A DNA stretch of 64,000 bases from contig NZ_SSOD01000020.1 of assembly GCF_004801305.1 (NCBI RefSeq), positions 1 through 64,000 of the forward strand. Direction: 5' to 3'. The notes under the pieces are model-generated. The model ran no database searches, was not told the origin of the DNA, and was given only the letters and a program-made list of their open reading frames with translations. This document shows positions 1 through 64,000 of the stretch, piece by piece (position 1 is the stretch's first letter; each line of letters begins with the position of its first letter). The stretch is from Pseudothauera rhizosphaerae (GTDB lineage: Bacteria; Pseudomonadota; Gammaproteobacteria; Burkholderiales; Rhodocyclaceae). Position numbers and translations under genes: made by a program.

Positions 1-1
1 C

Positions 2-88
2 CTCGTCGCCTGCATGCGCGTCCTCCTCATTCGTCTGAACGCCATGATCCGCCACCAGACCACATGGAGAACGGGCGACCCCCTGTAA
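2..88 (+). mobile_element. IS110-family transposase, C-terminal end only (cut by window edge)
   Basis: The open frame from base 2 encodes 28 residues ending in a TAA at 86-88. It includes the segment LVACMRVLLIRLNAMIR followed by a Trp a few residues later. This resembles the conserved C-terminus of IS110/IS116/IS902 transposases (ACMRKLL-ILNAM-R--PW), which catalyse site-specific insertion of circular IS intermediates with a DEDD N-terminal domain and a Ser-containing C-terminal domain. Only the tail is in the window, so neither the catalytic residues nor integrity can be judged. The element's right boundary should lie shortly after the stop, but no clear terminal repeat was recognised. Confidence 0.65.
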
Positions 89-191
89 GCCTGAACGACA
101 AATCTGCTGCAGACAGTTGCTCCCACCCGACGGCGGCGCATCCGGGAAGATGACGTCATCCTCCAGCGGGATGGCGCGGCTGGCATCGCAC

Positions 192-209
192 AGTCTCTGA
201 ACAGAGACT
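192..209. repeat. Palindrome copy 1 (AGTCTCTG-AA-CAGAGACT)
   Basis: An 8-bp perfect inverted repeat with a central AA dinucleotide, followed on the right by ATG. The same arms occur once more at 2266-2283 with a central TT. Read on the opposite strand, this copy and the second share 21 identical bases (CAT plus the 18-bp palindrome). The pair therefore sits in inverted orientation, bracketing the LuxR-type regulator and two orphan small genes. It could be a regulator operator or a recombination site. No third copy was found in the window. Confidence 0.8.
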
Positions 210-353
210 ATGCAAGTGTAATACATTCCGCTATCGTCCCGACCATTGCGAATGGATGTATCGGCGACGCGATGTGGGCGGATCGGCCCGTCGCCATCGA
301 CGCCGAAGTCCATTTCACCCCTTTGCTAACCCGGCAATCATTCAGGCAACACC

Positions 354-465
354 GTTCGCCCTGAGCCCCTCGACAGGCTCGGGACAGGCTCTGTCGAAGG
401 GCGTTGGCCCAAAGCGGGCTTCGACAAGCCTGTCCTGAGCGCAGCCGAAGGGCTCAGCCCGAACG
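354..465. repeat. REP-like long imperfect inverted repeat
   Basis: This segment contains the family motifs TTCGCCCTGAGCCC, TCGACAGGCTC, TGTCGAAGGGC, GCTTCGACAAGCC and GGGCTCAGCCCGAAC. Its two halves fold back on each other: GTTCGCCCTGAGCCC pairs with GGGCTCAGCCCGAAC with two mismatches, and GGACAGGC pairs with GCCTGTCC. TTCGACAAGCTCAGG-type dispersed repeats are common between genes in proteobacterial genomes, especially beta and gamma. It is likely a non-coding REP-type element, and could also act as a transcription barrier. No transposase of its own is present. Confidence 0.7.
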
Positions 466-665
466 CCGGGTTAATAAGCCGCGCTTCACCGCCAGCGAGC
501 GCGACTTGGCCGCCCATGCCCTGCGCGGCCCCGAATGGCTCGCCCGATTCGGCTTCGCCCGCCGGTTTCCCCGTCTTCCTCCCCCGCCGTCCGTTCCCTC
601 CCCCGACCCGCCATGCCTGTTCCGCCCCCGGGGCGGCCGGTTTCCCGTCCACATGAGAAAGCGGC

Positions 666-1289
666 ATGGCAACCTTGATCCTCACCCACGCGCACCTCCT
701 CGAAGCATCCCCGGCCACCCGCGCCCTGGCCACCCTCCCCGCAACCCGCCCCAGCCTCGTGGCGGTGGAAGCCGTCGCCGGCGCGGCGGAAGCCCGTGCC
801 CGGCTCCTGGCCCACCGGCCGGAAACCGTCATCGTCACCGGACATCCCCCGGACGGCGACGTGTGCACCGCCGTGGCGCGCACCGCCGCCACGGAAACCC
901 CCACCCGGGTCGTCTACCTCGCCGCCTGCGAAACGGCGTCCGGCGGGGCCGTACCGCCCCGGCCCCCCGGCATCTGCGCCATCCTGACCCGGGAAAACGA
1001 CTTCGAGGACCTCCTCGCCACCCTGCTGCTGGTGCTGCATGGCGGCCTCTTCCCGTCCCCGCCTCCCCCGGTCGCGGCCGTCCAGGGCGAACGGCTCGGG
1101 CTCTCGCGCCGCGAACTCGAGGTGCTGCAAGGCATCGCCGCCGGGCAGACCACCAAGCACATGGCCCGCGCCCTGGGCCTCAGCCCCAAGACCGTGGAGA
1201 CCTACCGCAACCGCCTGATGCAGAAGCTGGGCCTGGGCTGCGCCGCCGACCTCATCCGCTTCGCGGTGCGCAACGGCCTCGCGCCATGA
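666..1289 (+). CDS. LuxR/NarL-type transcriptional regulator with degenerate receiver domain
   Basis: This 207-residue protein has a C-terminal GerE/LuxR helix-turn-helix at about residues 141-205, with the conserved pattern LSRRELEVLQGIAAG, LSPKTVETYRNRLMQKLG and LIRFAV. The N-terminal 120 residues have the size and alternating hydrophobic pattern of a response-regulator receiver. However, the segment where the phospho-acceptor Asp should lie reads RPETVIVTGHPPDG, placing Thr58 at that position, so phosphorylation as in standard two-component regulators is unlikely. No sensor kinase is adjacent. Two small unknown genes follow on the same strand, and a giant autotransporter gene begins about 1.1 kb downstream. 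Control of these neighbours is plausible but inferred. Confidence 0.85.
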   Translation: MATLILTHAHLLEASPATRALATLPATRPSLVAVEAVAGAAEARARLLAHRPETVIVTGHPPDGDVCTAVARTAATETPTRVVYLAACETASGGAVPPRPPGICAILTRENDFEDLLATLLLVLHGGLFPSPPPPVAAVQGERLGLSRRELEVLQGIAAGQTTKHMARALGLSPKTVETYRNRLMQKLGLGCAADLIRFAVRNGLAP

Positions 1290-1371
1290 GCGCTCCGTGG
1301 GTCGTTTCCTTACGCCCTTGTCGGCAATCGCCCGGACAGATGGAAACGGAGCCCGTCCCTAACATCGGCCA

Positions 1372-1383
1372 TGCCATATGGCA
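1372..1383. promoter_or_regulatory. 12-bp perfect palindrome upstream of orphan small gene
   Basis: TGCCATATGGCA is a perfect 12-bp palindrome lying 32 bases before the ATG at 1416, in the 126-bp gap after the LuxR-type gene. Its position between the presumed promoter region and the ribosome binding site fits an operator, but no second copy was found and the binding protein is unknown. Confidence 0.3.
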
Positions 1384-1415
1384 CAACCGTTCAACTTCAG
1401 CAAAGGAGCAACACC

Positions 1416-1790
1416 ATGCCCGATCAGGATCAAGACACGCCCGAACAAGGCAGCACCGGCCAGCGCCTGCTCGACTTCGGCATCAAGGTCATCACCGAAC
1501 AGGCCGCCAAGCTCATCGAGAACCTGCAGTTCCTCTACCGCCCGGCGGAGGGCTACGTCACCTGGCTCAACGACACGGACGAAACCGTCTCCGTCGAGAC
1601 CTTCGACCAGGACGACGCCGTGCGCTGGGTGCGCTACGAGGAACGCAAGATCGCCCCCCACCAGGCGGTGCAGCTCACCGCCCGGGGCGAGCGCATCCAC
1701 ATCCTCGTCAAGAGCAACGGCTGCACCTACGACTGCGCCAAGGGACTGGCCTACCTGTTCGACGGCAACAACGTGCACACCAAGCAGTAA
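1416..1790 (+). CDS. Unknown small acidic protein (124 aa)
   Basis: The start at 1416 is chosen because AAGGAG (1403-1408) sits 7 bases upstream; an in-frame ATG at 1371 lacks such a site. The product begins MPDQDQDTPEQ, has no signal peptide or membrane segment, and from about residue 40 looks like a compact beta-rich domain (GYVTWLNDTDETVSVETF, WVRYEERKIAPHQAVQLTA). Two Cys residues occur in SNGCTYDCAKG. The composition, with regular hydrophobic/polar alternation and several Trp/Tyr, suggests a folded beta-sandwich-like domain, but I recognise no family. Its position after a LuxR-type regulator and before another orphan small gene suggests co-regulation. Function unknown. Confidence 0.7.
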   Translation: MPDQDQDTPEQGSTGQRLLDFGIKVITEQAAKLIENLQFLYRPAEGYVTWLNDTDETVSVETFDQDDAVRWVRYEERKIAPHQAVQLTARGERIHILVKSNGCTYDCAKGLAYLFDGNNVHTKQ

Positions 1791-1868
1791 ACCCTGTGCC
1801 CATGCGTAGGATCGTCAAGGTCTACGGATGGAACACTTCGATGGAATCAACAACGAAAGGGGTCAAAA

Positions 1869-2156
1869 ATGCCAATGATCAAAACGTACGATTACGTAAT
1901 CGTCGTGGCCGGAGCGCCGAATCACCAACCAATCAACTGGAACGCCATTGACGGATTCATCGTCGGGCCCAATCATGGTCCTGTTCCCGTCACCATCTTG
2001 AACCTCCAGTGGGATGACACTTCGGAATTTTGGTATTTCACGGTGACAGCCAAGGCAACATGCGCAGAGGCTCCGGAACTGAACGTGGATCACCTGACCT
2101 ACCAGCCGGTCAACCATCCTCCCGAAAATCTGCTCATCTCGGGCTACGGTAACTAG
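1869..2156 (+). CDS. Unknown small protein (95 aa)
   Basis: A short gene starts 78 bases after the preceding orphan gene and is preceded by GAAAGGGG about 8 bases before the ATG, a reasonable ribosome binding site. The product (MPMIKTYDYVIVVAGAP at the start) is rich in Trp, Asn and Pro, with segments such as ILNLQWDDTSEFWYFTVTA that look like beta strands. There is no signal peptide or membrane helix and no family was recognised. Its base composition is visibly less GC-rich than the neighbouring genes, hinting at recent acquisition. It is followed by a strong hairpin terminator at 2187-2213. Confidence 0.6.
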   Translation: MPMIKTYDYVIVVAGAPNHQPINWNAIDGFIVGPNHGPVPVTILNLQWDDTSEFWYFTVTAKATCAEAPELNVDHLTYQPVNHPPENLLISGYGN

Positions 2157-2186
2157 AGTCTTCCTACCGACCAGGCCGAATGGCGG

Positions 2187-2213
2187 GAAACGGGCGGCCC
2201 AGCCGCCCGTTTC
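2187..2213 (+). terminator. Hairpin terminator after the small-gene block
   Basis: GAAACGGGCGGC (2187-2198) and GCCGCCCGTTTC (2202-2213) form a perfect 12-bp stem with a 3-base loop, 30 bases after the stop at 2156. The run that follows (ATTACGCC) is not a good U-tract, so termination may be partial or Rho-assisted. It separates the LuxR/small-gene block from the autotransporter gene. Confidence 0.65.
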
Positions 2214-2260
2214 ATTACGCCGAGTTGGATTAAATTATCAATTAAAATCAATTATTTAAT

Positions 2261-2288
2261 GACATAGTCTCTGTTCAGAGACTATGTC
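2261..2288. repeat. Palindrome copy 2 (28 bp), just upstream of the autotransporter gene
   Basis: GACATAGTCTCTG and CAGAGACTATGTC form a perfect 13-bp inverted repeat around a central TT. The core AGTCTCTG-NN-CAGAGACT is identical to the copy at 192-209 except for the central dinucleotide. It ends 60 bases before the autotransporter ATG and directly follows an AT-rich tract (2231-2260) that is the best promoter candidate for that gene. It could be an operator overlapping the transcription start, a 5'-UTR hairpin, or one of two recombination sites. Confidence 0.8.
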
Positions 2289-2348
2289 GCTGCAATTCCC
2301 GTCGCTATCCTCCCACCATTTTATGCGCAGGCATTCGGGGGAGATGGC

Positions 2349-5300
2349 ATGAACCGCAGCTACCGCACCGTATTCAATGAAAGCCTCGGCGTATGGCAGG
2401 CGGTATCGGAACACACGAAAGCACGCGGCAAGAGAAGTGGAACGCTCCCCGCCGCCACGCTGGCCTGCGCGGCGCTGCTCTCGCTTGCCGGGCCGGCCGC
2501 CGCAGGCGGCGGCACGGGCGGGGACGCCCGCCCCGATCCTTACCAATTCAGCGGCGGCGCGGGCGGCGCCAGCGTGGATACCGGCACGGGCGGCGCCGGC
2601 AGCTTCGGCGAACCCGACGGGGGAAAATGGGATGTCTCTCCCCGGGTCAGCAGCGCGGGCGGCGGCGGCGGCGCGGGCGCGGTGGGCGGCGACGGCGGCG
2701 GCTGGCGCGGACGCACCGACGAAAACCTGGCGCAGCCGCTGCAACCACCGGGCTACGATATGAACAACGCCGGTGTGGGCGGCGCCTCCGCCGGCGCCGA
2801 TGGGGGCGACGCGTTCAACGCCGACTATGACGCCACCGATGTCACTGCGCCCTATTATCTTGGCCCCGCGGGCGGGGGTGGGGGCGGCGCGCACGGCGCC
2901 GTGAGCGCGGCCGCGACCGCCTTCGCCAGCGGCACGACCGCCGGAGGCAAGGGCGGGAAAGGGGGCAACGGCACGTTCGAGGGCACCGCGGGCGGCGGCG
3001 GCGGCGCGGGCGGCTACGGCGCAGTGCTCACGGGCAGCGGCAGCGGCAGCAGTGCCCGCACATTCCTCGGCGGTGCGGGCGGTGCGGGCGGGCACGGCTA
3101 CATCTTCGGCAACGGCGGCGACGGCGGGGATGGCGGCATCGGCCTGCGGTTCACCGGAGCCGCCTCCTTCGCCAACACCGGCGGCATCGTCGGCGGAGCC
3201 GGGGGGATCGGCGGCAACAAGGGTTCCCTTTACGAAAGTGGCGCCGGTGACATCTGCATCGGCGCGGGGATCGCGGCCGGCCTCTGCGGCGGTCACGGCG
3301 GCGACGGCGGCGCGGGCGTTTCCGGCAGCGGCATCACCCTGACCAATAGCGGCAGCATCACCGGCGGCAATGGTGGCGATGGCGGTAAAAGCTGGAATTT
3401 GGACGGAACCGCCACCATAAACAGCATCGGCTTCGGCGGCGCGGGCGGCGTCGGCGTCATCGGCGCCAACATCACCCTGGTCAACAGCGGCAGCATCACC
3501 GGCGGCATGGGCGGCAACGGCAGCAACGGCAGCGTGCGCGCCAATGCCATCGAATTCACCGGCGGCACCAACGTGCTGGAACTGCAAAGCGGCTACGTCA
3601 TCACCGGCAACGTGGCGGCGAACGGCACCAATGACACCCTGCGGCTGGGCGGCACGACGAACGGGAGTTTCGACATGTCCCAGGTGGGCGCGGCCGCCCA
3701 GTACCGGGGCTTCGAGGTTTTCGAGAAGAGCGGCAGTTCCGCCTGGACGCTGACCGGAAGCAACGCCTTCACCGGCGCCACCACGGTGACGGCGGGCGAA
3801 TTGCGGCAAGGGGCGGCGGGCGCATTCGCCGCCAACACGGCCTATACGGTGAACAGCGGCGCGACGTTGAACCTGAACGGTTACGGCCTCACCATGTCGT
3901 CCCTGTCCGGCGCCGGCAGCGTGGCGCTGGGCAGCGCCACGCTGACCATCGACCAGGCGATCAACACGAGCTACGCGGGCGCGATCACCGGCACCACCGG
4001 CCGTCTCGTCAAGAGCGGCGCCGGCACCCTCACCCTTTCCGGCAACAGCACCTACGGCGGCGGCACCACGATCACCGGCGGCCTCATCAACTTCACCGGC
4101 CTCGCCAATTTCGGCAGCGGCACCCTCAGCCTGAACGGCGGCGGCCTGCAATGGAACGGCCACGCCACCGACGTTTCCGGCCGGCTCGCCGCCCTCGGCG
4201 CGGGCGGCGGCATTTTCGACACCAACGGCAACGACGTCACCCTGGCGAGCGACATTTCCGGCAGCGGCGGCCTGACCAAGCGCGGCAACGGCACCCTCAC
4301 TCTTTCCGGCAGCAACGGCTACGGCGGTGGCACCACGATCGCCGGCGGCGCCCTGCGGGCCGGCAGCGATGCCGCCCTGGGCGATGCCTCCGGCGGCGTC
4401 ACCCTGAACGGCGGCACCCTGCAATGGGGCACGGCCTTCGATTCGGCCCGCGCCATCGTGCTGGGCGGCAGCGGCACCTTCGACACCGGCGCCTACGCCG
4501 CCACCCTGTCGGGCGGCATCACCGGCGGCGGCAGCCTGACCAAGACCGGCGGCGGCACCCTCGCGCTCAGCGGCAACGGCAACTGGCAGGGCAATACGGA
4601 CATCGGGCAAGGCCGGCTGGAAATCGATGGGGCCTACGTCAAGGGCGGCAACGGGGATGTCGCGGATTCGTTCTACTTGCGCGACACCGGCGGCGGCACC
4701 GCCGAACTGGTGGTGAAGAACGGCGGCACGGCGGATTTCGGCGAATCCTTCTCAAGTTACATCGGCTACCAGGGCAAGGGCGCGGCCACGGTCACGGGAA
4801 CGGGTTCACGCCTGCTGCTCGGTTCCATCGCGCAGGTCGGCGCCAGTAACGGCGAGGGCACCCTGCGCATCGAGAACGGCGGCACGGCCCACGCCGTCAG
4901 TACCCTGGCCATCGGCGTGGGCGGTTCGTCCAGCGGCGCGGTCACGGTGAGCGGCACGGACTCCACCCTGGAGGTCCTGGTGGCCAGCAGTTATCTCCGG
5001 GTCGGCAGCGGCACCACCAACCATGCCTCGCTCACCGTCGAGAACGGCGGCCAGGTGAAGGCGTACCGGACGAGCATCGCCCTCACCCCCGCCAACAGCG
5101 TGGGCACGGTGAACCTGAACGGCAGCGTCGGCGCCCGTGGCGTGCTGGAAACCGGCTACGTCGAGGTCGGCAGCGGCGGGCGCCCGAACGTGGGCAACGC
5201 CACCCTCAACTTCGACGGCGGCATGCTGCGCGCCACCGGCGGCGAGAGCGATTTCCTGCGCAACTTCTACGACGGCGAGGTGACGATCGCCGGCGGCGGC

Positions 5301-7913
5301 GCCTTCATCGACAGCAACGGCTACAACATCGGCATCGCCGCCGGCTTTTCCGGCAGCGGCGGCCTGACCAAGCAGGGCGCGGGCACGGTGACGCTGTCCG
5401 GCACCAACACCTACAGCGGCGCCACTACGGTGGCCGACGGCACGCTGGCGGTGAACGGCAGCCTCACCAACTCGGCGGTAACGGTGAACAACGGCGGCAA
5501 ACTGGGCGGCAGCGGCAGCATCGCCGGCGTGGTGACGGTGGCCGCAGGCGGCACGCTGGCCGCCGGCAACAGCCCCGGCACGCTCACCGTGGGCAGTCTG
5601 GTGCTGGATGCCGATTCCATCCTCGAATTCGAACTGGGCGACCCCACCGGCACGGCCGGCGTGGACAGCGACCTGGTCACCGTCACCGGCGACCTTGCGC
5701 TGGCCGGCAAGCTGCGGGTGACGCCGCTCGCCGGTTTCGGCGCGGGCAGCTACCGGCTGTTCGACTACGGCGGCGCGCTCACCGGCAGCGGCCTCGCCTT
5801 CGAGGTGATGCCGGTGGCCTACGACTACAGCCTGGATACCGCCACCTTGTACCAGGTGAACCTGCTGGTCTCCGCCGCCACCGCGCAGTACTGGAACGGC
5901 GGCGGCACCACGCCCCCGGGTATCGCCCAGGGCGCCGGCGGCAGCGGCACCTGGGACGGCGGCACCGGCAACTGGACCAACGCCGACGGCAACGGCAACG
6001 GCGCATGGAGCGGCAGTATTGCGGCGGTCTTTGCGGGCACCGCGGGCACGGTGACGATAGACGACGGCTTCACGGCCTCCGCCCCGGCGCTCTCCTTCCT
6101 CGCCGACGGCTACGTGCTCGCCGCCGACGGCAGCGGCCGGCTCGAACTCACCGGCGCGGCCACGGTGGAAGTGCTGGCCGACGGCGCGACCATCGCCGCG
6201 CCGATCACCGGCGGCAGCGGCCTGACCAAGAGCGGTGCGGGCACGCTGACGCTGTCCGGCAGCAACGACTACAGCGGCGCCACCACCGTTGCCAGCGGCA
6301 CGCTGATGGTGGGCGGCAGCATTGCCAACTCGGCGGTAACGGTGAACAGCGGCGGCACGCTGGGCGGCAGCGGCACGGTGGGCGGCGCCGCGGTGCAGTC
6401 CGGCGGCCGCTTCGCCCCGGGCAACAGCATCGGCACCTTGAACGTCGCCGGCAACTGGACGCTCGGCACCGGCGCGACCTACGAGGTGGAACTGAAGGCG
6501 GGCGGCAATACGCCGGGCACGCACAACGATTTTGCCGCCATCACCGGCACCGCCACCGTTGCCGACGGCGCGATGATCGAGGTAAAGCCCGAGAACGGCA
6601 CGGACGACGGCAGCACCTACACGCCCGGCCTCACCTACACCCTCCTCACCGCCAGCGGCGGGCTGACGGTCGATGGCAGCCAGATCGTGACCGACGACTA
6701 CCCCTTCCTCGACTTCAGCACGAGTTTCGACGCCAACAGCTACTACCTGACCAGCGCACTCGTCGGCGGTGGTGGTGGTGGTGGTGGCGGCTTCTCCCTG
6801 CCCGGCCAGACGCGGAACCAGGCCGCCGTCGGCAAGGCCGCCTACGCCCTCGGGCTGGGCAACCCGCTGTTCAACGCGGTGGCGAACCTCACCACGCATC
6901 AAGTGGCCCCGGCCTTCGACGCGCTCTCCGGCGTGGAACACACGTTCGTGCCGACGCTGGCCTTCCAGGCCGTGCGCCGGCTTCACGGCCTGCTCGGCGA
7001 ACGACTGGCCGGCGGCAGCGGAGGCCAGGCCGCGCTCGACGCCTTCGACGGGGTGAAACTCGCCCACGCCGGCAATCCCGCCGGCCTGTTCGATGCGCCG
7101 CAGAGACCGGCCGACGGCTTCTGGCTGCGCGCGCTGGGAAGCCACGGCCGCATCGATGGCGACCGCAACGCCAGCGGCGCGAAGCTCTCGGGCGGCGGCG
7201 TGGCGCTGGGCGCGGACCGCCGGATCGCCGCGGACGTGCGCGCCGGCCTCGCCTTCGCCTACAGCAAGAGCGAAGCGGACACCGACCACGGCGCGGTGGA
7301 CGTGGACAGCGTCCAGTTGGCGGCCTACGGCCGCTGGCAGAACGACACCGCCTACGTGGATGCGAGCGTGAGTGCGGGCCGCCACCGCGCCGAAACCCGC
7401 CGCGACATCGCTTTCCTCGGGCAGCGCGCGGAAGCCGATTACGACGGCGACAGCGCGGCCTTCGCGCTCGAAGCCGGCCTGCCGCTCGCGCGCGGCGCGG
7501 CAACGCTCACGCCCTACGCGGGGCTCGAAGGCGCGCACCTGCGCCGCGAAAGTTTCACTGAGCAAGGCGCGGGCGACGCCAACTTGCGTGTGAAGAGCAG
7601 AACGGACGGTTCGCTGCGTTCCGGCCTGGGCGTGCGGTGCGCCTGGGAAGGCGCGCGGTTGTCGCCGGCCATCGATCTGGCGTGGGTGCATGAGTTCGGC
7701 GACGCCAAACGCCGCATCGCCGCCGGCTTCGCCGGCACGGCGGACTTCCGCATCGACGGCCCGGAACTGGACCGCGACCGCCTGGCACTGGGCCTGGGGC
7801 TGACCGCCTGGACGGGCAAGGCAGCGCGGCTGGACGTGGGCTACCGGGGCGAGTTCGCCGGCTCGGACCGCGACCATGCCGTCGCAGCGACCTTCAGGTG
7901 GGCGTGGCGATGA
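2349..7913 (+). CDS. Giant classical autotransporter (type Va), adhesin-like, 1,854 aa
   Basis: The protein starts with an extended signal peptide region (MNRSYRTVFNESLGVWQAVS) and a hydrophobic core ending near residue 52 (LAGPAAAGG). A glycine-rich passenger follows. From about residue 450 come repeated autotransporter-associated beta-strand (PATR) motifs of the form LTKSGAGTLTLSG-N-Y-G-T at about 553, 640, 732, 1005 and 1291. The 12-strand translocator barrel spans about 1580-1854. No protease triad was seen, so an adhesive beta-helix passenger is likely. GGGGGAGA just upstream is the ribosome binding site. The barrel is closely similar to that of the autotransporter at 11018-14623. The C-terminus is odd: it ends TFRWAWR, one residue past the usual terminal aromatic, at a junction with an antitoxin remnant. 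Confidence 0.93.
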   Translation: MNRSYRTVFNESLGVWQAVSEHTKARGKRSGTLPAATLACAALLSLAGPAAAGGGTGGDARPDPYQFSGGAGGASVDTGTGGAGSFGEPDGGKWDVSPRVSSAGGGGGAGAVGGDGGGWRGRTDENLAQPLQPPGYDMNNAGVGGASAGADGGDAFNADYDATDVTAPYYLGPAGGGGGGAHGAVSAAATAFASGTTAGGKGGKGGNGTFEGTAGGGGGAGGYGAVLTGSGSGSSARTFLGGAGGAGGHGYIFGNGGDGGDGGIGLRFTGAASFANTGGIVGGAGGIGGNKGSLYESGAGDICIGAGIAAGLCGGHGGDGGAGVSGSGITLTNSGSITGGNGGDGGKSWNLDGTATINSIGFGGAGGVGVIGANITLVNSGSITGGMGGNGSNGSVRANAIEFTGGTNVLELQSGYVITGNVAANGTNDTLRLGGTTNGSFDMSQVGAAAQYRGFEVFEKSGSSAWTLTGSNAFTGATTVTAGELRQGAAGAFAANTAYTVNSGATLNLNGYGLTMSSLSGAGSVALGSATLTIDQAINTSYAGAITGTTGRLVKSGAGTLTLSGNSTYGGGTTITGGLINFTGLANFGSGTLSLNGGGLQWNGHATDVSGRLAALGAGGGIFDTNGNDVTLASDISGSGGLTKRGNGTLTLSGSNGYGGGTTIAGGALRAGSDAALGDASGGVTLNGGTLQWGTAFDSARAIVLGGSGTFDTGAYAATLSGGITGGGSLTKTGGGTLALSGNGNWQGNTDIGQGRLEIDGAYVKGGNGDVADSFYLRDTGGGTAELVVKNGGTADFGESFSSYIGYQGKGAATVTGTGSRLLLGSIAQVGASNGEGTLRIENGGTAHAVSTLAIGVGGSSSGAVTVSGTDSTLEVLVASSYLRVGSGTTNHASLTVENGGQVKAYRTSIALTPANSVGTVNLNGSVGARGVLETGYVEVGSGGRPNVGNATLNFDGGMLRATGGESDFLRNFYDGEVTIAGGGAFIDSNGYNIGIAAGFSGSGGLTKQGAGTVTLSGTNTYSGATTVADGTLAVNGSLTNSAVTVNNGGKLGGSGSIAGVVTVAAGGTLAAGNSPGTLTVGSLVLDADSILEFELGDPTGTAGVDSDLVTVTGDLALAGKLRVTPLAGFGAGSYRLFDYGGALTGSGLAFEVMPVAYDYSLDTATLYQVNLLVSAATAQYWNGGGTTPPGIAQGAGGSGTWDGGTGNWTNADGNGNGAWSGSIAAVFAGTAGTVTIDDGFTASAPALSFLADGYVLAADGSGRLELTGAATVEVLADGATIAAPITGGSGLTKSGAGTLTLSGSNDYSGATTVASGTLMVGGSIANSAVTVNSGGTLGGSGTVGGAAVQSGGRFAPGNSIGTLNVAGNWTLGTGATYEVELKAGGNTPGTHNDFAAITGTATVADGAMIEVKPENGTDDGSTYTPGLTYTLLTASGGLTVDGSQIVTDDYPFLDFSTSFDANSYYLTSALVGGGGGGGGGFSLPGQTRNQAAVGKAAYALGLGNPLFNAVANLTTHQVAPAFDALSGVEHTFVPTLAFQAVRRLHGLLGERLAGGSGGQAALDAFDGVKLAHAGNPAGLFDAPQRPADGFWLRALGSHGRIDGDRNASGAKLSGGGVALGADRRIAADVRAGLAFAYSKSEADTDHGAVDVDSVQLAAYGRWQNDTAYVDASVSAGRHRAETRRDIAFLGQRAEADYDGDSAAFALEAGLPLARGAATLTPYAGLEGAHLRRESFTEQGAGDANLRVKSRTDGSLRSGLGVRCAWEGARLSPAIDLAWVHEFGDAKRRIAAGFAGTADFRIDGPELDRDRLALGLGLTAWTGKAARLDVGYRGEFAGSDRDHAVAATFRWAWR
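6768..6785 (+). repeat. (GGT)6 trinucleotide repeat inside the autotransporter
   Basis: Six tandem GGT units followed by GGC units encode a polyglycine run near residue 1474, between the passenger and the region before the barrel. Because the unit is three bases, slippage would change linker length without breaking the frame, so this is not an on/off phase-variation tract. Confidence 0.85.
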
Positions 7914-7992
7914 ACGGGTTCACCAAAACGCCGTCGCTGGCGGCCAGTTCCTTGATCTTGCGGTGCGCGGAAGCGGGCAGGCGGATGGTCAA
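7894..7992 (-). pseudogene. Truncated ribbon-helix-helix antitoxin remnant
   Basis: On the reverse strand, a TTG at 7992 overlaps the stop of the antitoxin gene upstream (TTGA overlap). It opens a frame reading TIRLPASAHRKIKELAASDG, then VLVNPFIATPT and a stop at 7894-7896. The first 28 residues match the N-terminal half of CopG/Arc-type antitoxins (TIRLP-H-K-ELA-GVS-N-FI). The frame then breaks off inside the 3' end of the autotransporter gene. The C-terminal half is missing, so this looks like a gene cut by the recombination that joined it to the autotransporter. It also explains the extra Arg at the autotransporter C-terminus. Confidence 0.6.
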
Positions 7993-8222
7993 TGCCCGGA
8001 TTTATCGCCGAAATGCCGATCCAGCTTGTCCAGGAACGCCAGCCCGCGCTGCGGATCGCCGCTGGCGGCGGCGGCGCGGAATTGCGCCGCCAGATCGTGT
8101 TGCGCCAGCGCCACCGTGGCCAACTCGTCCAGCAAGCGGTTCACGCTCACATGGCGGCTTTCCGCCAGCGCCTTCAAGCGGGCGTGCTTGTCATCGGGAA
8201 TACGCAAGGTCACGGTTGACAT
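7989..8222 (-). CDS. Ribbon-helix-helix antitoxin of a PIN toxin pair
   Basis: This 77-residue protein begins MSTVTLRIPDDKHARLKALA, the RHH DNA-binding strand and first helix, followed by VSVNRLLDELATVALAQHD. The charged C-terminal tail is of the type that wraps a partner toxin. It starts one base after the stop of the PIN-domain gene upstream, so the two are co-transcribed. Antitoxins of this kind bind their toxin and repress the operon promoter as dimers. The gene order (toxin first) is the reverse of most vapBC operons. A truncated second RHH frame overlaps its stop codon. Confidence 0.8.
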   Translation of the reverse strand: MSTVTLRIPDDKHARLKALAESRHVSVNRLLDELATVALAQHDLAAQFRAAAASGDPQRGLAFLDKLDRHFGDKSGH

Positions 8223-8223
8223 G

Positions 8224-8646
8224 TCAGTGCTCCTTCAAAAACTCGGCGGGCGTCTGTATCCGCAAGGCCGGAAAACGCAGTTCGGCGCGGCGGAAATCGC
8301 CCGTGTTGTGCGTCACCACCGCATCGGCGCCTGCCGCCACCGCCAGTTCCAGCACATGGTTGTCGGCCTCGTCCGGCAGATTGGGCCGCCAGAGGAAATA
8401 CACATCCACCAGCCGCGCGGCGGCCATCAGGTCATGAAACAAGGCCGCGCGCTCCTCGCCATCGAGCGGCGATTTGCCGAGCAATTCATGCCGCCCCAGC
8501 AAATCGCGGTATTCGGCGAACAGCGCCAGCGACATGCACACCTCGTAGCGACCGGCCAGCCAGCCCCGCAGCACCTCCCGCGCCGCGCCGTCCGCGCTCA
8601 AGAGCGCCGCGACGAAAACATTGGTATCGACCACCACCCGTTTCAT
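8224..8646 (-). CDS. PIN-domain toxin (VapC-like ribonuclease, COG1569-type)
   Basis: This 140-residue protein has a PIN fold. The first acidic residue is in VVVDTNVFVAALLS (Asp7), a Glu follows in LFAEYRDLL, further acidic residues lie in PDEADNHVLELA, and the last is in THNTGDFRRA. This set matches the Mg2+-binding tetrad of PIN ribonucleases, which cleave RNA when freed from their antitoxin. The RHH antitoxin gene follows after one base. No ribosome binding site is visible before the ATG, and a TTGATT/TATCAT promoter lies so close that the mRNA may be leaderless. The pair sits between two surface-protein genes. Confidence 0.85.
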   Translation of the reverse strand: MKRVVVDTNVFVAALLSADGAAREVLRGWLAGRYEVCMSLALFAEYRDLLGRHELLGKSPLDGEERAALFHDLMAAARLVDVYFLWRPNLPDEADNHVLELAVAAGADAVVTHNTGDFRRAELRFPALRIQTPAEFLKEH

Positions 8647-8653
8647 GCGCCAA

Positions 8654-8683
8654 ATGATAGCGCCAGCGATAGCACCGAATCAA
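8654..8683 (-). promoter_or_regulatory. Promoter of the toxin-antitoxin operon, possibly leaderless
   Basis: On the reverse strand TTGATT (8683-8678) and TATCAT (8659-8654) are separated by 18 bases, matching 4/6 and 5/6 of the sigma-70 hexamers. Only 7 bases separate the -10 from the toxin ATG at 8646, so transcription would start at or next to the A of the start codon. The overlapping TAGCGCCAGCGATAG segment could be the antitoxin operator. Confidence 0.45.
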
Positions 8684-8704
8684 GCCAAACCTGAGGTCCC
8701 CCCC

Positions 8705-10831
8705 ATGAACCACACCTACAAACTCACCCGCAACACCGCCACCGGCCAGATGCAGGCCGTGCCCGAAACCGCAAAGTCCCATGGCAGAGGCGGAAGCGGC
8801 GCTGCCCGGAATCCCGCGCTGAAAACCGCCGTCGGCACGGTGCTGACGGTTTTCGCCCTGGGCGCCGCGGCAACGGAGGCGCCCAAATGGGGACCGCACA
8901 TCGACCTCGAAGCCAAACCCGGCAACCGGCGCACCCTGCGTGAAGCCGATCTGTTCGTGCCTGTCTGGCAGAATGCCGACACCCTCCTCTTCGCCAACCT
9001 GCGCGGCCGCTTCGACAACAGACACAGCCGCGAGGGCAATCTCGGCCTCGGCCTGCGCCGCATGCTGGACAGCGGCTGGAACGTCGGCATTTACGGCTAC
9101 CTGGACCGTCGCCGCACGGAGTTCGACAACCATTTCAACCAGGCCACTGCCGGGTTTGAAGCCCTGGGACCGGACTGGGATTTCCGCGCCAACGTCTATC
9201 GCCCCACCGGCGACAAGGCACGCGAGTTGAACACCGTCGGCGGCGGCGCCTCGACTGCGGCGCTGTCCGGCACCACCATCACCGTCACCACGCCCGGCAG
9301 CACGGCTTATGAGGAACGCGCCCTCAAGGGCTACGACGCCGAAATCGGCTGGCGCGTCCCTCTGTTCGAAACCGAGGGCGCGCGGCAACTGCGTCTTCAT
9401 GCCGGCGGCTACCGTTTCAGCGATGCCGGTACGACGGTCAGCGGCCCCCGGATCCGGGTCGAACTGGCCATCGAGGACCTCGCCTGGTTCGGCAATGGCA
9501 CGGCCCTCTTTCTCGGCGCGGAGGCGCAGAAGGACGACGAGCGGGGATCACAGAACTTCCTTTCCCTGCGCCTGCGCATCCCGCTGGACAAGGAGACCTC
9601 CCGTCCGGCGCAACGCTCCATGCAGGAACGGCGCATGACCGCGCCGGTGGTGCGCGACGTGGACATCGTCGCCCAGCGCCGCGTCAGCCGCGTCATGCCC
9701 ACGCTGGTGGAAAGCGTGGATGCCGCCACGCCCACGCCCGCCGTCACCACGGCGAGCGGCAGGACCGTGACCCTGCTGAGCAGCGAAACCACCGCCGGCA
9801 ATCAGTTGCAGGCCGTCTTCGACGCCGCCGGGAACGACAGCACCGTGGTGCTGGCGGGCGACTTCTACACCGGCGCCACCGCCCTGCACAACGGCCAGAG
9901 CCTGCTGGGTTCGACGGCGCTGACGGTGACCACGGCTTCGGGGCGGCGCGCCACCGTCACCACGCCGGCTGCCGCCATCAACGCCTTCGTGATCGGCTCG
10001 ACCACGCCCGCCGTCTCCACGGCGGCGCCCGGCAGTTCCCTGAGCGGCGTCACCGTCAACCGCACCGACATTACCGATCCGGCTAGCGGCGTCACGCTCA
10101 CCATGGCGGGCGGCACGCCCGTGACCCTGCTGAGCAGCGAAACCACCACCGGCGCCAACTTGCAGGCCGCCCTCAACGCCGCCGGGAGCGGCAGCACCGT
10201 GGTGCTGGCGGGAACCTTCAACACCAACACCACGGTGGCGGTACAGGCCGGGCAAAGCCTGCTCGGCGCCGGCGACCTCACCGTCACCACCGCGTCGGGC
10301 CATACCGCCACCATCGCCGCCCCAGGCGCCACCCTGGACGTCACCACCGGTTCGACGACACTCTTCGGCGTCACCATGGAGAACGGCGCCGTCCTCTCCG
10401 GCCTGACGATCGTCGCGACATGGAGCGGCGGCGGTACCCCGACCGCGGTCACTGCCCAGGGTTCGTCGAACGTGACCATCACCGACAACACCATTGTGGC
10501 GACAAGTAGCAGCTTCGGTGCCTGGGGTGTGGACGCGCGGAGAACGACCGACACGGTGATACGCGGCAACACCATCACCGCGCAGGGGGGGACCGGCGCG
10601 GGGATCGCGATCATGGCGGACGGCGTAAGCGCCGGCGCCGCGACCGTCAACCTGACCGTGGCCGACAACACGATCGACGCCGTGGGCGGTTTTTCCGGCA
10701 ATGCCGTCTTCGGCAACGCCTTCACCGGCTTCGCGGCGGGATCGACCGGCAACACGGCGATCCACGGCACCTGCACATTCACCGGCACGCCGTCGGGCGC
10801 CGTCGGTTTCACCAACATCTCCTGCCCGTGA
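8705..10831 (+). CDS. Inverse autotransporter (intimin/invasin family) with parallel beta-helix passenger, 708 aa
   Basis: The start at 8705 follows GAGG at 8692-8695; upstream in-frame codons are not protein-like. The N-terminus (MNHTYKLTRNTATGQMQAVP, then ETAKSHGRG) resembles an extended signal peptide region and is followed by a hydrophobic core to about residue 57. Residues 59-316 form the inverse-autotransporter barrel (WGPHIDLEAKPGNRRTLREA, GLRRMLDSGWNVGIYGYLDR), ending in the family hallmark RRMTAPVVRDVDIVAQRR. Unlike most relatives, the passenger lacks Ig-like domains. It has two copies of a roughly 70-residue repeat (VTLLSSETT, STVVLAG, GQSLLG) and then beta-helix rungs (NVTITDNTI, DTVIRGNTIT). 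It is probably a surface adhesin anchored by its N-terminus. Confidence 0.88.
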   Translation: MNHTYKLTRNTATGQMQAVPETAKSHGRGGSGAARNPALKTAVGTVLTVFALGAAATEAPKWGPHIDLEAKPGNRRTLREADLFVPVWQNADTLLFANLRGRFDNRHSREGNLGLGLRRMLDSGWNVGIYGYLDRRRTEFDNHFNQATAGFEALGPDWDFRANVYRPTGDKARELNTVGGGASTAALSGTTITVTTPGSTAYEERALKGYDAEIGWRVPLFETEGARQLRLHAGGYRFSDAGTTVSGPRIRVELAIEDLAWFGNGTALFLGAEAQKDDERGSQNFLSLRLRIPLDKETSRPAQRSMQERRMTAPVVRDVDIVAQRRVSRVMPTLVESVDAATPTPAVTTASGRTVTLLSSETTAGNQLQAVFDAAGNDSTVVLAGDFYTGATALHNGQSLLGSTALTVTTASGRRATVTTPAAAINAFVIGSTTPAVSTAAPGSSLSGVTVNRTDITDPASGVTLTMAGGTPVTLLSSETTTGANLQAALNAAGSGSTVVLAGTFNTNTTVAVQAGQSLLGAGDLTVTTASGHTATIAAPGATLDVTTGSTTLFGVTMENGAVLSGLTIVATWSGGGTPTAVTAQGSSNVTITDNTIVATSSSFGAWGVDARRTTDTVIRGNTITAQGGTGAGIAIMADGVSAGAATVNLTVADNTIDAVGGFSGNAVFGNAFTGFAAGSTGNTAIHGTCTFTGTPSGAVGFTNISCP

Positions 10832-10834
10832 GCG

Positions 10835-10873
10835 CCGTTCCGCCGCACCCCGGCCTGCCCTGCGGCTGAACGG
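10835..10873 (+). terminator. Hairpin after the inverse autotransporter gene
   Basis: CCGTTCCGCCGCA (10835-10847) pairs with TGCGGCTGAACGG (10861-10873) at 12 of 13 positions around a 13-base loop, starting just 4 bases after the stop. There is no U-tract, so this is a hairpin-type 3' end rather than a textbook intrinsic terminator. Confidence 0.5.
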
Positions 10874-11017
10874 AGGATGCCCTTGGTTTAGGCACATTGC
10901 GAAGAATTCGCCGAATATCCACGATAATCAACGACCTCGGCCGTTCGCGCCGGGGAGGGGATGGGGCCGGGACGGTCGGACTGCGACCGGCGGCCATGCA
11001 GACAGTCTGAGGGGAAT

Positions 11018-14000
11018 ATGAACACCAACGGTTCGGTACGTTGCCGCGCGATGGCGCGCGCGGCCAAGGAAAAGCGCGCACGCGCCTTGCAGACGGGCAT
11101 GTCGGCCTTGACGCTGGCCGCCGCGCTTTGCGCACCGCCCGCGCGGGCGCAATTTGTCGATATCGCTACGACTGGAAACGTCATTTCCGGCAGTGGCGGC
11201 ACCATCAATGGCAGTGCCCAGGCTTCGCCGTGGAATGTCGGCGGCGGTCTGCTTGTCGGAGATGCCGCCGCCGGCAGTCTCAGCATCGAGAGCGGCGGCA
11301 TGGTCAACAATGGCACCGGCGGCATCGGCGACGGCGCCGTCACCGTCACCGGCGTCGGTTCCACTTGGACGAATACCGGCACACTGATCGTCGGCTATGC
11401 CAGCGGCCGCACCGGCAGCCTCCGCATCGAGAACGGCGCCACGGTCAGCAACGGCACTGGCTATGTCGCCAGCGGCGGCAGCGGCACCGTCGTCGTGGCG
11501 AGCGGCGGCACCTGGACGAATACGGCCAGCCTGAGTGTCGGCGACACCGGCGGCACCGGCGACCTCAACATCGAAAGCGGCGGCACGGTCAGCAGCAACG
11601 GCACCGGCAACATCGGCCGTACCAGCACCGGCATCGTCACCGTGACGGACGGCGGCACCTGGACGAATACGGGAGAGTTGCGCCTCGGCTTCCTCGCCGC
11701 CGGCAGCGGCACACTCAACATCGGCAAGGACGATCTTTCCGGCACCGCCGGCACCGTCACCGCCACCCGGCTGACCGGCGGCGCCGGGTCCGCCACGGTG
11801 AACTTCAACCAGACGGACGACATCACCTTCGCCGTGCCCATCGAGGGCAGCATCAACGTCAACCAGCGCGGCAGCGGCACCACCACGCTGACCGGCACCA
11901 ACACCTACGCCGGCGGCACCACGATTACCGGCGGCTTCATCAATTTCAGCACCGGCGGCAATCTCGGCACCGGCAACGTCACGCTCAACGGCGGCGGCCT
12001 GCAATGGGCCGCGGGCAATACCACCGACATTTCCGGCAGGCTGAATGCCTTGGGAGCGGGCGGCGGCACCTTCGACACCAACGGCAACGACGTCGTTTTC
12101 GCCACGGCCGTCACCGGCACGGGCGGGTTGACCAAATCCGGCACGGGGACTCTCACGCTCACCGGCGGCGGCAGCTACGGCGGCGCCACCGCCGTCAACA
12201 ACGGCACGCTGATCGTCGACGGCGGAGACATCCAGAGCGCGAACGGCTATCTTTCCGTCACCAACACCGGCGGCGGCAATGCCGCTTTCACCGTCCGCAA
12301 CGGCGCCGAGGTCGTTCTGGATGCTGTGGGGGGCACTTCTCGCGTCGGCGCTGGCGGCGAGGGCAGCCTCACCGTCACGGGCGCCGGTTCCACGTTGCGG
12401 CTGGCGGGCAACCTGAACATCGGGCAGACCAATGCGAGCGGCGACGGCACGCTCACCGTCGCCGACGGCGGCAAGCTCGTCAGCCTCAACGGAGGGATCG
12501 GCGTCGACGGCGCCACCGGCCAGGTCACCGTCACCGGAAATAATTCCTTGTGGGACCTGGGGCAGACCGGCGGCCATCGCATCACCCTTGGCGGCGACGG
12601 CGGCAGCGGCGCGCTGACGCTGGCGGACGGCGGGCGCGTCTCGGCGGACGAAGTCCACCTTACCGGCAACGCCGGCTCGCCTGGCGCGGGCATCCTGCAC
12701 CTCGACGGCAGCGCTGGCGCCCGTGGCGTGCTGGAAACCGATTTCGTCGAGGCGGGCTTTGGCGGCACGCGGGTCGGCGGTTCCACCGCCAACGTCGCCT
12801 TCGACGGCGGCATCCTGCGCGCCACCGCCGACACGGCGGATTTCCTGCGCGGCTTCAACGCCGGTGAAGTGACCATAGCGAACGGCGGCGCCTTCGTCGA
12901 CAGTAACGGCCACGCCATCGGCATCGGCGTGGGCCTGGCCGGCACGGGCGGCCTGACCAAGGCCGGCGCGGGTACGCTGACGTTGACCGGTGCCAGCACC
13001 TACACCGGCGCGACCACGGTCGCCAGCGGCATCCTGGCCGTCGACGGCCAGATCGGCGGCACGCTCACCGTGCAGTCCGGCGGCACGCTGGGCGGTTCCG
13101 GCACGGTCGCCGACGTGAGCGTCGCCAGCGGCGGCACGCTGGCCCCCGGCAACAGCCCCGGCCTGCTCACGGTGACGGGCGACCTGACGCTCGCCCCCGG
13201 TTCGACCACCGTGATGGAGATAAACGGTACGAACCGGGGCGCCGACTACGACGCCATCGACGTCGCCGGCACGGCCACCCTGGACGGCACGCTCGATCTG
13301 GTCTTCGGCTACGTGCCCACCAACGGCACCCAGTACCGCCTCATCCAGGCCGCCAGCATCGTCCCGGCGGGGGATGCCGCCACCGGTTTCGCCAGCATCA
13401 CCAGCAACCTCGGCGCCGGGCTGCTCGCTACCCCGGTCATCGACCCCGCCACCTTCGACATCGTGATTTCCCTGGCCCAGCAGGACTACCTTGCCGTGGC
13501 GGGTCCGCTGACGCGCAACCAGTCCGCCGTCGCAGCCAACCTGGACAGTTTCTCCACCAGCGGCCAGGCCGCGGGCCTGATCGCCGGGCTGAACACGCTG
13601 GCCGCCAGGGCATTGCCCGCCGCCTTCGACACGCTCTCCGGCGTGGAGCACGGCTTCGTGCCTGCCCTGGCTTTCCAGGCCACGCGCCAGTTCCACGGCC
13701 TGCTGGGCCAGCGACTGGCCGGCGGCGTCGGGCAGACCGCGTTCAACGCCTTCGACGGCGCGAAACTCGCCTACGCCGGCAACAACCTGGGCAGTCTCGC
13801 GGACGACACCCCCGCCGGCGACGGTTTCTGGCTGCGTGCGCTCGCTGCCGACGGGCGCATCGACGGCGACGGCAACGCCCGCGGCGCCGACACCTCCAGC
13901 GGCGGTGTGGCCATCGGCGCCGACCGGCAGGTGAACGGCAGCCTGCGCATCGGTGCCGCCTTCGCCTACAGCCGCGGCGAAGCCGACACCCGCAGCGGCG

Positions 14001-14623
14001 ACGTGGACCTGGACAGCTACCAGCTCGCCGCCTACGGCCGCTGGCAGGGAGAACGGTTCTACCTGGCCGGTTCCGCCGGCTACGGCCGCCACGAGGCGGA
14101 CGCGCGCCGCAACATCGCCTTCCTGGGTGCCCGTGCCGATTCGGACTACGGCGCCGACAGCTTCACGCTGGCCGTGGAAGCCGGCCGCACCCACGCGCGG
14201 GCGTGGGGCAGCTTCACGCCCTATCTGGGCCTGGAAGCGGCCGTCCTGCAGCGCGAAGGCTTCACCGAATCGGGCGCGGACGACGCCAACCTGAAGGTGA
14301 AACGCCGCACGGACGATTCCCTGCGCTCCAGGCTCGGCGTGCGCTACGCCTGGCAGGGCACGCGCTTCGCGCCCAGTGCCGACGTGGCCTGGGTCCACGA
14401 GTTCGGCGACGACCGCGGCCGCATCGCCGCAAGCTTCGCGGGCGCACCGGCCGCGGCCTTCCGCATCGACGGCCCGGAACTGGACCGCGACCGCCTCGCG
14501 CTCGGCCTGGGGCTGACGGCGTGGGCGGGCAAGGACGCCCGGCTGGATCTCGCCTACCGCGGCGAGTTCGCCGAATCCGACCGGGAGCACGGGGTGGCGG
14601 CCACCTTCCGCCGGGTGTGGTGA
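11018..14623 (+). CDS. Classical autotransporter (type Va) with T5SS/PEP-CTERM repeats, 1,201 aa
   Basis: ATG 11018 is chosen because TGAGGGGAA precedes it. The signal peptide runs to about residue 45 (LTLAAALCAPPARA before Q) and, unlike the other two surface proteins here, has no extended signal region. Residues about 70-235 carry T5SS/PEP-CTERM-associated repeats (TVTGVGSTWTNTGTLIVG). PATR motifs follow at about 284, 369 and 644 (LTKAGAGTLTLTG). The passenger ends near residue 800, and the barrel runs from about 930 to a canonical C-terminal aromatic (ATFRRVW). The barrel and the preceding LSGVEH linker match the autotransporter at 2349-7913, so they are paralogues with diverged passengers. 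Likely an adhesin or biofilm factor. Confidence 0.92.
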   Translation: MNTNGSVRCRAMARAAKEKRARALQTGMSALTLAAALCAPPARAQFVDIATTGNVISGSGGTINGSAQASPWNVGGGLLVGDAAAGSLSIESGGMVNNGTGGIGDGAVTVTGVGSTWTNTGTLIVGYASGRTGSLRIENGATVSNGTGYVASGGSGTVVVASGGTWTNTASLSVGDTGGTGDLNIESGGTVSSNGTGNIGRTSTGIVTVTDGGTWTNTGELRLGFLAAGSGTLNIGKDDLSGTAGTVTATRLTGGAGSATVNFNQTDDITFAVPIEGSINVNQRGSGTTTLTGTNTYAGGTTITGGFINFSTGGNLGTGNVTLNGGGLQWAAGNTTDISGRLNALGAGGGTFDTNGNDVVFATAVTGTGGLTKSGTGTLTLTGGGSYGGATAVNNGTLIVDGGDIQSANGYLSVTNTGGGNAAFTVRNGAEVVLDAVGGTSRVGAGGEGSLTVTGAGSTLRLAGNLNIGQTNASGDGTLTVADGGKLVSLNGGIGVDGATGQVTVTGNNSLWDLGQTGGHRITLGGDGGSGALTLADGGRVSADEVHLTGNAGSPGAGILHLDGSAGARGVLETDFVEAGFGGTRVGGSTANVAFDGGILRATADTADFLRGFNAGEVTIANGGAFVDSNGHAIGIGVGLAGTGGLTKAGAGTLTLTGASTYTGATTVASGILAVDGQIGGTLTVQSGGTLGGSGTVADVSVASGGTLAPGNSPGLLTVTGDLTLAPGSTTVMEINGTNRGADYDAIDVAGTATLDGTLDLVFGYVPTNGTQYRLIQAASIVPAGDAATGFASITSNLGAGLLATPVIDPATFDIVISLAQQDYLAVAGPLTRNQSAVAANLDSFSTSGQAAGLIAGLNTLAARALPAAFDTLSGVEHGFVPALAFQATRQFHGLLGQRLAGGVGQTAFNAFDGAKLAYAGNNLGSLADDTPAGDGFWLRALAADGRIDGDGNARGADTSSGGVAIGADRQVNGSLRIGAAFAYSRGEADTRSGDVDLDSYQLAAYGRWQGERFYLAGSAGYGRHEADARRNIAFLGARADSDYGADSFTLAVEAGRTHARAWGSFTPYLGLEAAVLQREGFTESGADDANLKVKRRTDDSLRSRLGVRYAWQGTRFAPSADVAWVHEFGDDRGRIAASFAGAPAAAFRIDGPELDRDRLALGLGLTAWAGKDARLDLAYRGEFAESDREHGVAATFRRVW

Positions 14624-14631
14624 GCTTCATC

Positions 14632-14670
14632 GACAAGTGAGCTTGTCCGCGATTGCCGGGCGAAACGCCC
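14632..14670 (+). terminator. Two small hairpins after the second autotransporter
   Basis: GACAAG-TGAG-CTTGTC (14632-14647) and GGGCG-AAA-CGCCC (14658-14670) follow the stop at 14623 within 50 bases. Neither has a U-tract. They probably protect or end the autotransporter transcript. The remaining bases to 14736 show no other clear signal. Confidence 0.35.
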
Positions 14671-14736
14671 CGCGATCACGGATGAGCCTACGACCTTGGT
14701 ACAAGTGGCCGCCGCGCCGTTTCAGGTTAACTTACT

Positions 14737-17181
14737 GTGAAAAACCCTGCCGGCGTCCAGAGAATGTTGGCCGATAAATATCGTTCCCGTACCATCCTGT
14801 CCTCCCTTTTGCACCGCATCCGTTCCGCTTCCTCCCCCCTGCGCTGGCTGCTGCTGGCGCTGGGGCTCGCCGCCGCCACGGCAACGGCCTCGCTGGCGCA
14901 GGCGCAGCGTGACCTGCTGTCCTCCCTCTTCCACCGCCACACCGCCGTCATGATGTTCATCGAGCCCGAGAGTGGCCTCATCGTGGACGCCAATGCGGCC
15001 GCCGAACGCTTCTACGGCTACGGCCCGCGTGGACTGACCGGCCGCAGCATCGACGAGATCAACGCCCTCGACCCCTATGAAGTCGCCGCCGAACGGGCAC
15101 AGGCGCGTGCCGAGCAGCGCAGCTACTTCGTATTCCCGCACCGCCTGGCGAGCGGCGAAATCCGCACCGTGGAGGTGTATTCCTCGCCGGTGCGGCTGGA
15201 CAACGGCCAACTGGTGCTGTTCTCCATCGTCCACGACATCACCGGCAAGCGCGTCGCCGAGGCCGACCTGCTCGACTACAGACACCGCCTGGAAGAACTA
15301 GTCGGACAACGTACCCGCGAAGCGGGCGCGGCCCAGGAGCGCACGCGCAACGTGCTCGCCGGTGCAGTGATGGCCCAGTTGGCGCTCATCGCACTGCTGC
15401 TCGTCAGCATCGTGCGCCAGCGCCGCAGTGCGTGGGCGCTGGCACGGCACGAGGAGCAACTGGGCACGCTGATCGACGCCCTGCCCGACGTGATCCGCCT
15501 GAAGGACGGCGCCGGGCGCTGGCAGCAGGCGAACCGCTATGCGCTGGAGCTGTTCGGGCTCACGGACGTGGATTACCGCGGCCGCACCGACGCCGAACTC
15601 GCCTTCCGCCAGGGCGATGCGCGCCGCGCCCTGCTCGGCCACGAGCAGTCCGACGAGGAGGCCTGGCAGGCCGGCGCCGCGCTGCGCATCGAGGAGAACA
15701 TCCCCACCGCCAACGGCCAGTGCATGGTGTTCGACACCATCAAGGTGCCGCTCTTCCACACCGACGGCAGCCGCAACGGCCTGGTGAGCATAGGCCGCGA
15801 CATCACCGAGCGGCGCCACGCCGAATCGGAGATCGAACGCCTGGCGTATTTCGACTCGCTCACCGGCCTGCCCAACCGCCACCTGCTGCTCGACCGCCTG
15901 GCCCATGCGCTGGCGGTGGCGCAGCGCTCCGGCCACCACGGCGCCCTGCTGCTGCTCGACCTGGACTACTTCAAGACCCTCAACGACGCCCGCGGCCACG
16001 AAATGGGCGACCGCCTGCTCAAGGCGGTCGCGGAGCGCCTGCATGAGGGACTGCGCGCCAGCGACACCCTGTCTCGCTTCGGCGGCGACGAGTTCGTGCT
16101 GCTGTTGCCCGAGATCGCGGCGTACGAGCACCAGGCCGCCGACATGGCGCGCAACGTGGCGGAGAAGATGCGCAGCGTGATCGGCCTGCCCTTCGACATC
16201 GGCGGCCAGCCCATCGCGCTGGGCGTGAGCATAGGGGTGACGCTGTTCCCGCCCGCCCAGGGGGGCGAAGCCACGGAGCTGATCAAGCAGGCCGACACCG
16301 CGCTGTACCAGGCCAAGGCCGCGGGACGCAACGCCGTGCGCTTCTTCGAGCCGGAGATGCAGGCGCGCGCCGAGATGCGCTTCACCCTCGAAACCGAACT
16401 GCGCCAGGCCATCGACCAGAACGAGCTGCGCCTGTACGTGCAGCCCCAGTTCGACGCCGAGCGCCGCATGCGCGGCGCCGAGGTGCTGCTGCGCTGGCAC
16501 CACCCGCGCCGCGGGCTGATCCCGCCCGCGAGCTTCATCCCCATCGCCGAGGAAACCGGCCTGATCGTCGAACTGGGCGACTGGGTGCTGCACCAGGCCT
16601 GTCGCCTGCTGACCTCACCGCAGATGGCCGGGCTGCCGCTGCGCCTGTCGGTGAACGTGAGTCCGCGCCAGTTCCACCGCACCGGCTTCGTCGGCCGCGT
16701 GCGCGACATCCTCGCCGACACCGGCGCGGACCCGGAGCGGCTCACCTTCGAGGTCACCGAGAACCTGGTCATCGACAAGGTGCACCAGACCGTCGCCACC
16801 ATGTCCGAGCTCAACGCCCTGGGCATCCGCTTCTCGATCGACGATTTCGGCACCGGCTACTCTTCGCTCTCCTACCTGAAGCGCCTGCCCATCGACGAAC
16901 TGAAGATAGACCGCAGCTTCGTCCGCGACGCACCGAGCGACCCGAACGACGCGGCGCTGGTGGACGCCATCCTGTCCATCGCGGCCCTGCTGCACATCGA
17001 CGTGGTGGCCGAAGGGGTGGAAACCGAGGAACAGGCCGCCTTCCTCGCCGCCCGCGCGCCCATGCTCTATCAGGGTTACCTGTACGCGCGGCCGGAACCG
17101 GTCGAAGCCTTCCTCGCCCGCCTGGGCGGCATCCCGGCGGCCGGATGCCCTTCCAACGGCGGGGACGGGCCGGCCCTGTAG
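14737..17181 (+). CDS. Membrane PAS-GGDEF-EAL protein (cyclic di-GMP turnover)
   Basis: The frame opens with GTG at 14737; an ATG at 14764 is an alternative and neither has a strong ribosome binding site. The layout is a hydrophobic segment near 36-55, a PAS domain about 65-175, a second membrane segment about 203-223, a second PAS about 235-360, GGDEF about 370-535 with an intact SRFGGDEFV site, and EAL about 550-800. The EAL signature reads EVL rather than EAL, but the metal-binding Glu is kept, as are NVSPRQF, EVTEN, DDFGTGYSSL and EGVE. Both cyclase and phosphodiesterase activity are therefore possible. It lies next to surface adhesin genes, and a PilZ-domain gene lies 3 kb on. Confidence 0.9.
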   Translation: MKNPAGVQRMLADKYRSRTILSSLLHRIRSASSPLRWLLLALGLAAATATASLAQAQRDLLSSLFHRHTAVMMFIEPESGLIVDANAAAERFYGYGPRGLTGRSIDEINALDPYEVAAERAQARAEQRSYFVFPHRLASGEIRTVEVYSSPVRLDNGQLVLFSIVHDITGKRVAEADLLDYRHRLEELVGQRTREAGAAQERTRNVLAGAVMAQLALIALLLVSIVRQRRSAWALARHEEQLGTLIDALPDVIRLKDGAGRWQQANRYALELFGLTDVDYRGRTDAELAFRQGDARRALLGHEQSDEEAWQAGAALRIEENIPTANGQCMVFDTIKVPLFHTDGSRNGLVSIGRDITERRHAESEIERLAYFDSLTGLPNRHLLLDRLAHALAVAQRSGHHGALLLLDLDYFKTLNDARGHEMGDRLLKAVAERLHEGLRASDTLSRFGGDEFVLLLPEIAAYEHQAADMARNVAEKMRSVIGLPFDIGGQPIALGVSIGVTLFPPAQGGEATELIKQADTALYQAKAAGRNAVRFFEPEMQARAEMRFTLETELRQAIDQNELRLYVQPQFDAERRMRGAEVLLRWHHPRRGLIPPASFIPIAEETGLIVELGDWVLHQACRLLTSPQMAGLPLRLSVNVSPRQFHRTGFVGRVRDILADTGADPERLTFEVTENLVIDKVHQTVATMSELNALGIRFSIDDFGTGYSSLSYLKRLPIDELKIDRSFVRDAPSDPNDAALVDAILSIAALLHIDVVAEGVETEEQAAFLAARAPMLYQGYLYARPEPVEAFLARLGGIPAAGCPSNGGDGPAL

Positions 17182-17249
17182 GAGCGGCCTTGGCCGCGAT
17201 GCGGCCTATGGACAAACGAAGGCCGCATCGCGGGCAAGCCCGCTCCTAC
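17178..17249. repeat. GTAGGAGCGG-type REP hairpin between convergent genes
   Basis: The left arm starting GTAGGAGCGGCC and GCCGCGATGCGGCCT pairs with the right arm AGGCCGCATCGCGGGC and GCCCGCTCCTAC to form a long imperfect hairpin with a short loop (about ATGGACAAACGA). GTAGGAGCGGSYT-GCCGCGA repeats are a known dispersed family in gamma- and betaproteobacteria. Here it overlaps the stop codon of the GGDEF/EAL gene and ends 10 bases from the stop of gdhA on the other strand, so it likely serves as a bidirectional transcript end. Confidence 0.75.
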
Positions 17250-17259
17250 CTGGGGTTTC

Positions 17260-18603
<1,344 letters not shown>

Positions 18604-18639
18604 CCTCTCTTTTCCTTCCCGGCCCTCGTGGGCCCGCAA

Positions 18640-18656
18640 TGCACCAAAACCATGCA
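18640..18656. promoter_or_regulatory. NtrC-like binding site upstream of gdhA
   Basis: TGCACCAAAACCATGCA contains a perfect left half (TGCACCA) of the NtrC consensus TGCACCA-N3-TGGTGCA and a 4/7 right half. It lies inside a larger perfect inverted repeat, AATGCA...TGCATT (18638-18658). Its position 37 bases before the gdhA start codon would suit repression or modulation under nitrogen limitation. The same upstream region also holds GCGCA/TGCGC arms. This is inferred from consensus only. Confidence 0.4.
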
Positions 18657-18750
18657 TTTTGTCGGAAAAGAGGATGGAGCGCACCAACTTTGCGCACACC
18701 TGCACTACATCGGTGCAACCAACGAACCGATCGCGCGACGGGGCTCCGTT

Positions 18751-19431
18751 TCAGCGCCGGCGCGTGCGCGCGGCTTCGATCAGCGCGGCGATGTCGGTGT
18801 TGCCCTGGGCGCGCGCCCAGGCGTCCGCGGTCAGGCCGCGGTCGTTCTTCAGGTCCACGTCGGCGCCGGCGGCGAGCAGGCGGCGCACGACGTCGATGTG
18901 GCCGTTGCGTGCGGCGATCATCAGCGGCGTGGCCTGGTTGGGCGCCGGCGCATCGATCCGCGCGCCACTCGCCAGCAGCTTGTCGACGAGCGCCGTGCGC
19001 CCCTCGAAAGCCGCGTAGTGCAGCGGCGTCCAGCCGTCCTGATCCACGGGCGCGCCGGCTGCGAGGAGCAGGTCGGCGACGTCCTCGTGCCCCTTGAGCA
19101 CGGCCAGCATCAGCGCCGAATCGCCGGCGAGGTTGCGCAGCCCGAGGCTGGGCCGGTAACGCAGCAGGGTTTCCACGGTGGCCTTGTGCCCCTCCCTCGC
19201 GGCGAGCATGAGCAGGCTGTTGCCCTGGGCGTCCACGGTGTTCGGGTCGATGCCGCGGGCGAGCAGCGCGGCGAGCTGCCGGGTATCGCCCAGGCGCGCG
19301 GAACTGAGGGAATCCTCATAGCTGCTGCCCTGGGCGGCGGCCGCGGCCACGAACAGGCAGGCGAGCACGGCCACGAGCAGGCGCGGGAAACCGTACGGAC
19401 GAAGGATGGAGGTATCAGTGGCGGGACGCAT
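18751..19431 (-). CDS. Periplasmic or exported ankyrin-repeat protein
   Basis: The best start is ATG 19431, which overlaps the end of tatD by 17 bases and gives a 226-residue protein. A hydrophobic N-terminus (LLVAVLACLFVAAAAAQG) looks like a signal peptide cleaved near AAA-QG. The rest is about five ankyrin repeats, recognised by NSLLMLAAREGH, SALMLAVLKGHEDVADLLL, WTPLHYAAFEGRTALVDKLL and TPLMIAARNGHIDVVRRLL. Ankyrin repeats bind proteins; the partner is unknown. Translational coupling to tatD suggests it is the last gene of the mltG-tmk-holB-pilZ-tatD run. Confidence 0.9.
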   Translation of the reverse strand: MRPATDTSILRPYGFPRLLVAVLACLFVAAAAAQGSSYEDSLSSARLGDTRQLAALLARGIDPNTVDAQGNSLLMLAAREGHKATVETLLRYRPSLGLRNLAGDSALMLAVLKGHEDVADLLLAAGAPVDQDGWTPLHYAAFEGRTALVDKLLASGARIDAPAPNQATPLMIAARNGHIDVVRRLLAAGADVDLKNDRGLTADAWARAQGNTDIAALIEAARTRRR

Positions 19432-20188
19432 GGCGGAACAACCTGAAGAAGTTGTCGGTGGTGGCCTCGGCGATGCGCTCCAGCGGCTCATGGCGCAGGC
19501 GGGCGATCTCCTCGGCGACATGGACGACGTAGGCCGGCTGGTTGGTCTTGCCGCGGTATGGCGTGGGCGCGAGATAGGGCGAATCGGTCTCGATCAGCAG
19601 GCGGTCCAGCGGCACGCGGGCGGCCACTTCCTTGAGCGCCGTGGCGTTCTTGAAGGTGACGATGCCCGAGAATGAAATATAGAAGCCCAGGTCCAGTGCC
19701 GCATCGGCCACTTCCTGGGACTCCGTGAAGCAGTGCATGACGCCGCCCGCTTCACCCGCCTCTTCCTCCCGCATCAGGCGCAGCGTGTCGGCGGCCGCGT
19801 CCCGGGTGTGGATGATCAGCGGCTTGCCCGCGCGGCGGGCGGCGCGGATGTGGGTGCGGAAGCGCGCCCGCTGCCACTCGGGGGCGTCCTTGTGCCAGTA
19901 GTAGTCCAGCCCGGTCTCGCCGATGGCCACCACGCGCGGGTGGTCGGCCAGGGCCAGCAGGCGCACCTCGTCCGGCTCCTCGCAGTCGGCGTTGTCCGGG
20001 TGCACGCCCACCGAGGCGTACAGGTTGGGATGGCGCTCGGCCAGCGCCAGCACGGCGGGAAAATCCTCCAGCTTCACCGACACGCACAGGGCGTGGCCGA
20101 CGCCGTTGGCGGCCATGGCCGCGAGCACTTCGGACTCGCGGGCGATGAGGTCGGGGAAATCGAGATGGCAGTGGGAATCTACGAACAT
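19415..20188 (-). CDS. tatD: TatD-family metal-dependent DNase
   Basis: This 257-residue TIM-barrel hydrolase has the complete metal ligand set: the N-terminal DSHCHLDF pair, GETGLDYYW, the H-bearing LIIHTRDA, VMHCFTES and LIETDSPYLAP. The TatD/YcfH family has 3'-5' DNA exonuclease or hydrolase activity and is linked to DNA repair. The gene order holB-pilZ-tatD is typical of betaproteobacteria and supports a YcfH-like orthologue. It follows pilZ after 96 bases and overlaps the ankyrin-repeat gene. Confidence 0.93.
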   Translation of the reverse strand: MFVDSHCHLDFPDLIARESEVLAAMAANGVGHALCVSVKLEDFPAVLALAERHPNLYASVGVHPDNADCEEPDEVRLLALADHPRVVAIGETGLDYYWHKDAPEWQRARFRTHIRAARRAGKPLIIHTRDAAADTLRLMREEEAGEAGGVMHCFTESQEVADAALDLGFYISFSGIVTFKNATALKEVAARVPLDRLLIETDSPYLAPTPYRGKTNQPAYVVHVAEEIARLRHEPLERIAEATTDNFFRLFRHASRH

Positions 20189-20284
20189 GCGCGGAGGAAA
20201 AAAGACGGACGCCGCGGCGTCCGGACAGCGATGGGACCGGCCGCGGGCGTGAGGGTTCGCAGGGGCCGGCGCGCCGGCCGGCGT

Positions 20285-20650
20285 TCAGAGGGTGTGGGTG
20301 GGGCGGTTGGAGCCCAGATGGCCGGCGAGGATCTGCTCGATCTTGTGCTTGACCGCCTTGCCGGATTCGTCGTCGCTGAAATGCACGCCCACGCCCTGGG
20401 TCTTGCCCCCCTGCGCGCCGTGGGGTGTGACCCACACCACCGTGCCGGCCACTGGGTGCTTGGTCGGGTCGTCCATCAGTTGCAGCAGCATGAACACCTC
20501 GTCGCCCAGGTTCTGGCCCTTGGGGGTGGGCACGAAGATGCCGCCGTTGGTGAGGAAAGGCATATAGGCGGCGTAGAGCGCCGACTTGGAGTTGATGTTC
20601 AGCGACAGCACGCTGGGGCGTGCCACCTGGGGCCTGGCCTGCTCACTCAT
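20285..20650 (-). CDS. pilZ: PilZ-domain protein (type IV pilus assembly type)
   Basis: This 121-residue single-domain PilZ protein has the layout of the founding PilZ of type IV pilus biogenesis (LSLNINSKSALYAAYMPF, GGIFVPT, DEVFMLL). The N-terminus lacks the RxxxR motif needed for cyclic di-GMP binding in canonical PilZ domains, and the second motif reads VGVHFSD. It may thus act in pilus assembly through PilB/FimX-like partners rather than as a cyclic di-GMP sensor. Its ATG overlaps the holB stop (ATGA), a conserved arrangement. Confidence 0.9.
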   Translation of the reverse strand: MSEQARPQVARPSVLSLNINSKSALYAAYMPFLTNGGIFVPTPKGQNLGDEVFMLLQLMDDPTKHPVAGTVVWVTPHGAQGGKTQGVGVHFSDDESGKAVKHKIEQILAGHLGSNRPTHTL

Positions 20651-21696
20651 GATCTGGGTCCGGTTAGAGCGCGCGCGTAGCGCATCAGCATGTCTTCCAG
20701 CATCAACCGGGCATTGAGCGGATGCTGGGCGACCCGGCGAATCTGGATGAATTCATTGTAACAGTTGTTTACCGCGGCAATGCTGGTGCGCGCGGCCAGC
20801 GCGGCCAGCGTGCTTTCCTGCGCCGGGAAGAAGCGCACCCGGCCCCCCAGTCGCAGCGCAACGAGATCGGCCACCCAACGCTGCATCCAGTCCACCAGGG
20901 CCGGCATGTTGAAGCCGGCGGCGAGGGCTTCCTTGGACTTGAGCCAGCTTTCCCACTGTCCGGCCAGGCGCAGCGGGTCTTCGCCCGGCAGGCTGGCCAC
21001 GTCGCGTACGAAGCGGGCGAACAGGCTGCCCGCGCCCTGCTCCGCCAGCCGTTCGGCTGCCAGCGGCAGGCCGCCGGTGAGCGCGAGCAGCGCGCCCGCA
21101 TTGGCGTCGCGTGCAGCCAGCCAGGCGCCCAGCGCCTCCGCGGACGGGCGCGAGAAGGACCACTGCTGGCAGCGGCTGCGGATGGTGGGCAGCAGACGCC
21201 GCGGCGCCGAGGACACGAGCAGGAAGATGCAACCCGCCGGCGGTTCTTCCAGCAGCTTGAGGAGTGCGTTGGCGGTGAACACGTTCATCGCCTCGGCCGG
21301 GTCCAGCACCACCACGCGCCGGCTGCCGTGGTGGCCGGTGACGCTGAGGGCTTCCTGCAGTGCGCGGATCTGCTCGATGAGTATCTGCGAGGATTTCGCC
21401 TTGCCGGTGCCCGCCTCGGCTCCTTCACCCTCTTCCGCTTCGGCGGCGGCTTCCGCCTCCGGCACGATGCGCAGCAGGTCCGGGTGGTTGCCCGACAGGC
21501 GCCACTGGCAGGCCGGACAATGGCCGCAGGCATGGCCGTCGGCGCCCGGCGCATCGCACAGCAGGCGGGCGGCGAGTGCCTCGGCCAGGTCGCGCTTGCC
21601 CAGGCCCGGCGGGCCGACGAAGAGCAGCGCGTGGGGCAAGCGCTCGCCCAGGTCGAGCAGGCGCTGCCAGACGGGCACGAGCCAGGGCTGGATCAT
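20647..21696 (-). CDS. holB: DNA polymerase III delta' subunit
   Basis: The start at ATG 21696 overlaps the tmk stop in ATGA. The 349-residue protein carries an AAA+ module with Walker [15 protein letters not shown], the Cys cluster [19 protein letters not shown] that binds zinc in the clamp-loader family, and a Walker-B/sensor region [11 protein letters not shown] and LLKLLEEPP. Delta' is the stator of the clamp loader that opens the beta sliding clamp. It lies between tmk and pilZ with overlaps on both sides, so the three are translationally coupled. Confidence 0.95.
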
Positions 21697-22325
21697 GGGA
21701 AGAAGCGCTCGGCGACGATGGCTTCCAGCTCGGCGCGGATGGTCTCCGGCGCCCGGTCGGCGGCGATCACCCGCACCCGCGCCGGGTCGCGCCGGGCGCG
21801 CAGCAGGTAGGCGGCGCGCACGCGCCCGAAGAAGTCGCGCTGTTCGCGCTCGAAGCGGTCGGGGGCCGTGCCGGTGGCGGCCACGCGCGCGGCGGCGATC
21901 TCCGGCGGCAGGTCGAAGACCAGCGTGAGATCGGGCTGGAAGTCCGGATGCACCCAGCGTTCGAGGGCCTCGAAGCGCGCCTCGTCCAGTCCGCGTCCGC
22001 CCACTTGGTAGGCGTAGGTGGCGTCGGTGAAGCGGTCGCACACCACCCAGCGCCCCGCAGCCAGCGCCGGCAGGATGCGCGCGGCGAGATGTTCCCGGCG
22101 CGCGGCGAACATCAGCAGGGCCTCGGTCTCCAGGTGCATGGGCTCGTGCAGCAGCAGCTCGCGCAGGCGTTCGCCCAGGGGCGTGCCGCCCGGCTCGCGG
22201 GTCTGGTCCACGTCGAGGCCGCGCCCGCGCAGCAGCTCGACCAGGTTGGCGATCTGGCTGCTCTTGCCCGCGCCGTCTATGCCTTCGAACGTGATGAAGC
22301 GCGCCCGGGTTGCCGTACCGTTCAA
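21693..22325 (-). CDS. tmk: Thymidylate kinase
   Basis: This 210-residue P-loop kinase ([15 protein letters not shown]) phosphorylates dTMP to dTDP. The dTMP-binding DR motif appears as [14 protein letters not shown], and the lid region is Arg-rich. Translation appears to begin with TTG at 22325, overlapping the mltG stop (TTGA). No in-frame ATG lies between it and the P-loop, and the spacing to FITFEG fits the family. The start codon suggests translational coupling and modest expression. Confidence 0.95.
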
Positions 22326-23323
22326 CTGCCGTTACCTCCGCGCTGAAAGCGATTGACCGCCCGGTTGTGATCGGCGAGGTTGCGCGAAAACTCGCTGCTG
22401 CCGTCGCCCCGGGAGACGAAGTAGAAATACTGGGAAGCGGTGGGCTGCAGCGTGGCACGCAGCGATTCCATGCCCGGCATGGCGATGGGCGTGGGGGGCA
22501 GGCCGGCGCGGGTGTAGGTGTTCCAGGGGTGGTCCGTGTCCAGGTGGTGCCGGCGCAGGCGGCCTTCGAATTGCGGGCCGTAGCCGTAGATCACGGCCGG
22601 GTCGGTCTGCAGGCGCATGCCGATGCGCAGCCGGTTGATGAACACCGAAGCGACCAGCCCGCGGTCCTCGGGGCGGCCGGTTTCCTTCTCCACGATGGAG
22701 GCCAGGATCAGCGCCTCGTAGGGCGAGGCCAGCGGCAGCCCCGGCTGGCGCTCGTCCCAGGCGCGCCGCAGGCGCTCCTGCATGGACTGGTAGGCGCGGC
22801 GGTACAGGGCCAGCGCGCCCGAGTGCTTGTCGAAGACGTAGGTGTCGGGGAAGAACAGCCCTTCCGGGTGCGCCTCGGCGGCGCCGACGCGCTGCAGGAG
22901 TTCGGCGTCCGTCAGCCCGGCCGCGTCCTGCGTCAGGTAGGGATGGGATTCGATCGCCGCCCTCACCTGATGGAAATTCCAGCCTTCCACCAGGGTCAGG
23001 TCGGCCTGGGACACGTCGCCGCTGGAGAGCTTGAGGACCAGTTGCCACAGCGTCAGCCCCTCATGCACCTCGTAGCTGCCGGCCTTGAGCAGGCGGGCCT
23101 TGCCGCTCAGGCGGGCGACCCAGTACAGCACGCGCGGCTCCACCGCGACGCCGGCCGCGGCGATGGTGTTGGCGGCCTGGCGCATGTTGTGGCCGCGCTG
23201 CACGGTGAAGTCGATGACCGGCGCGGACAGCGCGAGCGGGCGCGTGCCCACCCACCAGGCGGCAGCCGCCGCGAGTCCGGCGAGCACGGCGATGATCAGG
23301 ACGAGACGGAACAGGAATCTCAT
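22322..23323 (-). CDS. mltG: Endolytic peptidoglycan transglycosylase
   Basis: ATG 23323 gives 333 residues with an N-terminal membrane anchor ([20 protein letters not shown]). A LysM-like region follows, and then the YceG catalytic domain with ASIVEKETG carrying the catalytic Glu (about residue 212) and the conserved [20 protein letters not shown]. MltG cleaves nascent glycan strands at the inner membrane and sets their length. It heads the mltG-tmk-holB-pilZ run and is divergent from ygfZ. An alternative start 21 bases upstream cannot be excluded. Confidence 0.95.
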
Positions 23324-23338
23324 AGGAACGGATGTTGG

Positions 23339-23393
23339 CTGCACGGCCCGTGCAGCGGATAGACCCAGGCCCCCGCCGGGGGCGCACTATAAT
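23339..23393. promoter_or_regulatory. Divergent control region between mltG and ygfZ
   Basis: CTGCACGG-C-CCGTGCAG (23339-23355) is a perfect 17-bp inverted repeat close to the mltG start. GCCCCC-GCC-GGGGGC (23369-23383) is a second hairpin-forming repeat. A perfect TATAAT sits at 23388-23393 on the forward strand, 59 bases before the ygfZ ATG, and is its probable -10 element. No good -35 was found. Confidence 0.45.
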
Positions 23394-23452
23394 ACTTCAC
23401 CTTGCCTGCCGCACGCCCGACCCTCCTACAACGCCAAACCTGCCCCCGACCC

Positions 23453-24469
23453 ATGAACACGACCTGGACCGAATACCTTGCCCAGGCCGGCGCCACCCTC
23501 GACGCCGGCCAAGTCCGCTTTCCCGGCGCGCCGGATGAAGGCGCCACCGTCGCGGTGCCGCTCACCCACCTCGGCCTGATCCGCAGCCGCGGGGAGGAGT
23601 CCGCCCCCTTCCTGCACAACCTGCTGTCCAACGAGGTCAACAAGCTGGCCGAGGACGCCGCCACGCTGAACAGCTTCAACACGCCCAAGGGCCGCATGCT
23701 GGCCAGCCTGCTCATGTGGCGCGAGGCGGACGGCCACCTGATCGCCCTGTCGGCCGACATCCTGCCGGGCATCCTGAAGAAGCTGTCCATGTACATCCTG
23801 CGCAGCAAGGTGAAGCTCACCGACGCCAGTGGGGAATTCGCCCTGATCGGCGTGAGCGGCCCCAAGGCCGCCGACGTGCTCGCCGCCGCGGGCCTGCCCC
23901 GGCCCCAGGAGCCCATGCGCCACGCCGCGGCCGGCGACGGGCGGGTGGTCCGCATCACCCAGGACAGCTACGTCGTCGCCGCCCCGCTGGCCGACGCCCC
24001 GGCGCGCTTCGCCGCGCTGCGCGAGGCCGGCGCGGCGGCGGCCGGCACCGACGCGTGGACGCTGGCGATGATCCGCGCCGGCCTGCCGCTCGTCACCGCC
24101 GCCACGCAGGAAGCCTTCGTCGCCCAGATGCTCAACTTCGAACTGATCGGCGGGGTGAGCTTCCACAAGGGCTGCTACCCCGGCCAGGAAATCGTCGCCC
24201 GCACCCAGTACCTGGGCAAGCTCAAGAAGCGCACCTTCCGCGTGCACATCGAAGCCGGCGCCGCCCCCGCACCGGCCACCGATCTCTACGCGCCGGACTT
24301 CGGCGAGCAGTCCGCCGGCCAGCTCGTCAATGTGGCGCCCGCCCCCGGCGGCGGCTACGAGGCCCTGGCGGTGCTGCAGGTGAGCAGCCACGAGGGCGGC
24401 GAGGTGCACGTCGGCGCAACGGACGGCCCGCGGCTCACCTTCCTCGACCTGCCCTACGCCCTGGGCTGA
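23453..24469 (+). CDS. ygfZ: YgfZ/GcvT-domain folate-binding protein (iron-sulfur cluster repair)
   Basis: This 338-residue protein belongs to the YgfZ family, which uses tetrahydrofolate to maintain certain Fe-S enzymes such as MiaB. The family signature K-G-C-Y-x-G-Q-E is present as FHKGCYPGQEIVART, with its invariant Cys. The folate-binding fold is indicated by LLSNEVNKL, TPKGRMLAS and LIGVSGPKAADVL. ATG 23453 is preferred because the upstream in-frame extension is not protein-like. A TATAAT lies 59 bases before it, and the NRDE-family gene follows 9 bases later, forming a likely two-gene unit. Confidence 0.93.
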   Translation: MNTTWTEYLAQAGATLDAGQVRFPGAPDEGATVAVPLTHLGLIRSRGEESAPFLHNLLSNEVNKLAEDAATLNSFNTPKGRMLASLLMWREADGHLIALSADILPGILKKLSMYILRSKVKLTDASGEFALIGVSGPKAADVLAAAGLPRPQEPMRHAAAGDGRVVRITQDSYVVAAPLADAPARFAALREAGAAAAGTDAWTLAMIRAGLPLVTAATQEAFVAQMLNFELIGGVSFHKGCYPGQEIVARTQYLGKLKKRTFRVHIEAGAAPAPATDLYAPDFGEQSAGQLVNVAPAPGGGYEALAVLQVSSHEGGEVHVGATDGPRLTFLDLPYALG

Positions 24470-24478
24470 TCCGGCAGC

Positions 24479-25270
24479 ATGTGCCTGATCGCGCTGGCCT
24501 GGCAGGCCCATCCCGACTACCCGCTGGTGGTCGCGGCCAACCGGGACGAGTTCTTCGCCCGGCCCGCCGCGGCGGCGCACTGGTGGCCGGACCTGCCCGA
24601 CCTGCTCGCCGGGCGCGATCTGGAAGGTGGCGGCACCTGGATGGGCGTGAGCCGCGACGGCCGTTTCGCCGCCCTGACCAACTACCGCGACCCCAGCCTG
24701 CGCCGCGACGGGGTGCCCTCCCGCGGCCTGCTGGTGCGCGACTGCCTCACCGCACCGGAGGCCGCCGAGCCCACGCTGGCGGGCATCGCCCGCCATGCCG
24801 ACAGCTACGCCGCCTTCAACCTGCTGGTCGGTGACGGCGAGCGCCTGGGGGCCTTCGAGAGCGTCACCGGCCGCATCCACATGCTGGCGCCGGGCATCTA
24901 CGGCCTTTCCAACCACCTGCTCGACACGCCCTGGCCCAAGGTGCGCCAGGCGCGCGAACGCCTGGCCACGGCGCTGGGCTCGCAGCCGGATGAAGAACTG
25001 GACGAAGAGGCCATCCTCGCCCTGCTGCGGGACGGCACCCCGGCGGCCGAAGCGGATCTGCCGCACACCGGTGTGGGCGCGGAATGGGAGCGCTGGCTGT
25101 CCCCCGCCTTCATCCGCGCCCCGGGCTACGGCACGCGCTGTTCGACCATGCTCACGGTGCGCCGCGACGGGCAGGTGCGGCTGCGCGAATGGACGTGGAC
25201 GGAAGACGGTGACCTGGCGGGCGAAGCCACCCACGGCTTCGCGATCGACGGGAGCGGGCAGGCCGCCTGA
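24479..25270 (+). CDS. NRDE-family (TANGO2-like) protein
   Basis: The protein opens with MCLIALAWQAHPDYPLVVAA, followed directly by the family-naming NRDE motif and FFARPA. The rest follows the family pattern: GGTWMGVSRDGRFAALTNYR, SRGLLVRDCL and YGLSNHLLDTPWPKV. The invariant Cys2 could act as an N-terminal nucleophile after Met removal, as proposed for the fold. Relatives of TANGO2 are widespread, and heme or metabolite handling has been proposed; the bacterial role is unsettled. It is spaced 9 bases after ygfZ. Confidence 0.9.
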   Translation: MCLIALAWQAHPDYPLVVAANRDEFFARPAAAAHWWPDLPDLLAGRDLEGGGTWMGVSRDGRFAALTNYRDPSLRRDGVPSRGLLVRDCLTAPEAAEPTLAGIARHADSYAAFNLLVGDGERLGAFESVTGRIHMLAPGIYGLSNHLLDTPWPKVRQARERLATALGSQPDEELDEEAILALLRDGTPAAEADLPHTGVGAEWERWLSPAFIRAPGYGTRCSTMLTVRRDGQVRLREWTWTEDGDLAGEATHGFAIDGSGQAA

Positions 25271-25282
25271 AACGCACGAACC

Positions 25283-25720
25283 CTACCAGCGCCGCCGCAT
25301 GCAGCGGTGCGCGATGCCCGCTTCCATGAACACCTCGCCTTCCGGCGCGAAGCCGTGGCGGCGGTAGAACTCCAGCGCCTGCACCTGGGCGTGGAGCACC
25401 ACCTCGCGCAGCCCGCGCGAGCGCGCCTCGGCCACCAGCGCCTCCAGTACCCGCCCGCCGGTGCCGCAGCCGCGTGCGTGCGCCGCGACGGCCATGCGGC
25501 CGATGTGCCCGTCCGGCAGCAGACGCCCGGTGGCGATCACCGCGCCGGCGGCGTCCTGCGCCACCGCATGGCGGCTCAGCGGGTCGAATTCATCCAGTTC
25601 GAGCTCCGGCGGCACGCCCTGTTCGACCACGAACACCGCGGTGCGCAGCGGCATGACCAGTGCCTCGGCCCGGGGCCAGTCCAGGATGCGCAGCGTCTCG
25701 GCAATCCCTTGGACGGCCAT
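25283..25720 (-). CDS. GNAT-family N-acetyltransferase
   Basis: This 145-residue single GNAT domain has the acetyl-CoA binding motif in IGRMAVAAHARGCGTGGRVL (R-x-x-G-x-G/A) and the C-terminal FYRRHGFAPEGEVFMEAGI. The overall pattern (VFVVEQGVPPELELDEFDP, VIATGRLLPDG) matches the ElaA/YjcF-type subgroup whose substrates are unknown. It starts 3 bases after the end of the L,D-transpeptidase gene on the same strand, so it is likely the last gene of the tadA-ldt unit. Confidence 0.9.
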   Translation of the reverse strand: MAVQGIAETLRILDWPRAEALVMPLRTAVFVVEQGVPPELELDEFDPLSRHAVAQDAAGAVIATGRLLPDGHIGRMAVAAHARGCGTGGRVLEALVAEARSRGLREVVLHAQVQALEFYRRHGFAPEGEVFMEAGIAHRCMRRRW

Positions 25721-25723
25721 CGC

Positions 25724-26203
25724 TCAGTCTCCGATGTCCACCGCGGTGCCCGCGGGCACCAGGTCGAACAGTTCGATCACGTCCCGGTTGCGCATGCGGA
25801 TGCAGCCGTGGGAGCGCGGCACGCCCATGGGCTGGTCGTCGCCGGTGCCGTGGATGTAGATGTAGCGCCGCATGCTGTCCACGCCGCCGAGGCGGTTGCA
25901 CCCGGGCTCGCAGCCGGACAGCCACAGGATGCGCGACAGAATCCAGTCCCGTTGCGGCTGGACGGCGGCCAGTTCGGGGGTCCAGCATTCGCCGGTCGGA
26001 CGGCGGCCGCGGAACACCGTGCCGACGGGTGCACCGGCGCCGAGGCGGGCGCGCACCACGTGGCGGCCGCGCGGCGTGCACCCGCTGTCCTGCAGTTCGC
26101 CCGGGCCGTTGGCCGCGGTGGACACGGGATAGCGGCGGATGCAGGCGCCGTCCTCGCCGAACAGCGCCAGTTCCTGGCGGGCGAGGCTCACTTCGATGCG
26201 CAC
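25724..26203 (-). CDS. L,D-transpeptidase (YkuD domain)
   Basis: The likely start is GTG 26203 (VRIEVSLARQELALF), 11 bases after the tadA stop, giving 159 residues. The YkuD catalytic motif is complete: the His in YIYIHGTGDD and then PRSHGCIRMRN with the nucleophilic Cys. These enzymes form 3-3 peptidoglycan cross-links or attach proteins to the wall. The odd point is the absence of any signal peptide or membrane anchor in this frame. The protein starts directly with the catalytic domain, so export is unexplained or the start is misjudged. Confidence 0.85.
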   Translation of the reverse strand: MRIEVSLARQELALFGEDGACIRRYPVSTAANGPGELQDSGCTPRGRHVVRARLGAGAPVGTVFRGRRPTGECWTPELAAVQPQRDWILSRILWLSGCEPGCNRLGGVDSMRRYIYIHGTGDDQPMGVPRSHGCIRMRNRDVIELFDLVPAGTAVDIGD

Positions 26204-26214
26204 GGCGGCCGTCC

Positions 26215-26814
<600 letters not shown>

Positions 26815-26827
26815 CTATCCATCGACC

Positions 26828-28645
26828 ATGGATGACTCCGCCTCCACCCGCGGCCAGCATGAAGGGCGCAGCCTCGCGCCCTTCCTCCGCGGCCTGCTGT
26901 GCTATGTCGTCACGGCAATAGGATGGAGCATCCTTGCGGGCCCGCTGGCCGCGGCCACGGGCCTGCAGCAATCGGCCCATTACGTCTGGCTGTGGGGTTT
27001 CGTCCTCCTCGCCCCGCTGATGGCCTGCATCGTCGCCGGTCCGTGCCGCTTCGCGGGTTCCGGCGCAGCCCCCGCGGCCGAACCGGAAACCGACACCCTG
27101 CGGCGCCTGGAAACGGAATCCTCGCGCTACCAGACGCTGGTCGAGAACCTGCCGGTGGGCATCTTCCACTACGACCGCGAGTTGCGCATCACCGAACTCA
27201 ACCGCCGCTTCGCCGAAATCCTGCACGTGCCGCGGCGGGCGCTCCATCGCCTGGACATGACCACGCTGCGCGACCAGCGCATCCTGGAACCCCTGCGCGC
27301 CGCGCTGGCCGGCAGGCCCGCGCGCTACGAAGGCGAGTACGCGGCCACCCTCTCGGGGCGCCAGCTCCGCGTCACGCTGCGCGCCACGCCGGTGTTCGAC
27401 GCCGACGGCCGGGTGACGGGCGGCGTGGGCATCGTCGAGGACGTCTCGGCCCAGCACGAGGCCGAGAGCATGCTGCAGGAAGGCGAAACCCGCTACGCGC
27501 TGGCCATGCGCGGCACCAACGAAGGGTTGTGGGACTGGAATCCCCAAAGCCGTTCCCTGTTCCTCTCCAGCCGCCTGCTGAGCATCCTCGGCGCGGAAGG
27601 CGATCACCTGCGCACCACCAGCGACGAATGGCTGAAGCTGATCCACGTGCAGGACCGCGCCCATTTCCAGACCGCGCTGATCGCCCACCTCAAGGGGCAG
27701 ACGCCCCATTTCGAGTGCGAATACCGCCTCCTCGACCGCAGCGGGGAGTTCCGCTGGGTGCTCGCGCGCGGGATCGCCCAGCGCGACGGGAACGGCATCG
27801 CCTACCGCATGGTCGGCTCCATCGGCGACATCACCGAACGCAAGCGCGCCGAAGCGGGCATGCGCGATCTCAACCGCGAACTCGAGTCCCGCGTCGCCGA
27901 ACGCACCGCCCAGTTGAGCGCGGCGATGAAGGAGCTGGAAGCCTTCAGCTACTCCGTGTCCCACGACCTGCGCGCGCCGCTGCGCGCCATCGACGGCTAC
28001 AGCGCGATCCTCGCCACCGACTACGACGCGGCCTTCGACGACGAAGCGCGCCAGCTCTTCCAGCGCATGCGCGCCGCGGTGCAGCGCATGGGCATGTTGA
28101 TCGACGATCTGCTCGACCTGGCGCGCGTGTCGCGGCAGAGCATCGCCTGCCAGCCGGTGAACCTGTCCAGCCTGGTCGCCGAAATCGCCGCCGACCTGCA
28201 ACGCGACGAGCCGCAGCGCAAGGTGAGCGTGGAGATCGAACCCGGCCTGCACACCCATGCCGACCCCAGCCTGCTGCGCATCGCGCTGGAGAACCTGGTC
28301 GGCAACGCGTGGAAATTCACCGCCCGGCGCGACGACGCCGCGATCCGCTTCACCCGCAACGCCGGCGACGGCGGCGAGGACGTGTTCTGCATCGAGGACA
28401 ACGGCGCCGGCTTCGACATGCGCTACGCCGACAAGCTCTTCGGCGCCTTCCAGCGCCTGCACCACGAACGCGACTTCCAGGGCACCGGCATCGGGCTGGC
28501 CACCGTGGCCCGCATCGTGCAGCGCCACGGGGGCCGGATCTGGGCCCACGGCGAACCGGGCAAGGGCGCGCGCTTCTGCTTCACCCTCGGCAACGCCGCC
28601 GCCGAAGCCGCCGCGCCAGCCGGCGAAGCCCGCCGCCGGGCCTGA
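26828..28645 (+). CDS. Membrane PAS-domain sensor histidine kinase
   Basis: This 605-residue protein has two N-terminal membrane segments (about 20-40 and 53-73), a PAS domain about 100-215 (LPVGIFHYDRELRITELNRR), and a second PAS/PAC about 225-350 ending in IGDITERKRAE. A coiled-coil linker leads to HisKA with the phospho-acceptor His379 in SYSVSHDLRAPLRAI. The HATPase has its N box (NLVGNAWKFT), G1 (DNGAGFD) and G2 (GTGIGLA). The core resembles phytochrome-type kinases but lacks the chromophore domains. There is no response regulator next door, so it is an orphan kinase. The M48 protease gene follows after 22 bases. Confidence 0.92.
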   Translation: MDDSASTRGQHEGRSLAPFLRGLLCYVVTAIGWSILAGPLAAATGLQQSAHYVWLWGFVLLAPLMACIVAGPCRFAGSGAAPAAEPETDTLRRLETESSRYQTLVENLPVGIFHYDRELRITELNRRFAEILHVPRRALHRLDMTTLRDQRILEPLRAALAGRPARYEGEYAATLSGRQLRVTLRATPVFDADGRVTGGVGIVEDVSAQHEAESMLQEGETRYALAMRGTNEGLWDWNPQSRSLFLSSRLLSILGAEGDHLRTTSDEWLKLIHVQDRAHFQTALIAHLKGQTPHFECEYRLLDRSGEFRWVLARGIAQRDGNGIAYRMVGSIGDITERKRAEAGMRDLNRELESRVAERTAQLSAAMKELEAFSYSVSHDLRAPLRAIDGYSAILATDYDAAFDDEARQLFQRMRAAVQRMGMLIDDLLDLARVSRQSIACQPVNLSSLVAEIAADLQRDEPQRKVSVEIEPGLHTHADPSLLRIALENLVGNAWKFTARRDDAAIRFTRNAGDGGEDVFCIEDNGAGFDMRYADKLFGAFQRLHHERDFQGTGIGLATVARIVQRHGGRIWAHGEPGKGARFCFTLGNAAAEAAAPAGEARRRA

Positions 28646-28667
28646 CCGGCGCCCGCCGGGACGCGCG

Positions 28668-29612
28668 ATGAACGGCACCATCGCCAACCGCCACGCCGTG
28701 GCGAACCTAATGCAGACCGTGCTGCTGGTCGGCGTGCTGCTGGCCCTGTCCGGGCTGGCGGGCTACCTGCTGTTCGGCCGCGCCGGGCTGTGGGGCGCCC
28801 TCGGTTCCGGCCTGCTCGCGCTGATCCTCGAACCGGCCGCCGCCTCGCGCATGACGCTCGCCCTGTACGGCGCCCGCCCCTTGGGCCGGCACGAGGCCCC
28901 CGAGCTGTGGCGCATGCTCGCCACGCTGGCCGACCGTGCCGGCCTGCCCGCCGTGCCCGTTCCCCACTACGTGCCCAGCCCGCTGGTCAATGCCTTCGCG
29001 GTCGGCCGCCGGCAATCCTCCGCCATCGCCGTCACCGACGGCCTGCTGCGCACCCTGGACGCGCGCGAGGTGTTCGGCGTGCTGGCCCACGAAACCGCCC
29101 ACATCGCCCACGGCGACCTGCGCGTGATGGGGCTGGCGGACTTCGTCAGCCGCATGACCGCCCTCCTCGCCCTGAGCGGGCAGATCGGCCTGCTGCTGTC
29201 GCTGCCGGCGCTGCTGCTGGGCGAGGCGGCGGTGAACTGGCCAGCCCTGCTGCTGCTCGCCTTCTCGCCCCAACTCGCCCTGCTCGCCCAACTGGGCCTG
29301 TCCCGCGTGCGCGAGTTCGACGCCGACCGGGCCGCGGCGGAACTCACCGGCGACCCGGAATCGCTCGCCCGCGCCCTCGTCCATATCGAGCGGGTGAGCC
29401 GCTCCTGGCGCGCCTGGCTGATGCCCGGCTGGGGCAACCCGGAACCGTCCTGGCTGCGCACCCACCCCGCCACCGGGGAGCGCATCGGCCGCCTGCGCGA
29501 AATGGCCCTGCAGGCCGCCCCCGCGGCCTGGCCCGGCACCGCCCTCTCCGGCCCCCATGGTGCAGCCGTGCCGCCCCGTCCGCGCTGGTGGCCGGGCGGG
29601 CTGTGGCGCTAG
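28668..29612 (+). CDS. M48-family membrane zinc metalloprotease (HtpX-like)
   Basis: ATG 28668 gives 314 residues. Two hydrophobic segments at the N-terminus (MQTVLLVGVLLALSGLAGYL and the following LGSGLLALILEP) precede the protease domain with the zinc motif HETAH (VLAHETAHIAHGD). Two further hydrophobic segments follow, then the third zinc ligand Glu in REFDADRAAAEL. This is the HtpX/Ste24 layout for quality control of inner-membrane proteins. It is shorter than or diverged from standard HtpX, so it is called only to family level. Spacing suggests co-transcription with the upstream kinase. Confidence 0.9.
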   Translation: MNGTIANRHAVANLMQTVLLVGVLLALSGLAGYLLFGRAGLWGALGSGLLALILEPAAASRMTLALYGARPLGRHEAPELWRMLATLADRAGLPAVPVPHYVPSPLVNAFAVGRRQSSAIAVTDGLLRTLDAREVFGVLAHETAHIAHGDLRVMGLADFVSRMTALLALSGQIGLLLSLPALLLGEAAVNWPALLLLAFSPQLALLAQLGLSRVREFDADRAAAELTGDPESLARALVHIERVSRSWRAWLMPGWGNPEPSWLRTHPATGERIGRLREMALQAAPAAWPGTALSGPHGAAVPPRPRWWPGGLWR

Positions 29613-29704
29613 GGTCTCGCAATCCGGCACAATCGCCGGTTCATGTCGATTGCTGAAGGACTACGGATGAGCCCACGTCGGCTGCACCTGCCGGGGAGCC
29701 TGGA

Positions 29705-30949
29705 TTGAGCGTGCCGGGACGGCTGGAGGTGCTCCGGGAACGGGATTTCACGCTCTTCCTGAGCGCGAAGCTCCTGGTCACGCTGGCCGCAGAGATGGTC
29801 AGCGTCGCGGTCGGCATGCAGGTCTATGAACTGACCGGCGACCTGCTCGCCCTGGGGCTGGTCGGGCTGGCCCAGTTCCTGCCCTTCGTGGTGCTGATCC
29901 TGCCCGCCGGCCAGGTCGCCGATCGCAAGGAACGCAGCCGCATCATCGCCTTCTGCTTCGCGCTGCAGGGGCTGGCCTCGGCCGCGCTGCTGGGCATCAC
30001 GCTGGCGGACCTGCGTGCGGTCGGCCTGATCTACGCGGTGCTGGTGCTGCTCGGCTGCGCGCGGGCCTTCATGATGCCGGCCAGCCAGGCGGTGCTGATC
30101 AACCTGGTGTCCGCGCCGCGCTTCGCCCAGGCGGTGGCGCTGCATTCCTCGTCCTTCCACGTGGCGGTGATCGTCGGCCCGCTGCTGGGCGGCGTGGTGT
30201 ATCTGGGCGGTCCGCATGCGGTCTACGTCGCCTCGACCACGCTCTTCGCCTGCGCGGTGCTGCTGATGAGCCGCGTGCGCAGCGGCGTGCACCACTTCGA
30301 GACGCAGGAAGGCTCCCGCGGTGCCGGAGCGGTGTTCGAGGGCCTGCGCTTCGTGTTCTCCCGCCCGCTGGTGCTGGGGGCGGTGTCGCTCGATCTGTTC
30401 GCGGTATTGTTCGGCGGCGCGGTCGCCCTGCTGCCGGCCATGGCGCGGGACGTGCTGCAGGTGGACGCCGCCGGCCTGGGCCTGCTGCGCGCCGCACCCG
30501 CGGCGGGCGCGGCACTGGCCGCCGTGGCGCTGGTGTGGCGGCCGGTCCATCGCCACGTGGGGCGCTGGATGTTCGGCGGAGTGGCGGTGTTCGGCGCCTC
30601 GATGGCGCTGTTCGGCCTGTCGGCGAGCCTGCCCCTGTCGGTCGCGGCGCTGGCGTTGAGCGGCGCGGGCGACATGGTCAGCGTCTACGTGCGCCAGATC
30701 CTGGTCCAGCACGAGACGCCGGATGCGATCCGCGGGCGGGTCAGCGCGGTCAATGCGGTGTTCATCGGCGCCTCCAACCAGCTCGGCGATTTCGAGTCCG
30801 GCGTCGCCGCGCGCCTGCTCGGGCTGGTGCCCGCGGTGGTGTTCGGCGGTGCGGCCACGCTCGCGGTCGCCGGGGCGTGGATCAGGCTCTTTCCGGTGCT
30901 GGCGCGGATGGATCATTTCCCCCATCTGCGCCCGGCAGGCTCCCTATAA
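29705..30949 (+). CDS. MFS transporter (EntS-like, MFS_3 subgroup)
   Basis: This 414-residue protein has about 12 hydrophobic segments and the MFS loop motif GQVADRKERSRI between segments 2 and 3. FLSAKLLVTLAAEMVSVAVG and QVYELTGDLLALGLVGLAQF fit the EntS-type exporter subgroup. The second half contains ETPDAIRGRVSAVNAVFIGASNQLG, also typical. The start is uncertain: TTG 29705 has GGGGAGCC upstream, while GTG 29711 is an alternative. The substrate cannot be told from sequence, and no siderophore genes are nearby. Confidence 0.88.
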   Translation: MSVPGRLEVLRERDFTLFLSAKLLVTLAAEMVSVAVGMQVYELTGDLLALGLVGLAQFLPFVVLILPAGQVADRKERSRIIAFCFALQGLASAALLGITLADLRAVGLIYAVLVLLGCARAFMMPASQAVLINLVSAPRFAQAVALHSSSFHVAVIVGPLLGGVVYLGGPHAVYVASTTLFACAVLLMSRVRSGVHHFETQEGSRGAGAVFEGLRFVFSRPLVLGAVSLDLFAVLFGGAVALLPAMARDVLQVDAAGLGLLRAAPAAGAALAAVALVWRPVHRHVGRWMFGGVAVFGASMALFGLSASLPLSVAALALSGAGDMVSVYVRQILVQHETPDAIRGRVSAVNAVFIGASNQLGDFESGVAARLLGLVPAVVFGGAATLAVAGAWIRLFPVLARMDHFPHLRPAGSL

Positions 30950-30983
30950 TTCCGGCATTGTTTGAAGCGAGGCCCGATCCGCC

Positions 30984-33900
30984 ATGGCGTTCCACGCCGA
31001 CCTGCACGTGCACTCCAAGCATTCCCGCGCCACCAGCCGCGACCTGGACCTGGAGCATCTGGCCTGGTGGGCGGCGCGCAAGGGCATCGCGGTGGTGGCC
31101 ACCGGCGACTGCGTGCACCCGGCCTGGCTGGCGGAGATGAAGGACAAGCTGGTGCCCGACGGCAGCGGCCTGTTCGCCCTGCGGCCGGAGATCGAGGCCG
31201 AGGTGTGGCGGACCCTGCCGCCGAGTTGCCGGGCGCCGGTGCGCTTCATGCTCTCCACCGAGATTTCCACGATCTACAAGAAGGGCGAGCGCACGCGCAA
31301 GATCCACCACGTGGTCTACGCTCCCGACTTCGCCACCGCCGACCGCCTGGCGGCCAGCCTGGGGCGGATCGGCAACATCGCTTCCGACGGCCGGCCCATC
31401 CTCGGCCTGGATTCCCGCGACCTGCTGGAAACGGTGCTGGAATCCGGGCCGCACGCCTGCCTCGTGCCGGCGCACATCTGGACGCCATGGTTCGCCGCCC
31501 TCGGCTCCCAGTCCGGCTTCGATTCGATCCAGGAATGCTACGGCGACCTCGCCGGGCACATCTTCGCGGTGGAGACCGGGCTGTCGTCCGACCCGGAGAT
31601 GAACTGGCGGGTGTCCTCCCTGGACGGCTACCGGCTGGTCTCCAACTCCGACGCCCATTCGCCGGCCAAGCTCGGCCGCGAGGCGACGCGCTTTTCCTGC
31701 GCGCCGGACTATTACGCCATGCGCCGCGCGCTGGAAAGCGGCGACGGCTACGTGGGCACGGTGGAATTCTTCCCCGAGGAAGGCAAGTACCACATGGACG
31801 GCCACCGCGCCTGCGGCGTGCGGCTGGACCCGGTGGAGACCATCGCCCGCGGCGGCCTCTGCCCGGTATGCGGCAAGCCGGTGACCGTGGGCGTCGCGCA
31901 CCGCGTCGAGGCGCTGGCCGACCGTGACGTTGCGGTGCCACCGCCCACCGCCGGCACGGTGACCAGCCTGGTGCCGCTGCCCGAGATGCTGGCCGAAATC
32001 CTCGGCAGCGGCGTCGCCTCCCAGGGCGTGGCCCAGGCCTACGACCGCGTGTCGGCCGCGCTCGGGCCGGATTTCACCATCCTGTGCGAGACGCCCATCG
32101 ACGACGTCCGCCGCGCGCACCCGCTGCTCGGCGAGGCGGTCGAGCGGCTGCGCGCCGGCCGCGTGATCCGCCAGGCCGGGTACGACGGCGAATACGGCGT
32201 GATCCGCCTGTTCGAGGATGGCGAACTGGACCGCCTGACCCGCGGCGACCTGCTCTTCGACATGCCCCTGCCGCAGCGCCGGCGGACCGCAAGAACAGCG
32301 GCGCCCAAGGTCGACGAGACGCTGCCGGAAACGGCCGCCCCGCAGCCGGCAGCGCCCCTGCCTTCCGGCCGCGCCGGCATCCTCGCCGCGCTCGACGCCG
32401 ATCAGGCCGCAGCGGCCGCGGCGGTGGACGGCCCGCTGATCGTCGCCGCCGGCCCCGGCTCCGGCAAGACGCGCATGCTCACCCACCGCCTCGCCCACCT
32501 GATCCTGGAACGCGGCGAAGCGGCCGAGTCCTGCCTGGCGATCACCTTCAGCCGCCGCGCCGCCGGGGAGGTGCGCGAACGGCTCGCCGCGCTGCTGCCG
32601 GCGGACGCGGGGGAATGCGCGATCCACACCTTCCATTCCCTCGGGCTGGCCTTCCTGCACGCGGAGGGGGCGGCAGCCGGCCTGCCGGCGGATTTCCGCA
32701 TCGCCGACGAGCGCGAACGCGCTGCCGCCCTCGCCGCCGAACTCGATGTCGGCCAGGCCAAGGCCACCCGCCTGCTGAAGGCCGTCTCGCTGCTCAAGCG
32801 CACCGGCACGCCGCCCGCCGACGAGGAAAGCGCCGCCGCGCTGGCCGCCTGCCGCCGCCTCGGCCAGGCCGGCCACTGGGTGGATTTCGACGATCTGGTG
32901 GGCCTGCCGGTGGACATCCTGGAAAACGATCCCGCCGTCGCGGCACGCTGGCGCCGACGCTTCCGCCACCTCTGCGTGGATGAATTCCAGGACGTGGATG
33001 CGCGCCAGTACCGCCTGCTGCAACTGCTCGCGCCGTCCGCCGCCAGCGTCTGCGCCATCGGCGACCCCAATCAGGCGATCTACGCCTTCCGCGGCGCCGA
33101 CGCCACCCTGTTCGCCCGTTTCGGCGAGGATTTCCCGGGCGCCCGCACGCTGCGCCTGGGGCGCAACTACCGCTCCACCGGCAGCATCGTCGGCGCCGCA
33201 GCCCAGGTCATCGGCAGCGGCACGCCGGACGACCCCATCCGGCCGATGGGCGAACCGCTCACCCTGTACGCCGCCCTCGACGAGCGCGCGGAAGCGGATT
33301 TCGTCGCCGCCACGATGGAGAGCCTGCTCGGCGGCCACGACATGCTCGCCGCCCACCGCAAGGGCGCGGGAGGACGGGAAGAGCGCCCGCTCGGCTTCGC
33401 CGATTTCGCCGTGCTCTACCGCACCGACGCCCAGGCCAACCCGCTGCGCGAAACCCTGGACCGGGCGGGCATCCCGTACAAGAAAAGCTCGCCCGCACCC
33501 ATCGCCGGCCACGCCATGGTGGAAGCCCTGCTCGACGCCCTGGCGCAGCAGGGCATCGAACAGCAGGCCGCCCCCCTGCCCGACCGCATCACGGCCGCGG
33601 CCGAACGGCTGCGCCCGGAACAGGACGCCGCCGGCCAGGCCACCCTGGCCGAGGCCTTCCGCTGGCTCGCCGCGCTGGCCGCCGATGCGGACGAAACCCG
33701 GTTGCGCGAGCGGGTCGCCCTGTCCACCGAGGCCGATTTCTGGGACGCCCGCGCCGACCGCGTGTCCCTGCTCACCCTGCACGCCGCCAAGGGGCTGGAG
33801 TTCGCGGTGGTGTTCGTGGTCGGCGTCGAGGACGGGCTGATGCCCTTTTCCTGGGGCGCGGCGGACGCGGAAACCTCCACCGCCGATGCGGCCGAGGAAC

Positions 33901-34100
33901 GCCGCCTGTTCTACGTCGCCCTGACCCGCGCCAAGGACCGGCTCTTCCTCACCCGCACCCGCGAACGCGCCTGGCGCGGCCAGCGCCGCACCCTGCCGCC
34001 CTCGCCCTTCCTGGACGACATCGCACCGGAACTGCTGCGCGCGCAGGAGGCGCCGCCGCGCCCGGCACGCGCCGCGCAGCAGCAGTTCAACCTGTTCTGA
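30984..34100 (+). CDS. Endonuclease Q-like PHP nuclease fused to UvrD-type helicase, 1,038 aa
   Basis: Residues 1 to about 420 match the EndoQ/TIGR00375 family: PHP metal motifs DLHVHSKHSRATS, GDCVHP, STEIS, VPAHIWTPW and SNSDAHSP, then a zinc-binding region CGVRLDPVET and CPVCGKPVTVGVAHRVEALA. EndoQ cuts 5' to deaminated bases and abasic sites. From about residue 470 a complete SF1A helicase follows: GPGSGKT, ITFSRRAAGEVRERL, CVDEFQDVD, GDPNQAIYAFRGAD, LGRNYRST, LTLHAAKGLEFAVVF and FYVALTRAKDRLFL. The join (about 425-465) is Pro/Ala-rich. The fusion implies lesion nicking coupled to strand unwinding in DNA repair. TATAAT at 30945-30950 may give it its own promoter. Confidence 0.9.
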   Translation: MAFHADLHVHSKHSRATSRDLDLEHLAWWAARKGIAVVATGDCVHPAWLAEMKDKLVPDGSGLFALRPEIEAEVWRTLPPSCRAPVRFMLSTEISTIYKKGERTRKIHHVVYAPDFATADRLAASLGRIGNIASDGRPILGLDSRDLLETVLESGPHACLVPAHIWTPWFAALGSQSGFDSIQECYGDLAGHIFAVETGLSSDPEMNWRVSSLDGYRLVSNSDAHSPAKLGREATRFSCAPDYYAMRRALESGDGYVGTVEFFPEEGKYHMDGHRACGVRLDPVETIARGGLCPVCGKPVTVGVAHRVEALADRDVAVPPPTAGTVTSLVPLPEMLAEILGSGVASQGVAQAYDRVSAALGPDFTILCETPIDDVRRAHPLLGEAVERLRAGRVIRQAGYDGEYGVIRLFEDGELDRLTRGDLLFDMPLPQRRRTARTAAPKVDETLPETAAPQPAAPLPSGRAGILAALDADQAAAAAAVDGPLIVAAGPGSGKTRMLTHRLAHLILERGEAAESCLAITFSRRAAGEVRERLAALLPADAGECAIHTFHSLGLAFLHAEGAAAGLPADFRIADERERAAALAAELDVGQAKATRLLKAVSLLKRTGTPPADEESAAALAACRRLGQAGHWVDFDDLVGLPVDILENDPAVAARWRRRFRHLCVDEFQDVDARQYRLLQLLAPSAASVCAIGDPNQAIYAFRGADATLFARFGEDFPGARTLRLGRNYRSTGSIVGAAAQVIGSGTPDDPIRPMGEPLTLYAALDERAEADFVAATMESLLGGHDMLAAHRKGAGGREERPLGFADFAVLYRTDAQANPLRETLDRAGIPYKKSSPAPIAGHAMVEALLDALAQQGIEQQAAPLPDRITAAAERLRPEQDAAGQATLAEAFRWLAALAADADETRLRERVALSTEADFWDARADRVSLLTLHAAKGLEFAVVFVVGVEDGLMPFSWGAADAETSTADAAEERRLFYVALTRAKDRLFLTRTRERAWRGQRRTLPPSPFLDDIAPELLRAQEAPPRPARAAQQQFNLF

Positions 34101-34154
34101 AACCGGCCGCAGCGTACGGAAACCGGCGCCTGGTTCATCCGGCCGGCGCCGGCC

Positions 34155-35027
34155 TCATGCCCCGGCCTTTCCCGCGAAACGGCCGGCCTCCCGGCCGAAG
34201 CGCTCCGCCAGCCAGTCCGCTGCGGCGGCGACTCGGGCCTGGGAACGGGCGTCCGGGTGGATGAGCATCCACAGTTCGCGGCTCAGGACCGGGTCGGGGC
34301 CGGACAAACGGGCCAGGCCGGGATCGGGATCGGCCAGAAAGCAGGGCAGCAGGCCCTGGCCCGTGCCGTCGGCCACGGCTCTGGCCAGGCCATGGGCGCT
34401 GTTGGAGCGCAGGCGGATACGGCCGGTGCCGAGCATGGACTGCAGATGGCGCATCTCCGGCGTGTGGGCCAGATCCTCGTTGTACGCCACCCAGTCGCCG
34501 GCCCGCGCCTGCAGATCGCCCCGCGCAGCACCGTAGAGGGCGAAGCCCACGTCCGCCAGCTTGCGGATGAGAAAATCGCCGCTGGCGGGACGGGCCAGGC
34601 GGATGGCGATGTCGGCCTCCCGGCGGGCCACGTTGAGGTTGTCGTTGCTGGCGACGAGATCCACGCACAGTTCCGGGTAACGAGCGTAGAGGTCCGGCAG
34701 CCGGGGCACCAGCCATTCGCCGGCGATGGCGCTCACGGCGGTGATCCGCACCACGCCGCCTACCGTGGCGGCACCGGCTTCGGCCAGGCGCGTTATCCCG
34801 GCCACGTCCTCCTCGATCCGGCCGGCCCGCTCCAGCACCTGGACGCCGACGGGGGTTGGGCGCCACCGGCCATCCCTGCGCTCGAAGAGGGGGGTGCCCA
34901 GGCTCTCGTCCAGTGCCCGCAGGCGGCGGGCAACGGTGGTCTGGTCCACCCCGAGCCGGCGTGCGGCGGCGGACAGGGATGCTTCCCGGCCGAGGGCGAC
35001 GAGAAAGCGCAGATCGTCCCAGTTCAC
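34155..35027 (-). CDS. LysR-family transcriptional regulator
   Basis: GTG 35027 is preferred because GGGGGAG lies just upstream and VNWDDLRFLVALGREASLSA is the usual LysR N-terminus; a longer frame opens at 35078. The winged HTH covers about 1-60 (SAAARRLGVDQTTVARRLRA), and the co-inducer domain follows (ADIAIRLARP, TGQGLLPCF). The 290-residue length is normal. It is divergent from the isochorismatase-like gene with a 116-bp gap, the typical arrangement for a LysR regulator and its target. The repeated TCTGCA units in the gap are a possible site. Confidence 0.92.
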   Translation of the reverse strand: MNWDDLRFLVALGREASLSAAARRLGVDQTTVARRLRALDESLGTPLFERRDGRWRPTPVGVQVLERAGRIEEDVAGITRLAEAGAATVGGVVRITAVSAIAGEWLVPRLPDLYARYPELCVDLVASNDNLNVARREADIAIRLARPASGDFLIRKLADVGFALYGAARGDLQARAGDWVAYNEDLAHTPEMRHLQSMLGTGRIRLRSNSAHGLARAVADGTGQGLLPCFLADPDPGLARLSGPDPVLSRELWMLIHPDARSQARVAAAADWLAERFGREAGRFAGKAGA

Positions 35028-35143
35028 GAGCTCCCCCAAGTCTGCAAATCTGCACGAGTGTAGGGCAGGAATGTCCATTTACGCAGGAACGGCCGGGCTA
35101 TAGCCTCATGGCGTCACGTCCTGACACCGGGAGGAAACCATCC

Positions 35144-35746
35144 ATGAGCACCGCATCCATCACCCTGCGCCAAATTTCGGGCCGGCCTGCCGGCCCGGCC
35201 CGCCTGTCCGAATCGGTCCTGGTCATCGTAGATGCCCAGAACACCTATCGAAGCGGCATCATGCAGCTCACCGGCGTGGAGCCGGCCCTGGACGAATGTG
35301 CCCGGCTGCTGGCCCGTGCGCGGGCGCTGAAGATTCCGGTCATCCACGTCCAGCACGACGCGGGCCCCGGCACCCCTTACGACGTGCGTGCCGGGATCGG
35401 CGCCATCGCCGACGAGGTGGCGCCGGCGGCCGGAGAGCCGGTGGTGGTCAAGCACTACCCCAATTCCTTCGTCGGCACCGACCTGGACGCCCGCCTCAAG
35501 GCCACGGGGGTGCAGAACCTGGTGGTGGCGGGTTTCATGACCCACATGTGCATCAACTCCACCGCCCGCGGTGCCTTCAACCTGGGTTACGGCGTGACGG
35601 TCCCCGCGGCTGCCACGGCCACCCGCCCCCTGCCCGCACCGGACGACGGGGTGATCAGTGCCGCGGCCCTGCAGTCCGCCGCCCTGGCGGCCCTGGGAGA
35701 TTTGTTCGCGGTGGTGGTGCCGGACGGGGCGGCGATTCCCGACTGA
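35144..35746 (+). CDS. Isochorismatase-like cysteine hydrolase
   Basis: This 200-residue alpha/beta hydrolase has the catalytic triad Asp30 (LVIVDAQNTY), Lys103 (VVVKHYPNSF) and Cys136 (FMTHMCINSTARG), preceded by the cis-peptide region VVAG. GGGAGG lies 9 bases before the ATG at 35144. Family members hydrolyse isochorismate, nicotinamide, N-carbamoyl compounds and similar small amides; the substrate here is unknown. The divergent LysR gene probably regulates it. Confidence 0.92.
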   Translation: MSTASITLRQISGRPAGPARLSESVLVIVDAQNTYRSGIMQLTGVEPALDECARLLARARALKIPVIHVQHDAGPGTPYDVRAGIGAIADEVAPAAGEPVVVKHYPNSFVGTDLDARLKATGVQNLVVAGFMTHMCINSTARGAFNLGYGVTVPAAATATRPLPAPDDGVISAAALQSAALAALGDLFAVVVPDGAAIPD

Positions 35747-35780
35747 GCAACCGTCCCCCTTCCTGGCCTTTCCGCCCGGT

Positions 35781-36176
35781 TCAAGCCTCCGCGTCGAAGC
35801 GCCTGCGCGAGCTGCGGACGTAGTCGTGGTGGTCTTCCGCCCAGCGCAGCAGCGGCCCCAGGGCGTCGAGCAGCGTGAAGCCCTGGGGCGTCAGCGCGTA
35901 TTCCACGCTGGGCGGGCGGGTGGGGTGCACGGTGCGCGTCACCAGGCCGTTGCGGGTCAGGTCGCGCAGGGTCTGGGTCAGCATGCGCTGGGAGATGTCC
36001 GGCAGCTTGCGGCGCAGTTCACCGAAGCGCTGCGCCCCCGCCGCCAGCAAAAAGATCAGCAGCATGCTCCACTTGTCGCCGAGTTGGTCCAGCACGTCGC
36101 GGATCGGGCATACGCCCTCCGCGGGCCTGCCGTTGCCCTGCTGGATGCGTGCCACGACGGTATCGATATCGCCCAT
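35781..36176 (-). CDS. HxlR-family transcriptional regulator
   Basis: ATG 36176 gives 131 residues and has AGGAAC upstream. The HxlR signature is present: [20 protein letters not shown] followed by [20 protein letters not shown] and the wing VEYALTPQG. The conserved Cys near the start of the domain is a redox or electrophile sensor in QorR/HypR-type members. It is divergent from an aldo-keto reductase and a QorB-type oxidoreductase fusion. This matches known HxlR regulation of quinone or aldehyde reductases, so a redox-sensing role is plausible. Confidence 0.92.
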
Positions 36177-36301
36177 TCGAGTTCCTGAAAAGTAACCAGG
36201 TATGGAGCAGGTGCCGCCTTCCATGGGCGCCATCCTGGCCCTACAATGGATCAACTCTCTTTTTGAGAGCTGGATTCAACGAAATACTTATATCCATTTC
36301 T

Positions 36302-36318
36302 GCGTTTGACGTAAACGC
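36302..36318. promoter_or_regulatory. Inverted repeat in the HxlR/aldo-keto reductase gap
   Basis: GCGTTT-GACGT-AAACGC is a perfect 6-bp inverted repeat with a 5-base spacer, 28 bases before the reductase ATG. A second weaker repeat, CTCTC-TTTTT-GAGAG, lies at 36255-36269. Either could be the HxlR operator; the pairing with this regulator is inferred from position. Confidence 0.35.
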
Positions 36319-36346
36319 CCCGCCGTCCCGGCGGAAAGGATCTCGC

Positions 36347-37321
36347 ATGAGCCAAACCACGCCCCTTCCGTTGCGCCCCCTGGGCCGCTCCGGCCTGAGC
36401 ATCGCCCCGCTGGTGTTCGGCGGCAACGTCTTCGGCTGGACCGTGGACCAGCCCACTGCCTTCACGCTGCTGGACCGCTTCGTGGACGCCGGCCTCAACG
36501 CCATCGACACTGCCGACGTGTACTCGGCCTGGGTGGCGGGCAACCGGGGCGGCGAATCCGAAACCATCATCGGCCAGTGGCTCAAGGCCGCGCCTTCGCG
36601 CCGCGACAAGGTCGTGCTCATCACCAAGGTGGGCGCGGCCATCGGCCCCGTCACCGGCGGGTTGCAGGCGAAGTACGTCGCCGAGAGCGTGGAAGCGTCC
36701 CTGCGCCGCCTGCAGACCGACCACATCGACCTGTACCTGAGCCACTACCCGGACCCGGCCACGCCGGTGGAGGAAACCCTGCGCGCCTACGAGGACCTGA
36801 TCCGCCAGGGCAAGGTGCGCGCCATCGGCGCCTCCAACCACGACGCCGCGCAACTGCGTGCAGCACTGGACGCCGCCGACCGCAGCAATCTGCCGCGCTA
36901 CGGCGTCATCCAGCCCGAATACAACCTCTACGACCGCGCCGGCTACGAAGGCCCGCTGCGCGACCTCGCCATCGCCGAAGGGCTGGGAGTGATCACCTAC
37001 TACAGCCTCGCCTCCGGCTTCCTGAGCGGCAAGTACCGCAGCACGGCCGATCTGGGGAAGAGCGTGCGCGGCGCGGGCATCGCCAAATACCTGGACGAGC
37101 GCGGGCTGCGCATCCTGGATGCCCTCGACGGCGTGGCGCACAGCCATGATGCCCGGCCTGCGGAAGTGGCCCTGGCCTGGCTGATCGCCCGACAGGGCGT
37201 GACCGCGCCCATCGCCAGCGCCACCTCCCTCGAACAGCTCGACAGCCTGATCCGCGCCACCCGCCTCACCCTTTCCGCCGACGACCTGGCCCTGCTGGAA
37301 GGGGCGGGCAACCCGGCCTGA
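36347..37321 (+). CDS. Aldo-keto reductase
   Basis: ATG 36347 is preceded by GGAAAGGA and gives 324 residues. The AKR barrel shows the catalytic tetrad elements: Asp and Tyr in NAIDTADVYSAW, Lys in VLITKVGAA and His in DLYLSHYPDP. NADPH-binding segments follow (IGASNHDAA, YYSLASGFLSGKYR). It resembles the YhdN/YajO-type group acting on aldehydes and quinone-like compounds. It is divergent from the HxlR regulator and 37 bases before the QorB-RutE fusion gene, with which it likely forms an operon. Confidence 0.93.
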   Translation: MSQTTPLPLRPLGRSGLSIAPLVFGGNVFGWTVDQPTAFTLLDRFVDAGLNAIDTADVYSAWVAGNRGGESETIIGQWLKAAPSRRDKVVLITKVGAAIGPVTGGLQAKYVAESVEASLRRLQTDHIDLYLSHYPDPATPVEETLRAYEDLIRQGKVRAIGASNHDAAQLRAALDAADRSNLPRYGVIQPEYNLYDRAGYEGPLRDLAIAEGLGVITYYSLASGFLSGKYRSTADLGKSVRGAGIAKYLDERGLRILDALDGVAHSHDARPAEVALAWLIARQGVTAPIASATSLEQLDSLIRATRLTLSADDLALLEGAGNPA

Positions 37322-37358
37322 TCCGCCTCACCCTCGTTCAAACCCCGGAGGAAGTCCC

Positions 37359-38801
37359 ATGACGCACATCACCATCACCGCCGCCAGCGGCAAGCTCGGC
37401 CACGCCGTGGCCGCCGAACTGGCCGCCCGCGGCCTGGCCGGCCAAACCCGCCTCGCCGCACGCGATCCGCAAAAGCTCACCGGCCTGGAGGCCCAGGGTT
37501 TCGAGACGGTCGCCGCGGACTACGACGACCCCGCCAGCCTGCGCGCCGCCTTCGCCGGCACCGAGGCGGTACTGCTGATCTCCAGCATGGGCACCAACGA
37601 GCAGCGCATCCGCCAGCACCGGACCGCCATCGACGCGGCAAAGGCCGCCGGTGTGCGCCACGTCGTCTACACCAGCACCACCAATCCCTCCCACGACAGC
37701 CGCTTCGAATGGTCCGGCGCCCATGTGGAAACGGAGGCCTACCTGAAGGCCTCCGGCCTCGGCTACACCATCCTGCGGGACAACTCCTACTTCTCCAACA
37801 ACGACGGCCTGTTCGCCCAGGCCGTCGCCACCGGCACCCTGCCCTTCCCCGGCGTCGACACCCCGGTGGCCTACATCTCCCACGAAGACGCGGCCGCCGC
37901 GGCCGTCGGCGCCCTGACCGGCGCCGGTGAACCCGACACGATCTACGAGATTTCCGGCTCCCAAGCCTACAGCGCGCGGGAACTGGCGGCGATCCTGAGC
38001 CGGCTCTCCGGCCGCCCGGTGGAAGCCGTGGACGTACCCCTGCAGGCCTATACGGACCAGTTCCGCGCCCTCGGTTTTCCGGATTTCGTGGTGAGCGGCC
38101 TCACCAGCTTCTACGCCGCCCTCGGCGCGGGCGAGTTCTCCGCCGTTTCGCAGGACGCTGAACGCCTCGGCGGCCGGCGCCCCACGACCACCGCGCGCGA
38201 ATACCTGCGCCGCTTCGTCCCGGCCGACACGGAAACCCTGCAGCGCGCCTTCCTCGCCGCCCGTACCGCCAACGCCTTCACCGACCGGCCGGTGCCCGAC
38301 GAGTTGCTGCGCCGCCTGTACGACATCGTCAAATGGGGGCCGACCGCCTTCAACGCCCAGCCGGCCCGCTTCGTCTTCATCCGCACGCCGGAAGCCAGGG
38401 CCCGCCTGCTGCCCGCGCTCTCGCCGGGCAATGTGGACAAGACCGGCAAGGCGCCGGTCACCGTCATCGTGGCGCAGGACACGCGCTTCTTCGAGCATCT
38501 GCCCACCCAGTTCCCCGCTTACGATGCCAAGCCGCTGTTCGAGGGGAATGCTGCGCTGACGGAAGCCACGGCGCTGCGCAACAGCAGCCTGCAGGGCGCC
38601 TACTTCATCGTCGCCGCCCGCCTGCTCGGCCTGGACGTCGGCCCCATGAGCGGCTTCGACGCCGGCAAGCTGAATGCCGAGTTCTTCCCGGACGGGCGCT
38701 GGCAGGCCAACTTCGTCATCAACGTCGGCTACGGCGACCCGTCCGGCAACCGCCCGCGCGGCCCGCGGCTGGACGCCGACACCGCGACGCAGTTCCTCTG
38801 A
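37359..38801 (+). CDS. QorB-type NAD(P)H quinone oxidoreductase fused to RutE-type nitroreductase, 480 aa
   Basis: Residues 1 to about 285 form an NmrA-like atypical SDR resembling QorB (ITAASGKLGHAVAAELAARG, VYTSTTNPSHDS, ILRDNSYFSNN). Residues about 290-480 match RutE-type malonic semialdehyde reductases along their whole length (LYDIVKWGPTAFNAQPARFV, RNSSLQGAYFIVAARLLGLD, GPMSGFD, NVGYGD). The two are normally separate proteins of about 286 and 196 residues, so this is a genuine head-to-tail fusion of two flavin- or NADPH-linked reductases. The frame is continuous with GGAGG before the ATG. It is probably under the HxlR regulator next door. Confidence 0.9.
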   Translation: MTHITITAASGKLGHAVAAELAARGLAGQTRLAARDPQKLTGLEAQGFETVAADYDDPASLRAAFAGTEAVLLISSMGTNEQRIRQHRTAIDAAKAAGVRHVVYTSTTNPSHDSRFEWSGAHVETEAYLKASGLGYTILRDNSYFSNNDGLFAQAVATGTLPFPGVDTPVAYISHEDAAAAAVGALTGAGEPDTIYEISGSQAYSARELAAILSRLSGRPVEAVDVPLQAYTDQFRALGFPDFVVSGLTSFYAALGAGEFSAVSQDAERLGGRRPTTTAREYLRRFVPADTETLQRAFLAARTANAFTDRPVPDELLRRLYDIVKWGPTAFNAQPARFVFIRTPEARARLLPALSPGNVDKTGKAPVTVIVAQDTRFFEHLPTQFPAYDAKPLFEGNAALTEATALRNSSLQGAYFIVAARLLGLDVGPMSGFDAGKLNAEFFPDGRWQANFVINVGYGDPSGNRPRGPRLDADTATQFL

Positions 38802-38809
38802 GGCGGCAG

Positions 38810-38839
38810 ACCGGGCGGCGGCACGGGCCGCCGCCCGGT
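38810..38839. terminator. Bidirectional hairpin between convergent genes
   Basis: ACCGGGCGGCGG (38810-38821) and CCGCCGCCCGGT (38828-38839) form a perfect 12-bp GC-rich stem with a 6-base loop. It fills the gap between the stops of the reductase fusion (+) and the acetyl-CoA hydrolase (-). The forward side is followed by GCTCTC, not a U-tract. Confidence 0.6.
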
Positions 38840-38843
38840 GCTC

Positions 38844-40352
38844 TCACATGCCTTCGCCGCGCAGGGCGCGCAGGTGCCAGTCGAACACCTCGCCGAGCAG
38901 ATGGGGCGTGTGCTTGCCGGGCGCGCCTTCCATGGCGCGGCGGAAGTAGTCCCGCAGCGCCGGGCGGAAATCCGGATGGGCGCAGTTCTCGATCACCACC
39001 CGGGCACGCTGGCGCGGCGACAGGCCGCGCAGGTCCGCCAGCCCCTGCTCGGTGACCAGCACCTGCACGTCGTGCTCGGTGTGGTCCACGTGGGTAACCA
39101 TGGGCACGATGCATGAAAGCGCCCCGCCCTTGGCCTGGGAGGGCGTCATGAAGATGGACAGGTAGGCGTTGCGCGCGAAGTCCCCAGAACCGCCGATGCC
39201 GTTCATGATCTTCGAGCCCATCACGTGGGTCGAATTCACGTTGCCATAGATGTCGGCCTCGATCAGGCCGTTCATGGCGATCACCCCCAGACGGCGGATT
39301 ACCTCGGGATGGTTGCTGATCTCCTGCGGGCGCAGGATGATGCGTTCGCGGTAGCGCTCCAGGTCCGCGTTGAGTTCGGCCAGCGCCCCGTTGCTCAGCG
39401 AAAAGGCGGTCGCCGAGGCACAGGCGAGCTTGCCCGAGCGGAGCATGTCCAGCATGCCGTCCTGCAGCACTTCGGTGTAGGCGGTCAGGTTGTCGAAGGG
39501 GCCTTCGTTGAGGCCAGCCATCACCGCGTTGGCGATGTTGCCCACGCCCGACTGCAGCGGCAGCAGATCGGGCGGCAGACGCCCCTTCTTCACCTCGTGC
39601 TGCAGGAACTCCAGGATGTGGCCGGCGATGCGGCGCGAAGTCGCATCCGGCGCGGTGAAGGCCGAGTTGCGGTCCGGCGCGTGGGTTTCGACCACGGCCA
39701 CGACCTTGTCCGGGTCGCAGCGCAGATAGGGCTCGCCGATGCGGTCGGAGGGGCGCAGCAGCGGAATCGGCTGGCGGTGGGGCGGCAACTGGGTGCCGTA
39801 GTAGATGTCGTGCATGCCCTCCAACTGGCTGCTCTGCCAGGAATTGACCTCCAGGATCACCTTGTCGGCCTGCTCCAGCCAGGTCTTGTTGTTGCCCACC
39901 GAGGACGAGGGCACGAGCCGGCCGTCCTCCAGGATGCCGGCCACTTCCACCACGGCCACGTCCAGCTTGCCGAGGAAGCCGAACCACACGAACTGCGCCA
40001 CGTGGGACAGGTGGATGTCGATGTACTCCATCTCGCCGGCGTTGATGCGCTCGCGGCAATGGGGATCGGACTGATAAGGCAGGCGCATCTCGATGCCGTC
40101 CACCTGGGCCAGGGCGCCGTCCAGTTCGGGGGCGGTGGAGGCCCCGGTCCACACGCCGATGCGGAACTTCCCGCCGGCGGTGTTGGCCGCCACGATGCGC
40201 CGCGCCAGGGCCGAAGGCACCGCCTTCGGATAGCCGGAACCGGTGAAGCCGCTCATGCCGACGTTGACGCCGGACGTAATGAGAGCCGCGGCCTCGTCGG
40301 CCGACATGATCTTGCTGCGCAGCGCGGCGCACTGGATGCGGGATTCGCTCAT
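38844..40352 (-). CDS. Acetyl-CoA hydrolase / succinate:acetate CoA-transferase family protein
   Basis: ATG 40352 gives 502 residues in the Cat1/ScpC/AarC family, which transfers CoA between acyl groups through a glutamyl-CoA intermediate. Family segments seen are VNVGMSGFTGSGYPKAVP, LPLQSGVGNIANAVMAGL, LTAYTEVLQDGMLD (probable catalytic Glu), NGLIEADIYGNVNSTHVMGS and VPMVTHVDHTEHDVQVLVTE. The role is acetate or propionate activation and the handling of excess acyl-CoA. The 5' leader carries two strong hairpins, the second followed by a U-rich tract close to the ATG. A LysR gene is divergent. Confidence 0.93.
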   Translation of the reverse strand: MSESRIQCAALRSKIMSADEAAALITSGVNVGMSGFTGSGYPKAVPSALARRIVAANTAGGKFRIGVWTGASTAPELDGALAQVDGIEMRLPYQSDPHCRERINAGEMEYIDIHLSHVAQFVWFGFLGKLDVAVVEVAGILEDGRLVPSSSVGNNKTWLEQADKVILEVNSWQSSQLEGMHDIYYGTQLPPHRQPIPLLRPSDRIGEPYLRCDPDKVVAVVETHAPDRNSAFTAPDATSRRIAGHILEFLQHEVKKGRLPPDLLPLQSGVGNIANAVMAGLNEGPFDNLTAYTEVLQDGMLDMLRSGKLACASATAFSLSNGALAELNADLERYRERIILRPQEISNHPEVIRRLGVIAMNGLIEADIYGNVNSTHVMGSKIMNGIGGSGDFARNAYLSIFMTPSQAKGGALSCIVPMVTHVDHTEHDVQVLVTEQGLADLRGLSPRQRARVVIENCAHPDFRPALRDYFRRAMEGAPGKHTPHLLGEVFDWHLRALRGEGM

Positions 40353-40373
40353 GGTCTGCTCGTGCGTAGTGGG

Positions 40374-40464
40374 CAAAATAAACGCGCCATCGCACGGGGC
40401 GATGGCGCGTGCTTCGATCGCTCGAAGAACCCGCCGCGATGGGAGGGAGGGAACATCGCGGCGG
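40374..40464 (-). promoter_or_regulatory. Structured leader with attenuator-like hairpins
   Basis: Reading toward the acetyl-CoA hydrolase gene, hairpin 1 is CCGCCGCGATG...CATCGCGGCGG (40464-40431, 11-bp stem, 12-base pyrimidine loop). Hairpin 2 is ACGCGCCATCGC...GCGATGGCGCGT (40410-40382, perfect 12-bp stem, 5-base loop), followed directly by TTTATTTTG. Hairpin plus U-tract is an intrinsic-terminator shape, 21 bases before the start codon, leaving no room for a promoter after it. It therefore looks like a transcription attenuator within the 5' UTR. Confidence 0.55.
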
Positions 40465-40570
40465 AAGGGCACTGCCAGTAACAGGCGGGAGGCAGTGTAG
40501 AAATGCGCTGGCGGGGCGACAAACGAAGAATTATTATTCGACGCGTAACAAAAACTTAACCATATTCCCC

Positions 40571-41530
40571 ATGGCCCAGCGCCTTCCCAGCCTCACGCTG
40601 CTGACCACCTTCGAAGCCGCCGCCCGCCACCTCAGCTTCAAGCAGGCGGCCGAAGAGATCTGCATCACGCCGGCCGCCGTCAGCCAGCACATCAAGGCGC
40701 TCGAAGCGCAGCTCGGCGTCACCCTGTTCCATCGCCGGGTACGCGGGCTGGACCTCACGCCCCAGGGCGCCGCCCTGCTGCCCGAGCTGCGGGCCGCCCT
40801 CGACCAGCTCGCCGCCGCCGTCGCCGGCGTACGCCAGGCAACCCATGGCCCGCTGGCGATCACCGCGCCACCGTCCTTCGCCAGCCACTGGCTGCTGCCG
40901 CGCCTGCCGCGCTTCGTGCGCGCCCATCCGGATCTGCCGGTGCGCCTGACCAGCACCTCCGACACGGTCGGCCGCAAGGGCGCGCAAAGCCTGTCCGCAC
41001 GCCTGCACCCGGCCCGGCAGGAAGTCGCCATCCTCTACGGCCGCGGCCACTATCCCGGCTATATCACGGTGCCGATCTTCACCCCCGACTACGTCCCGGT
41101 CTGCGCCCCCGCCCTGGTGGACGGCCTGCCCACGCCGCTGGCACCGGCCGAGCTCGCCCGCCTGCCGCTGATCCACGACGACACGTTCGACGACGGCAAG
41201 GGCGCGCCCTCATCCTGCGACTGGCATGCCTGGTTGGAACGGGCCGGACTGCCGCCGACCGCTCCGCTGCGCGGCCCCCGCTTCTCCAACACCGTGCTCG
41301 CCCTGGAGGCCGCCCTCGCCGGCCACGGCGTGGCGCTGGCCCCGCGCCCGCTGGTGGAAGCCCTGGTGGCAGCGGGCAAGCTGGTGATCCCCTGCAACCT
41401 CGCCCTGCCTTCGCCCAGCACCTACAGCCTGGTGATGCGCGAGGCCGTGGCCCAGCATCCGGCCGCGCTGGCCTTCCGGGACTGGATCATCGCCGAGGCG
41501 AACATCCCGGCGGGGCACACTACGAGGTGA
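40571..41530 (+). CDS. LysR-family regulator (GcvA-like)
   Basis: ATG 40571 gives 319 residues opening MAQRLPSLTLLTTFEAAARH, the characteristic GcvA/AmpR-type LysR N-terminus. The HTH is LSFKQAAEEICITPAAVSQH, and the effector domain runs from about residue 90. It is divergent from the acetyl-CoA hydrolase with an AT-rich 218-bp gap (for example ATTATTATTCGACGCGTAAC), so that gene is its probable target. Upstream in-frame codons are not protein-like. Confidence 0.92.
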   Translation: MAQRLPSLTLLTTFEAAARHLSFKQAAEEICITPAAVSQHIKALEAQLGVTLFHRRVRGLDLTPQGAALLPELRAALDQLAAAVAGVRQATHGPLAITAPPSFASHWLLPRLPRFVRAHPDLPVRLTSTSDTVGRKGAQSLSARLHPARQEVAILYGRGHYPGYITVPIFTPDYVPVCAPALVDGLPTPLAPAELARLPLIHDDTFDDGKGAPSSCDWHAWLERAGLPPTAPLRGPRFSNTVLALEAALAGHGVALAPRPLVEALVAAGKLVIPCNLALPSPSTYSLVMREAVAQHPAALAFRDWIIAEANIPAGHTTR

Positions 41531-41589
41531 CAGTCCACTCTCAGGCCGATAGGACGCACAAGGGCCAGAGAGAACCATGCCGACCAAGC

Positions 41590-41922
41590 CTACAAATACG
41601 ACGCCACAGCTATCGCCACACACGCAGCCACCAGCACGGCAACCCTGGCGAACGATGCCGGGTCCCCGAATGCAAAGATACCTACAAAGATGGCGCAGAG
41701 CGGAATGGCGGCGGAGACCAGTGGCAACGCGATGCTGAGGTTGGCGCCGGAATGAAGCGAACGGCTCAACAGGAATACGCCCGTCCCGAAGCACAGAATC
41801 GTCCCGATCGTGGGAAGGGGGGCAGTGAAACCCTTGTTCAAAGGCATCAGAAAAACCCCTGCTACTTGGACGGCGACTGAACCCATGAGCATCGCAATGA
41901 TGCCGAACGGTATGGTGGACAT
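41590..41922 (-). CDS. SMR-like small membrane protein lacking the key glutamate
   Basis: ATG 41922 gives a 110-residue protein with four hydrophobic segments, the size and layout of small multidrug resistance proteins. The first helix reads SVAVQVAGVFLMPLNKGFT. Aligned on the GFT motif it matches EmrE (AEVIGTTLMKFSEGFT) with Gln19 where EmrE has the proton/drug-binding Glu14. The usual WSG motif of helix 3 is also absent. Proton-coupled drug efflux is therefore doubtful; it may be a diverged DMT transporter or a partner subunit. It sits alone downstream of an AraC gene. Confidence 0.75.
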   Translation of the reverse strand: MSTIPFGIIAMLMGSVAVQVAGVFLMPLNKGFTAPLPTIGTILCFGTGVFLLSRSLHSGANLSIALPLVSAAIPLCAIFVGIFAFGDPASFARVAVLVAACVAIAVASYL

Positions 41923-42175
41923 GAACTGGACTCCGTTGCTATTGGATTGCCGGTCAGAGCGGCTGTCGTCGCTCTTTACAGCCTCGTTCTTGGAGTCACC
42001 CGGCTCCCTTCGCATAGATGCAGGCATGCGAGTGCTGCGAAGTGGTGACTACGATCAACGGTAAATCACGGAAGATGGACCATCCATATCAGTCAGTCCG
42101 CTTTTTCTTTTCAATAGTCCTGACCAAGAAGGCTTTCTTTAATGGTGCGCGCGGAGTTTCAGGCACACATGGCTC

Positions 42176-43126
42176 TCAATGCGCCCGGGGAAGAACAAGA
42201 TCCCGGGAAACGGCCCGGCGCGCGGCCGATCTGTAGCGCTTCGGGGCTTTGCCTGTAACGCGCTTGAACGCCACGCTGAACGCGCTTTCGGACGAGTAGC
42301 CGAGCATCTCCGACAATTCGGATAACGGCGCGTTGCTTTCGCGCAGTGCGCGCTCGGCCAAGTGCATGCGCCACTGCGTCAGGTAGGTCAGCGGCGCCAA
42401 ACCGGCGACCGACTTGAAGTAACTCGCAAAGACCGTGCGCGACATCGCGCAGGCTCTGGCCAGCTCGGTCAGATGCCAGGCACGCGCGGGATCGGCGTGC
42501 ATCATCCGAATGGCGGGTGCGATGCGAGGATCGCTGATGGCGCGAAGACGGCCAGCCGTCATCGTGTCCGTGCTCGCCAGGTATGCGCGCAGGATCTGCA
42601 GGAAGACGAGTTGCGCCAATTGCGTGGCAGCGAAATCCGAGCCGGGAAGGCCTATGTGGTGTTCCCTCGCCAGTCGGTCGATCAGCCACCGGATTGCATC
42701 CGCATCGACGCTACCCGCTCGCAGGTGGATCACGGGTGGAAGGTTGTCGATCAGCAGATTGCCGCTGGCCGAATCCAGCCTGACATGCCCGCCAAGGAAG
42801 AAAAATTCCTCTGCCGTGCCCAGATTGATGATCCTGTTCCCATCATCGCCGTAGAGGGCCACGGCATCGAGCGCAGGCAAAGCCGGATCGCTGGCGAGCG
42901 TGAACCCTCGCGCCGCCGTCAGCAGAATGGTTTCGCCCGCGGAAAAACGAATGGACTCTTCACCTTCGATGGACAGCCAGCATGCGCCGCGGGCAGCGAT
43001 GAAGAACTTGACGCGATCGGGAGGAGGAAACCGTATCGCCCAGTCGCCACCAGCCAGGAAACCGCCGGAAACGACACTCCGGGCATTGGCTAGTGCAAGC
43101 ACATCGGAGAACGGATCTTCTTTCAT
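42176..43126 (-). CDS. AraC-family transcriptional regulator (cupin-type)
   Basis: This 316-residue protein has an N-terminal cupin-like ligand domain of the AraC-binding type (WAIRFPPPDRVKFFIAARGA, SAGETILLTA). The C-terminal pair of HTH motifs spans about 205-300 (HLTELARACAMSRTVFASYF, LSELSEMLGYSSESAFSVAF). It is divergent from a short-chain dehydrogenase gene with a 99-bp gap, so it probably controls the dehydrogenase cluster at 43.2-46.0 kb. The SMR-like gene lies 253 bases downstream on the same strand; the gap between them is AT-richer and holds no gene. Confidence 0.92.
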   Translation of the reverse strand: MKEDPFSDVLALANARSVVSGGFLAGGDWAIRFPPPDRVKFFIAARGACWLSIEGEESIRFSAGETILLTAARGFTLASDPALPALDAVALYGDDGNRIINLGTAEEFFFLGGHVRLDSASGNLLIDNLPPVIHLRAGSVDADAIRWLIDRLAREHHIGLPGSDFAATQLAQLVFLQILRAYLASTDTMTAGRLRAISDPRIAPAIRMMHADPARAWHLTELARACAMSRTVFASYFKSVAGLAPLTYLTQWRMHLAERALRESNAPLSELSEMLGYSSESAFSVAFKRVTGKAPKRYRSAARRAVSRDLVLPRAH

Positions 43127-43225
43127 GGCAGGACTATTGAAAAGAAATTAAGTACTCACAAGCATTCTAAGTCCTTCCACGGGCGAATAAGGTGTCGTCA
43201 TCGCATCCACCTGAGGACGTACACC

Positions 43226-44023
43226 ATGTCTGCAACGCCACCGGACCGACTCCCCTCGGAACAATCCCCTCTTCCTGCCGGCCGGCCGCCGGTGGCCATC
43301 GTCACCGGCGGCTCGCGCGGCATCGGCCGCCGGATCGCCGAACGGCTGGCGCAGACCGGCTACGCCGTGCTGATCGGCTACCGCAGTGAGCAGGCCAGCG
43401 CAGACGAAGCAGCGGCCGGTATCGCCGCTATCGGCGGAACGGCGCGTGCAGTACGCGCGGATGTTGCCGACGAAGCCGTGATCGCCCGCCTCTTCGATAC
43501 CGCAGAGCGCGAATTCGGCGGCATCGACGTGGTGGTGAACGCGGCCGGGGTCCTCATCGACAAGCCGCTGGCGGACCTGAATATCGACGAAGTGGACCGC
43601 ATGCTGGGCACCAACCTGCGTGGCGCCGTCATCGTGAGCCGGCAGGCGGCCCGCAGGGTCCGCGCCGGTGGATCGATCATCAACATTTCGAGCGCAATCA
43701 CCAAGGGCACGGCGCCCGGCTACAGCGTCTACGCCGCGACCAAGGCTGGCTTGGAAGCACTGACGGCAACGCTGGCGAAGGAGCTTGGGGGCCGTGGCAT
43801 CAGGGTCAATGCGGTCGCGCCCGGCCCGACGGATACCGACATGCTTCGCACGGGCTTTGCCAACAGCGGCCACGGCGAGCAGATGCGTCAGGCCATTGTC
43901 AGTGCCACGCCCCTCGGCCGCATCGGCCGTCCCGACGATGCGGCCGAAGTCGTGCTAGCGCTTGTCGGACCTCTGCGTTGGGTGCACGGCCAGACCATTC
44001 ATGCCAGCGGCGGCTTGGTCTGA
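43226..44023 (+). CDS. Short-chain dehydrogenase/reductase (classical SDR)
   Basis: This 265-residue NAD(P)-dependent oxidoreductase has the TGGSRGIG cofactor motif (VAIVTGGSRGIGRRIAERLA), VNAAG, the catalytic Ser in INISSAITKG, YSVYAATKAGLEAL with the Tyr-x-x-x-Lys pair, and VAPGPTDTDM. The C-terminus ends VHGQTIHASGGLV. The Arg/basic residues after the glycine motif (GYRSE) suggest NADPH preference. It is the first gene of an SDR cluster divergent from an AraC regulator. The substrate is unknown. Confidence 0.92.
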   Translation: MSATPPDRLPSEQSPLPAGRPPVAIVTGGSRGIGRRIAERLAQTGYAVLIGYRSEQASADEAAAGIAAIGGTARAVRADVADEAVIARLFDTAEREFGGIDVVVNAAGVLIDKPLADLNIDEVDRMLGTNLRGAVIVSRQAARRVRAGGSIINISSAITKGTAPGYSVYAATKAGLEALTATLAKELGGRGIRVNAVAPGPTDTDMLRTGFANSGHGEQMRQAIVSATPLGRIGRPDDAAEVVLALVGPLRWVHGQTIHASGGLV

Positions 44024-44052
44024 TTCCGCATGTCGGGAAAGGAGAAACGATC

Positions 44053-44118
44053 ATGAACCAATCCTCGTTCGTGACGGGTATCGAGGTCCCGATCGATGGT
44101 GGCCGGCTGCTGCTCTGA
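44053..44118 (+). pseudogene. 3' remnant of another SDR gene with its own ribosome binding site
   Basis: A 21-codon frame reads MNQS, then SFVTGIEVPIDGGRLLL and stop. The segment F-V-T-G-x-x-x-x-I-D-G-G is the conserved C-terminal motif of classical SDRs, normally the last 20 residues of a protein of about 250 residues. It does not match the tail of the SDR gene just upstream. A strong AAAGGAGA (44038-44045) lies 7 bases before the ATG. The rest of the gene is gone, so it looks like a deletion scar that joined an SDR start region to its tail. Confidence 0.6.
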
Positions 44119-44137
44119 ACTGCGGGAGCGAACCCTC

Positions 44138-44986
44138 ATGAGCAAAGTCTGGTTCATCACGGGCGCCGGCAGCGGCATCGGCGCCGCCACCGTTCGGGCG
44201 GCTTTGAAAGCCGGAGACCGAGCCGTCGCCACCGGCAGGAATCTCGCCAAACTGCGCCGTGCCTTGCGCGACGTGGCGAACGACCGGTTGGCCTTCGTCA
44301 GCCTCGACGTGTCCGACGAGGCACAAGCCAAGACAGCGGTGCAAGAAGCGGTCGGGCACTTCGGCCGCATCGACGTGCTGGTCAACAACGCCGGCTACAG
44401 CATGCTGGGCAACTTCGAGGAACTCGTCACGTCCGATATCGAACGTCAGTTCGCGACCAACATCTTCGGCGTGATGCATGTCCTGCGTGCCGTTCTGCCG
44501 ATCATGCGCAGGCAGCGCACGGGCCGTGTCATCAACATCGGTTCGCTGGCAGGGGTGACCGGCTTCGCGCACTGCGGCGCCTATGCGGCGACGAAGTTCG
44601 CGGTGGAGGGCCTGTCTCTGTCGGTGGCACAAGAGGTCGAGCCGTTCGGCATTCGCATCACCGTGGTCGAGCCCGGCGCATTCCGCACGGGCCTGCTGGA
44701 GACCGGCCACGCGAAGTACGGCCTGAACACCATCGAAGACTACGCGGGCACGGGCGATGTGGCGCAGGCATGGGCCGCTCTGGACGGCCGGCAGCCAGGC
44801 GATCCCGCAAAGCTGGGTGAGGCCCTTGTCCGCATCGCCAACATGGCCGATCCGCCACGACAGTTTCTCGCCGGCAGCGATGCCTTGGCGATCGTCGAAC
44901 CGGTTCTGGAAACCCGGTTGCACGAATTGAACGCTCATCGAGGGCTGTCCCGATCGACAGACAGGATGCCCGATCCACACCCCTGA
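44138..44986 (+). CDS. Short-chain dehydrogenase/reductase
   Basis: ATG 44138 gives 282 residues. The motifs are VWFITGAGSGIGAATVRAAL for the cofactor, VNNAGYS, INIGSLAG with the catalytic Ser, and YAATKFAVEGLS with Tyr and Lys. VVEPGAFRTGLL and the longer C-terminal region fit the subgroup of 280-residue SDRs often found beside AraC or TetR regulators. It is the second intact SDR of the cluster, 20 bases after an SDR remnant and 23 bases before the third, so the cluster is probably one transcript. Confidence 0.92.
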   Translation: MSKVWFITGAGSGIGAATVRAALKAGDRAVATGRNLAKLRRALRDVANDRLAFVSLDVSDEAQAKTAVQEAVGHFGRIDVLVNNAGYSMLGNFEELVTSDIERQFATNIFGVMHVLRAVLPIMRRQRTGRVINIGSLAGVTGFAHCGAYAATKFAVEGLSLSVAQEVEPFGIRITVVEPGAFRTGLLETGHAKYGLNTIEDYAGTGDVAQAWAALDGRQPGDPAKLGEALVRIANMADPPRQFLAGSDALAIVEPVLETRLHELNAHRGLSRSTDRMPDPHP

Positions 44987-45009
44987 TTACCCGATAGCGG
45001 AGACATCCC

Positions 45010-46026
45010 ATGACCACAACACCCCAAGCACCCATCGGTTCCGGATTCGGTCCGGCCTCCACCACGGCCCACGTCATCAAGGGCATCGACCTGGTCGGCC
45101 AAGTCATCATCGTCACCGGCGGTTATTCCGGTCTCGGCCTCGAATCGGCTCGCGCGTTCGTGTCGGCCGGTGCGCGCGTGATCGTTCCGGCACGTGACGT
45201 GGCGCGCGCGAAGAAGGCGATCGAGGGTATCGGCGGCATCGAGGTCGAGCCGATGGACCTGCTCGACCCCGCATCGATCGATGCCTTCGCCAAGCATTTT
45301 CTGTCCTCCGGCCTGCCGCTGAATGCTCTGGTCAACAGCGCCGGCATCATGGCGGTGCCCGATCGCACGCTGGATGCGCGCGGCTACGAACTGCACTTCG
45401 CCACCAACCACCTCGGCCACTTCCAGCTCACCTCGCGGTTGTGGCCGGCGCTGAAGCGCACGGAAGGTGCGCGGGTGGTGTCGGTCTCGTCGATGGGGCA
45501 CCGCTTCTCCCCGGTCGTGTTCGACGACATCCATTTCGAGAACCGGCCTTACAGTCCATGGGCGGGCTACGGCCAATCCAAGACCGCCAACATCCTGTTC
45601 GCGGTCGAACTGGATGCACGTGGCAAAGCGGACGGCGTGCGCGCCTTTTCGCTGCATCCGGGTGGCATTCCCGGTACCGGTCTGGAGCGGAACGTGCCGG
45701 TCCAGGAACTGATCGATGCCGGCATCATCGACGAGAACGGCGTCCCACAACTTGATCCCGCCAAGGACATCAAATCGATCCCCCAAGGAGCCGCAACCCA
45801 AGTATGGTGCGCCACCAGCCCGCGGCTCGCTGGTCTGGGCGGCGTCTTCTGCGTCAACTCGGAGATCGCGCCCCTGATGGGAAGCAATCCCGAGAACTTC
45901 TCGGTGGCCGAGAGCCAATCCGGCAAACGCGACGACGGCGTGGCGCCTTACGCGGTCGATCGTAAGGCCGCCACGCTCCTCTGGGAAATCAGCGCGCAGA
46001 TGACCGGGACACGCTTCTTCGACTGA
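45010..46026 (+). CDS. SDR of the retinol-dehydrogenase-like type
   Basis: This 338-residue protein has a 30-residue N-terminal extension, IIVTGGYSGLGLESARAFVS as cofactor motif, NSAGIMAVPDR, VVSVSSMGH and YGQSKTANILFAVEL with the Tyr-x-x-x-Lys pair. SLHPGGIPGTGLERNV follows. The pattern is that of the WWOX/retinol-dehydrogenase-like SDRs, which accept varied hydrophobic carbonyls. It is the last gene of the SDR cluster. The 143 bases to the convergent TetR gene show nothing recognisable. Confidence 0.9.
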   Translation: MTTTPQAPIGSGFGPASTTAHVIKGIDLVGQVIIVTGGYSGLGLESARAFVSAGARVIVPARDVARAKKAIEGIGGIEVEPMDLLDPASIDAFAKHFLSSGLPLNALVNSAGIMAVPDRTLDARGYELHFATNHLGHFQLTSRLWPALKRTEGARVVSVSSMGHRFSPVVFDDIHFENRPYSPWAGYGQSKTANILFAVELDARGKADGVRAFSLHPGGIPGTGLERNVPVQELIDAGIIDENGVPQLDPAKDIKSIPQGAATQVWCATSPRLAGLGGVFCVNSEIAPLMGSNPENFSVAESQSGKRDDGVAPYAVDRKAATLLWEISAQMTGTRFFD

Positions 46027-46169
46027 TCCCAGGTGGACGCCGGTGATCGAACAGCGGTTGGGGCAACAACTCGCAGCGATGGCACGCGCCGGTAGCGTTT
46101 CGTGGGAAATCGGGAGACAGCGAGGGCCGTCGATCAACTGACTGGGCATCGCTTGAACATGCTCCGACG

Positions 46170-46787
46170 CTACCGCAGTTTGGCGAGCTGCCTCCAGAGC
46201 ATGCGAAACACTTTGTGCGTGAAGGAGGGAATGTCCTCGGGCTTCAGTCCTTCGGTGGACTGCCATTCTTCGGTTCCGATGCGTAAAGCGCCAATCACGA
46301 CCATCGCCAACAGCCTGAGCCCGAGCGGATTCTCCTGCGGATAACGTGCGTGCAACGCCTCGAACAGGCGAGTTTCCAGGAGCACGTACTTGTGCTGCTC
46401 CCGTGCCGCAAGAGCGGGTGTGCCTTGCACCAGTGCATGGATGGCGAAGGATTCAGGCGTGGCAGTCTTCCCGAGCGCATCCAGCATCGCCCGTTCGACT
46501 GCCTGCACGGGTGCCTCGCTCTGGGGGCCGGCCGCAACCGCTTCCGTCAGCGGCCCGGTGAACTTGTCCTGCCATGCGATGACCACATCCTCCTTGGCGG
46601 GAAAGTAGTCGAAGAAGGTTCTTTTGGACACATCCGCCGCTTCGGCGATCTCGTCCACCGTCACAGCCGTGAACCCTTTCCGCAGGAACAGAGTTATCGC
46701 AGCGTCCGCAATGCGGGCGCGGGTTTCCCGCCGTTTTCGTTCTCGCCGGCCTTCAAGGGCGGGTGGCGTCCTGGAAACGTCCTTCAT
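46170..46787 (-). CDS. TetR-family transcriptional regulator
   Basis: This 205-residue protein has the TetR HTH at about residues 20-65 (RARIADAAITLFLRKGFTAV, VDEIAEAADVSKRTFFDYFP, AKED) and a helical ligand domain. It is divergent from the ester-cyclase-like gene with a 194-bp AT-rich gap that holds a promoter and an overlapping inverted repeat, so it probably represses that gene and the membrane protein after it. Confidence 0.92.
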   Translation of the reverse strand: MKDVSRTPPALEGRRERKRRETRARIADAAITLFLRKGFTAVTVDEIAEAADVSKRTFFDYFPAKEDVVIAWQDKFTGPLTEAVAAGPQSEAPVQAVERAMLDALGKTATPESFAIHALVQGTPALAAREQHKYVLLETRLFEALHARYPQENPLGLRLLAMVVIGALRIGTEEWQSTEGLKPEDIPSFTHKVFRMLWRQLAKLR

Positions 46788-46900
46788 GCCTCACCAAGTG
46801 CAATGTTGCGCTGAATTTACTTTCAAGACGGATGCGTGACAGCGGGCAGAACAGGTCTGGGAAATGAGAAAGGCGGCCCCTCTGTTCGATTTTGCTGCAC

Positions 46901-46933
46901 TTGACGCATTATTGCACTAAATGCAGAATTTAG
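46901..46933 (+). promoter_or_regulatory. Promoter with overlapping operator-like repeat before the ester-cyclase gene
   Basis: TTGACG (46901-46906) and CAGAAT (46924-46929) are spaced by 17 bases. The inverted repeat CTAAAT-GCAGA-ATTTAG (46917-46933) covers the -10 element, a classic repressor position. The divergent TetR regulator is the natural candidate. The element lies 49 bases before the ATG at 46982. Confidence 0.5.
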
Positions 46934-46981
46934 CAGAATGAGCGTATGGTCAGCACTTTGCGGGAGCCGGAGAGGCACATC

Positions 46982-47530
46982 ATGAAATCACCTATGAACC
47001 CGGTACGCCGTGCCGTCACTGCATCGCTTGCCGTCAGCGCTCTTGCTGCACTGCCGGCACCGGCCATCGCGGCGGAACCGGAGCCGGTCACTGGCAATTC
47101 CGATGCCGCAGCCAACATCGCGATCGTCAAGCGCTTTCTCGATGAGGTAGTCAATGGCGGCCGCTTCGAGCTGGTGGACCAGCTATGGGCGTCGGATCTC
47201 GTTTGGCGCGGGGCCAGTCTGGGCGAACTACGAGGCATTGAAGCCTATCGCAAGGCGCTGGAGTCGTCCGTCGGTGGAAGCTTCAGCAGAATGCACCTCG
47301 ACATCAAGGACGTCATCGCCAGCGGCGACAAGGTCGTCGTTCACTTCACCAACAGCGGCATCAATACGGGACCGTTCCTGGGGCGCCCGGCCACCGGAAA
47401 GTATGCGGTCTGGGAAGGAATCGGCATCTACAGAGTCGTGAACGGAAAGATCGCCGAGGCCCAGTTCGTCGAAGACATCCTCGGACAGCAACAGATGCTG
47501 GGTCACTGGCCCGGCTCCGGTCGTCAGTAA
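46982..47530 (+). CDS. Secreted SnoaL-like / ester cyclase family protein
   Basis: ATG 46982 gives 182 residues with a signal peptide (AVTASLAVSALAALPAPAIA before AEP). The mature part is a single alpha+beta-barrel domain of the SnoaL/NTF2-like type (IVKRFLDEVVNGGRFELVDQ, FLGRPATGKYAVWEGIGIYR, GKIAEAQFVED). This family includes polyketide cyclases and many uncharacterised predicted ester cyclases; export to the periplasm is unusual for enzymatic members. It is probably controlled by the divergent TetR. A membrane protein gene follows within 20 bases. Confidence 0.85.
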   Translation: MKSPMNPVRRAVTASLAVSALAALPAPAIAAEPEPVTGNSDAAANIAIVKRFLDEVVNGGRFELVDQLWASDLVWRGASLGELRGIEAYRKALESSVGGSFSRMHLDIKDVIASGDKVVVHFTNSGINTGPFLGRPATGKYAVWEGIGIYRVVNGKIAEAQFVEDILGQQQMLGHWPGSGRQ

Positions 47531-47546
47531 GCACTTCAGGTCACTG

Positions 47547-48086
47547 GTGGCGAAAATGATGGAAATGGTTCAGCAATACTATGCCAACGAACGGCAGTTC
47601 GCGCTGTTCGGCATTGGGATGGGCGCGGTGCTCTCGATCCTGGCGGCGGCTCTCTGGCGAGCATCAGCAGCCGCTTCGCTAGGCACAGGGATGGCCTACG
47701 TGCTTCTGGTCGCCGGGTTGCTCCAGGCCGCCGCGAGCTTCAGCTACGTCATGATCGTGGACCGCAGGGCTGAGGACGCAGCAAAGACCTACCTGTTGCA
47801 GCTGGAGAGCGAGGTCAAGCGCGATGAACTCGTTCGCATGCAGAAAGTTTTCAGCTCTGGCTATACGGGCGCGCTTGCGACCTACACGGCGCTCCTTTTC
47901 GTCGGCGTCGCATTGGTCTTTCTCGCCATCAACGTTCCAATCTGGAAGGGCGTAGCGCTGGGACTCATGATCGTGGGCGTGATCGGCCACGGGGTCGAAG
48001 CTTTTTCCATGCAAGCAAACCGCGACTACAAGGCAGCGGTGGAGGCATACGCCTCGATCAACGTGTTACATCATTTTTTTCGATAG
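47547..48086 (+). CDS. Four-helix inner-membrane protein of unknown function
   Basis: The frame can start at GTG 47547 or at ATG 47556/47559; the choice is unclear. The product of about 176-179 residues has hydrophobic segments near 20-38, 48-68, 112-130 and 135-152 (FGIGMGAVLSILAAALW, AYVLLVAGLLQAAASFSYVM, LLFVGVALVFLAINVPIW, GVALGLMIVGVIGHGVEAF), with a charged helical stretch between the second and third. No family was recognised. It follows the ester-cyclase-like gene by 16 bases and is probably co-transcribed. Confidence 0.75.
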   Translation: MAKMMEMVQQYYANERQFALFGIGMGAVLSILAAALWRASAAASLGTGMAYVLLVAGLLQAAASFSYVMIVDRRAEDAAKTYLLQLESEVKRDELVRMQKVFSSGYTGALATYTALLFVGVALVFLAINVPIWKGVALGLMIVGVIGHGVEAFSMQANRDYKAAVEAYASINVLHHFFR

Positions 48087-48114
48087 CTGGCGATAGTCCC
48101 CGAAGGGTGCGGCT

Positions 48115-49680
48115 TCACTCCCACTCGATCGTCGCCGGCGGCTTGCCGGAGATGTCGTACACCACCCGGTTGATGCCGCGCACCTCGTTGATGATGCGGT
48201 TGCTGACCTTGCCCAGCAGGCTGTGGGGGAGTTCCGCCCAGTGGGCGGTCATGAAGTCCTGGGTCTGCACGGCGCGCAGGGCGACGACGTATTCGTAGGT
48301 GCGGCCGTCGCCCATGACGCCCACGCTCTTGACCGGCAGGAAGACGGCGAAGGCCTGGCTGGTCTTGTCGTACCAGTCGGCGGCGCGGAGTTCGTCGATG
48401 AAGATGGCGTCCGCCCGGCGCAGCAGGTCGGCGTATTCCTTCTTGACCTCGCCCAGGATGCGCACGCCCAGGCCGGGGCCCGGGAAGGGATGGCGATAGA
48501 CCATGTCGTGGGGCAGGCCCAGCGCCACGCCCAGTTCGCGCACTTCGTCCTTGAAGAGGTCGCGCAGCGGTTCGAGCAGCTTGAGGTTGAGTGTTTCCGG
48601 CAGGCCGCCCACGTTGTGGTGGCTCTTGATGGCGTGGGCCTTGCCGGTTTTGGCGCCGGCCGATTCGATCACGTCCGGGTAGATGGTGCCCTGGGCCAGC
48701 CAGCGGGCCTTCGGCAGCTTCTTCGCCTCGGTCTGGAAGACCTCGACGAACTCGCGGCCGATGATCTTGCGCTTCTGCTCCGGATCGGACACGCCTTTCA
48801 GGTGCCCCATGAACTGTTCCGTGGCGTCCACGTGGATGACCTTGACACCCAGGGAACGGGCGAAGGTCTGCATGACCTGCTCGGCTTCATTGAGGCGCAG
48901 CAGGCCGTTGTCCACGAACACGCAGGTGAGCTGGTCGCCGATGGCGCGGTGGATCAGCGCCGCCGCCACGGAGGAATCCACCCCGCCGGACAGGCCGAGG
49001 ATGACTTCCTCGTCGCCGACTTGGGCGCGGATCTTCTCCACCGCCTCGCCGATGTAGTCCGGCATCTTCCAGTCGCGGCCACAGCCACAGATCCGATGCA
49101 CGAAGCGGGCGATGATGTCCTTGCCCTTCAGGGTGTGGGTGACTTCCGGGTGGAACTGCACGGCGTAAAAGCCGCGCTCCTCGTCGGCCATGGCCGCCAC
49201 CGGGCAGGAGGCGCTGCTGCCGATGACCTTGAAGCCGGCGGGCAGTTGCGTGACCTTGTCGCCGTGGCTCATCCACACGTCCAGCAGACCGTGGCCCTGG
49301 TCGTTGCTGCGGTCCTGGATGCCTTCGAACAGCTTCGAATGGCCGTGGGCGCGCATCTCCGCATAGCCGAACTCGCGCTGGGCCGAGCTTTCCACCTTGC
49401 CGCCGAGTTGCTCCGCCATGGTCTGCATGCCGTAACAGATACCCAGCACCGGCACGCCCAGTTCGAACACTACCTGCGGCGCCTGCCATTCGAGGGCTTC
49501 GTACACCGAGTTCGGCCCGCCGGACAGGATGATGCCCTGGGGCGCGTACTCGCGGATGAAGGCTTCGGACACGTCGAAGGGATGCAGTTCGCAATAGACC
49601 TGCTGCTCGCGCACGCGGCGGGCGATCAGTTGCGCGACTTGGGAGCCGAAGTCGAGGACGAGGATTTTCTGGTGGGACAT
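48115..49680 (-). CDS. guaA: GMP synthase (glutamine-hydrolysing)
   Basis: This 521-residue enzyme converts XMP to GMP. The class I amidotransferase domain has nucleophile Cys82 (LGICYGMQT) and the His-Glu pair in [10 protein letters not shown]. The ATP pyrophosphatase domain has the P-loop [15 protein letters not shown]. The C-terminal dimerisation domain ends in the usual TIEWE. It lies 57 bases after guaB on the same strand, but a hairpin followed by a U-tract sits between them, so read-through or attenuation sets its level relative to guaB. Confidence 0.98.
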
Positions 49681-49688
49681 GGCGCTTC

Positions 49689-49718
49689 CAAAAAGAAGAA
49701 AGGCGGCCTTGGCCGCCT
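49689..49718 (-). terminator. Intrinsic-terminator-like hairpin between guaB and guaA
   Basis: On the reverse strand AGGCGGCC-AA-GGCCGCCT (49718-49701) is followed by TTTCTTCTTTTT, which ends 8 bases before the guaA start codon and abuts its ribosome binding site (GGAAG). The structure has all the parts of a Rho-independent terminator but is placed inside the guaBA unit, with no space for a separate guaA promoter. Confidence 0.65.
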
Positions 49719-49737
49719 CGGGTGTCGGTTGGGCCGC

Positions 49738-51255
<1,518 letters not shown>

Positions 51256-51280
51256 CCGCACAACATCAGGAAAAGCAACC

Positions 51281-51781
51281 ATGGCCCTACGCTCCGCCCG
51301 GCTCAGCCTCGCCGCCACCCTCCTCGTGCTGTCCGTTCCCCTGTTCTACGCCCAGACGTCCCAGGCCGACATCTACACCTGGAAGGACAGGAGCGGACAG
51401 GTCCACTACGCGGACACCCCGCCGCTCACCGGCGACGCCACGGTGGTCGGCCCCGTGCGCCGCGTCTCCAAGTCGGAAAGTGAAGAAGCGGCTGCAAGCG
51501 CCGAAGGCCAGGAACCGACGCTGGCCGACAAGGAACTGGAATTCCGCCAGCGCCGCGCTGCCGAAGCGGACGCCGCCGCCAAGACCGAGCAGGAGGAAAA
51601 GCGCGCCGCCGACCGGCAACGGGCCTGCGACAGCGCGCGCGGGCAACTGGCCACGCTGCAGAACAACCAGCGTGTTGCACGCGTGAACGCACAAGGGGAG
51701 CGCGAGTTCCTCGACGACGACACCCGCACCCAGGAAGCGGAGCGTATCCAGGCTTTCCTCGACCAGAATTGCTCCCAGTAG
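51281..51781 (+). CDS. DUF4124-domain secreted protein
   Basis: ATG 51281 with AGGAAAAG upstream gives 166 residues. A signal peptide ([18 protein letters not shown]) precedes the DUF4124 segment [20 protein letters not shown] at about residues 29-48. The C-terminal two thirds are Glu/Ala/Arg-rich and probably helical or coiled ([20 protein letters not shown]). DUF4124 proteins are common envelope proteins of unknown function in beta- and gammaproteobacteria. It is divergent from guaB and is followed by rnfH on the opposite strand. Confidence 0.9.
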
Positions 51782-51847
51782 GCAGAGCCGTCACCCGGCC
51801 ATCGAATGGCGATCCGCCGGGCAGAACGGCTGCCGCCGCCCGGCAGC

Positions 51848-52171
51848 TCAGGCCTCTTCGCCGCTGCTGCCGCCCTTCTTCATCACCTTGCCCTCCTCCG
51901 CGCGCTTCTTGCGCACGGCTTTCGGGTCGGCGATCAGCGGACGGTAGATTTCCACCCGGTCGTGGTCGCGCAACACGGTGTCCGCCTTGGCGAGCTTGGC
52001 GTAAACGCCGAGCTTGTTCGCGCCCTCCAGATCGATGTCCGGATACTTCTGCAGCAGCCCGGAAGCGGCCACGGCCTCACGCACGGTCGCCCCTTCGGGC
52101 AGGACGAGATGCACGATTTCCTGGCGCTGCGGCAGGGCGTAAGTCACTTCCACGTTGATGCGGTCGGCCAC
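51848..52171 (-). CDS. rnfH: RnfH-family ubiquitin-fold protein
   Basis: This 107-residue protein has the RnfH/UPF0125 beta-grasp pattern (INVEVTYALPQRQEIVHLVL, GATVREAVAASGL, LGVYAKLAKADTVLRDHDRV, EIYRPLIADPK) and a basic C-terminal tail. The family pairs with ratA in most proteobacteria. A role in sulfur or iron-sulfur handling has been proposed but not settled. It begins 3 bases after the ratA stop. Confidence 0.92.
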   Translation of the reverse strand: MADRINVEVTYALPQRQEIVHLVLPEGATVREAVAASGLLQKYPDIDLEGANKLGVYAKLAKADTVLRDHDRVEIYRPLIADPKAVRKKRAEEGKVMKKGGSSGEEA

Positions 52172-52174
52172 GTT

Positions 52175-52612
52175 TCAGTCCTTTGGATAGACCAGCGCTG
52201 CGCGCTTGACGAAGGAATCGACGAAGGTGTTGGCGATATGGCTGAACACCGGCCCCAGCGCCTTTTCCAGCAGCCGGCTGGAAAACTCGTAGTGCAGGCC
52301 GAATTCGATCTTGCACGCGGTGTCGCCCAGCGGGGTGAAGCGCCAGTGGCCGTTGAGGTGCTTGAACGGCCCTTCCCGCAGGCGGATCAGCATCTCGTGC
52401 GGACGCTGCTTGGCGTTCTCGGTGCTGAAGTGGGCCTTGATGCCGTGGTAGTTGATGTGCAGCGTCGCGGCGGTCAGGGTGTCGGTGCGCGTGTGCACCT
52501 CGGCGCCGCCGCACCAGGGCAGGAAGGCGGGGTAGTCCTCGCAGCGGTCGACCAGTTCGAACATCTGGGCCGGGGTGAATTCGATCAGGACAAGCTTGGT
52601 GACTTCGGCCAT
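52175..52612 (-). CDS. ratA: RatA-type START/COQ10-domain protein
   Basis: This 145-residue polyketide-cyclase/START fold (KLVLIEFTPAQMFELVDRCE, DYPAFLPWCGG, LHYEFSSRLLEKALGPVFSH) matches the RatA/YfjG and COQ10 family. Family members help ubiquinone function, and E. coli RatA can block 70S ribosome formation when overproduced. The pairing with rnfH behind it and smpB divergent from it is the standard proteobacterial arrangement. It shares a palindromic -10 region with smpB. Confidence 0.93.
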   Translation of the reverse strand: MAEVTKLVLIEFTPAQMFELVDRCEDYPAFLPWCGGAEVHTRTDTLTAATLHINYHGIKAHFSTENAKQRPHEMLIRLREGPFKHLNGHWRFTPLGDTACKIEFGLHYEFSSRLLEKALGPVFSHIANTFVDSFVKRAALVYPKD

Positions 52613-52641
52613 GGCACGGGCGGCTCGGGGCTGGGGCGAAC

Positions 52642-52661
52642 TGCTAGAATGCGCGATTCTA
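52642..52661. promoter_or_regulatory. Palindromic divergent -10 region between ratA and smpB
   Basis: TAGAAT-GCGCG-ATTCTA (52645-52661) presents a TAGAAT -10 hexamer on both strands. On the forward strand it is preceded by TGC, making an extended -10 (TGCTAGAAT) 60 bases before the smpB ATG. Divergent transcription from overlapping -10 elements would make the two promoters compete. Confidence 0.5.
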
Positions 52662-52710
52662 CCGCAAAGCCGCGGCGCCCCGCCCGCGCCCGCCGGACGA
52701 CCCCGACACC

Positions 52711-53157
52711 ATGAGCATCATCGACAACCGCAAGGCCTTCCACGACTACTTCATCGAGGAGAAACACGAGGCCGGTATCGTCCTCGAAGGCTGGGAAGTC
52801 AAGGCCATCCGCGCCGGCCGCGCGAACATCAAGGAATCCTACGTCGTCATCCGCGACGGTGAGATCTTCATCTTCGGCATGCACATCACGCCGCTGGCGA
52901 GCGCCTCCACCCACGTGCATGCGGACCCCACCCGCACGCGCAAGCTGCTGCTGCACGCCCACGAGATCGACAAGCTGATCGGCAAGGTGGAGCGCGCCGG
53001 CTACGCGCTGGTGCCGCTGGACCTGCACTACAGCAAGGGCCGCATCAAGGCCACCATCGGCCTGGCCAAGGGCAAGAAGCAGTACGACAAGCGCGAGGAC
53101 GAGAAGAAGCGCGACTGGGAGCGCGAAAAACAGCGCCTGATGCGCGTGAAGGCCTGA
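52711..53157 (+). CDS. smpB: SsrA-binding protein
   Basis: This 148-residue protein binds tmRNA in ribosome rescue. The SmpB core is complete: [40 protein letters not shown], and the basic C-terminal tail [20 protein letters not shown] that folds in the decoding centre. It is divergent from ratA, as in most proteobacteria. The ssrA RNA gene itself is not in the window. Confidence 0.97.
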
Positions 53158-53209
53158 GCGCCCGCTTCGGGGCGGGGCTCATACACCGATCATCGGAAGG
53201 AGAATGCCC

Positions 53210-53788
53210 ATGACCCTGCTGATCCTCGGCCTGGTGCTGTTCCTCGGCACCCACTCGGTGCGCATCGTCGCCGACCCCTGGCGCACCCGCCAGTTCGCCC
53301 GCCTCGGCGAACTGAAATGGAAGCTCGCCTACTCCGCCCTGTCGGCCGCGGGACTGGTGCTGATCGTGTACGGCTACGGCCAGGCGCGCCTCGACCCCCT
53401 GTTGCTGTGGCAGACACCGGTGTGGATGCGCCACGTGGCGGCCCTGTTCACCCTGCCCGCCTTCGTGCTGCTGGTCGCCGCCTACCTGCCCGGCACGCAC
53501 ATGAAGGCGCGCATCGGCCACCCCATGCTGGCCGGCGTCAAGCTGTGGGCGCTGGCCCATCTGCTGGCCAACAACACTCTGGCCGACCTGCTGCTGTTCG
53601 GCAGCTTCCTGGTGTGGGCGATCATCGATTTCATCGTCTCGCGCCGGCGCGACCGCGCCGAACACCGCCGCCGCCCCGAGGCCGCGCTGCGCAACGATGC
53701 CGCCGCGGCGGCAATCGGCCTGCTGGCCTGGTTCACGGTGGTGCGCTACCTGCACGCACCGCTCTTCGGGGTGGCGCCCTTCGGCTGA
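53210..53788 (+). CDS. NnrU-family inner-membrane protein
   Basis: GGAAGGAG ends 7 bases before ATG 53210, so this start is preferred over the ATG at 53204. The 192-residue product has about five or six hydrophobic segments and matches the NnrU pattern (FLGTHSVRIVADPWRTR, LKWKLAYSALSAAGLVLIVY, HPMLAGVKLWALAHLLANN, ADLLLFGSFLVWAI, RRRDRAEH). NnrU-family proteins occur near nitrite/NO reductase genes and in isoprenoid-related contexts (relatives include plant Z-ISO). The role here is unknown, and no denitrification gene is adjacent. Confidence 0.9.
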   Translation: MTLLILGLVLFLGTHSVRIVADPWRTRQFARLGELKWKLAYSALSAAGLVLIVYGYGQARLDPLLLWQTPVWMRHVAALFTLPAFVLLVAAYLPGTHMKARIGHPMLAGVKLWALAHLLANNTLADLLLFGSFLVWAIIDFIVSRRRDRAEHRRRPEAALRNDAAAAAIGLLAWFTVVRYLHAPLFGVAPFG

Positions 53789-53789
53789 G

Positions 53790-55349
53790 TCAGGAACTGC
53801 AGGACAGCATCGAACAGCCGGGCCGGTTGCGCGCCCAGTCGGGCCGCCGGCCGGCATAGTGTTCGCGGCCCGGCTGTTCCTCGTAGGGGCGGCGCATCAC
53901 CTCCAGGGTCTCCGCCACCAGGCCATAGTCGCCCTGCTCCGCCGCGTCGATGGCCTGCTGGGCCAGCCAGTTGCGCAGCACGTAGCGCGGGTTCGCGGCA
54001 TCCATCCGGGCGCGCCGCTCGGCCGCCGGGCGGTTCTCCTGGCGCACCCGCACAGCGTAGCCTTCCAGCCAGGCCTGCAGTTCGCCGCCGTAGGCCTCGC
54101 GGCCCTCGGGGGAATAGAAGGCATCCTCGAAGGGTGCGAGGGACGGTGCATCCAGGTCCAGCCGGGCCAGCGCGCGGAAGAAGATCGTCATGTCGATCTC
54201 GGCCTTGGTCATCAGCCGGTGCAGCGCGTCGGTCATCTCCAGATCGGCGTCGGTGAAGGCCGCGAGTCCGAGCTTGTCGGCCTGCATGCGGCGGCTTTCC
54301 GCGTCGTAGGTGGCGACGTAGCGATCCAACCCGGCCTGCAGCGGGGCTTCGCTGCGGAACAGGGGATAGAGCGCATTGGCGAGCTGCAGCAGATTCCAGT
54401 GGGCGATACGCGGCTGGTGGCCGAAGCGGTAGCGCCGCATCTCCTCGTCGGTGGTGTTGGGCGTCCAGCCGGGATCGAAGTTGTCGATCCAGCCGTAAGG
54501 ACCGTAGTCGATGGTCAGGCCCAGGATGGACATGTTGTCCGTGTTCATCACCCCATGCACGAAGCCCACCCGCATCCAGTGCGCCACCATGCGCGCGGTG
54601 CGCTCGCACACCTCGGCAAACCAGGCGCTGCGGCGCTCCGCCGGGCTGCCTTCGATCCACGGAAAATCCCGGGCGATGGTGAATTCGGCGAGCCGTTCCA
54701 GCACGTCCAGGTCGCCGCGCGCGGCGAAGATCTCGAAGTTGCCGAAGCGGATGAAGGACGGCGCCACGCGGCACACCACCGCACCGGGTTCGGCCTGCGG
54801 ATGGCCGTCGTAGAACATGTCGCGCACGACCTCCTCGCCGGTGGCGACCAGGGACAGCGCCCGCGTGGTGGGCACGCCCAGATGGTGCATGGCCTCGCTG
54901 CACAGGAACTCGCGGATGGACGAGCGCAGCACGGCGCGGCCGTCCGCACGGCGGGCGTAGGGCGTCGGCCCGGCGCCCTTCAGTTGCAGTTCCAGGCGCT
55001 CGCCGCGCCCGTTGAGCACCTCGCCCAGGTTGATCGCGCGCCCGTCGCCGAGCTGCCCCGCCCAGTTGCCGAACTGGTGGCCGCCGTAGCACGCCGCGTA
55101 GGGCGCCATGCCCGACAGCAGCGCGTTGCCGGCGAACACCTCGGCGAAGCGCGACGAACTAACGTCCGCCTCGTCCAGGTCCAGCATGGCGGCCACTTCC
55201 CGCGACCAGGCGACCAGTTCCGGTGCCCGGACCGGCGTGGGCCGCACATGGGAGTAGCAGGCGCCGAGCACCTGGCGGATGTGGGGCGCGTCGCTGGGGT
55301 CGGCGGGCAGCTCCCGCACGAAGCGGTTGTCGAAGACGAGGTGATCCAT
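53790..55349 (-). CDS. selO: SelO family pseudokinase-fold protein AMPylator
   Basis: ATG 55349 gives 519 residues. SelO proteins attach AMP to proteins involved in redox balance, using a kinase fold with inverted ATP. Family marks include [72 protein letters not shown] with the catalytic Asp/Asn set, and [10 protein letters not shown]. The C-terminus ends CSMLSCSS, where mitochondrial relatives carry selenocysteine; Cys is used here. It converges tail to tail with the NnrU-family gene, one base apart. Confidence 0.95.
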
Positions 55350-55417
55350 TGGGGGGTGATGTCGTTGTTGGTATCTGGAATTGAGAGTGCCAGCAAACGA
55401 CGAGGTTCGCCAACAAA

Positions 55418-56032
55418 CTAGCCTGGATCGCGGGTGGCGAGCGCCGCGAGCTGCCGGTCGTGCCAGCGCCCCAGCAGCAACAGCGCGCCGCCCGCCCCCA
55501 GCAGCGCCATGAACATGTCCCACTGGGCGTCCCACGGATCGCCCTGGGTGCCCAGGAATTCCACCGAACCGTCGCCCCAGAACACCGCCGCGGCCCATTC
55601 CACCAGTTCGTAGGCCGCGCTGATGCCCAGGCAGGCCAGCACCAGCAGTGCGAACAGCCACTTGCCCGGCCGCAGTGGCGAGGTGCGCAGCAGCAGTTCG
55701 CGCCCGAGGATGGCCGGCGTGACGCCCTGGAACACGTGGCCGATGCGGTCGTAGGGGTTGCGCGCGAGGCCAAGAACATCCTGCAACTGCAGGCCCACCG
55801 GCACCCGCGAGTAGGTGTAGGCGCCGCCGCCGATCAGGATCAGCGCGAACAGGGCGATCAGCCAGCAGGTGAGCGGCGTCAGCGGGAAGCGCCGGGCGGT
55901 GAGGAGGAGGATGGGCAGGGCGATCAGCACCGGCATCACCTCGCCCAGCCACACTTCGCGGTCGTAGGGCGAGATGCCGGAGGCGATCAGGGCGGTGATC
56001 ACCACGAGGAGCAGAGCGAGGCGCGTCTTCAC
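55418..56032 (-). CDS. DUF2238 (YjdF-like) inner-membrane protein
   Basis: This 204-residue protein has about six hydrophobic segments and matches the DUF2238 pattern ([80 protein letters not shown]). The conserved acidic/His residues in the NPYDR-GH and YELVEW segments hint at a metal or substrate site in the membrane. The function is unknown. It lies 15 bases after the DinG-type helicase gene on the same strand. Confidence 0.88.
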
Positions 56033-56047
56033 CTGGGGGTCCTTTGT

Positions 56048-58015
56048 TCAGCCGTTGCCCTGGCGCACGGCCGGCGGCGGCAACTGTTCCAGGAAGGCCA
56101 CCGCATCCGCCTCCTCCCGGGTGCGGCGCATGGGCGGCAGGCTGCGCCACACCACCTTGCCGTAGGGCTTGTCTATCATGCGCGGGTCGCAGATGCACAG
56201 CACGCCGCGGTCCTGTTCGCTGCGGATCAGGCGCCCGGCGCCCTGCTTCATGTTGATCACGGTGCGCGGCAACTGGTAGTGCATGAAGGGGTTGCGCCCG
56301 CTCTTCTGCAGGTATTCCACGCGCGCGGCCAGCACCGGGTCGTCCGGCGGCGCGAAGGGCAGCTTGTCGATGACCACCAGCGAGAGCGCGTCGCCCGGCA
56401 CGTCCACTCCTTCCCAGAAGCTCTGGCTGGCCACCAGCACCGCATTGCCCAGGCGGCGGAAGCGTTCCAGCAGCTCGGTGCGGGAGCCCTCCCCCTGCAG
56501 CAGCAGGGGCAGGTCGTCGCCCGCCGCGGCGAGGCCGTCGGCGATCAATTCATGGACGCGGCGCATGGCGCGCAGGGAGGTGCACAGCACGAAGGCGCGC
56601 CCGCGCGCGGCGCGGATCAACGGCAGGGCCTTCTTCGCCACGGCCTCGATGTAGCCCGGCGCGTTGGGGTCCGGCATGCCCGCCGGGGCGTAGAGCAGCG
56701 CCTGCTCGCCGTAGTCGAAGGGGCTGCCCCACACCGCGGTCAGGGGCGGCGGCTCCAGCGCCGTGAGCCCCAGCTCGCCGCAGTAGTGGCCGAAGTCCTG
56801 CCCCACCGCGAGGGTGGCCGAGGTGAAGATCCAGGCCCGCAGATGGCCTTCGAGCTGGCGGCGGAACACCGTGGAGATGTGCAGCGGCGTGGCGTTGAGC
56901 GCCGCGGACTGGGAGAACACCTCCACCCAGCGGATCAGCTCGGCATCCTCCGGCTGGCGCCAGCGGCGCAGGCGCTCGCCCGTCTCCTGGCTGCGGCGCA
57001 GGCAGGCGGCCAGGCCTTCGGAGCGTTCGGCCTGGGTTTCCAGCACGGCTTCGAGCCGTTCGATTTCGGCGGCCAGGCCCTGCGCCCTGGCGCCGAATTC
57101 CGGCAAGGCTTCCGCCTGCGCGGCGGGCAGGCGCGCCGGCTCGACGCCGAAGGCCAGGCGCAGGTCGCGGGCGGCCTTCTCCAGGGTGCGGCTGGCGTCG
57201 ATCAGATCGCGGCAGTCGGGCGCGGCGGCAAGCGTTTCGGAACGGATGTCCCGCGCCAGGTCCAGCACTTGGCCGGTGGATACGTTCTCGCCGAAGAACA
57301 GGCTGGCGGTCTCGGGCAACTGGTGGGCCTCGTCAAAGATCACCGCGTTGCAGGCCGGCAGCAGCTCGCCCGCGCCCTCGTCGCGCAGCATCACGTCGGC
57401 GAAGAAGAGATGGTGGTTGACCACCACCACGTCGGCGTCCATAGCCGTGCGCCGGGCGGCGAGGACGAAGCAGCCCTTGACGTCCGGGCAGTCCTGGCCG
57501 AGGCAGTTGTCCCGCGTCGAGGTCGCCGCCATCCAGGCCGGCGAGTCTTCGCGCACCGCGCTGCATTCGGCCTTGTCACCGCTTTGCGTCGTCTGTGCGA
57601 AGCGGGCGATGGCGCGCAGGTCGGCGGCGTCCTGCGGGCTCTGGAAGCGGCCGTCCTTGGCGTTGCGCGCCAGATGGTAGGGACAGACGTAGTTGGCCCG
57701 CCCCTTGAGCAAAGCGATGCTCACCGGCACCTTGAGCGCAGCGCGCACCACCGGCAGGTCGCGGTTGAAGAGCTGGTCCTGCAGGGTCTTGGTGCCGGTG
57801 GAGATGATCACCTTGCCGCCCGACAGCAGCGCCGGCACCAGGTAGGCGAAAGTCTTGCCGGTACCGGTGCCGGCCTCGGCCACCAGCACGCGGTGCTCAT
57901 GCAACGCCTGCTCGATCAGGCGCGCCATCTCGATCTGTTGCGGGCGCGCACTGAATGCCGGGATGGTCTTTGCCAGAGGGCCATCCGGCGTAAAGGCCTG
58001 GTCGACAGCACTCAT
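56048..58015 (-). CDS. DinG/YoaA-type ATP-dependent DNA helicase (XPD-like)
   Basis: This 655-residue SF2 helicase has Walker A in [20 protein letters not shown], the DEAH box in [11 protein letters not shown], and C-terminal motifs [20 protein letters not shown] and [16 protein letters not shown]. Four Cys between motifs I and II ([25 protein letters not shown]) form the likely 4Fe-4S site. These 5'-3' helicases resolve damaged replication forks; the YoaA-like length favours YoaA over the longer DinG. The divergent gap to the chemoreceptor gene carries no obvious LexA box. Confidence 0.93.
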
Positions 58016-58108
58016 ACGGCATGAACAGGATGACGGCGGAGCCGCAATCCTACCACCGCCAGCCCGCGCGTCGGACGTCCGGGGTGACGGCTGCGCATCA
58101 AATGGCCA

Positions 58109-58135
58109 TCAAGGTAAGTTCCGATACGCCGATAT
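58109..58135 (+). promoter_or_regulatory. Sigma-28 (FliA)-like promoter before the chemoreceptor gene
   Basis: GCCGATAT (58128-58135) matches 7 of 8 bases of the FliA -10 consensus GCCGATAA. Eleven bases upstream, TCAAGGTA (58109-58116) matches 5 of 8 bases of TAAAGTTT. It lies about 88 bases before the ATG at 58224, fitting class 3 flagellar control of a chemoreceptor. Confidence 0.5.
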
Positions 58136-58223
58136 ATCACCCAGAGCCGCCGCGCTTGGGGAAACATGGTGCGCACCGACAGCCGCCCATGATGACAACA
58201 ACACGATCCCGGAAAGACCACGC

Positions 58224-59855
58224 ATGAAAGCCCGTTCATCCGTTCGCACCCAATTGCTCTTCCTCGTCGCGATTACCTGCGGCCTGTTCATCGCCGCTCT
58301 GGCCGGCTCCCTGTGGGAAACCCGGTCCAGCCAGCAACAACTGCTGGATTTCATCGACACGGAACTGGCCACGGAGCGCGACGTGACCAAAGCCTACGCC
58401 CAGGGACTGCAGATGGGCCAAGCGCTACGCAACATCCTGCTCGACCCGCAGAATCCGCAGGCGTACAAGAACTTCGATCGCGCCCAAAGCGAGTTCGACG
58501 CGGTGATCGGGCGGGTGAAAACGCGTACCGATATTCTCAAGGGCGGTGCGGCGAGCGTGGCCACCATCGACGACATCCACCGCCGTTGGGGGCCGTTGCA
58601 GACGGACGTGATCGAACGCGTGCGGGCCGGCGACACCCAAGGCGCCCGGCTCGTCCTGATCGACAAGGAAACCCCGGCGTGGCGGGAGATGCGTACCCAG
58701 TTGCTGGATCAGATCGCCCACCTGGAAAGCACCTCCGGCGAGGTCAAGGGTGAGGTGGTGGCGGGCCTGGAGCGCGCCAACCTGATCGCCGTGGTGATGG
58801 CGCTGGCGGCCCTGGCAGCCTGCGTGGGCGTGTCCCTGTACGTGATCCGCGACCTCTTCCGCCAGCTCGGCGGCGAACCGTCCTACGCCGCCGAGGTGGC
58901 GCGACGCATCGCCGACGGGCGGCTGGACGAATCCGTCGAAGTGCGCCGAGGCGACCGCGACAGCCTGCTGGGAGCCATGAGTGGCATGCAGGAAGGACTG
59001 GCGACGACCATCGCCGACATCCGCCAACTCGCGGGCCAGGTTTCGGAATCGATTTCGGTGCTGCGCCACAACGAGGCGCAAATCGCGGACGCCTCCATGC
59101 AGCAGAGCGAAGCGGGCAGTTCCATCGCCGCCGCCGTCGAGGAGATGACGGTGAGCATTTCCCAGGTATCCGAGCATGCCGACGACGCCGACCGGCTCAC
59201 CGAAGAAGCCGCCGGGCAGGTACACAACGGAGTCAAGGTGATCAACGACGCCGTGGGCATCATCGGCCAGATCGCCGAACGCATGTCCGCCTCGACCCAG
59301 GTGATGGCTGACCTGGGGGCGAGCGCGGACGGCATCTCGAACATCGTCAAGGTGATCCAGGAAGTGGCCGAGCAGACCAACCTGCTCGCGCTCAACGCGG
59401 CCATAGAGGCCGCCCGCGCCGGCGAGCAGGGTCGCGGCTTCGCCGTGGTGGCCGACGAGGTGCGCAAGCTCGCCGAGCGCACGGCGCAATCCACCCACGA
59501 GATCACGGGCATGATCCAGCGCGTGCAGGCCAGCACCCACGAGGCGGTGCGCAGCATGGAGGACGGCCGCGATCTGGCCGAGCGCGGTGCGGACAGCGCG
59601 GGCGTGGCGCGGGAGGCGGTAGCTGCGCTGGAATCGGGCTCCGACCGGGTGCGCGACGCGGTGGCCTCCATCAACGCCGCGCTGCGCGAACAGCGTTCGG
59701 CGAGCACGGACATCGCCCAGAGCATCGAACGCATCGCCCAGATGAGCGAGCAGAACCACGCCGCCACGCGCGATTCCCTGGGACGGGCCGACGACCTGCA
59801 GCAACTCGCCGCTTCGCTGGAGCACAGCGTGGGTCGCTTCCAGCTCGCGCGCTGA
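58224..59855 (+). CDS. Methyl-accepting chemotaxis protein
   Basis: ATG 58224 gives 543 residues. The layout is a membrane segment at 9-29, a helical periplasmic domain about 30-190 of the four-helix-bundle type, a second membrane segment about 195-217 ([20 protein letters not shown]), a HAMP-like linker, and the signalling domain. The hairpin tip reads [20 protein letters not shown] and [20 protein letters not shown]. No C-terminal CheR-binding pentapeptide (NWETF type) is present; the end is RFQLAR. The ligand is unknown. The upstream sigma-28-like promoter fits the flagellar regulon. Confidence 0.95.
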
Positions 59856-59860
59856 ACGTT

Positions 59861-60679
59861 TCAATCCAGGCGTTCGACCTTGAGCCAGACCTCGTTGCTG
59901 CCCGACGAGGTCTGCTCGCCCCGAGACAACAGCCCCCGTTCCCCGTCCGCCGCCTGCAGGGTGCTGGCGCCGAGGGGAATCCATTCGCCCAGCGCGCCTT
60001 CCACGGTCGTGCTCAGGTGGCGGATTTCGGCCGTGCCGTCCGGCGCCAGCGGACGTTCGTCGAAGGGACTGATCTCGATGCTGACGCGGCCGCCCATCAC
60101 CCGCGGCGAGGCATTGAAACCGGTGCCGAGATCGCGCCAGATCACCGTTTCGGAGAGCGCCGCGCCGTCGGGCCGCCGCCACACGCGGCGCAGCGGAACC
60201 GGCAGGGAGACGCCGGCCCGGATGAAGGCCTGCCCGCCGTCCACGGTCTGCACCTGCTGCTCGGCGGAGGAACTCGCCGCGCGCTCGCGTCCGCCGAGTT
60301 CCACCACCACGCCGGTGCCGATGTGATGGTGCCGGCCGGAGGACTCCTGCTCGATCTGTACCCTGCCGCGGCCGATGCGGCCGTGGGCTTCAGCCTGGGA
60401 ACGGCCGCTGTATTCGTCTGCGGACTGGCGCACCGAGATCAGCAGCCTCGCGGCCGGCACGTCGATGCCGGCGAGCGCCGCGCGCAGCTCGGCCAGATTG
60501 GCCGCATTCGTGCGCACGAAAAGCTTGTCGTTGAAGCCGGACAGGCTGCCGCCCGGCGCCAGCAGCGGGCGCAGCACCGGCAGCACCTGTTCGGCCGGCC
60601 GGTGGCGCAACGGGATGATCTCCAGCGCGGGTTCCGCGGCCGCGGCAAGCGGCAGGAACAGCGCCAGCGCGCACAACAT
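59861..60679 (-). CDS. Secretin N-domain (NolW-like) protein
   Basis: ATG 60679 gives 272 residues with a signal peptide (MLCALALFLPLAAAAEPA). Directly after it lies the secretin N-domain pattern ALEIIPLRHRPAEQVLPVLR and GSLSGFNDKLFVRTNAANLA, then ELRAALAGIDVPAARLLISV. The C-terminal part (QVQTVDGGQAFIRAGVSLPV, VEISPF-type strands) resembles the region before the secretin beta domain but is too short for an outer-membrane channel. It is probably a periplasmic accessory or relict of a secretin. It converges with the chemoreceptor gene and is divergent from the YjfB-type gene. Confidence 0.82.
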   Translation of the reverse strand: MLCALALFLPLAAAAEPALEIIPLRHRPAEQVLPVLRPLLAPGGSLSGFNDKLFVRTNAANLAELRAALAGIDVPAARLLISVRQSADEYSGRSQAEAHGRIGRGRVQIEQESSGRHHHIGTGVVVELGGRERAASSSAEQQVQTVDGGQAFIRAGVSLPVPLRRVWRRPDGAALSETVIWRDLGTGFNASPRVMGGRVSIEISPFDERPLAPDGTAEIRHLSTTVEGALGEWIPLGASTLQAADGERGLLSRGEQTSSGSNEVWLKVERLD

Positions 60680-60764
60680 ACGCCGCAGGATGCCGCCGAC
60701 CGCCCGGGCCGGGTTAGAATGACGCCGGTCACACATTTGCGCCGCACAGAATCGGAGTATCGCC

Positions 60765-60959
60765 ATGGATGTCACCGCCGTTGCCAGTCTCGCCACCAGC
60801 CTGAGCCAGGCCCGCACCGGCGACGCGGTCGGCGTGCTGGTGTTGAAGAAGGCCATCAACCTGCAGGCTCAGCACGCCGCCCAACTGATCGCCGCCCTGC
60901 CCCAGCCCGCGGCCAGCAATCCGCCGAACCTGGGGCAGAACATCGACGTCAGGGCCTGA
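60765..60959 (+). CDS. YjfB-type putative motility protein (64 aa)
   Basis: This small protein (MDVTAVASLATSLSQARTGD, VGVLVLKKAINLQAQHAAQL, IAALPQ) matches the YjfB family, annotated as putative motility proteins. Members occur in flagellated bacteria near motility or chemotaxis genes, as here with a chemoreceptor 0.9 kb away. GGAG lies 9 bases before the ATG. The stop codon abuts that of zapE on the other strand with no gap. There is no signal peptide. Confidence 0.85.
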   Translation: MDVTAVASLATSLSQARTGDAVGVLVLKKAINLQAQHAAQLIAALPQPAASNPPNLGQNIDVRA

Positions 60960-62072
60960 TCACTCCACCCGGTGCGCCTCGGCGAGGTAGTCCCGGGTGC
61001 GCATCTCGATCAGCCGGCTCACCGTGCGCACGAACTCGTGCGCGTTGTGCCCCTCAGTATAGAGTTCCGGCGCCTCCACCTCGGCGCTCATGACGAGCTT
61101 GACCCGGTGGTCGTACAGCACGTCGATCAGCCAGGTAAAGCGGCGCGCCTCGGAAGCCTGTCCCGCGTTCATCCTCGGCACGCCGGAGAGCAGCAGGGTG
61201 TGGTGTTCGCGCGCGATCTCCAGGTAGTCGTTCTGGGAGCGCGGCCCGCCGCATAGGGTGGCGAAATCGAACCACACTACGCCGGGCGCCCTGCGCACCA
61301 CCGGCAGCTTGCGTTCCAGCACTTCGAGTTCCCCCGTCTCGCCCTCGCTGGCGGCAAGGCGACGGAAATCCTCGCCCATCTTGCGCGTCGCGGCCTCGTC
61401 CGCGGGCACCAGGTAGATCTCGATCTTCTCCAGCGTACGCAGGCGGTAGTCGGTGCCGTGGTCGACCTCGACGACGTCGAAGCGGCGCTTGATCATCTCG
61501 ATGGTGGGCAGGAAGTTCACCCGCATCAGACCGTTGGGGTAGAGGCCGTCCGGCGGGTAGTTGGAAGTCATGACGAAGATCACCCCGCGCGCGAACAGCG
61601 CATCCAGCAGGCGCCCGAGGATCATCGCATCGGCGATGTCCGAGACGTGGAACTCGTCGAAGCACAGCAGCCGGGTCTGGCGCGCGATGCGGTCGGCCAC
61701 CTTCTGCAGGGGGTCGGGCTCGTGATTGTGGTCCTTGAGGTCGTTCTGCACTTCCTGCATGAAGGCGTGGAAATGCACCCGGCGCTTGCGCTTGTAGGGC
61801 ACGGCGTCGAAGAAGCAGTCCATCAGGAAGCTCTTGCCGCGCCCCACTCCGCCCCAGAAATACACGCTGCGCGGCATCTGCGGGCGCGAGAACACCCGCC
61901 GCAGCGTGCTGCCGCGCGCCACCTTGAAGCCCAGCAGCTCGGCGTAGAGCTGCTGCAGGCGCTGCACGGCGGCGCGCTGCGCCGGGTCGGACTTGAAACC
62001 GCGGGCGCGCAACTGGGCCTCGTAGGCATCCAGCACGCCGTGTTCGGAAACTTTAAGGGTGCGGTAGGGCAT
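60960..62072 (-). CDS. zapE: ZapE/AFG1-family cell division ATPase
   Basis: This 370-residue AAA-type ATPase has Walker A VYFWGGVGRGKSFLMDCFFD, Walker B RLLCFDEFHVSDIADAMILG, an Arg-finger region and TSNYPPDGLYPNGLMR. The C-terminal part is typical of ZapE, with WFDFATLCGGPRSQNDYLEI and FTWLIDVLYDHRVKLVMSAE. ZapE associates with the division ring and destabilises FtsZ polymers, mainly under low oxygen or stress in E. coli. It stands alone. Confidence 0.96.
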   Translation of the reverse strand: MPYRTLKVSEHGVLDAYEAQLRARGFKSDPAQRAAVQRLQQLYAELLGFKVARGSTLRRVFSRPQMPRSVYFWGGVGRGKSFLMDCFFDAVPYKRKRRVHFHAFMQEVQNDLKDHNHEPDPLQKVADRIARQTRLLCFDEFHVSDIADAMILGRLLDALFARGVIFVMTSNYPPDGLYPNGLMRVNFLPTIEMIKRRFDVVEVDHGTDYRLRTLEKIEIYLVPADEAATRKMGEDFRRLAASEGETGELEVLERKLPVVRRAPGVVWFDFATLCGGPRSQNDYLEIAREHHTLLLSGVPRMNAGQASEARRFTWLIDVLYDHRVKLVMSAEVEAPELYTEGHNAHEFVRTVSRLIEMRTRDYLAEAHRVE

Positions 62073-62184
62073 GGCTATGGGTGACTAGTGCCGCAGGGCT
62101 CGGATGGAAGGCAGGATTGTAGTGCAAGTACCGGCCGTTTCCGCCGTGCATCAGTGCTTGCAGCCCATAGCCGCAGACGCTACG

Positions 62185-62195
62185 CTGCAGTGCAG
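62185..62195. promoter_or_regulatory. CTGC-N3-GCAG element before the DUF3141 gene
   Basis: CTGCAGTGCAG lies 22 bases before the GTG start of a PHA-synthase-like DUF3141 gene, within a TGC-rich stretch (GCAGCATGCAC follows). CTGC-N3-GCAG is the pattern reported for the PHA-responsive repressor PhaR of Paracoccus. The match to a gene of related type is suggestive, but chance occurrence is not excluded. Confidence 0.35.
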
Positions 62196-62217
62196 CATGC
62201 ACTTACGGAGGTGAGCC

Positions 62218-64000
62218 GTGCATCCAGTCCTTTCTCCCGCCGCCCCGGCGCTGACCACGCTGTCCACCGTGCTGGCAGGCACGCAGCAGACGCTCCGCGC
62301 CCAGTCCAGGGGCTTTTCCGCCGCCGCCGAATACCTTTACGACCGCTGGCAGCGCCAGGTGCTGGTCGCCGACGTGCTGCGCGAGCGCGGCAACCAGTAC
62401 CTGGAGCACAGCCGCTCCGGCAAGCCGCCGGTGCTGGCCTTCGACTACGAGATCATCATGGACGGGCGCGAACTGCCCGATCCGGCCAACTACGCCCTGG
62501 CCCGCATCCATCCGTCGGCGGACTGCCCGGCCACCGACCCCACCCGGCGCCCCTTCGTGGTCATCGATCCGCGCGCCGGGCACGGGCCGGGCATCGGCGG
62601 CTTCAAGATCGACAGCGGCATCGGCATCGCCCTGCGCCAGGGCCATCCCTGCTACTTCGTGATGTTCTTCCCCACGCCGGTGCCGGGGCAGACCATCGAG
62701 TCGGTGGGCAAGGCGGAATACGCCTTCCTCACGCGCGTAAACGAACTCCATCCCGCTGCGCCCCAGCCCCTGGTGATCGGCAACTGCCAGGGCGGCTGGG
62801 CGCTGATGATGCTGGCCGCGGCCGTGCCACAGGCGGTGGGCCCCATCCTGCTGGCCGGCTCGCCGATTTCGTACTGGGCCGGCGTGCGCGGCCGGAATCC
62901 GATGCGCTACTCGGGCGGCCTGCTGGGCGGCACCTGGCTGGCTTCGCTGGTGGGCGACCTGGGCAACGGCCGCTTCGACGGCGCCTATCTGGTCAACAAC
63001 TTCGAACTGCTCAACCCGGCCAATACCTTCTGGAGCAAGTCCTACAACCTCTTCGCCAACGTCGATGACGAACGGGAGCGTTTCCTCGATTTCGAGCGCT
63101 GGTGGGGCGGCCATTTCCTGCTCAACAAGGCGGAGATGGAGTGGATCACGCAGAACCTCTTCGTCGGCAACCGCCTGACGGCCGGCGAGATCGTCTCCAG
63201 CAGCGGCAAGACCCGCATCGACCTGCGCAACATCCGCTCGCCCATCGTCGTGTTCGCGTCCTGGGGCGACAACATCACCCCGCCCCAGCAGGCGCTGAAC
63301 TGGATTCCCGACCTCTACGACGACGTGGAGGACATCCGCCTCAACGAGCAGACCATCGTGTACTGCCTGCACGAGAAGATCGGCCACTTGGGCATCTTCG
63401 TGTCCGGTGCGGTGGCGCGCAAGGAAACCGGCAAGCTGCTCGGCACGCTGGAACTCATCGACATCCTGCCGCCCGGCCTCTACGAGGCGGTGATCGAGGA
63501 CACCCACCCGGAGATGCCGGGCCGCGAGTTCGTCCAGGGGCGCTATCTGGTGCGCTTCGAGCCCCGCGACATCCCCGACATCCTGGCGCTGGACGACGGC
63601 CGCGAGGACGAGCGCGCCTTCGAGGTGGTGCGGCGCGTCTCCGAGATCAACCAGGGGCTGTACGACACCTTCCTCTCACCCTGGCTGAAGCTGGCGGGGA
63701 GCAACGAATTCCTCGCCGAAACCCTGCGCAACCTCAACCCGGCTCGTTTCGAACGGCTGTGGTTCTCCGACGCCAATCCGCTGCTGTGGCCGCTGGGCTC
63801 CTTTGCCGGCCTGGTGCGCCACAAGCGCGTGCCGGCCGCCGGGGACAACCCCTTCGTGGCGCTGGAAACCAAGGTCTCGCAGGGCATCGAGCTCGCACTC
63901 GACAGCTACCGCGACGTGCGCGACCGGCTGCAGGAGTTTGTCTTCACCACCGTCTACGAGGCGCCGCTGGTGCGCGCCCTGGTGGGTCTGGGCAACAGCG
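62218..64000 (+). CDS. DUF3141 protein, PHA-synthase-like alpha/beta hydrolase (3' end beyond window)
   Basis: GTG 62218 follows a perfect GGAGGTGA with a 3-base spacer. The frame is open to the window end (594 codons seen). The first 60 residues are helical and resemble PHA-synthase/phasin N-termini (QSRGFSAAAEYLYDRWQRQV). The catalytic segment VIGNCQGGWALMML places a Cys nucleophile (about residue 190) in a G-x-C-x-G box, as in PhaC. FASWGDNITPPQQALNW carries the Asp region, and LHEKIGHLGIFVSG the His. DUF3141 proteins are a sister group of PhaC and their product is not established. Confidence 0.88.
   Translation, partial: MHPVLSPAAPALTTLSTVLAGTQQTLRAQSRGFSAAAEYLYDRWQRQVLVADVLRERGNQYLEHSRSGKPPVLAFDYEIIMDGRELPDPANYALARIHPSADCPATDPTRRPFVVIDPRAGHGPGIGGFKIDSGIGIALRQGHPCYFVMFFPTPVPGQTIESVGKAEYAFLTRVNELHPAAPQPLVIGNCQGGWALMMLAAAVPQAVGPILLAGSPISYWAGVRGRNPMRYSGGLLGGTWLASLVGDLGNGRFDGAYLVNNFELLNPANTFWSKSYNLFANVDDERERFLDFERWWGGHFLLNKAEMEWITQNLFVGNRLTAGEIVSSSGKTRIDLRNIRSPIVVFASWGDNITPPQQALNWIPDLYDDVEDIRLNEQTIVYCLHEKIGHLGIFVSGAVARKETGKLLGTLELIDILPPGLYEAVIEDTHPEMPGREFVQGRYLVRFEPRDIPDILALDDGREDERAFEVVRRVSEINQGLYDTFLSPWLKLAGSNEFLAETLRNLNPARFERLWFSDANPLLWPLGSFAGLVRHKRVPAAGDNPFVALETKVSQGIELALDSYRDVRDRLQEFVFTTVYEAPLVRALVGLGNS

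Follow-up and report, generated by a model that had tools for sequence, protein, structure and literature searches.

Does one gene of Pseudothauera rhizosphaerae encode a self-contained repair enzyme, in which a nuclease that nicks DNA at deaminated bases is joined to a motor that peels off the damaged strand? This was the original prediction for a gene in the window (the whole stretch of 64,000 nucleotides that was analysed), and its first element, a single chain of endonuclease Q (EndoQ) and a UvrD-type helicase, was borne out. The frame runs intact from an ATG start with no internal stops. A phmmer search of PDB sequences matched residues 3–412 to residues 3–385 of PfuEndoQ (5zb8; E 1.2e-43), similarity that spans the whole EndoQ length and not the PHP domain alone, and the helicase half matched PcrA (1pjr; E 5.6e-76). 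Both folds were recovered in an AlphaFold model of the whole chain built on a 76-row alignment (mean pLDDT 86.9, pTM 0.77), for which Foldseek returned PfuEndoQ 5zb8 (E 6.8e-28, TMt 0.88) and PcrA 1qhg (E 3.0e-42); in the linker, pLDDT fell below 50 at residues 422–455. Comparison of the window gene with three relatives (L056, L059 and L057; NG86) gave dN/dS values of 0.14–0.19 for the EndoQ half, 0.29–0.37 for the helicase half and 0.50–0.65 for linker residues 417–460. Judged by these ratios, the EndoQ and helicase halves are both under purifying selection.

Table 1 Layout of the fusion gene, with positions in the window
Feature	Position	Strand	Basis
Whole gene: EndoQ, linker, SF1A helicase, clamp-type tail	30984..34100	+	1038 aa, ORF, Pfam, model
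EndoQ module, aa 1-416	30984..32231	+	PfuEndoQ 5zb8 match, Foldseek, conserved residues
Zinc ribbon positions H274-x2-C277 ... C293-x2-C296	31803..31871	+	Alignment columns, 156 rows
Flexible interdomain linker, about aa 420-463	32241..32372	+	Low pLDDT, dN/dS
SF1A helicase module, about aa 464-1018	32373..34037	+	PcrA match, Pfam, Foldseek, motifs
Walker A GPGSGKT, aa 490-496 (K495)	32451..32471	+	K495 in 110/110 fused rows
Reduced 2B region, aa 835-925, 91 residues	33486..33758	+	Length comparison with fused rows and UvrD/Rep paralogues
C-terminal beta-clamp-type peptide QFNLF, aa 1034-1038	34083..34097	+	Conservation, shuffle and paralogue controls

The EndoQ module keeps D6, H8, H10, D42, E93, H108, H164, G199, S201, D223 and H225. 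We compared these positions across 156 EndoQ rows, from which seven duplicate-genome rows had been removed. E93, H108, H164 and G199, the counterparts of Pfu E76, H84, H139 and G169, were present in 156/156 rows, as was D223, the counterpart of the Asp of SNSDAH and probably the essential Asp of EndoQ; PHP position H8 was replaced by Gln in seven fused rows. In PfuEndoQ, E76, H84 and H139 are essential ligands of the active-site Zn, while H139, G169 and S171 keep out T and A (PMC8307549, with catalytic roles also from PMC6202378; these and the other articles given by PMC number are cited from excerpts). The base gate is thus retained, with S201 (Pfu S171) in 153/156 rows beside the constant H164 and G199. 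The zinc region is a four-ligand ribbon in which C277, C293 and C296 were found in every row and position 274 was His in 151 and Cys in 5. The prediction that the PHP motifs and zinc region are kept holds for the catalytic, gating and zinc positions, but the zinc site is His-x2-Cys...Cys-x2-Cys rather than the four Cys of Pfu. The kept catalytic and gating residues suggest that the EndoQ half is specific for deaminated bases.

We considered whether the EndoQ fold has instead drifted to another substrate, such as ribonucleotides or another backbone lesion, with the helicase serving that pathway. The window protein scored 135.4 bits against the NCBIfam hypothetical equivalog TIGR00375, below its cut-off of 326.6, and a UDG-superfamily gene was found in 31/34 EndoQ-bearing genomes tested, which may make a further uracil pathway superfluous. 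PF03167 was detected in 18/20 genomes of one set (12/14 EndoQ-bearing and 6/6 non-bearing) and in 19/20 of a second, all EndoQ-bearing; with a UDG-superfamily gene this common, we rejected the idea that the fusion replaces UDG. Within the window's phylum, EndoV, examined as a possible complement to EndoQ, occurred in 43/398 genomes and in 0/18 EndoQ-bearing ones, where only about 1.9 were expected; another set gave 1/31 EndoQ-bearing and 1/8 non-bearing genomes. Nevertheless, the protein retains the residues by which EndoQ discriminates U and Hx from T and A, and the TIGR00375 cut-off was passed by 0/194 and 0/198 genomes in two other phyla. Because all 10 and all 131 match-bearing genomes there missed it, this cut-off marks a narrow group, and we regard a changed substrate as improbable.

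The helicase half carries UvrD-helicase (residues 471–718) and UvrD_C (907–992) Pfam domains, and motifs Q, I, Ia, II, III, IV, V and VI were all found, under the SF1A motif names that we take to apply to these letters. K495, D666, E667, Q669, Q697, R730 and R813 were constant across 110 fused rows, four of which end at contig edges (L152, L153, L155 and L156), leaving 106 uncut. Every SF1A motif is present, as predicted; what the prediction had missed is that subdomain 2B is about half length, with 91 residues in the window protein against 162–175 in 30 UvrD/Rep paralogues. The median over the 106 uncut fused rows was 90.5, with only 15 and 17 residues in L123 and L210; the reduction is not universal, since 14/106 rows have 131–170. 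Scores likewise fell short of the NCBIfam cut-offs for pcrA (344.5 versus 911.2 bits), rep and uvrD, and a helicase tree, which leaves out the short L153 and L156, separated the 108 fused helicases from the 30 paralogues by a single branch (SH-aLRT 96). By these comparisons of sequence, the fused helicases are a separate SF1A clade in which 2B is usually about half size. Their SF1A kinship points to 3′–5′ polarity, and a 2B that ranges from roughly half-size to almost complete offers a natural test of its role in UvrD-type motors.

Subdomain 2B is autoinhibitory in Rep, UvrD and PcrA, and its reduction in most fused rows means that the motor may be constitutively active. This would fit an order of events in which the motor acts first: the helicase opens the DNA and EndoQ, on its flexible, low-pLDDT linker, scans the exposed strand, making a lesion-patrolling helicase–nuclease comparable to RecBCD/AddAB. 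Single-stranded DNA that contains U or Hx is an efficient substrate of PfuEndoQ (PMC11354406). Archaeal EndoQ alone, however, nicks damaged DNA and needs no helicase (PMC4357722), and standalone EndoQs carry the same type of tail with no helicase in the fetched flanks; we judge the motor-first order unlikely.

That tail, QFNLF, is the chain end and a variant of QLxLF, the clamp-binding consensus that is usually C-terminal (PMC4549789). Among 76 homologues (alignment A1, which leaves out L056), Q1034 was conserved in 76/76, L1037 in 75/76 and F1038 in 65/76, and the stretch beside the tail Gln was poorly conserved. After L093, L127, L130 and L134, cut by contig ends, had been dropped from 81 proteins, 66/77 had a canonical clamp-type motif, compared with a mean of 0.74 and a maximum of 4 in 500 shuffles. 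The motif was found in 0/31 UvrD/Rep paralogue tails (30 distinct genes, L003 and L005 being one gene). Of the uncut standalone EndoQs, 29/45 end in a looser version of this motif; even that was lacking in the other 16/45 and in 7/106 uncut fused rows. Residues 1019–1038 as a whole gave dN/dS of 0.60–1.07 in three close pairs, that is, weak or no constraint. In archaea, a PIP box at the C terminus of EndoQ mediates its binding to PCNA and its stimulation by PCNA (PMC4858679), and we infer that the bacterial tail may bind the beta clamp (DnaN). The original prediction did not mention this motif.

The proposed phylogenetic survey of the fusion was carried out and recovered it at 80 kept loci, the best 80 of 314, from records titled as 11 phyla; the phylum names are those of the records, many of them MAGs, and five of the 11 are represented by a single locus. 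One locus titled Anaerolineae (L089) clusters with alphaproteobacterial rows in the EndoQ tree and may therefore be misbinned. EndoQ has been described as euryarchaeal with few bacterial exceptions, for example Bacillus and Desulfovibrio (PMC4357722, PMC8438529), and the original prediction called it known mainly from archaea and some bacteria. This picture is widened by our finding of an EndoQ-like gene in 131/198 sampled genomes of one bacterial phylum, that of a Desulfobacteraceae record. Fusion-sized frames occurred in 51 of these genomes, and 20/20 fetched (a non-random choice) were fusions, as was one more (G470, the genome of L133). The halves were co-inherited, with a Mantel rho of 0.84 against a highest value of 0.21 in 500 permutations. 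We conclude from these alignments and distributions that the EndoQ–helicase fusion is old and widespread.

On the 156-row EndoQ tree, built by a quick method and rooted at the midpoint, with long branches flagged, fused versus alone required 4 changes, at least one of them due to L216, a contig-end cut labelled alone. A 33-row standalone clade sits among fused rows on this midpoint-rooted tree, which suggests early fusion followed by fission. In one genome (L212), EndoQ and helicase are two adjacent genes. In the helicase tree, the branch that sets the fused rows apart leaves this helicase with the paralogues, at the end of a long terminal branch, yet its 2B is short (87); the two genes may be a pre-fusion pair or a later split. 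EndoQ-half relatives were absent from plasmids and phages at E 1e-5, and a scan of viral contigs with two peptide patterns found no relative of the fusion protein; we rejected a mobile element on these grounds. We found no description of an EndoQ–helicase fusion in the open-licence literature, so the gene appears to be under-described, although such fusions also occur well beyond this window. EndoQ and SF1A helicases are known kinds; their combination with a clamp-type tail is apparently unstudied.

In the window, Pfam identified MFS and LysR genes on either side of the fusion. L056, L057, L059 and L084 have only the fusion gene in common with the window region, and an empty site in a sister genome was not found because flanks are not syntenic. 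No operon partner was common to many of the best 80 of 314 loci: the commonest flanking family occurred at 14/80, on both strands and at varying distance, an HhH-GPD-like gene at 4/80 (Pfam-checked in L062 and L094 only), and a PHP-domain gene after the fusion in L113 and L119; the Pfam scan of neighbours outside the window covered 10. SOS control was examined with four patterns that we presumed to be LexA-type, over 250 bases upstream and 15 inside each of 78 loci. CTGT-N8-ACAG, GTTC-N7-GTTC and GAAC-N7-GAAC had no exact match, and GAAC-N4-GTTC matched only the near-alike L101 and L102 (2/78; 0.12 expected from coding-region controls), so SOS control was rejected.

The patchy distribution and differing flanks would also fit a role in defence against phages or plasmids, by attack on DNA with uracil or modified bases, akin to the Gabija helicase–nuclease system. 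The helicase half matches PADLOC GajB models (best E 3.3e-72, among 25 of 51 families listed), but this looks like general UvrD-family similarity given the NCBIfam PcrA match of the fusion protein (E 1.3e-102). In Gabija, GajA is a separate nuclease whose gene lies beside the helicase as a partner. Here that position is taken by MFS and LysR genes, and GajA had no PADLOC match in the four window proteins scanned (for the fusion, among the 25 of 51 families listed); the MFS and HxlR genes drew no PADLOC match at all, and the LysR regulator had none beyond weak ones to CARF/Csa3. A review allows that bacterial EndoQ may act in antiviral defence (PMC8307549). The clamp-type tail, however, points to replication, and we give a defence role little credence.

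The reading we favour, and think somewhat probable, is alternative excision repair of deaminated and abasic sites by one clamp-tethered chain that nicks 5′ to the lesion and then peels off the damaged strand. The EndoQ half would flip out an abasic site or a deaminated base (uracil or hypoxanthine, and perhaps xanthine) and nick 5′ to it, leaving a 3′-OH. On its flexible linker, the helicase half would load at the nick on the intact strand and move 3′ to 5′ along it, peeling off the lesion strand as a 5′ flap; a polymerase would fill from the 3′-OH, and other nucleases and ligase would finish. Through its QLxLF-type peptide the enzyme may be tethered at the beta sliding clamp, and hence on newly replicated DNA, as archaeal EndoQ is by PCNA. 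The predicted nick-then-peel machine thus gains from the kept residues, the intact motifs and a review that had already proposed that a DNA helicase acts once EndoQ has nicked (PMC8438529), while its lesion specificity is presumptive. Published schemes for that step differ, with strand displacement and FEN1 in one (PMC4357722) and a helicase with FEN1 in the other (PMC8438529). With helicase and clamp-type peptide on the EndoQ chain, the order of steps becomes directly testable in culturable mesophilic bacteria. We see roughly even chances that the 11-phylum records represent a widespread, undescribed repair route, in which one clamp-tethered chain combines recognition, incision and strand removal by a motor that mostly has a reduced 2B and may be constitutively active.

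Among known systems, the closest to the N-terminal half is EndoQ itself (PfuEndoQ 5zb8 and 7k30; T. kodakarensis, M. acetivorans, B. pumilus), which shares catalytic, base-gate and zinc positions over residues 3–412 and, in archaea, has its PIP box where the window protein has a clamp-binding-type motif, at the extreme C terminus (PMC4858679). The window protein differs in that about 555 residues of helicase separate its EndoQ domain from that motif, and in its HCCC rather than CCCC zinc site. PcrA, UvrD and Rep share the SF1A motifs and fold, whereas the window protein and most relatives have a 2B of about half length, lie on a separate branch and score below the NCBIfam cut-offs; its clamp-type tail is absent from the paralogues compared. 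Gabija GajB is similarly a UvrD-family helicase working with a nuclease, but the helicase here shares its chain with the nuclease, a PHP EndoQ, and a defence context was not found. AddAB/RecBCD and AdnAB, distant kin in profile and structure matches, also unite a UvrD-type motor and a nuclease in one machine. Their nuclease differs from the EndoQ type, whereas that of the window protein is N-terminal and probably lesion-specific.

The original prediction placed an endonuclease Q (EndoQ) and a UvrD-type helicase on a single chain, and this was borne out by one open reading frame whose two parts matched PfuEndoQ (the Pyrococcus enzyme, 5zb8) and PcrA, both by sequence and with a structural model. 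The first 412 residues of the fusion matched the whole of PfuEndoQ (E = 1.2e-43), and residues 464 to 1018, approximately, matched the SF1A helicases PcrA, UvrD and Rep. An AlphaFold model, for which the input was the window protein and 75 homologues, had a mean pLDDT of 86.9 and a pTM of 0.77, with pLDDT below 50 at residues 422–455 (the linker), 785–797 and 1029–1038 (the tail). Foldseek searches with this model retrieved PcrA (1qhg, E = 3.0e-42) and UvrD, and also PfuEndoQ (5zb8, E = 6.8e-28, TM-score by target length 0.88). Pfam matches were to helicase and P-loop families only, with no PHP family at a threshold of E 0.001, and NCBIfam TIGR00375 matched the N-terminal half far under its cut-off; routine annotation would therefore probably call the fusion a UvrD-type helicase. 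Upstream of the ATG, the open frame extends for six codons.

Coordinates of the fusion gene and of genes discussed with it
Feature	Position	Strand	Remark
Fusion gene	window 30984-34100	+	one open frame, 1038 residues, ATG start
Nucleoside-deaminase-family gene	window 26218-26793	-	about 4 kb upstream of fusion
MFS transporter gene	window 29705-30949		upstream of fusion
Split EndoQ and helicase genes	L212:5300-8270		adjacent, same strand
HhH-GPD glycosylase-like gene	L062:636-1472		adjoins fusion
HhH-GPD glycosylase-like gene	L094:4676-5398		adjoins fusion
PHP-domain gene	L113:8890-9732		directly after fusion
PHP-domain gene	L119:8836-9687		directly after fusion

The PHP metal motifs and zinc region, which had been read as complete, are indeed kept in the window protein (D6, H8, H10, H274, C277, C293 and C296 among the positions). 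We tallied EndoQ-type residues over 156 rows, 110 of them fused and 46 labelled as standalone EndoQ. D6, H10, D42, E93, H108, H164, G199, D223, H225, C277, C293 and C296 were invariant in 156/156; position 201 was Ser in 153, and position 274 was His in 151 and Cys in 5. The PHP residue H8 was replaced by Gln in seven fused rows (L089, L090, L091, L092, L094, L100 and L120). Position 109 varied across the 156 rows, and Asn was seen there in a separate set (L122, L128, L129, L131, L132, L133 and L135). On alignment to 5zb8, the conserved positions of the fusion correspond, among others, to Pfu E76, H84, H139, G169, S171 and the Asp of SNSDAH; since Asn stands at this last position in the 7k30/7k31 constructs in the same alignment, it is presumably the essential Asp of EndoQ. 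Passages in PMC8307549 and PMC6202378 describe H139, G169 and S171 of the Pfu enzyme as blocking T and A. In the helicase half, K495, D666, E667, Q669, Q697, R730 and R813 were invariant in all 110 fused rows. Three pairs indicated purifying selection on both halves, with weak constraint on the linker and on residues 1019–1038 taken whole.

The helicase 2B region, measured from the end of the first 2A segment to motif V, spans 91 residues in the window protein, compared with 162–175 in thirty UvrD/Rep paralogues. The median in 106 uncut fused rows was 90.5, with 125 or fewer in 92; because the other 14 have 131–170 residues, the reduction is common but not universal. Two uncut fused helicases (L123 and L210) have only 15 and 17 residues at this place.

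A phylogenetic survey, proposed with the original prediction, placed the fusion in many phyla by record title. The genome collection yielded 314 relatives, and the best 80 of these, which were retained, all span both halves, four only partially. By title, these 80 loci comprise 42 Pseudomonadota, 12 Melainabacteria, 9 Verrucomicrobiota, 5 Myxococcota, 3 Chloroflexota, 3 Actinomycetota, one unplaced, and single records of Planctomycetota, Elusimicrobiota, Omnitrophota, Calditrichota and Thermodesulfobacteriota. A full-length match was found in 2/61 relatives' genomes; the sister genome G001, a relative of the same genus, bears the fusion. The EndoQ half occurred in 18/398 genomes of the window's phylum (10 fused, 7 alone, 1 cut by a contig end), and a TIGR00375-type match (E 1e-15) in 10/194 genomes of the phylum to which the Opitutia record L102 belongs, five of the ten being fused. 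EndoQ-like TIGR00375-type matches were far more frequent in the phylum that includes the Desulfobacteraceae record L133 (131/198 sampled genomes): 51 of the 131 genomes have a frame of at least 850 residues and 80 have shorter ones, some cut by contig ends, and both halves were present in 20/20 inspected frames picked from the 51. In a control set of 14 named genomes, TIGR00375 picked out B. subtilis, M. jannaschii and M. acetivorans. Plasmid and phage sequences gave no match to the EndoQ half, and viral contigs gave none to the fusion protein.

The C-terminus of the fusion reads QQQFNLF. In a 76-row MAFFT alignment, Q1034 was kept in 76/76, position 1037 was Leu in 75 and position 1038 Phe in 65, following columns (1019–1033) of 0.8–2.2 bits. 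The canonical motif occurred in the last 45 residues of 66/77 proteins, against a mean of 0.74 and a maximum of 4 in 500 shuffles, which show only that composition fails to explain the motif, since related rows are not independent. We enlarged the set with further fusions (nine of the window's phylum, four of the L102 phylum and 20 of the L133 phylum) and scanned the last 30 residues with a slightly wider canonical pattern. Canonical and loose motifs were found in 89 and 99 of 106 uncut fused rows, and in 21 and 29 of 45 uncut standalone EndoQ rows; among 31 UvrD/Rep paralogue tails (30 distinct genes) there was no canonical motif and one loose match, not counting two entries of the same comparison that are the window gene. 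In the L133 phylum, the EndoQ domain of many standalone proteins is followed straight away by a clamp-type motif that closes the chain.

The 108 fused helicases lie on one side of a tree branch (SH-aLRT 96), and distances of the two halves agree across the fused set (Mantel rho 0.84; highest of 500 permutations 0.21). Both results indicate that the halves travelled together; judged from sequence, EndoQ and helicase are co-inherited. One locus, L212, carries a split form, with EndoQ and a short-2B helicase as neighbouring genes; an ATG in the helicase frame lies one base past the EndoQ stop, and the EndoQ chain ends in GQMRLL and the helicase chain in NQMELFS, each with a clamp-type end motif. 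It was the only one of 30 standalone loci of its phylum with a helicase in the flanks (up to 1.5 kb). L056, L057, L059 and L084 have only the fusion gene in common with the window region (76–86% identity), and the sister genome carries it at a different place; the gene seems to move by itself, without neighbours. Gene order around it is not conserved in the sister genome, since an 83% identical copy of the MFS transporter gene sits elsewhere there, without the neighbours of the window copy. The window assembly comprises 4.6 Mb in 45 contigs. Two 2-kb bins of the fusion gene have a G+C of 0.714 and 0.742, the latter the highest of the window's 32 bins, and adjoining bins have 0.71–0.73. We saw no evidence linking the fusion to the deaminase-family gene, which we take to be TadA-like. 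A gene resembling HhH-GPD base-excision glycosylases adjoins the fusion in four alphaproteobacterial loci (L062, L069, L083 and L094; identity checked with Pfam in two of the four), and a separate PHP-domain gene follows it in two Melainabacteria loci.

EndoQ nicks are described as leaving a 3'-OH and a 5'-phosphate (PMC4357722), and a review assigns repair of the nick to a helicase together with FEN1, polymerase and ligase (PMC8438529). We infer 3'-5' polarity for the fusion helicase from family membership. Such a motor would load onto the intact strand at the nick, and its movement toward and beyond the lesion would displace the strand that carries the damage; the clamp-type tail would position the enzyme for extension of the 3'-OH by polymerase. 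In the main rival reading, the motor supplies EndoQ with single-stranded DNA. Of the EndoQ-bearing genomes tested, 31/34 also had a UDG-superfamily gene, so repair by nicking and displacement through the fusion would run parallel to it, perhaps for hypoxanthine; EndoV showed no significant relation to EndoQ in the sampled genomes.

Searches of open-licence literature gave no description of an EndoQ–helicase fusion, in keeping with the suggestion of an under-described system; its parts are known, and the combination, tail, 2B variation and breadth appear to be undescribed. QLxLF is given as the bacterial clamp-binding consensus, mostly C-terminal (PMC4549789). Parts of PMC4858679 report that archaeal EndoQ binds PCNA via a C-terminal PIP box, that PCNA stimulates nicking, and that bacterial EndoQ homologues have clamp motifs; PMC3820547 likewise identifies the P. 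abyssi COG1379 protein, which has a PIP box at its C-terminus, as a partner of PCNA. Unlike in archaeal EndoQ, the putative clamp motif of the fusion ends the helicase and not the EndoQ domain.
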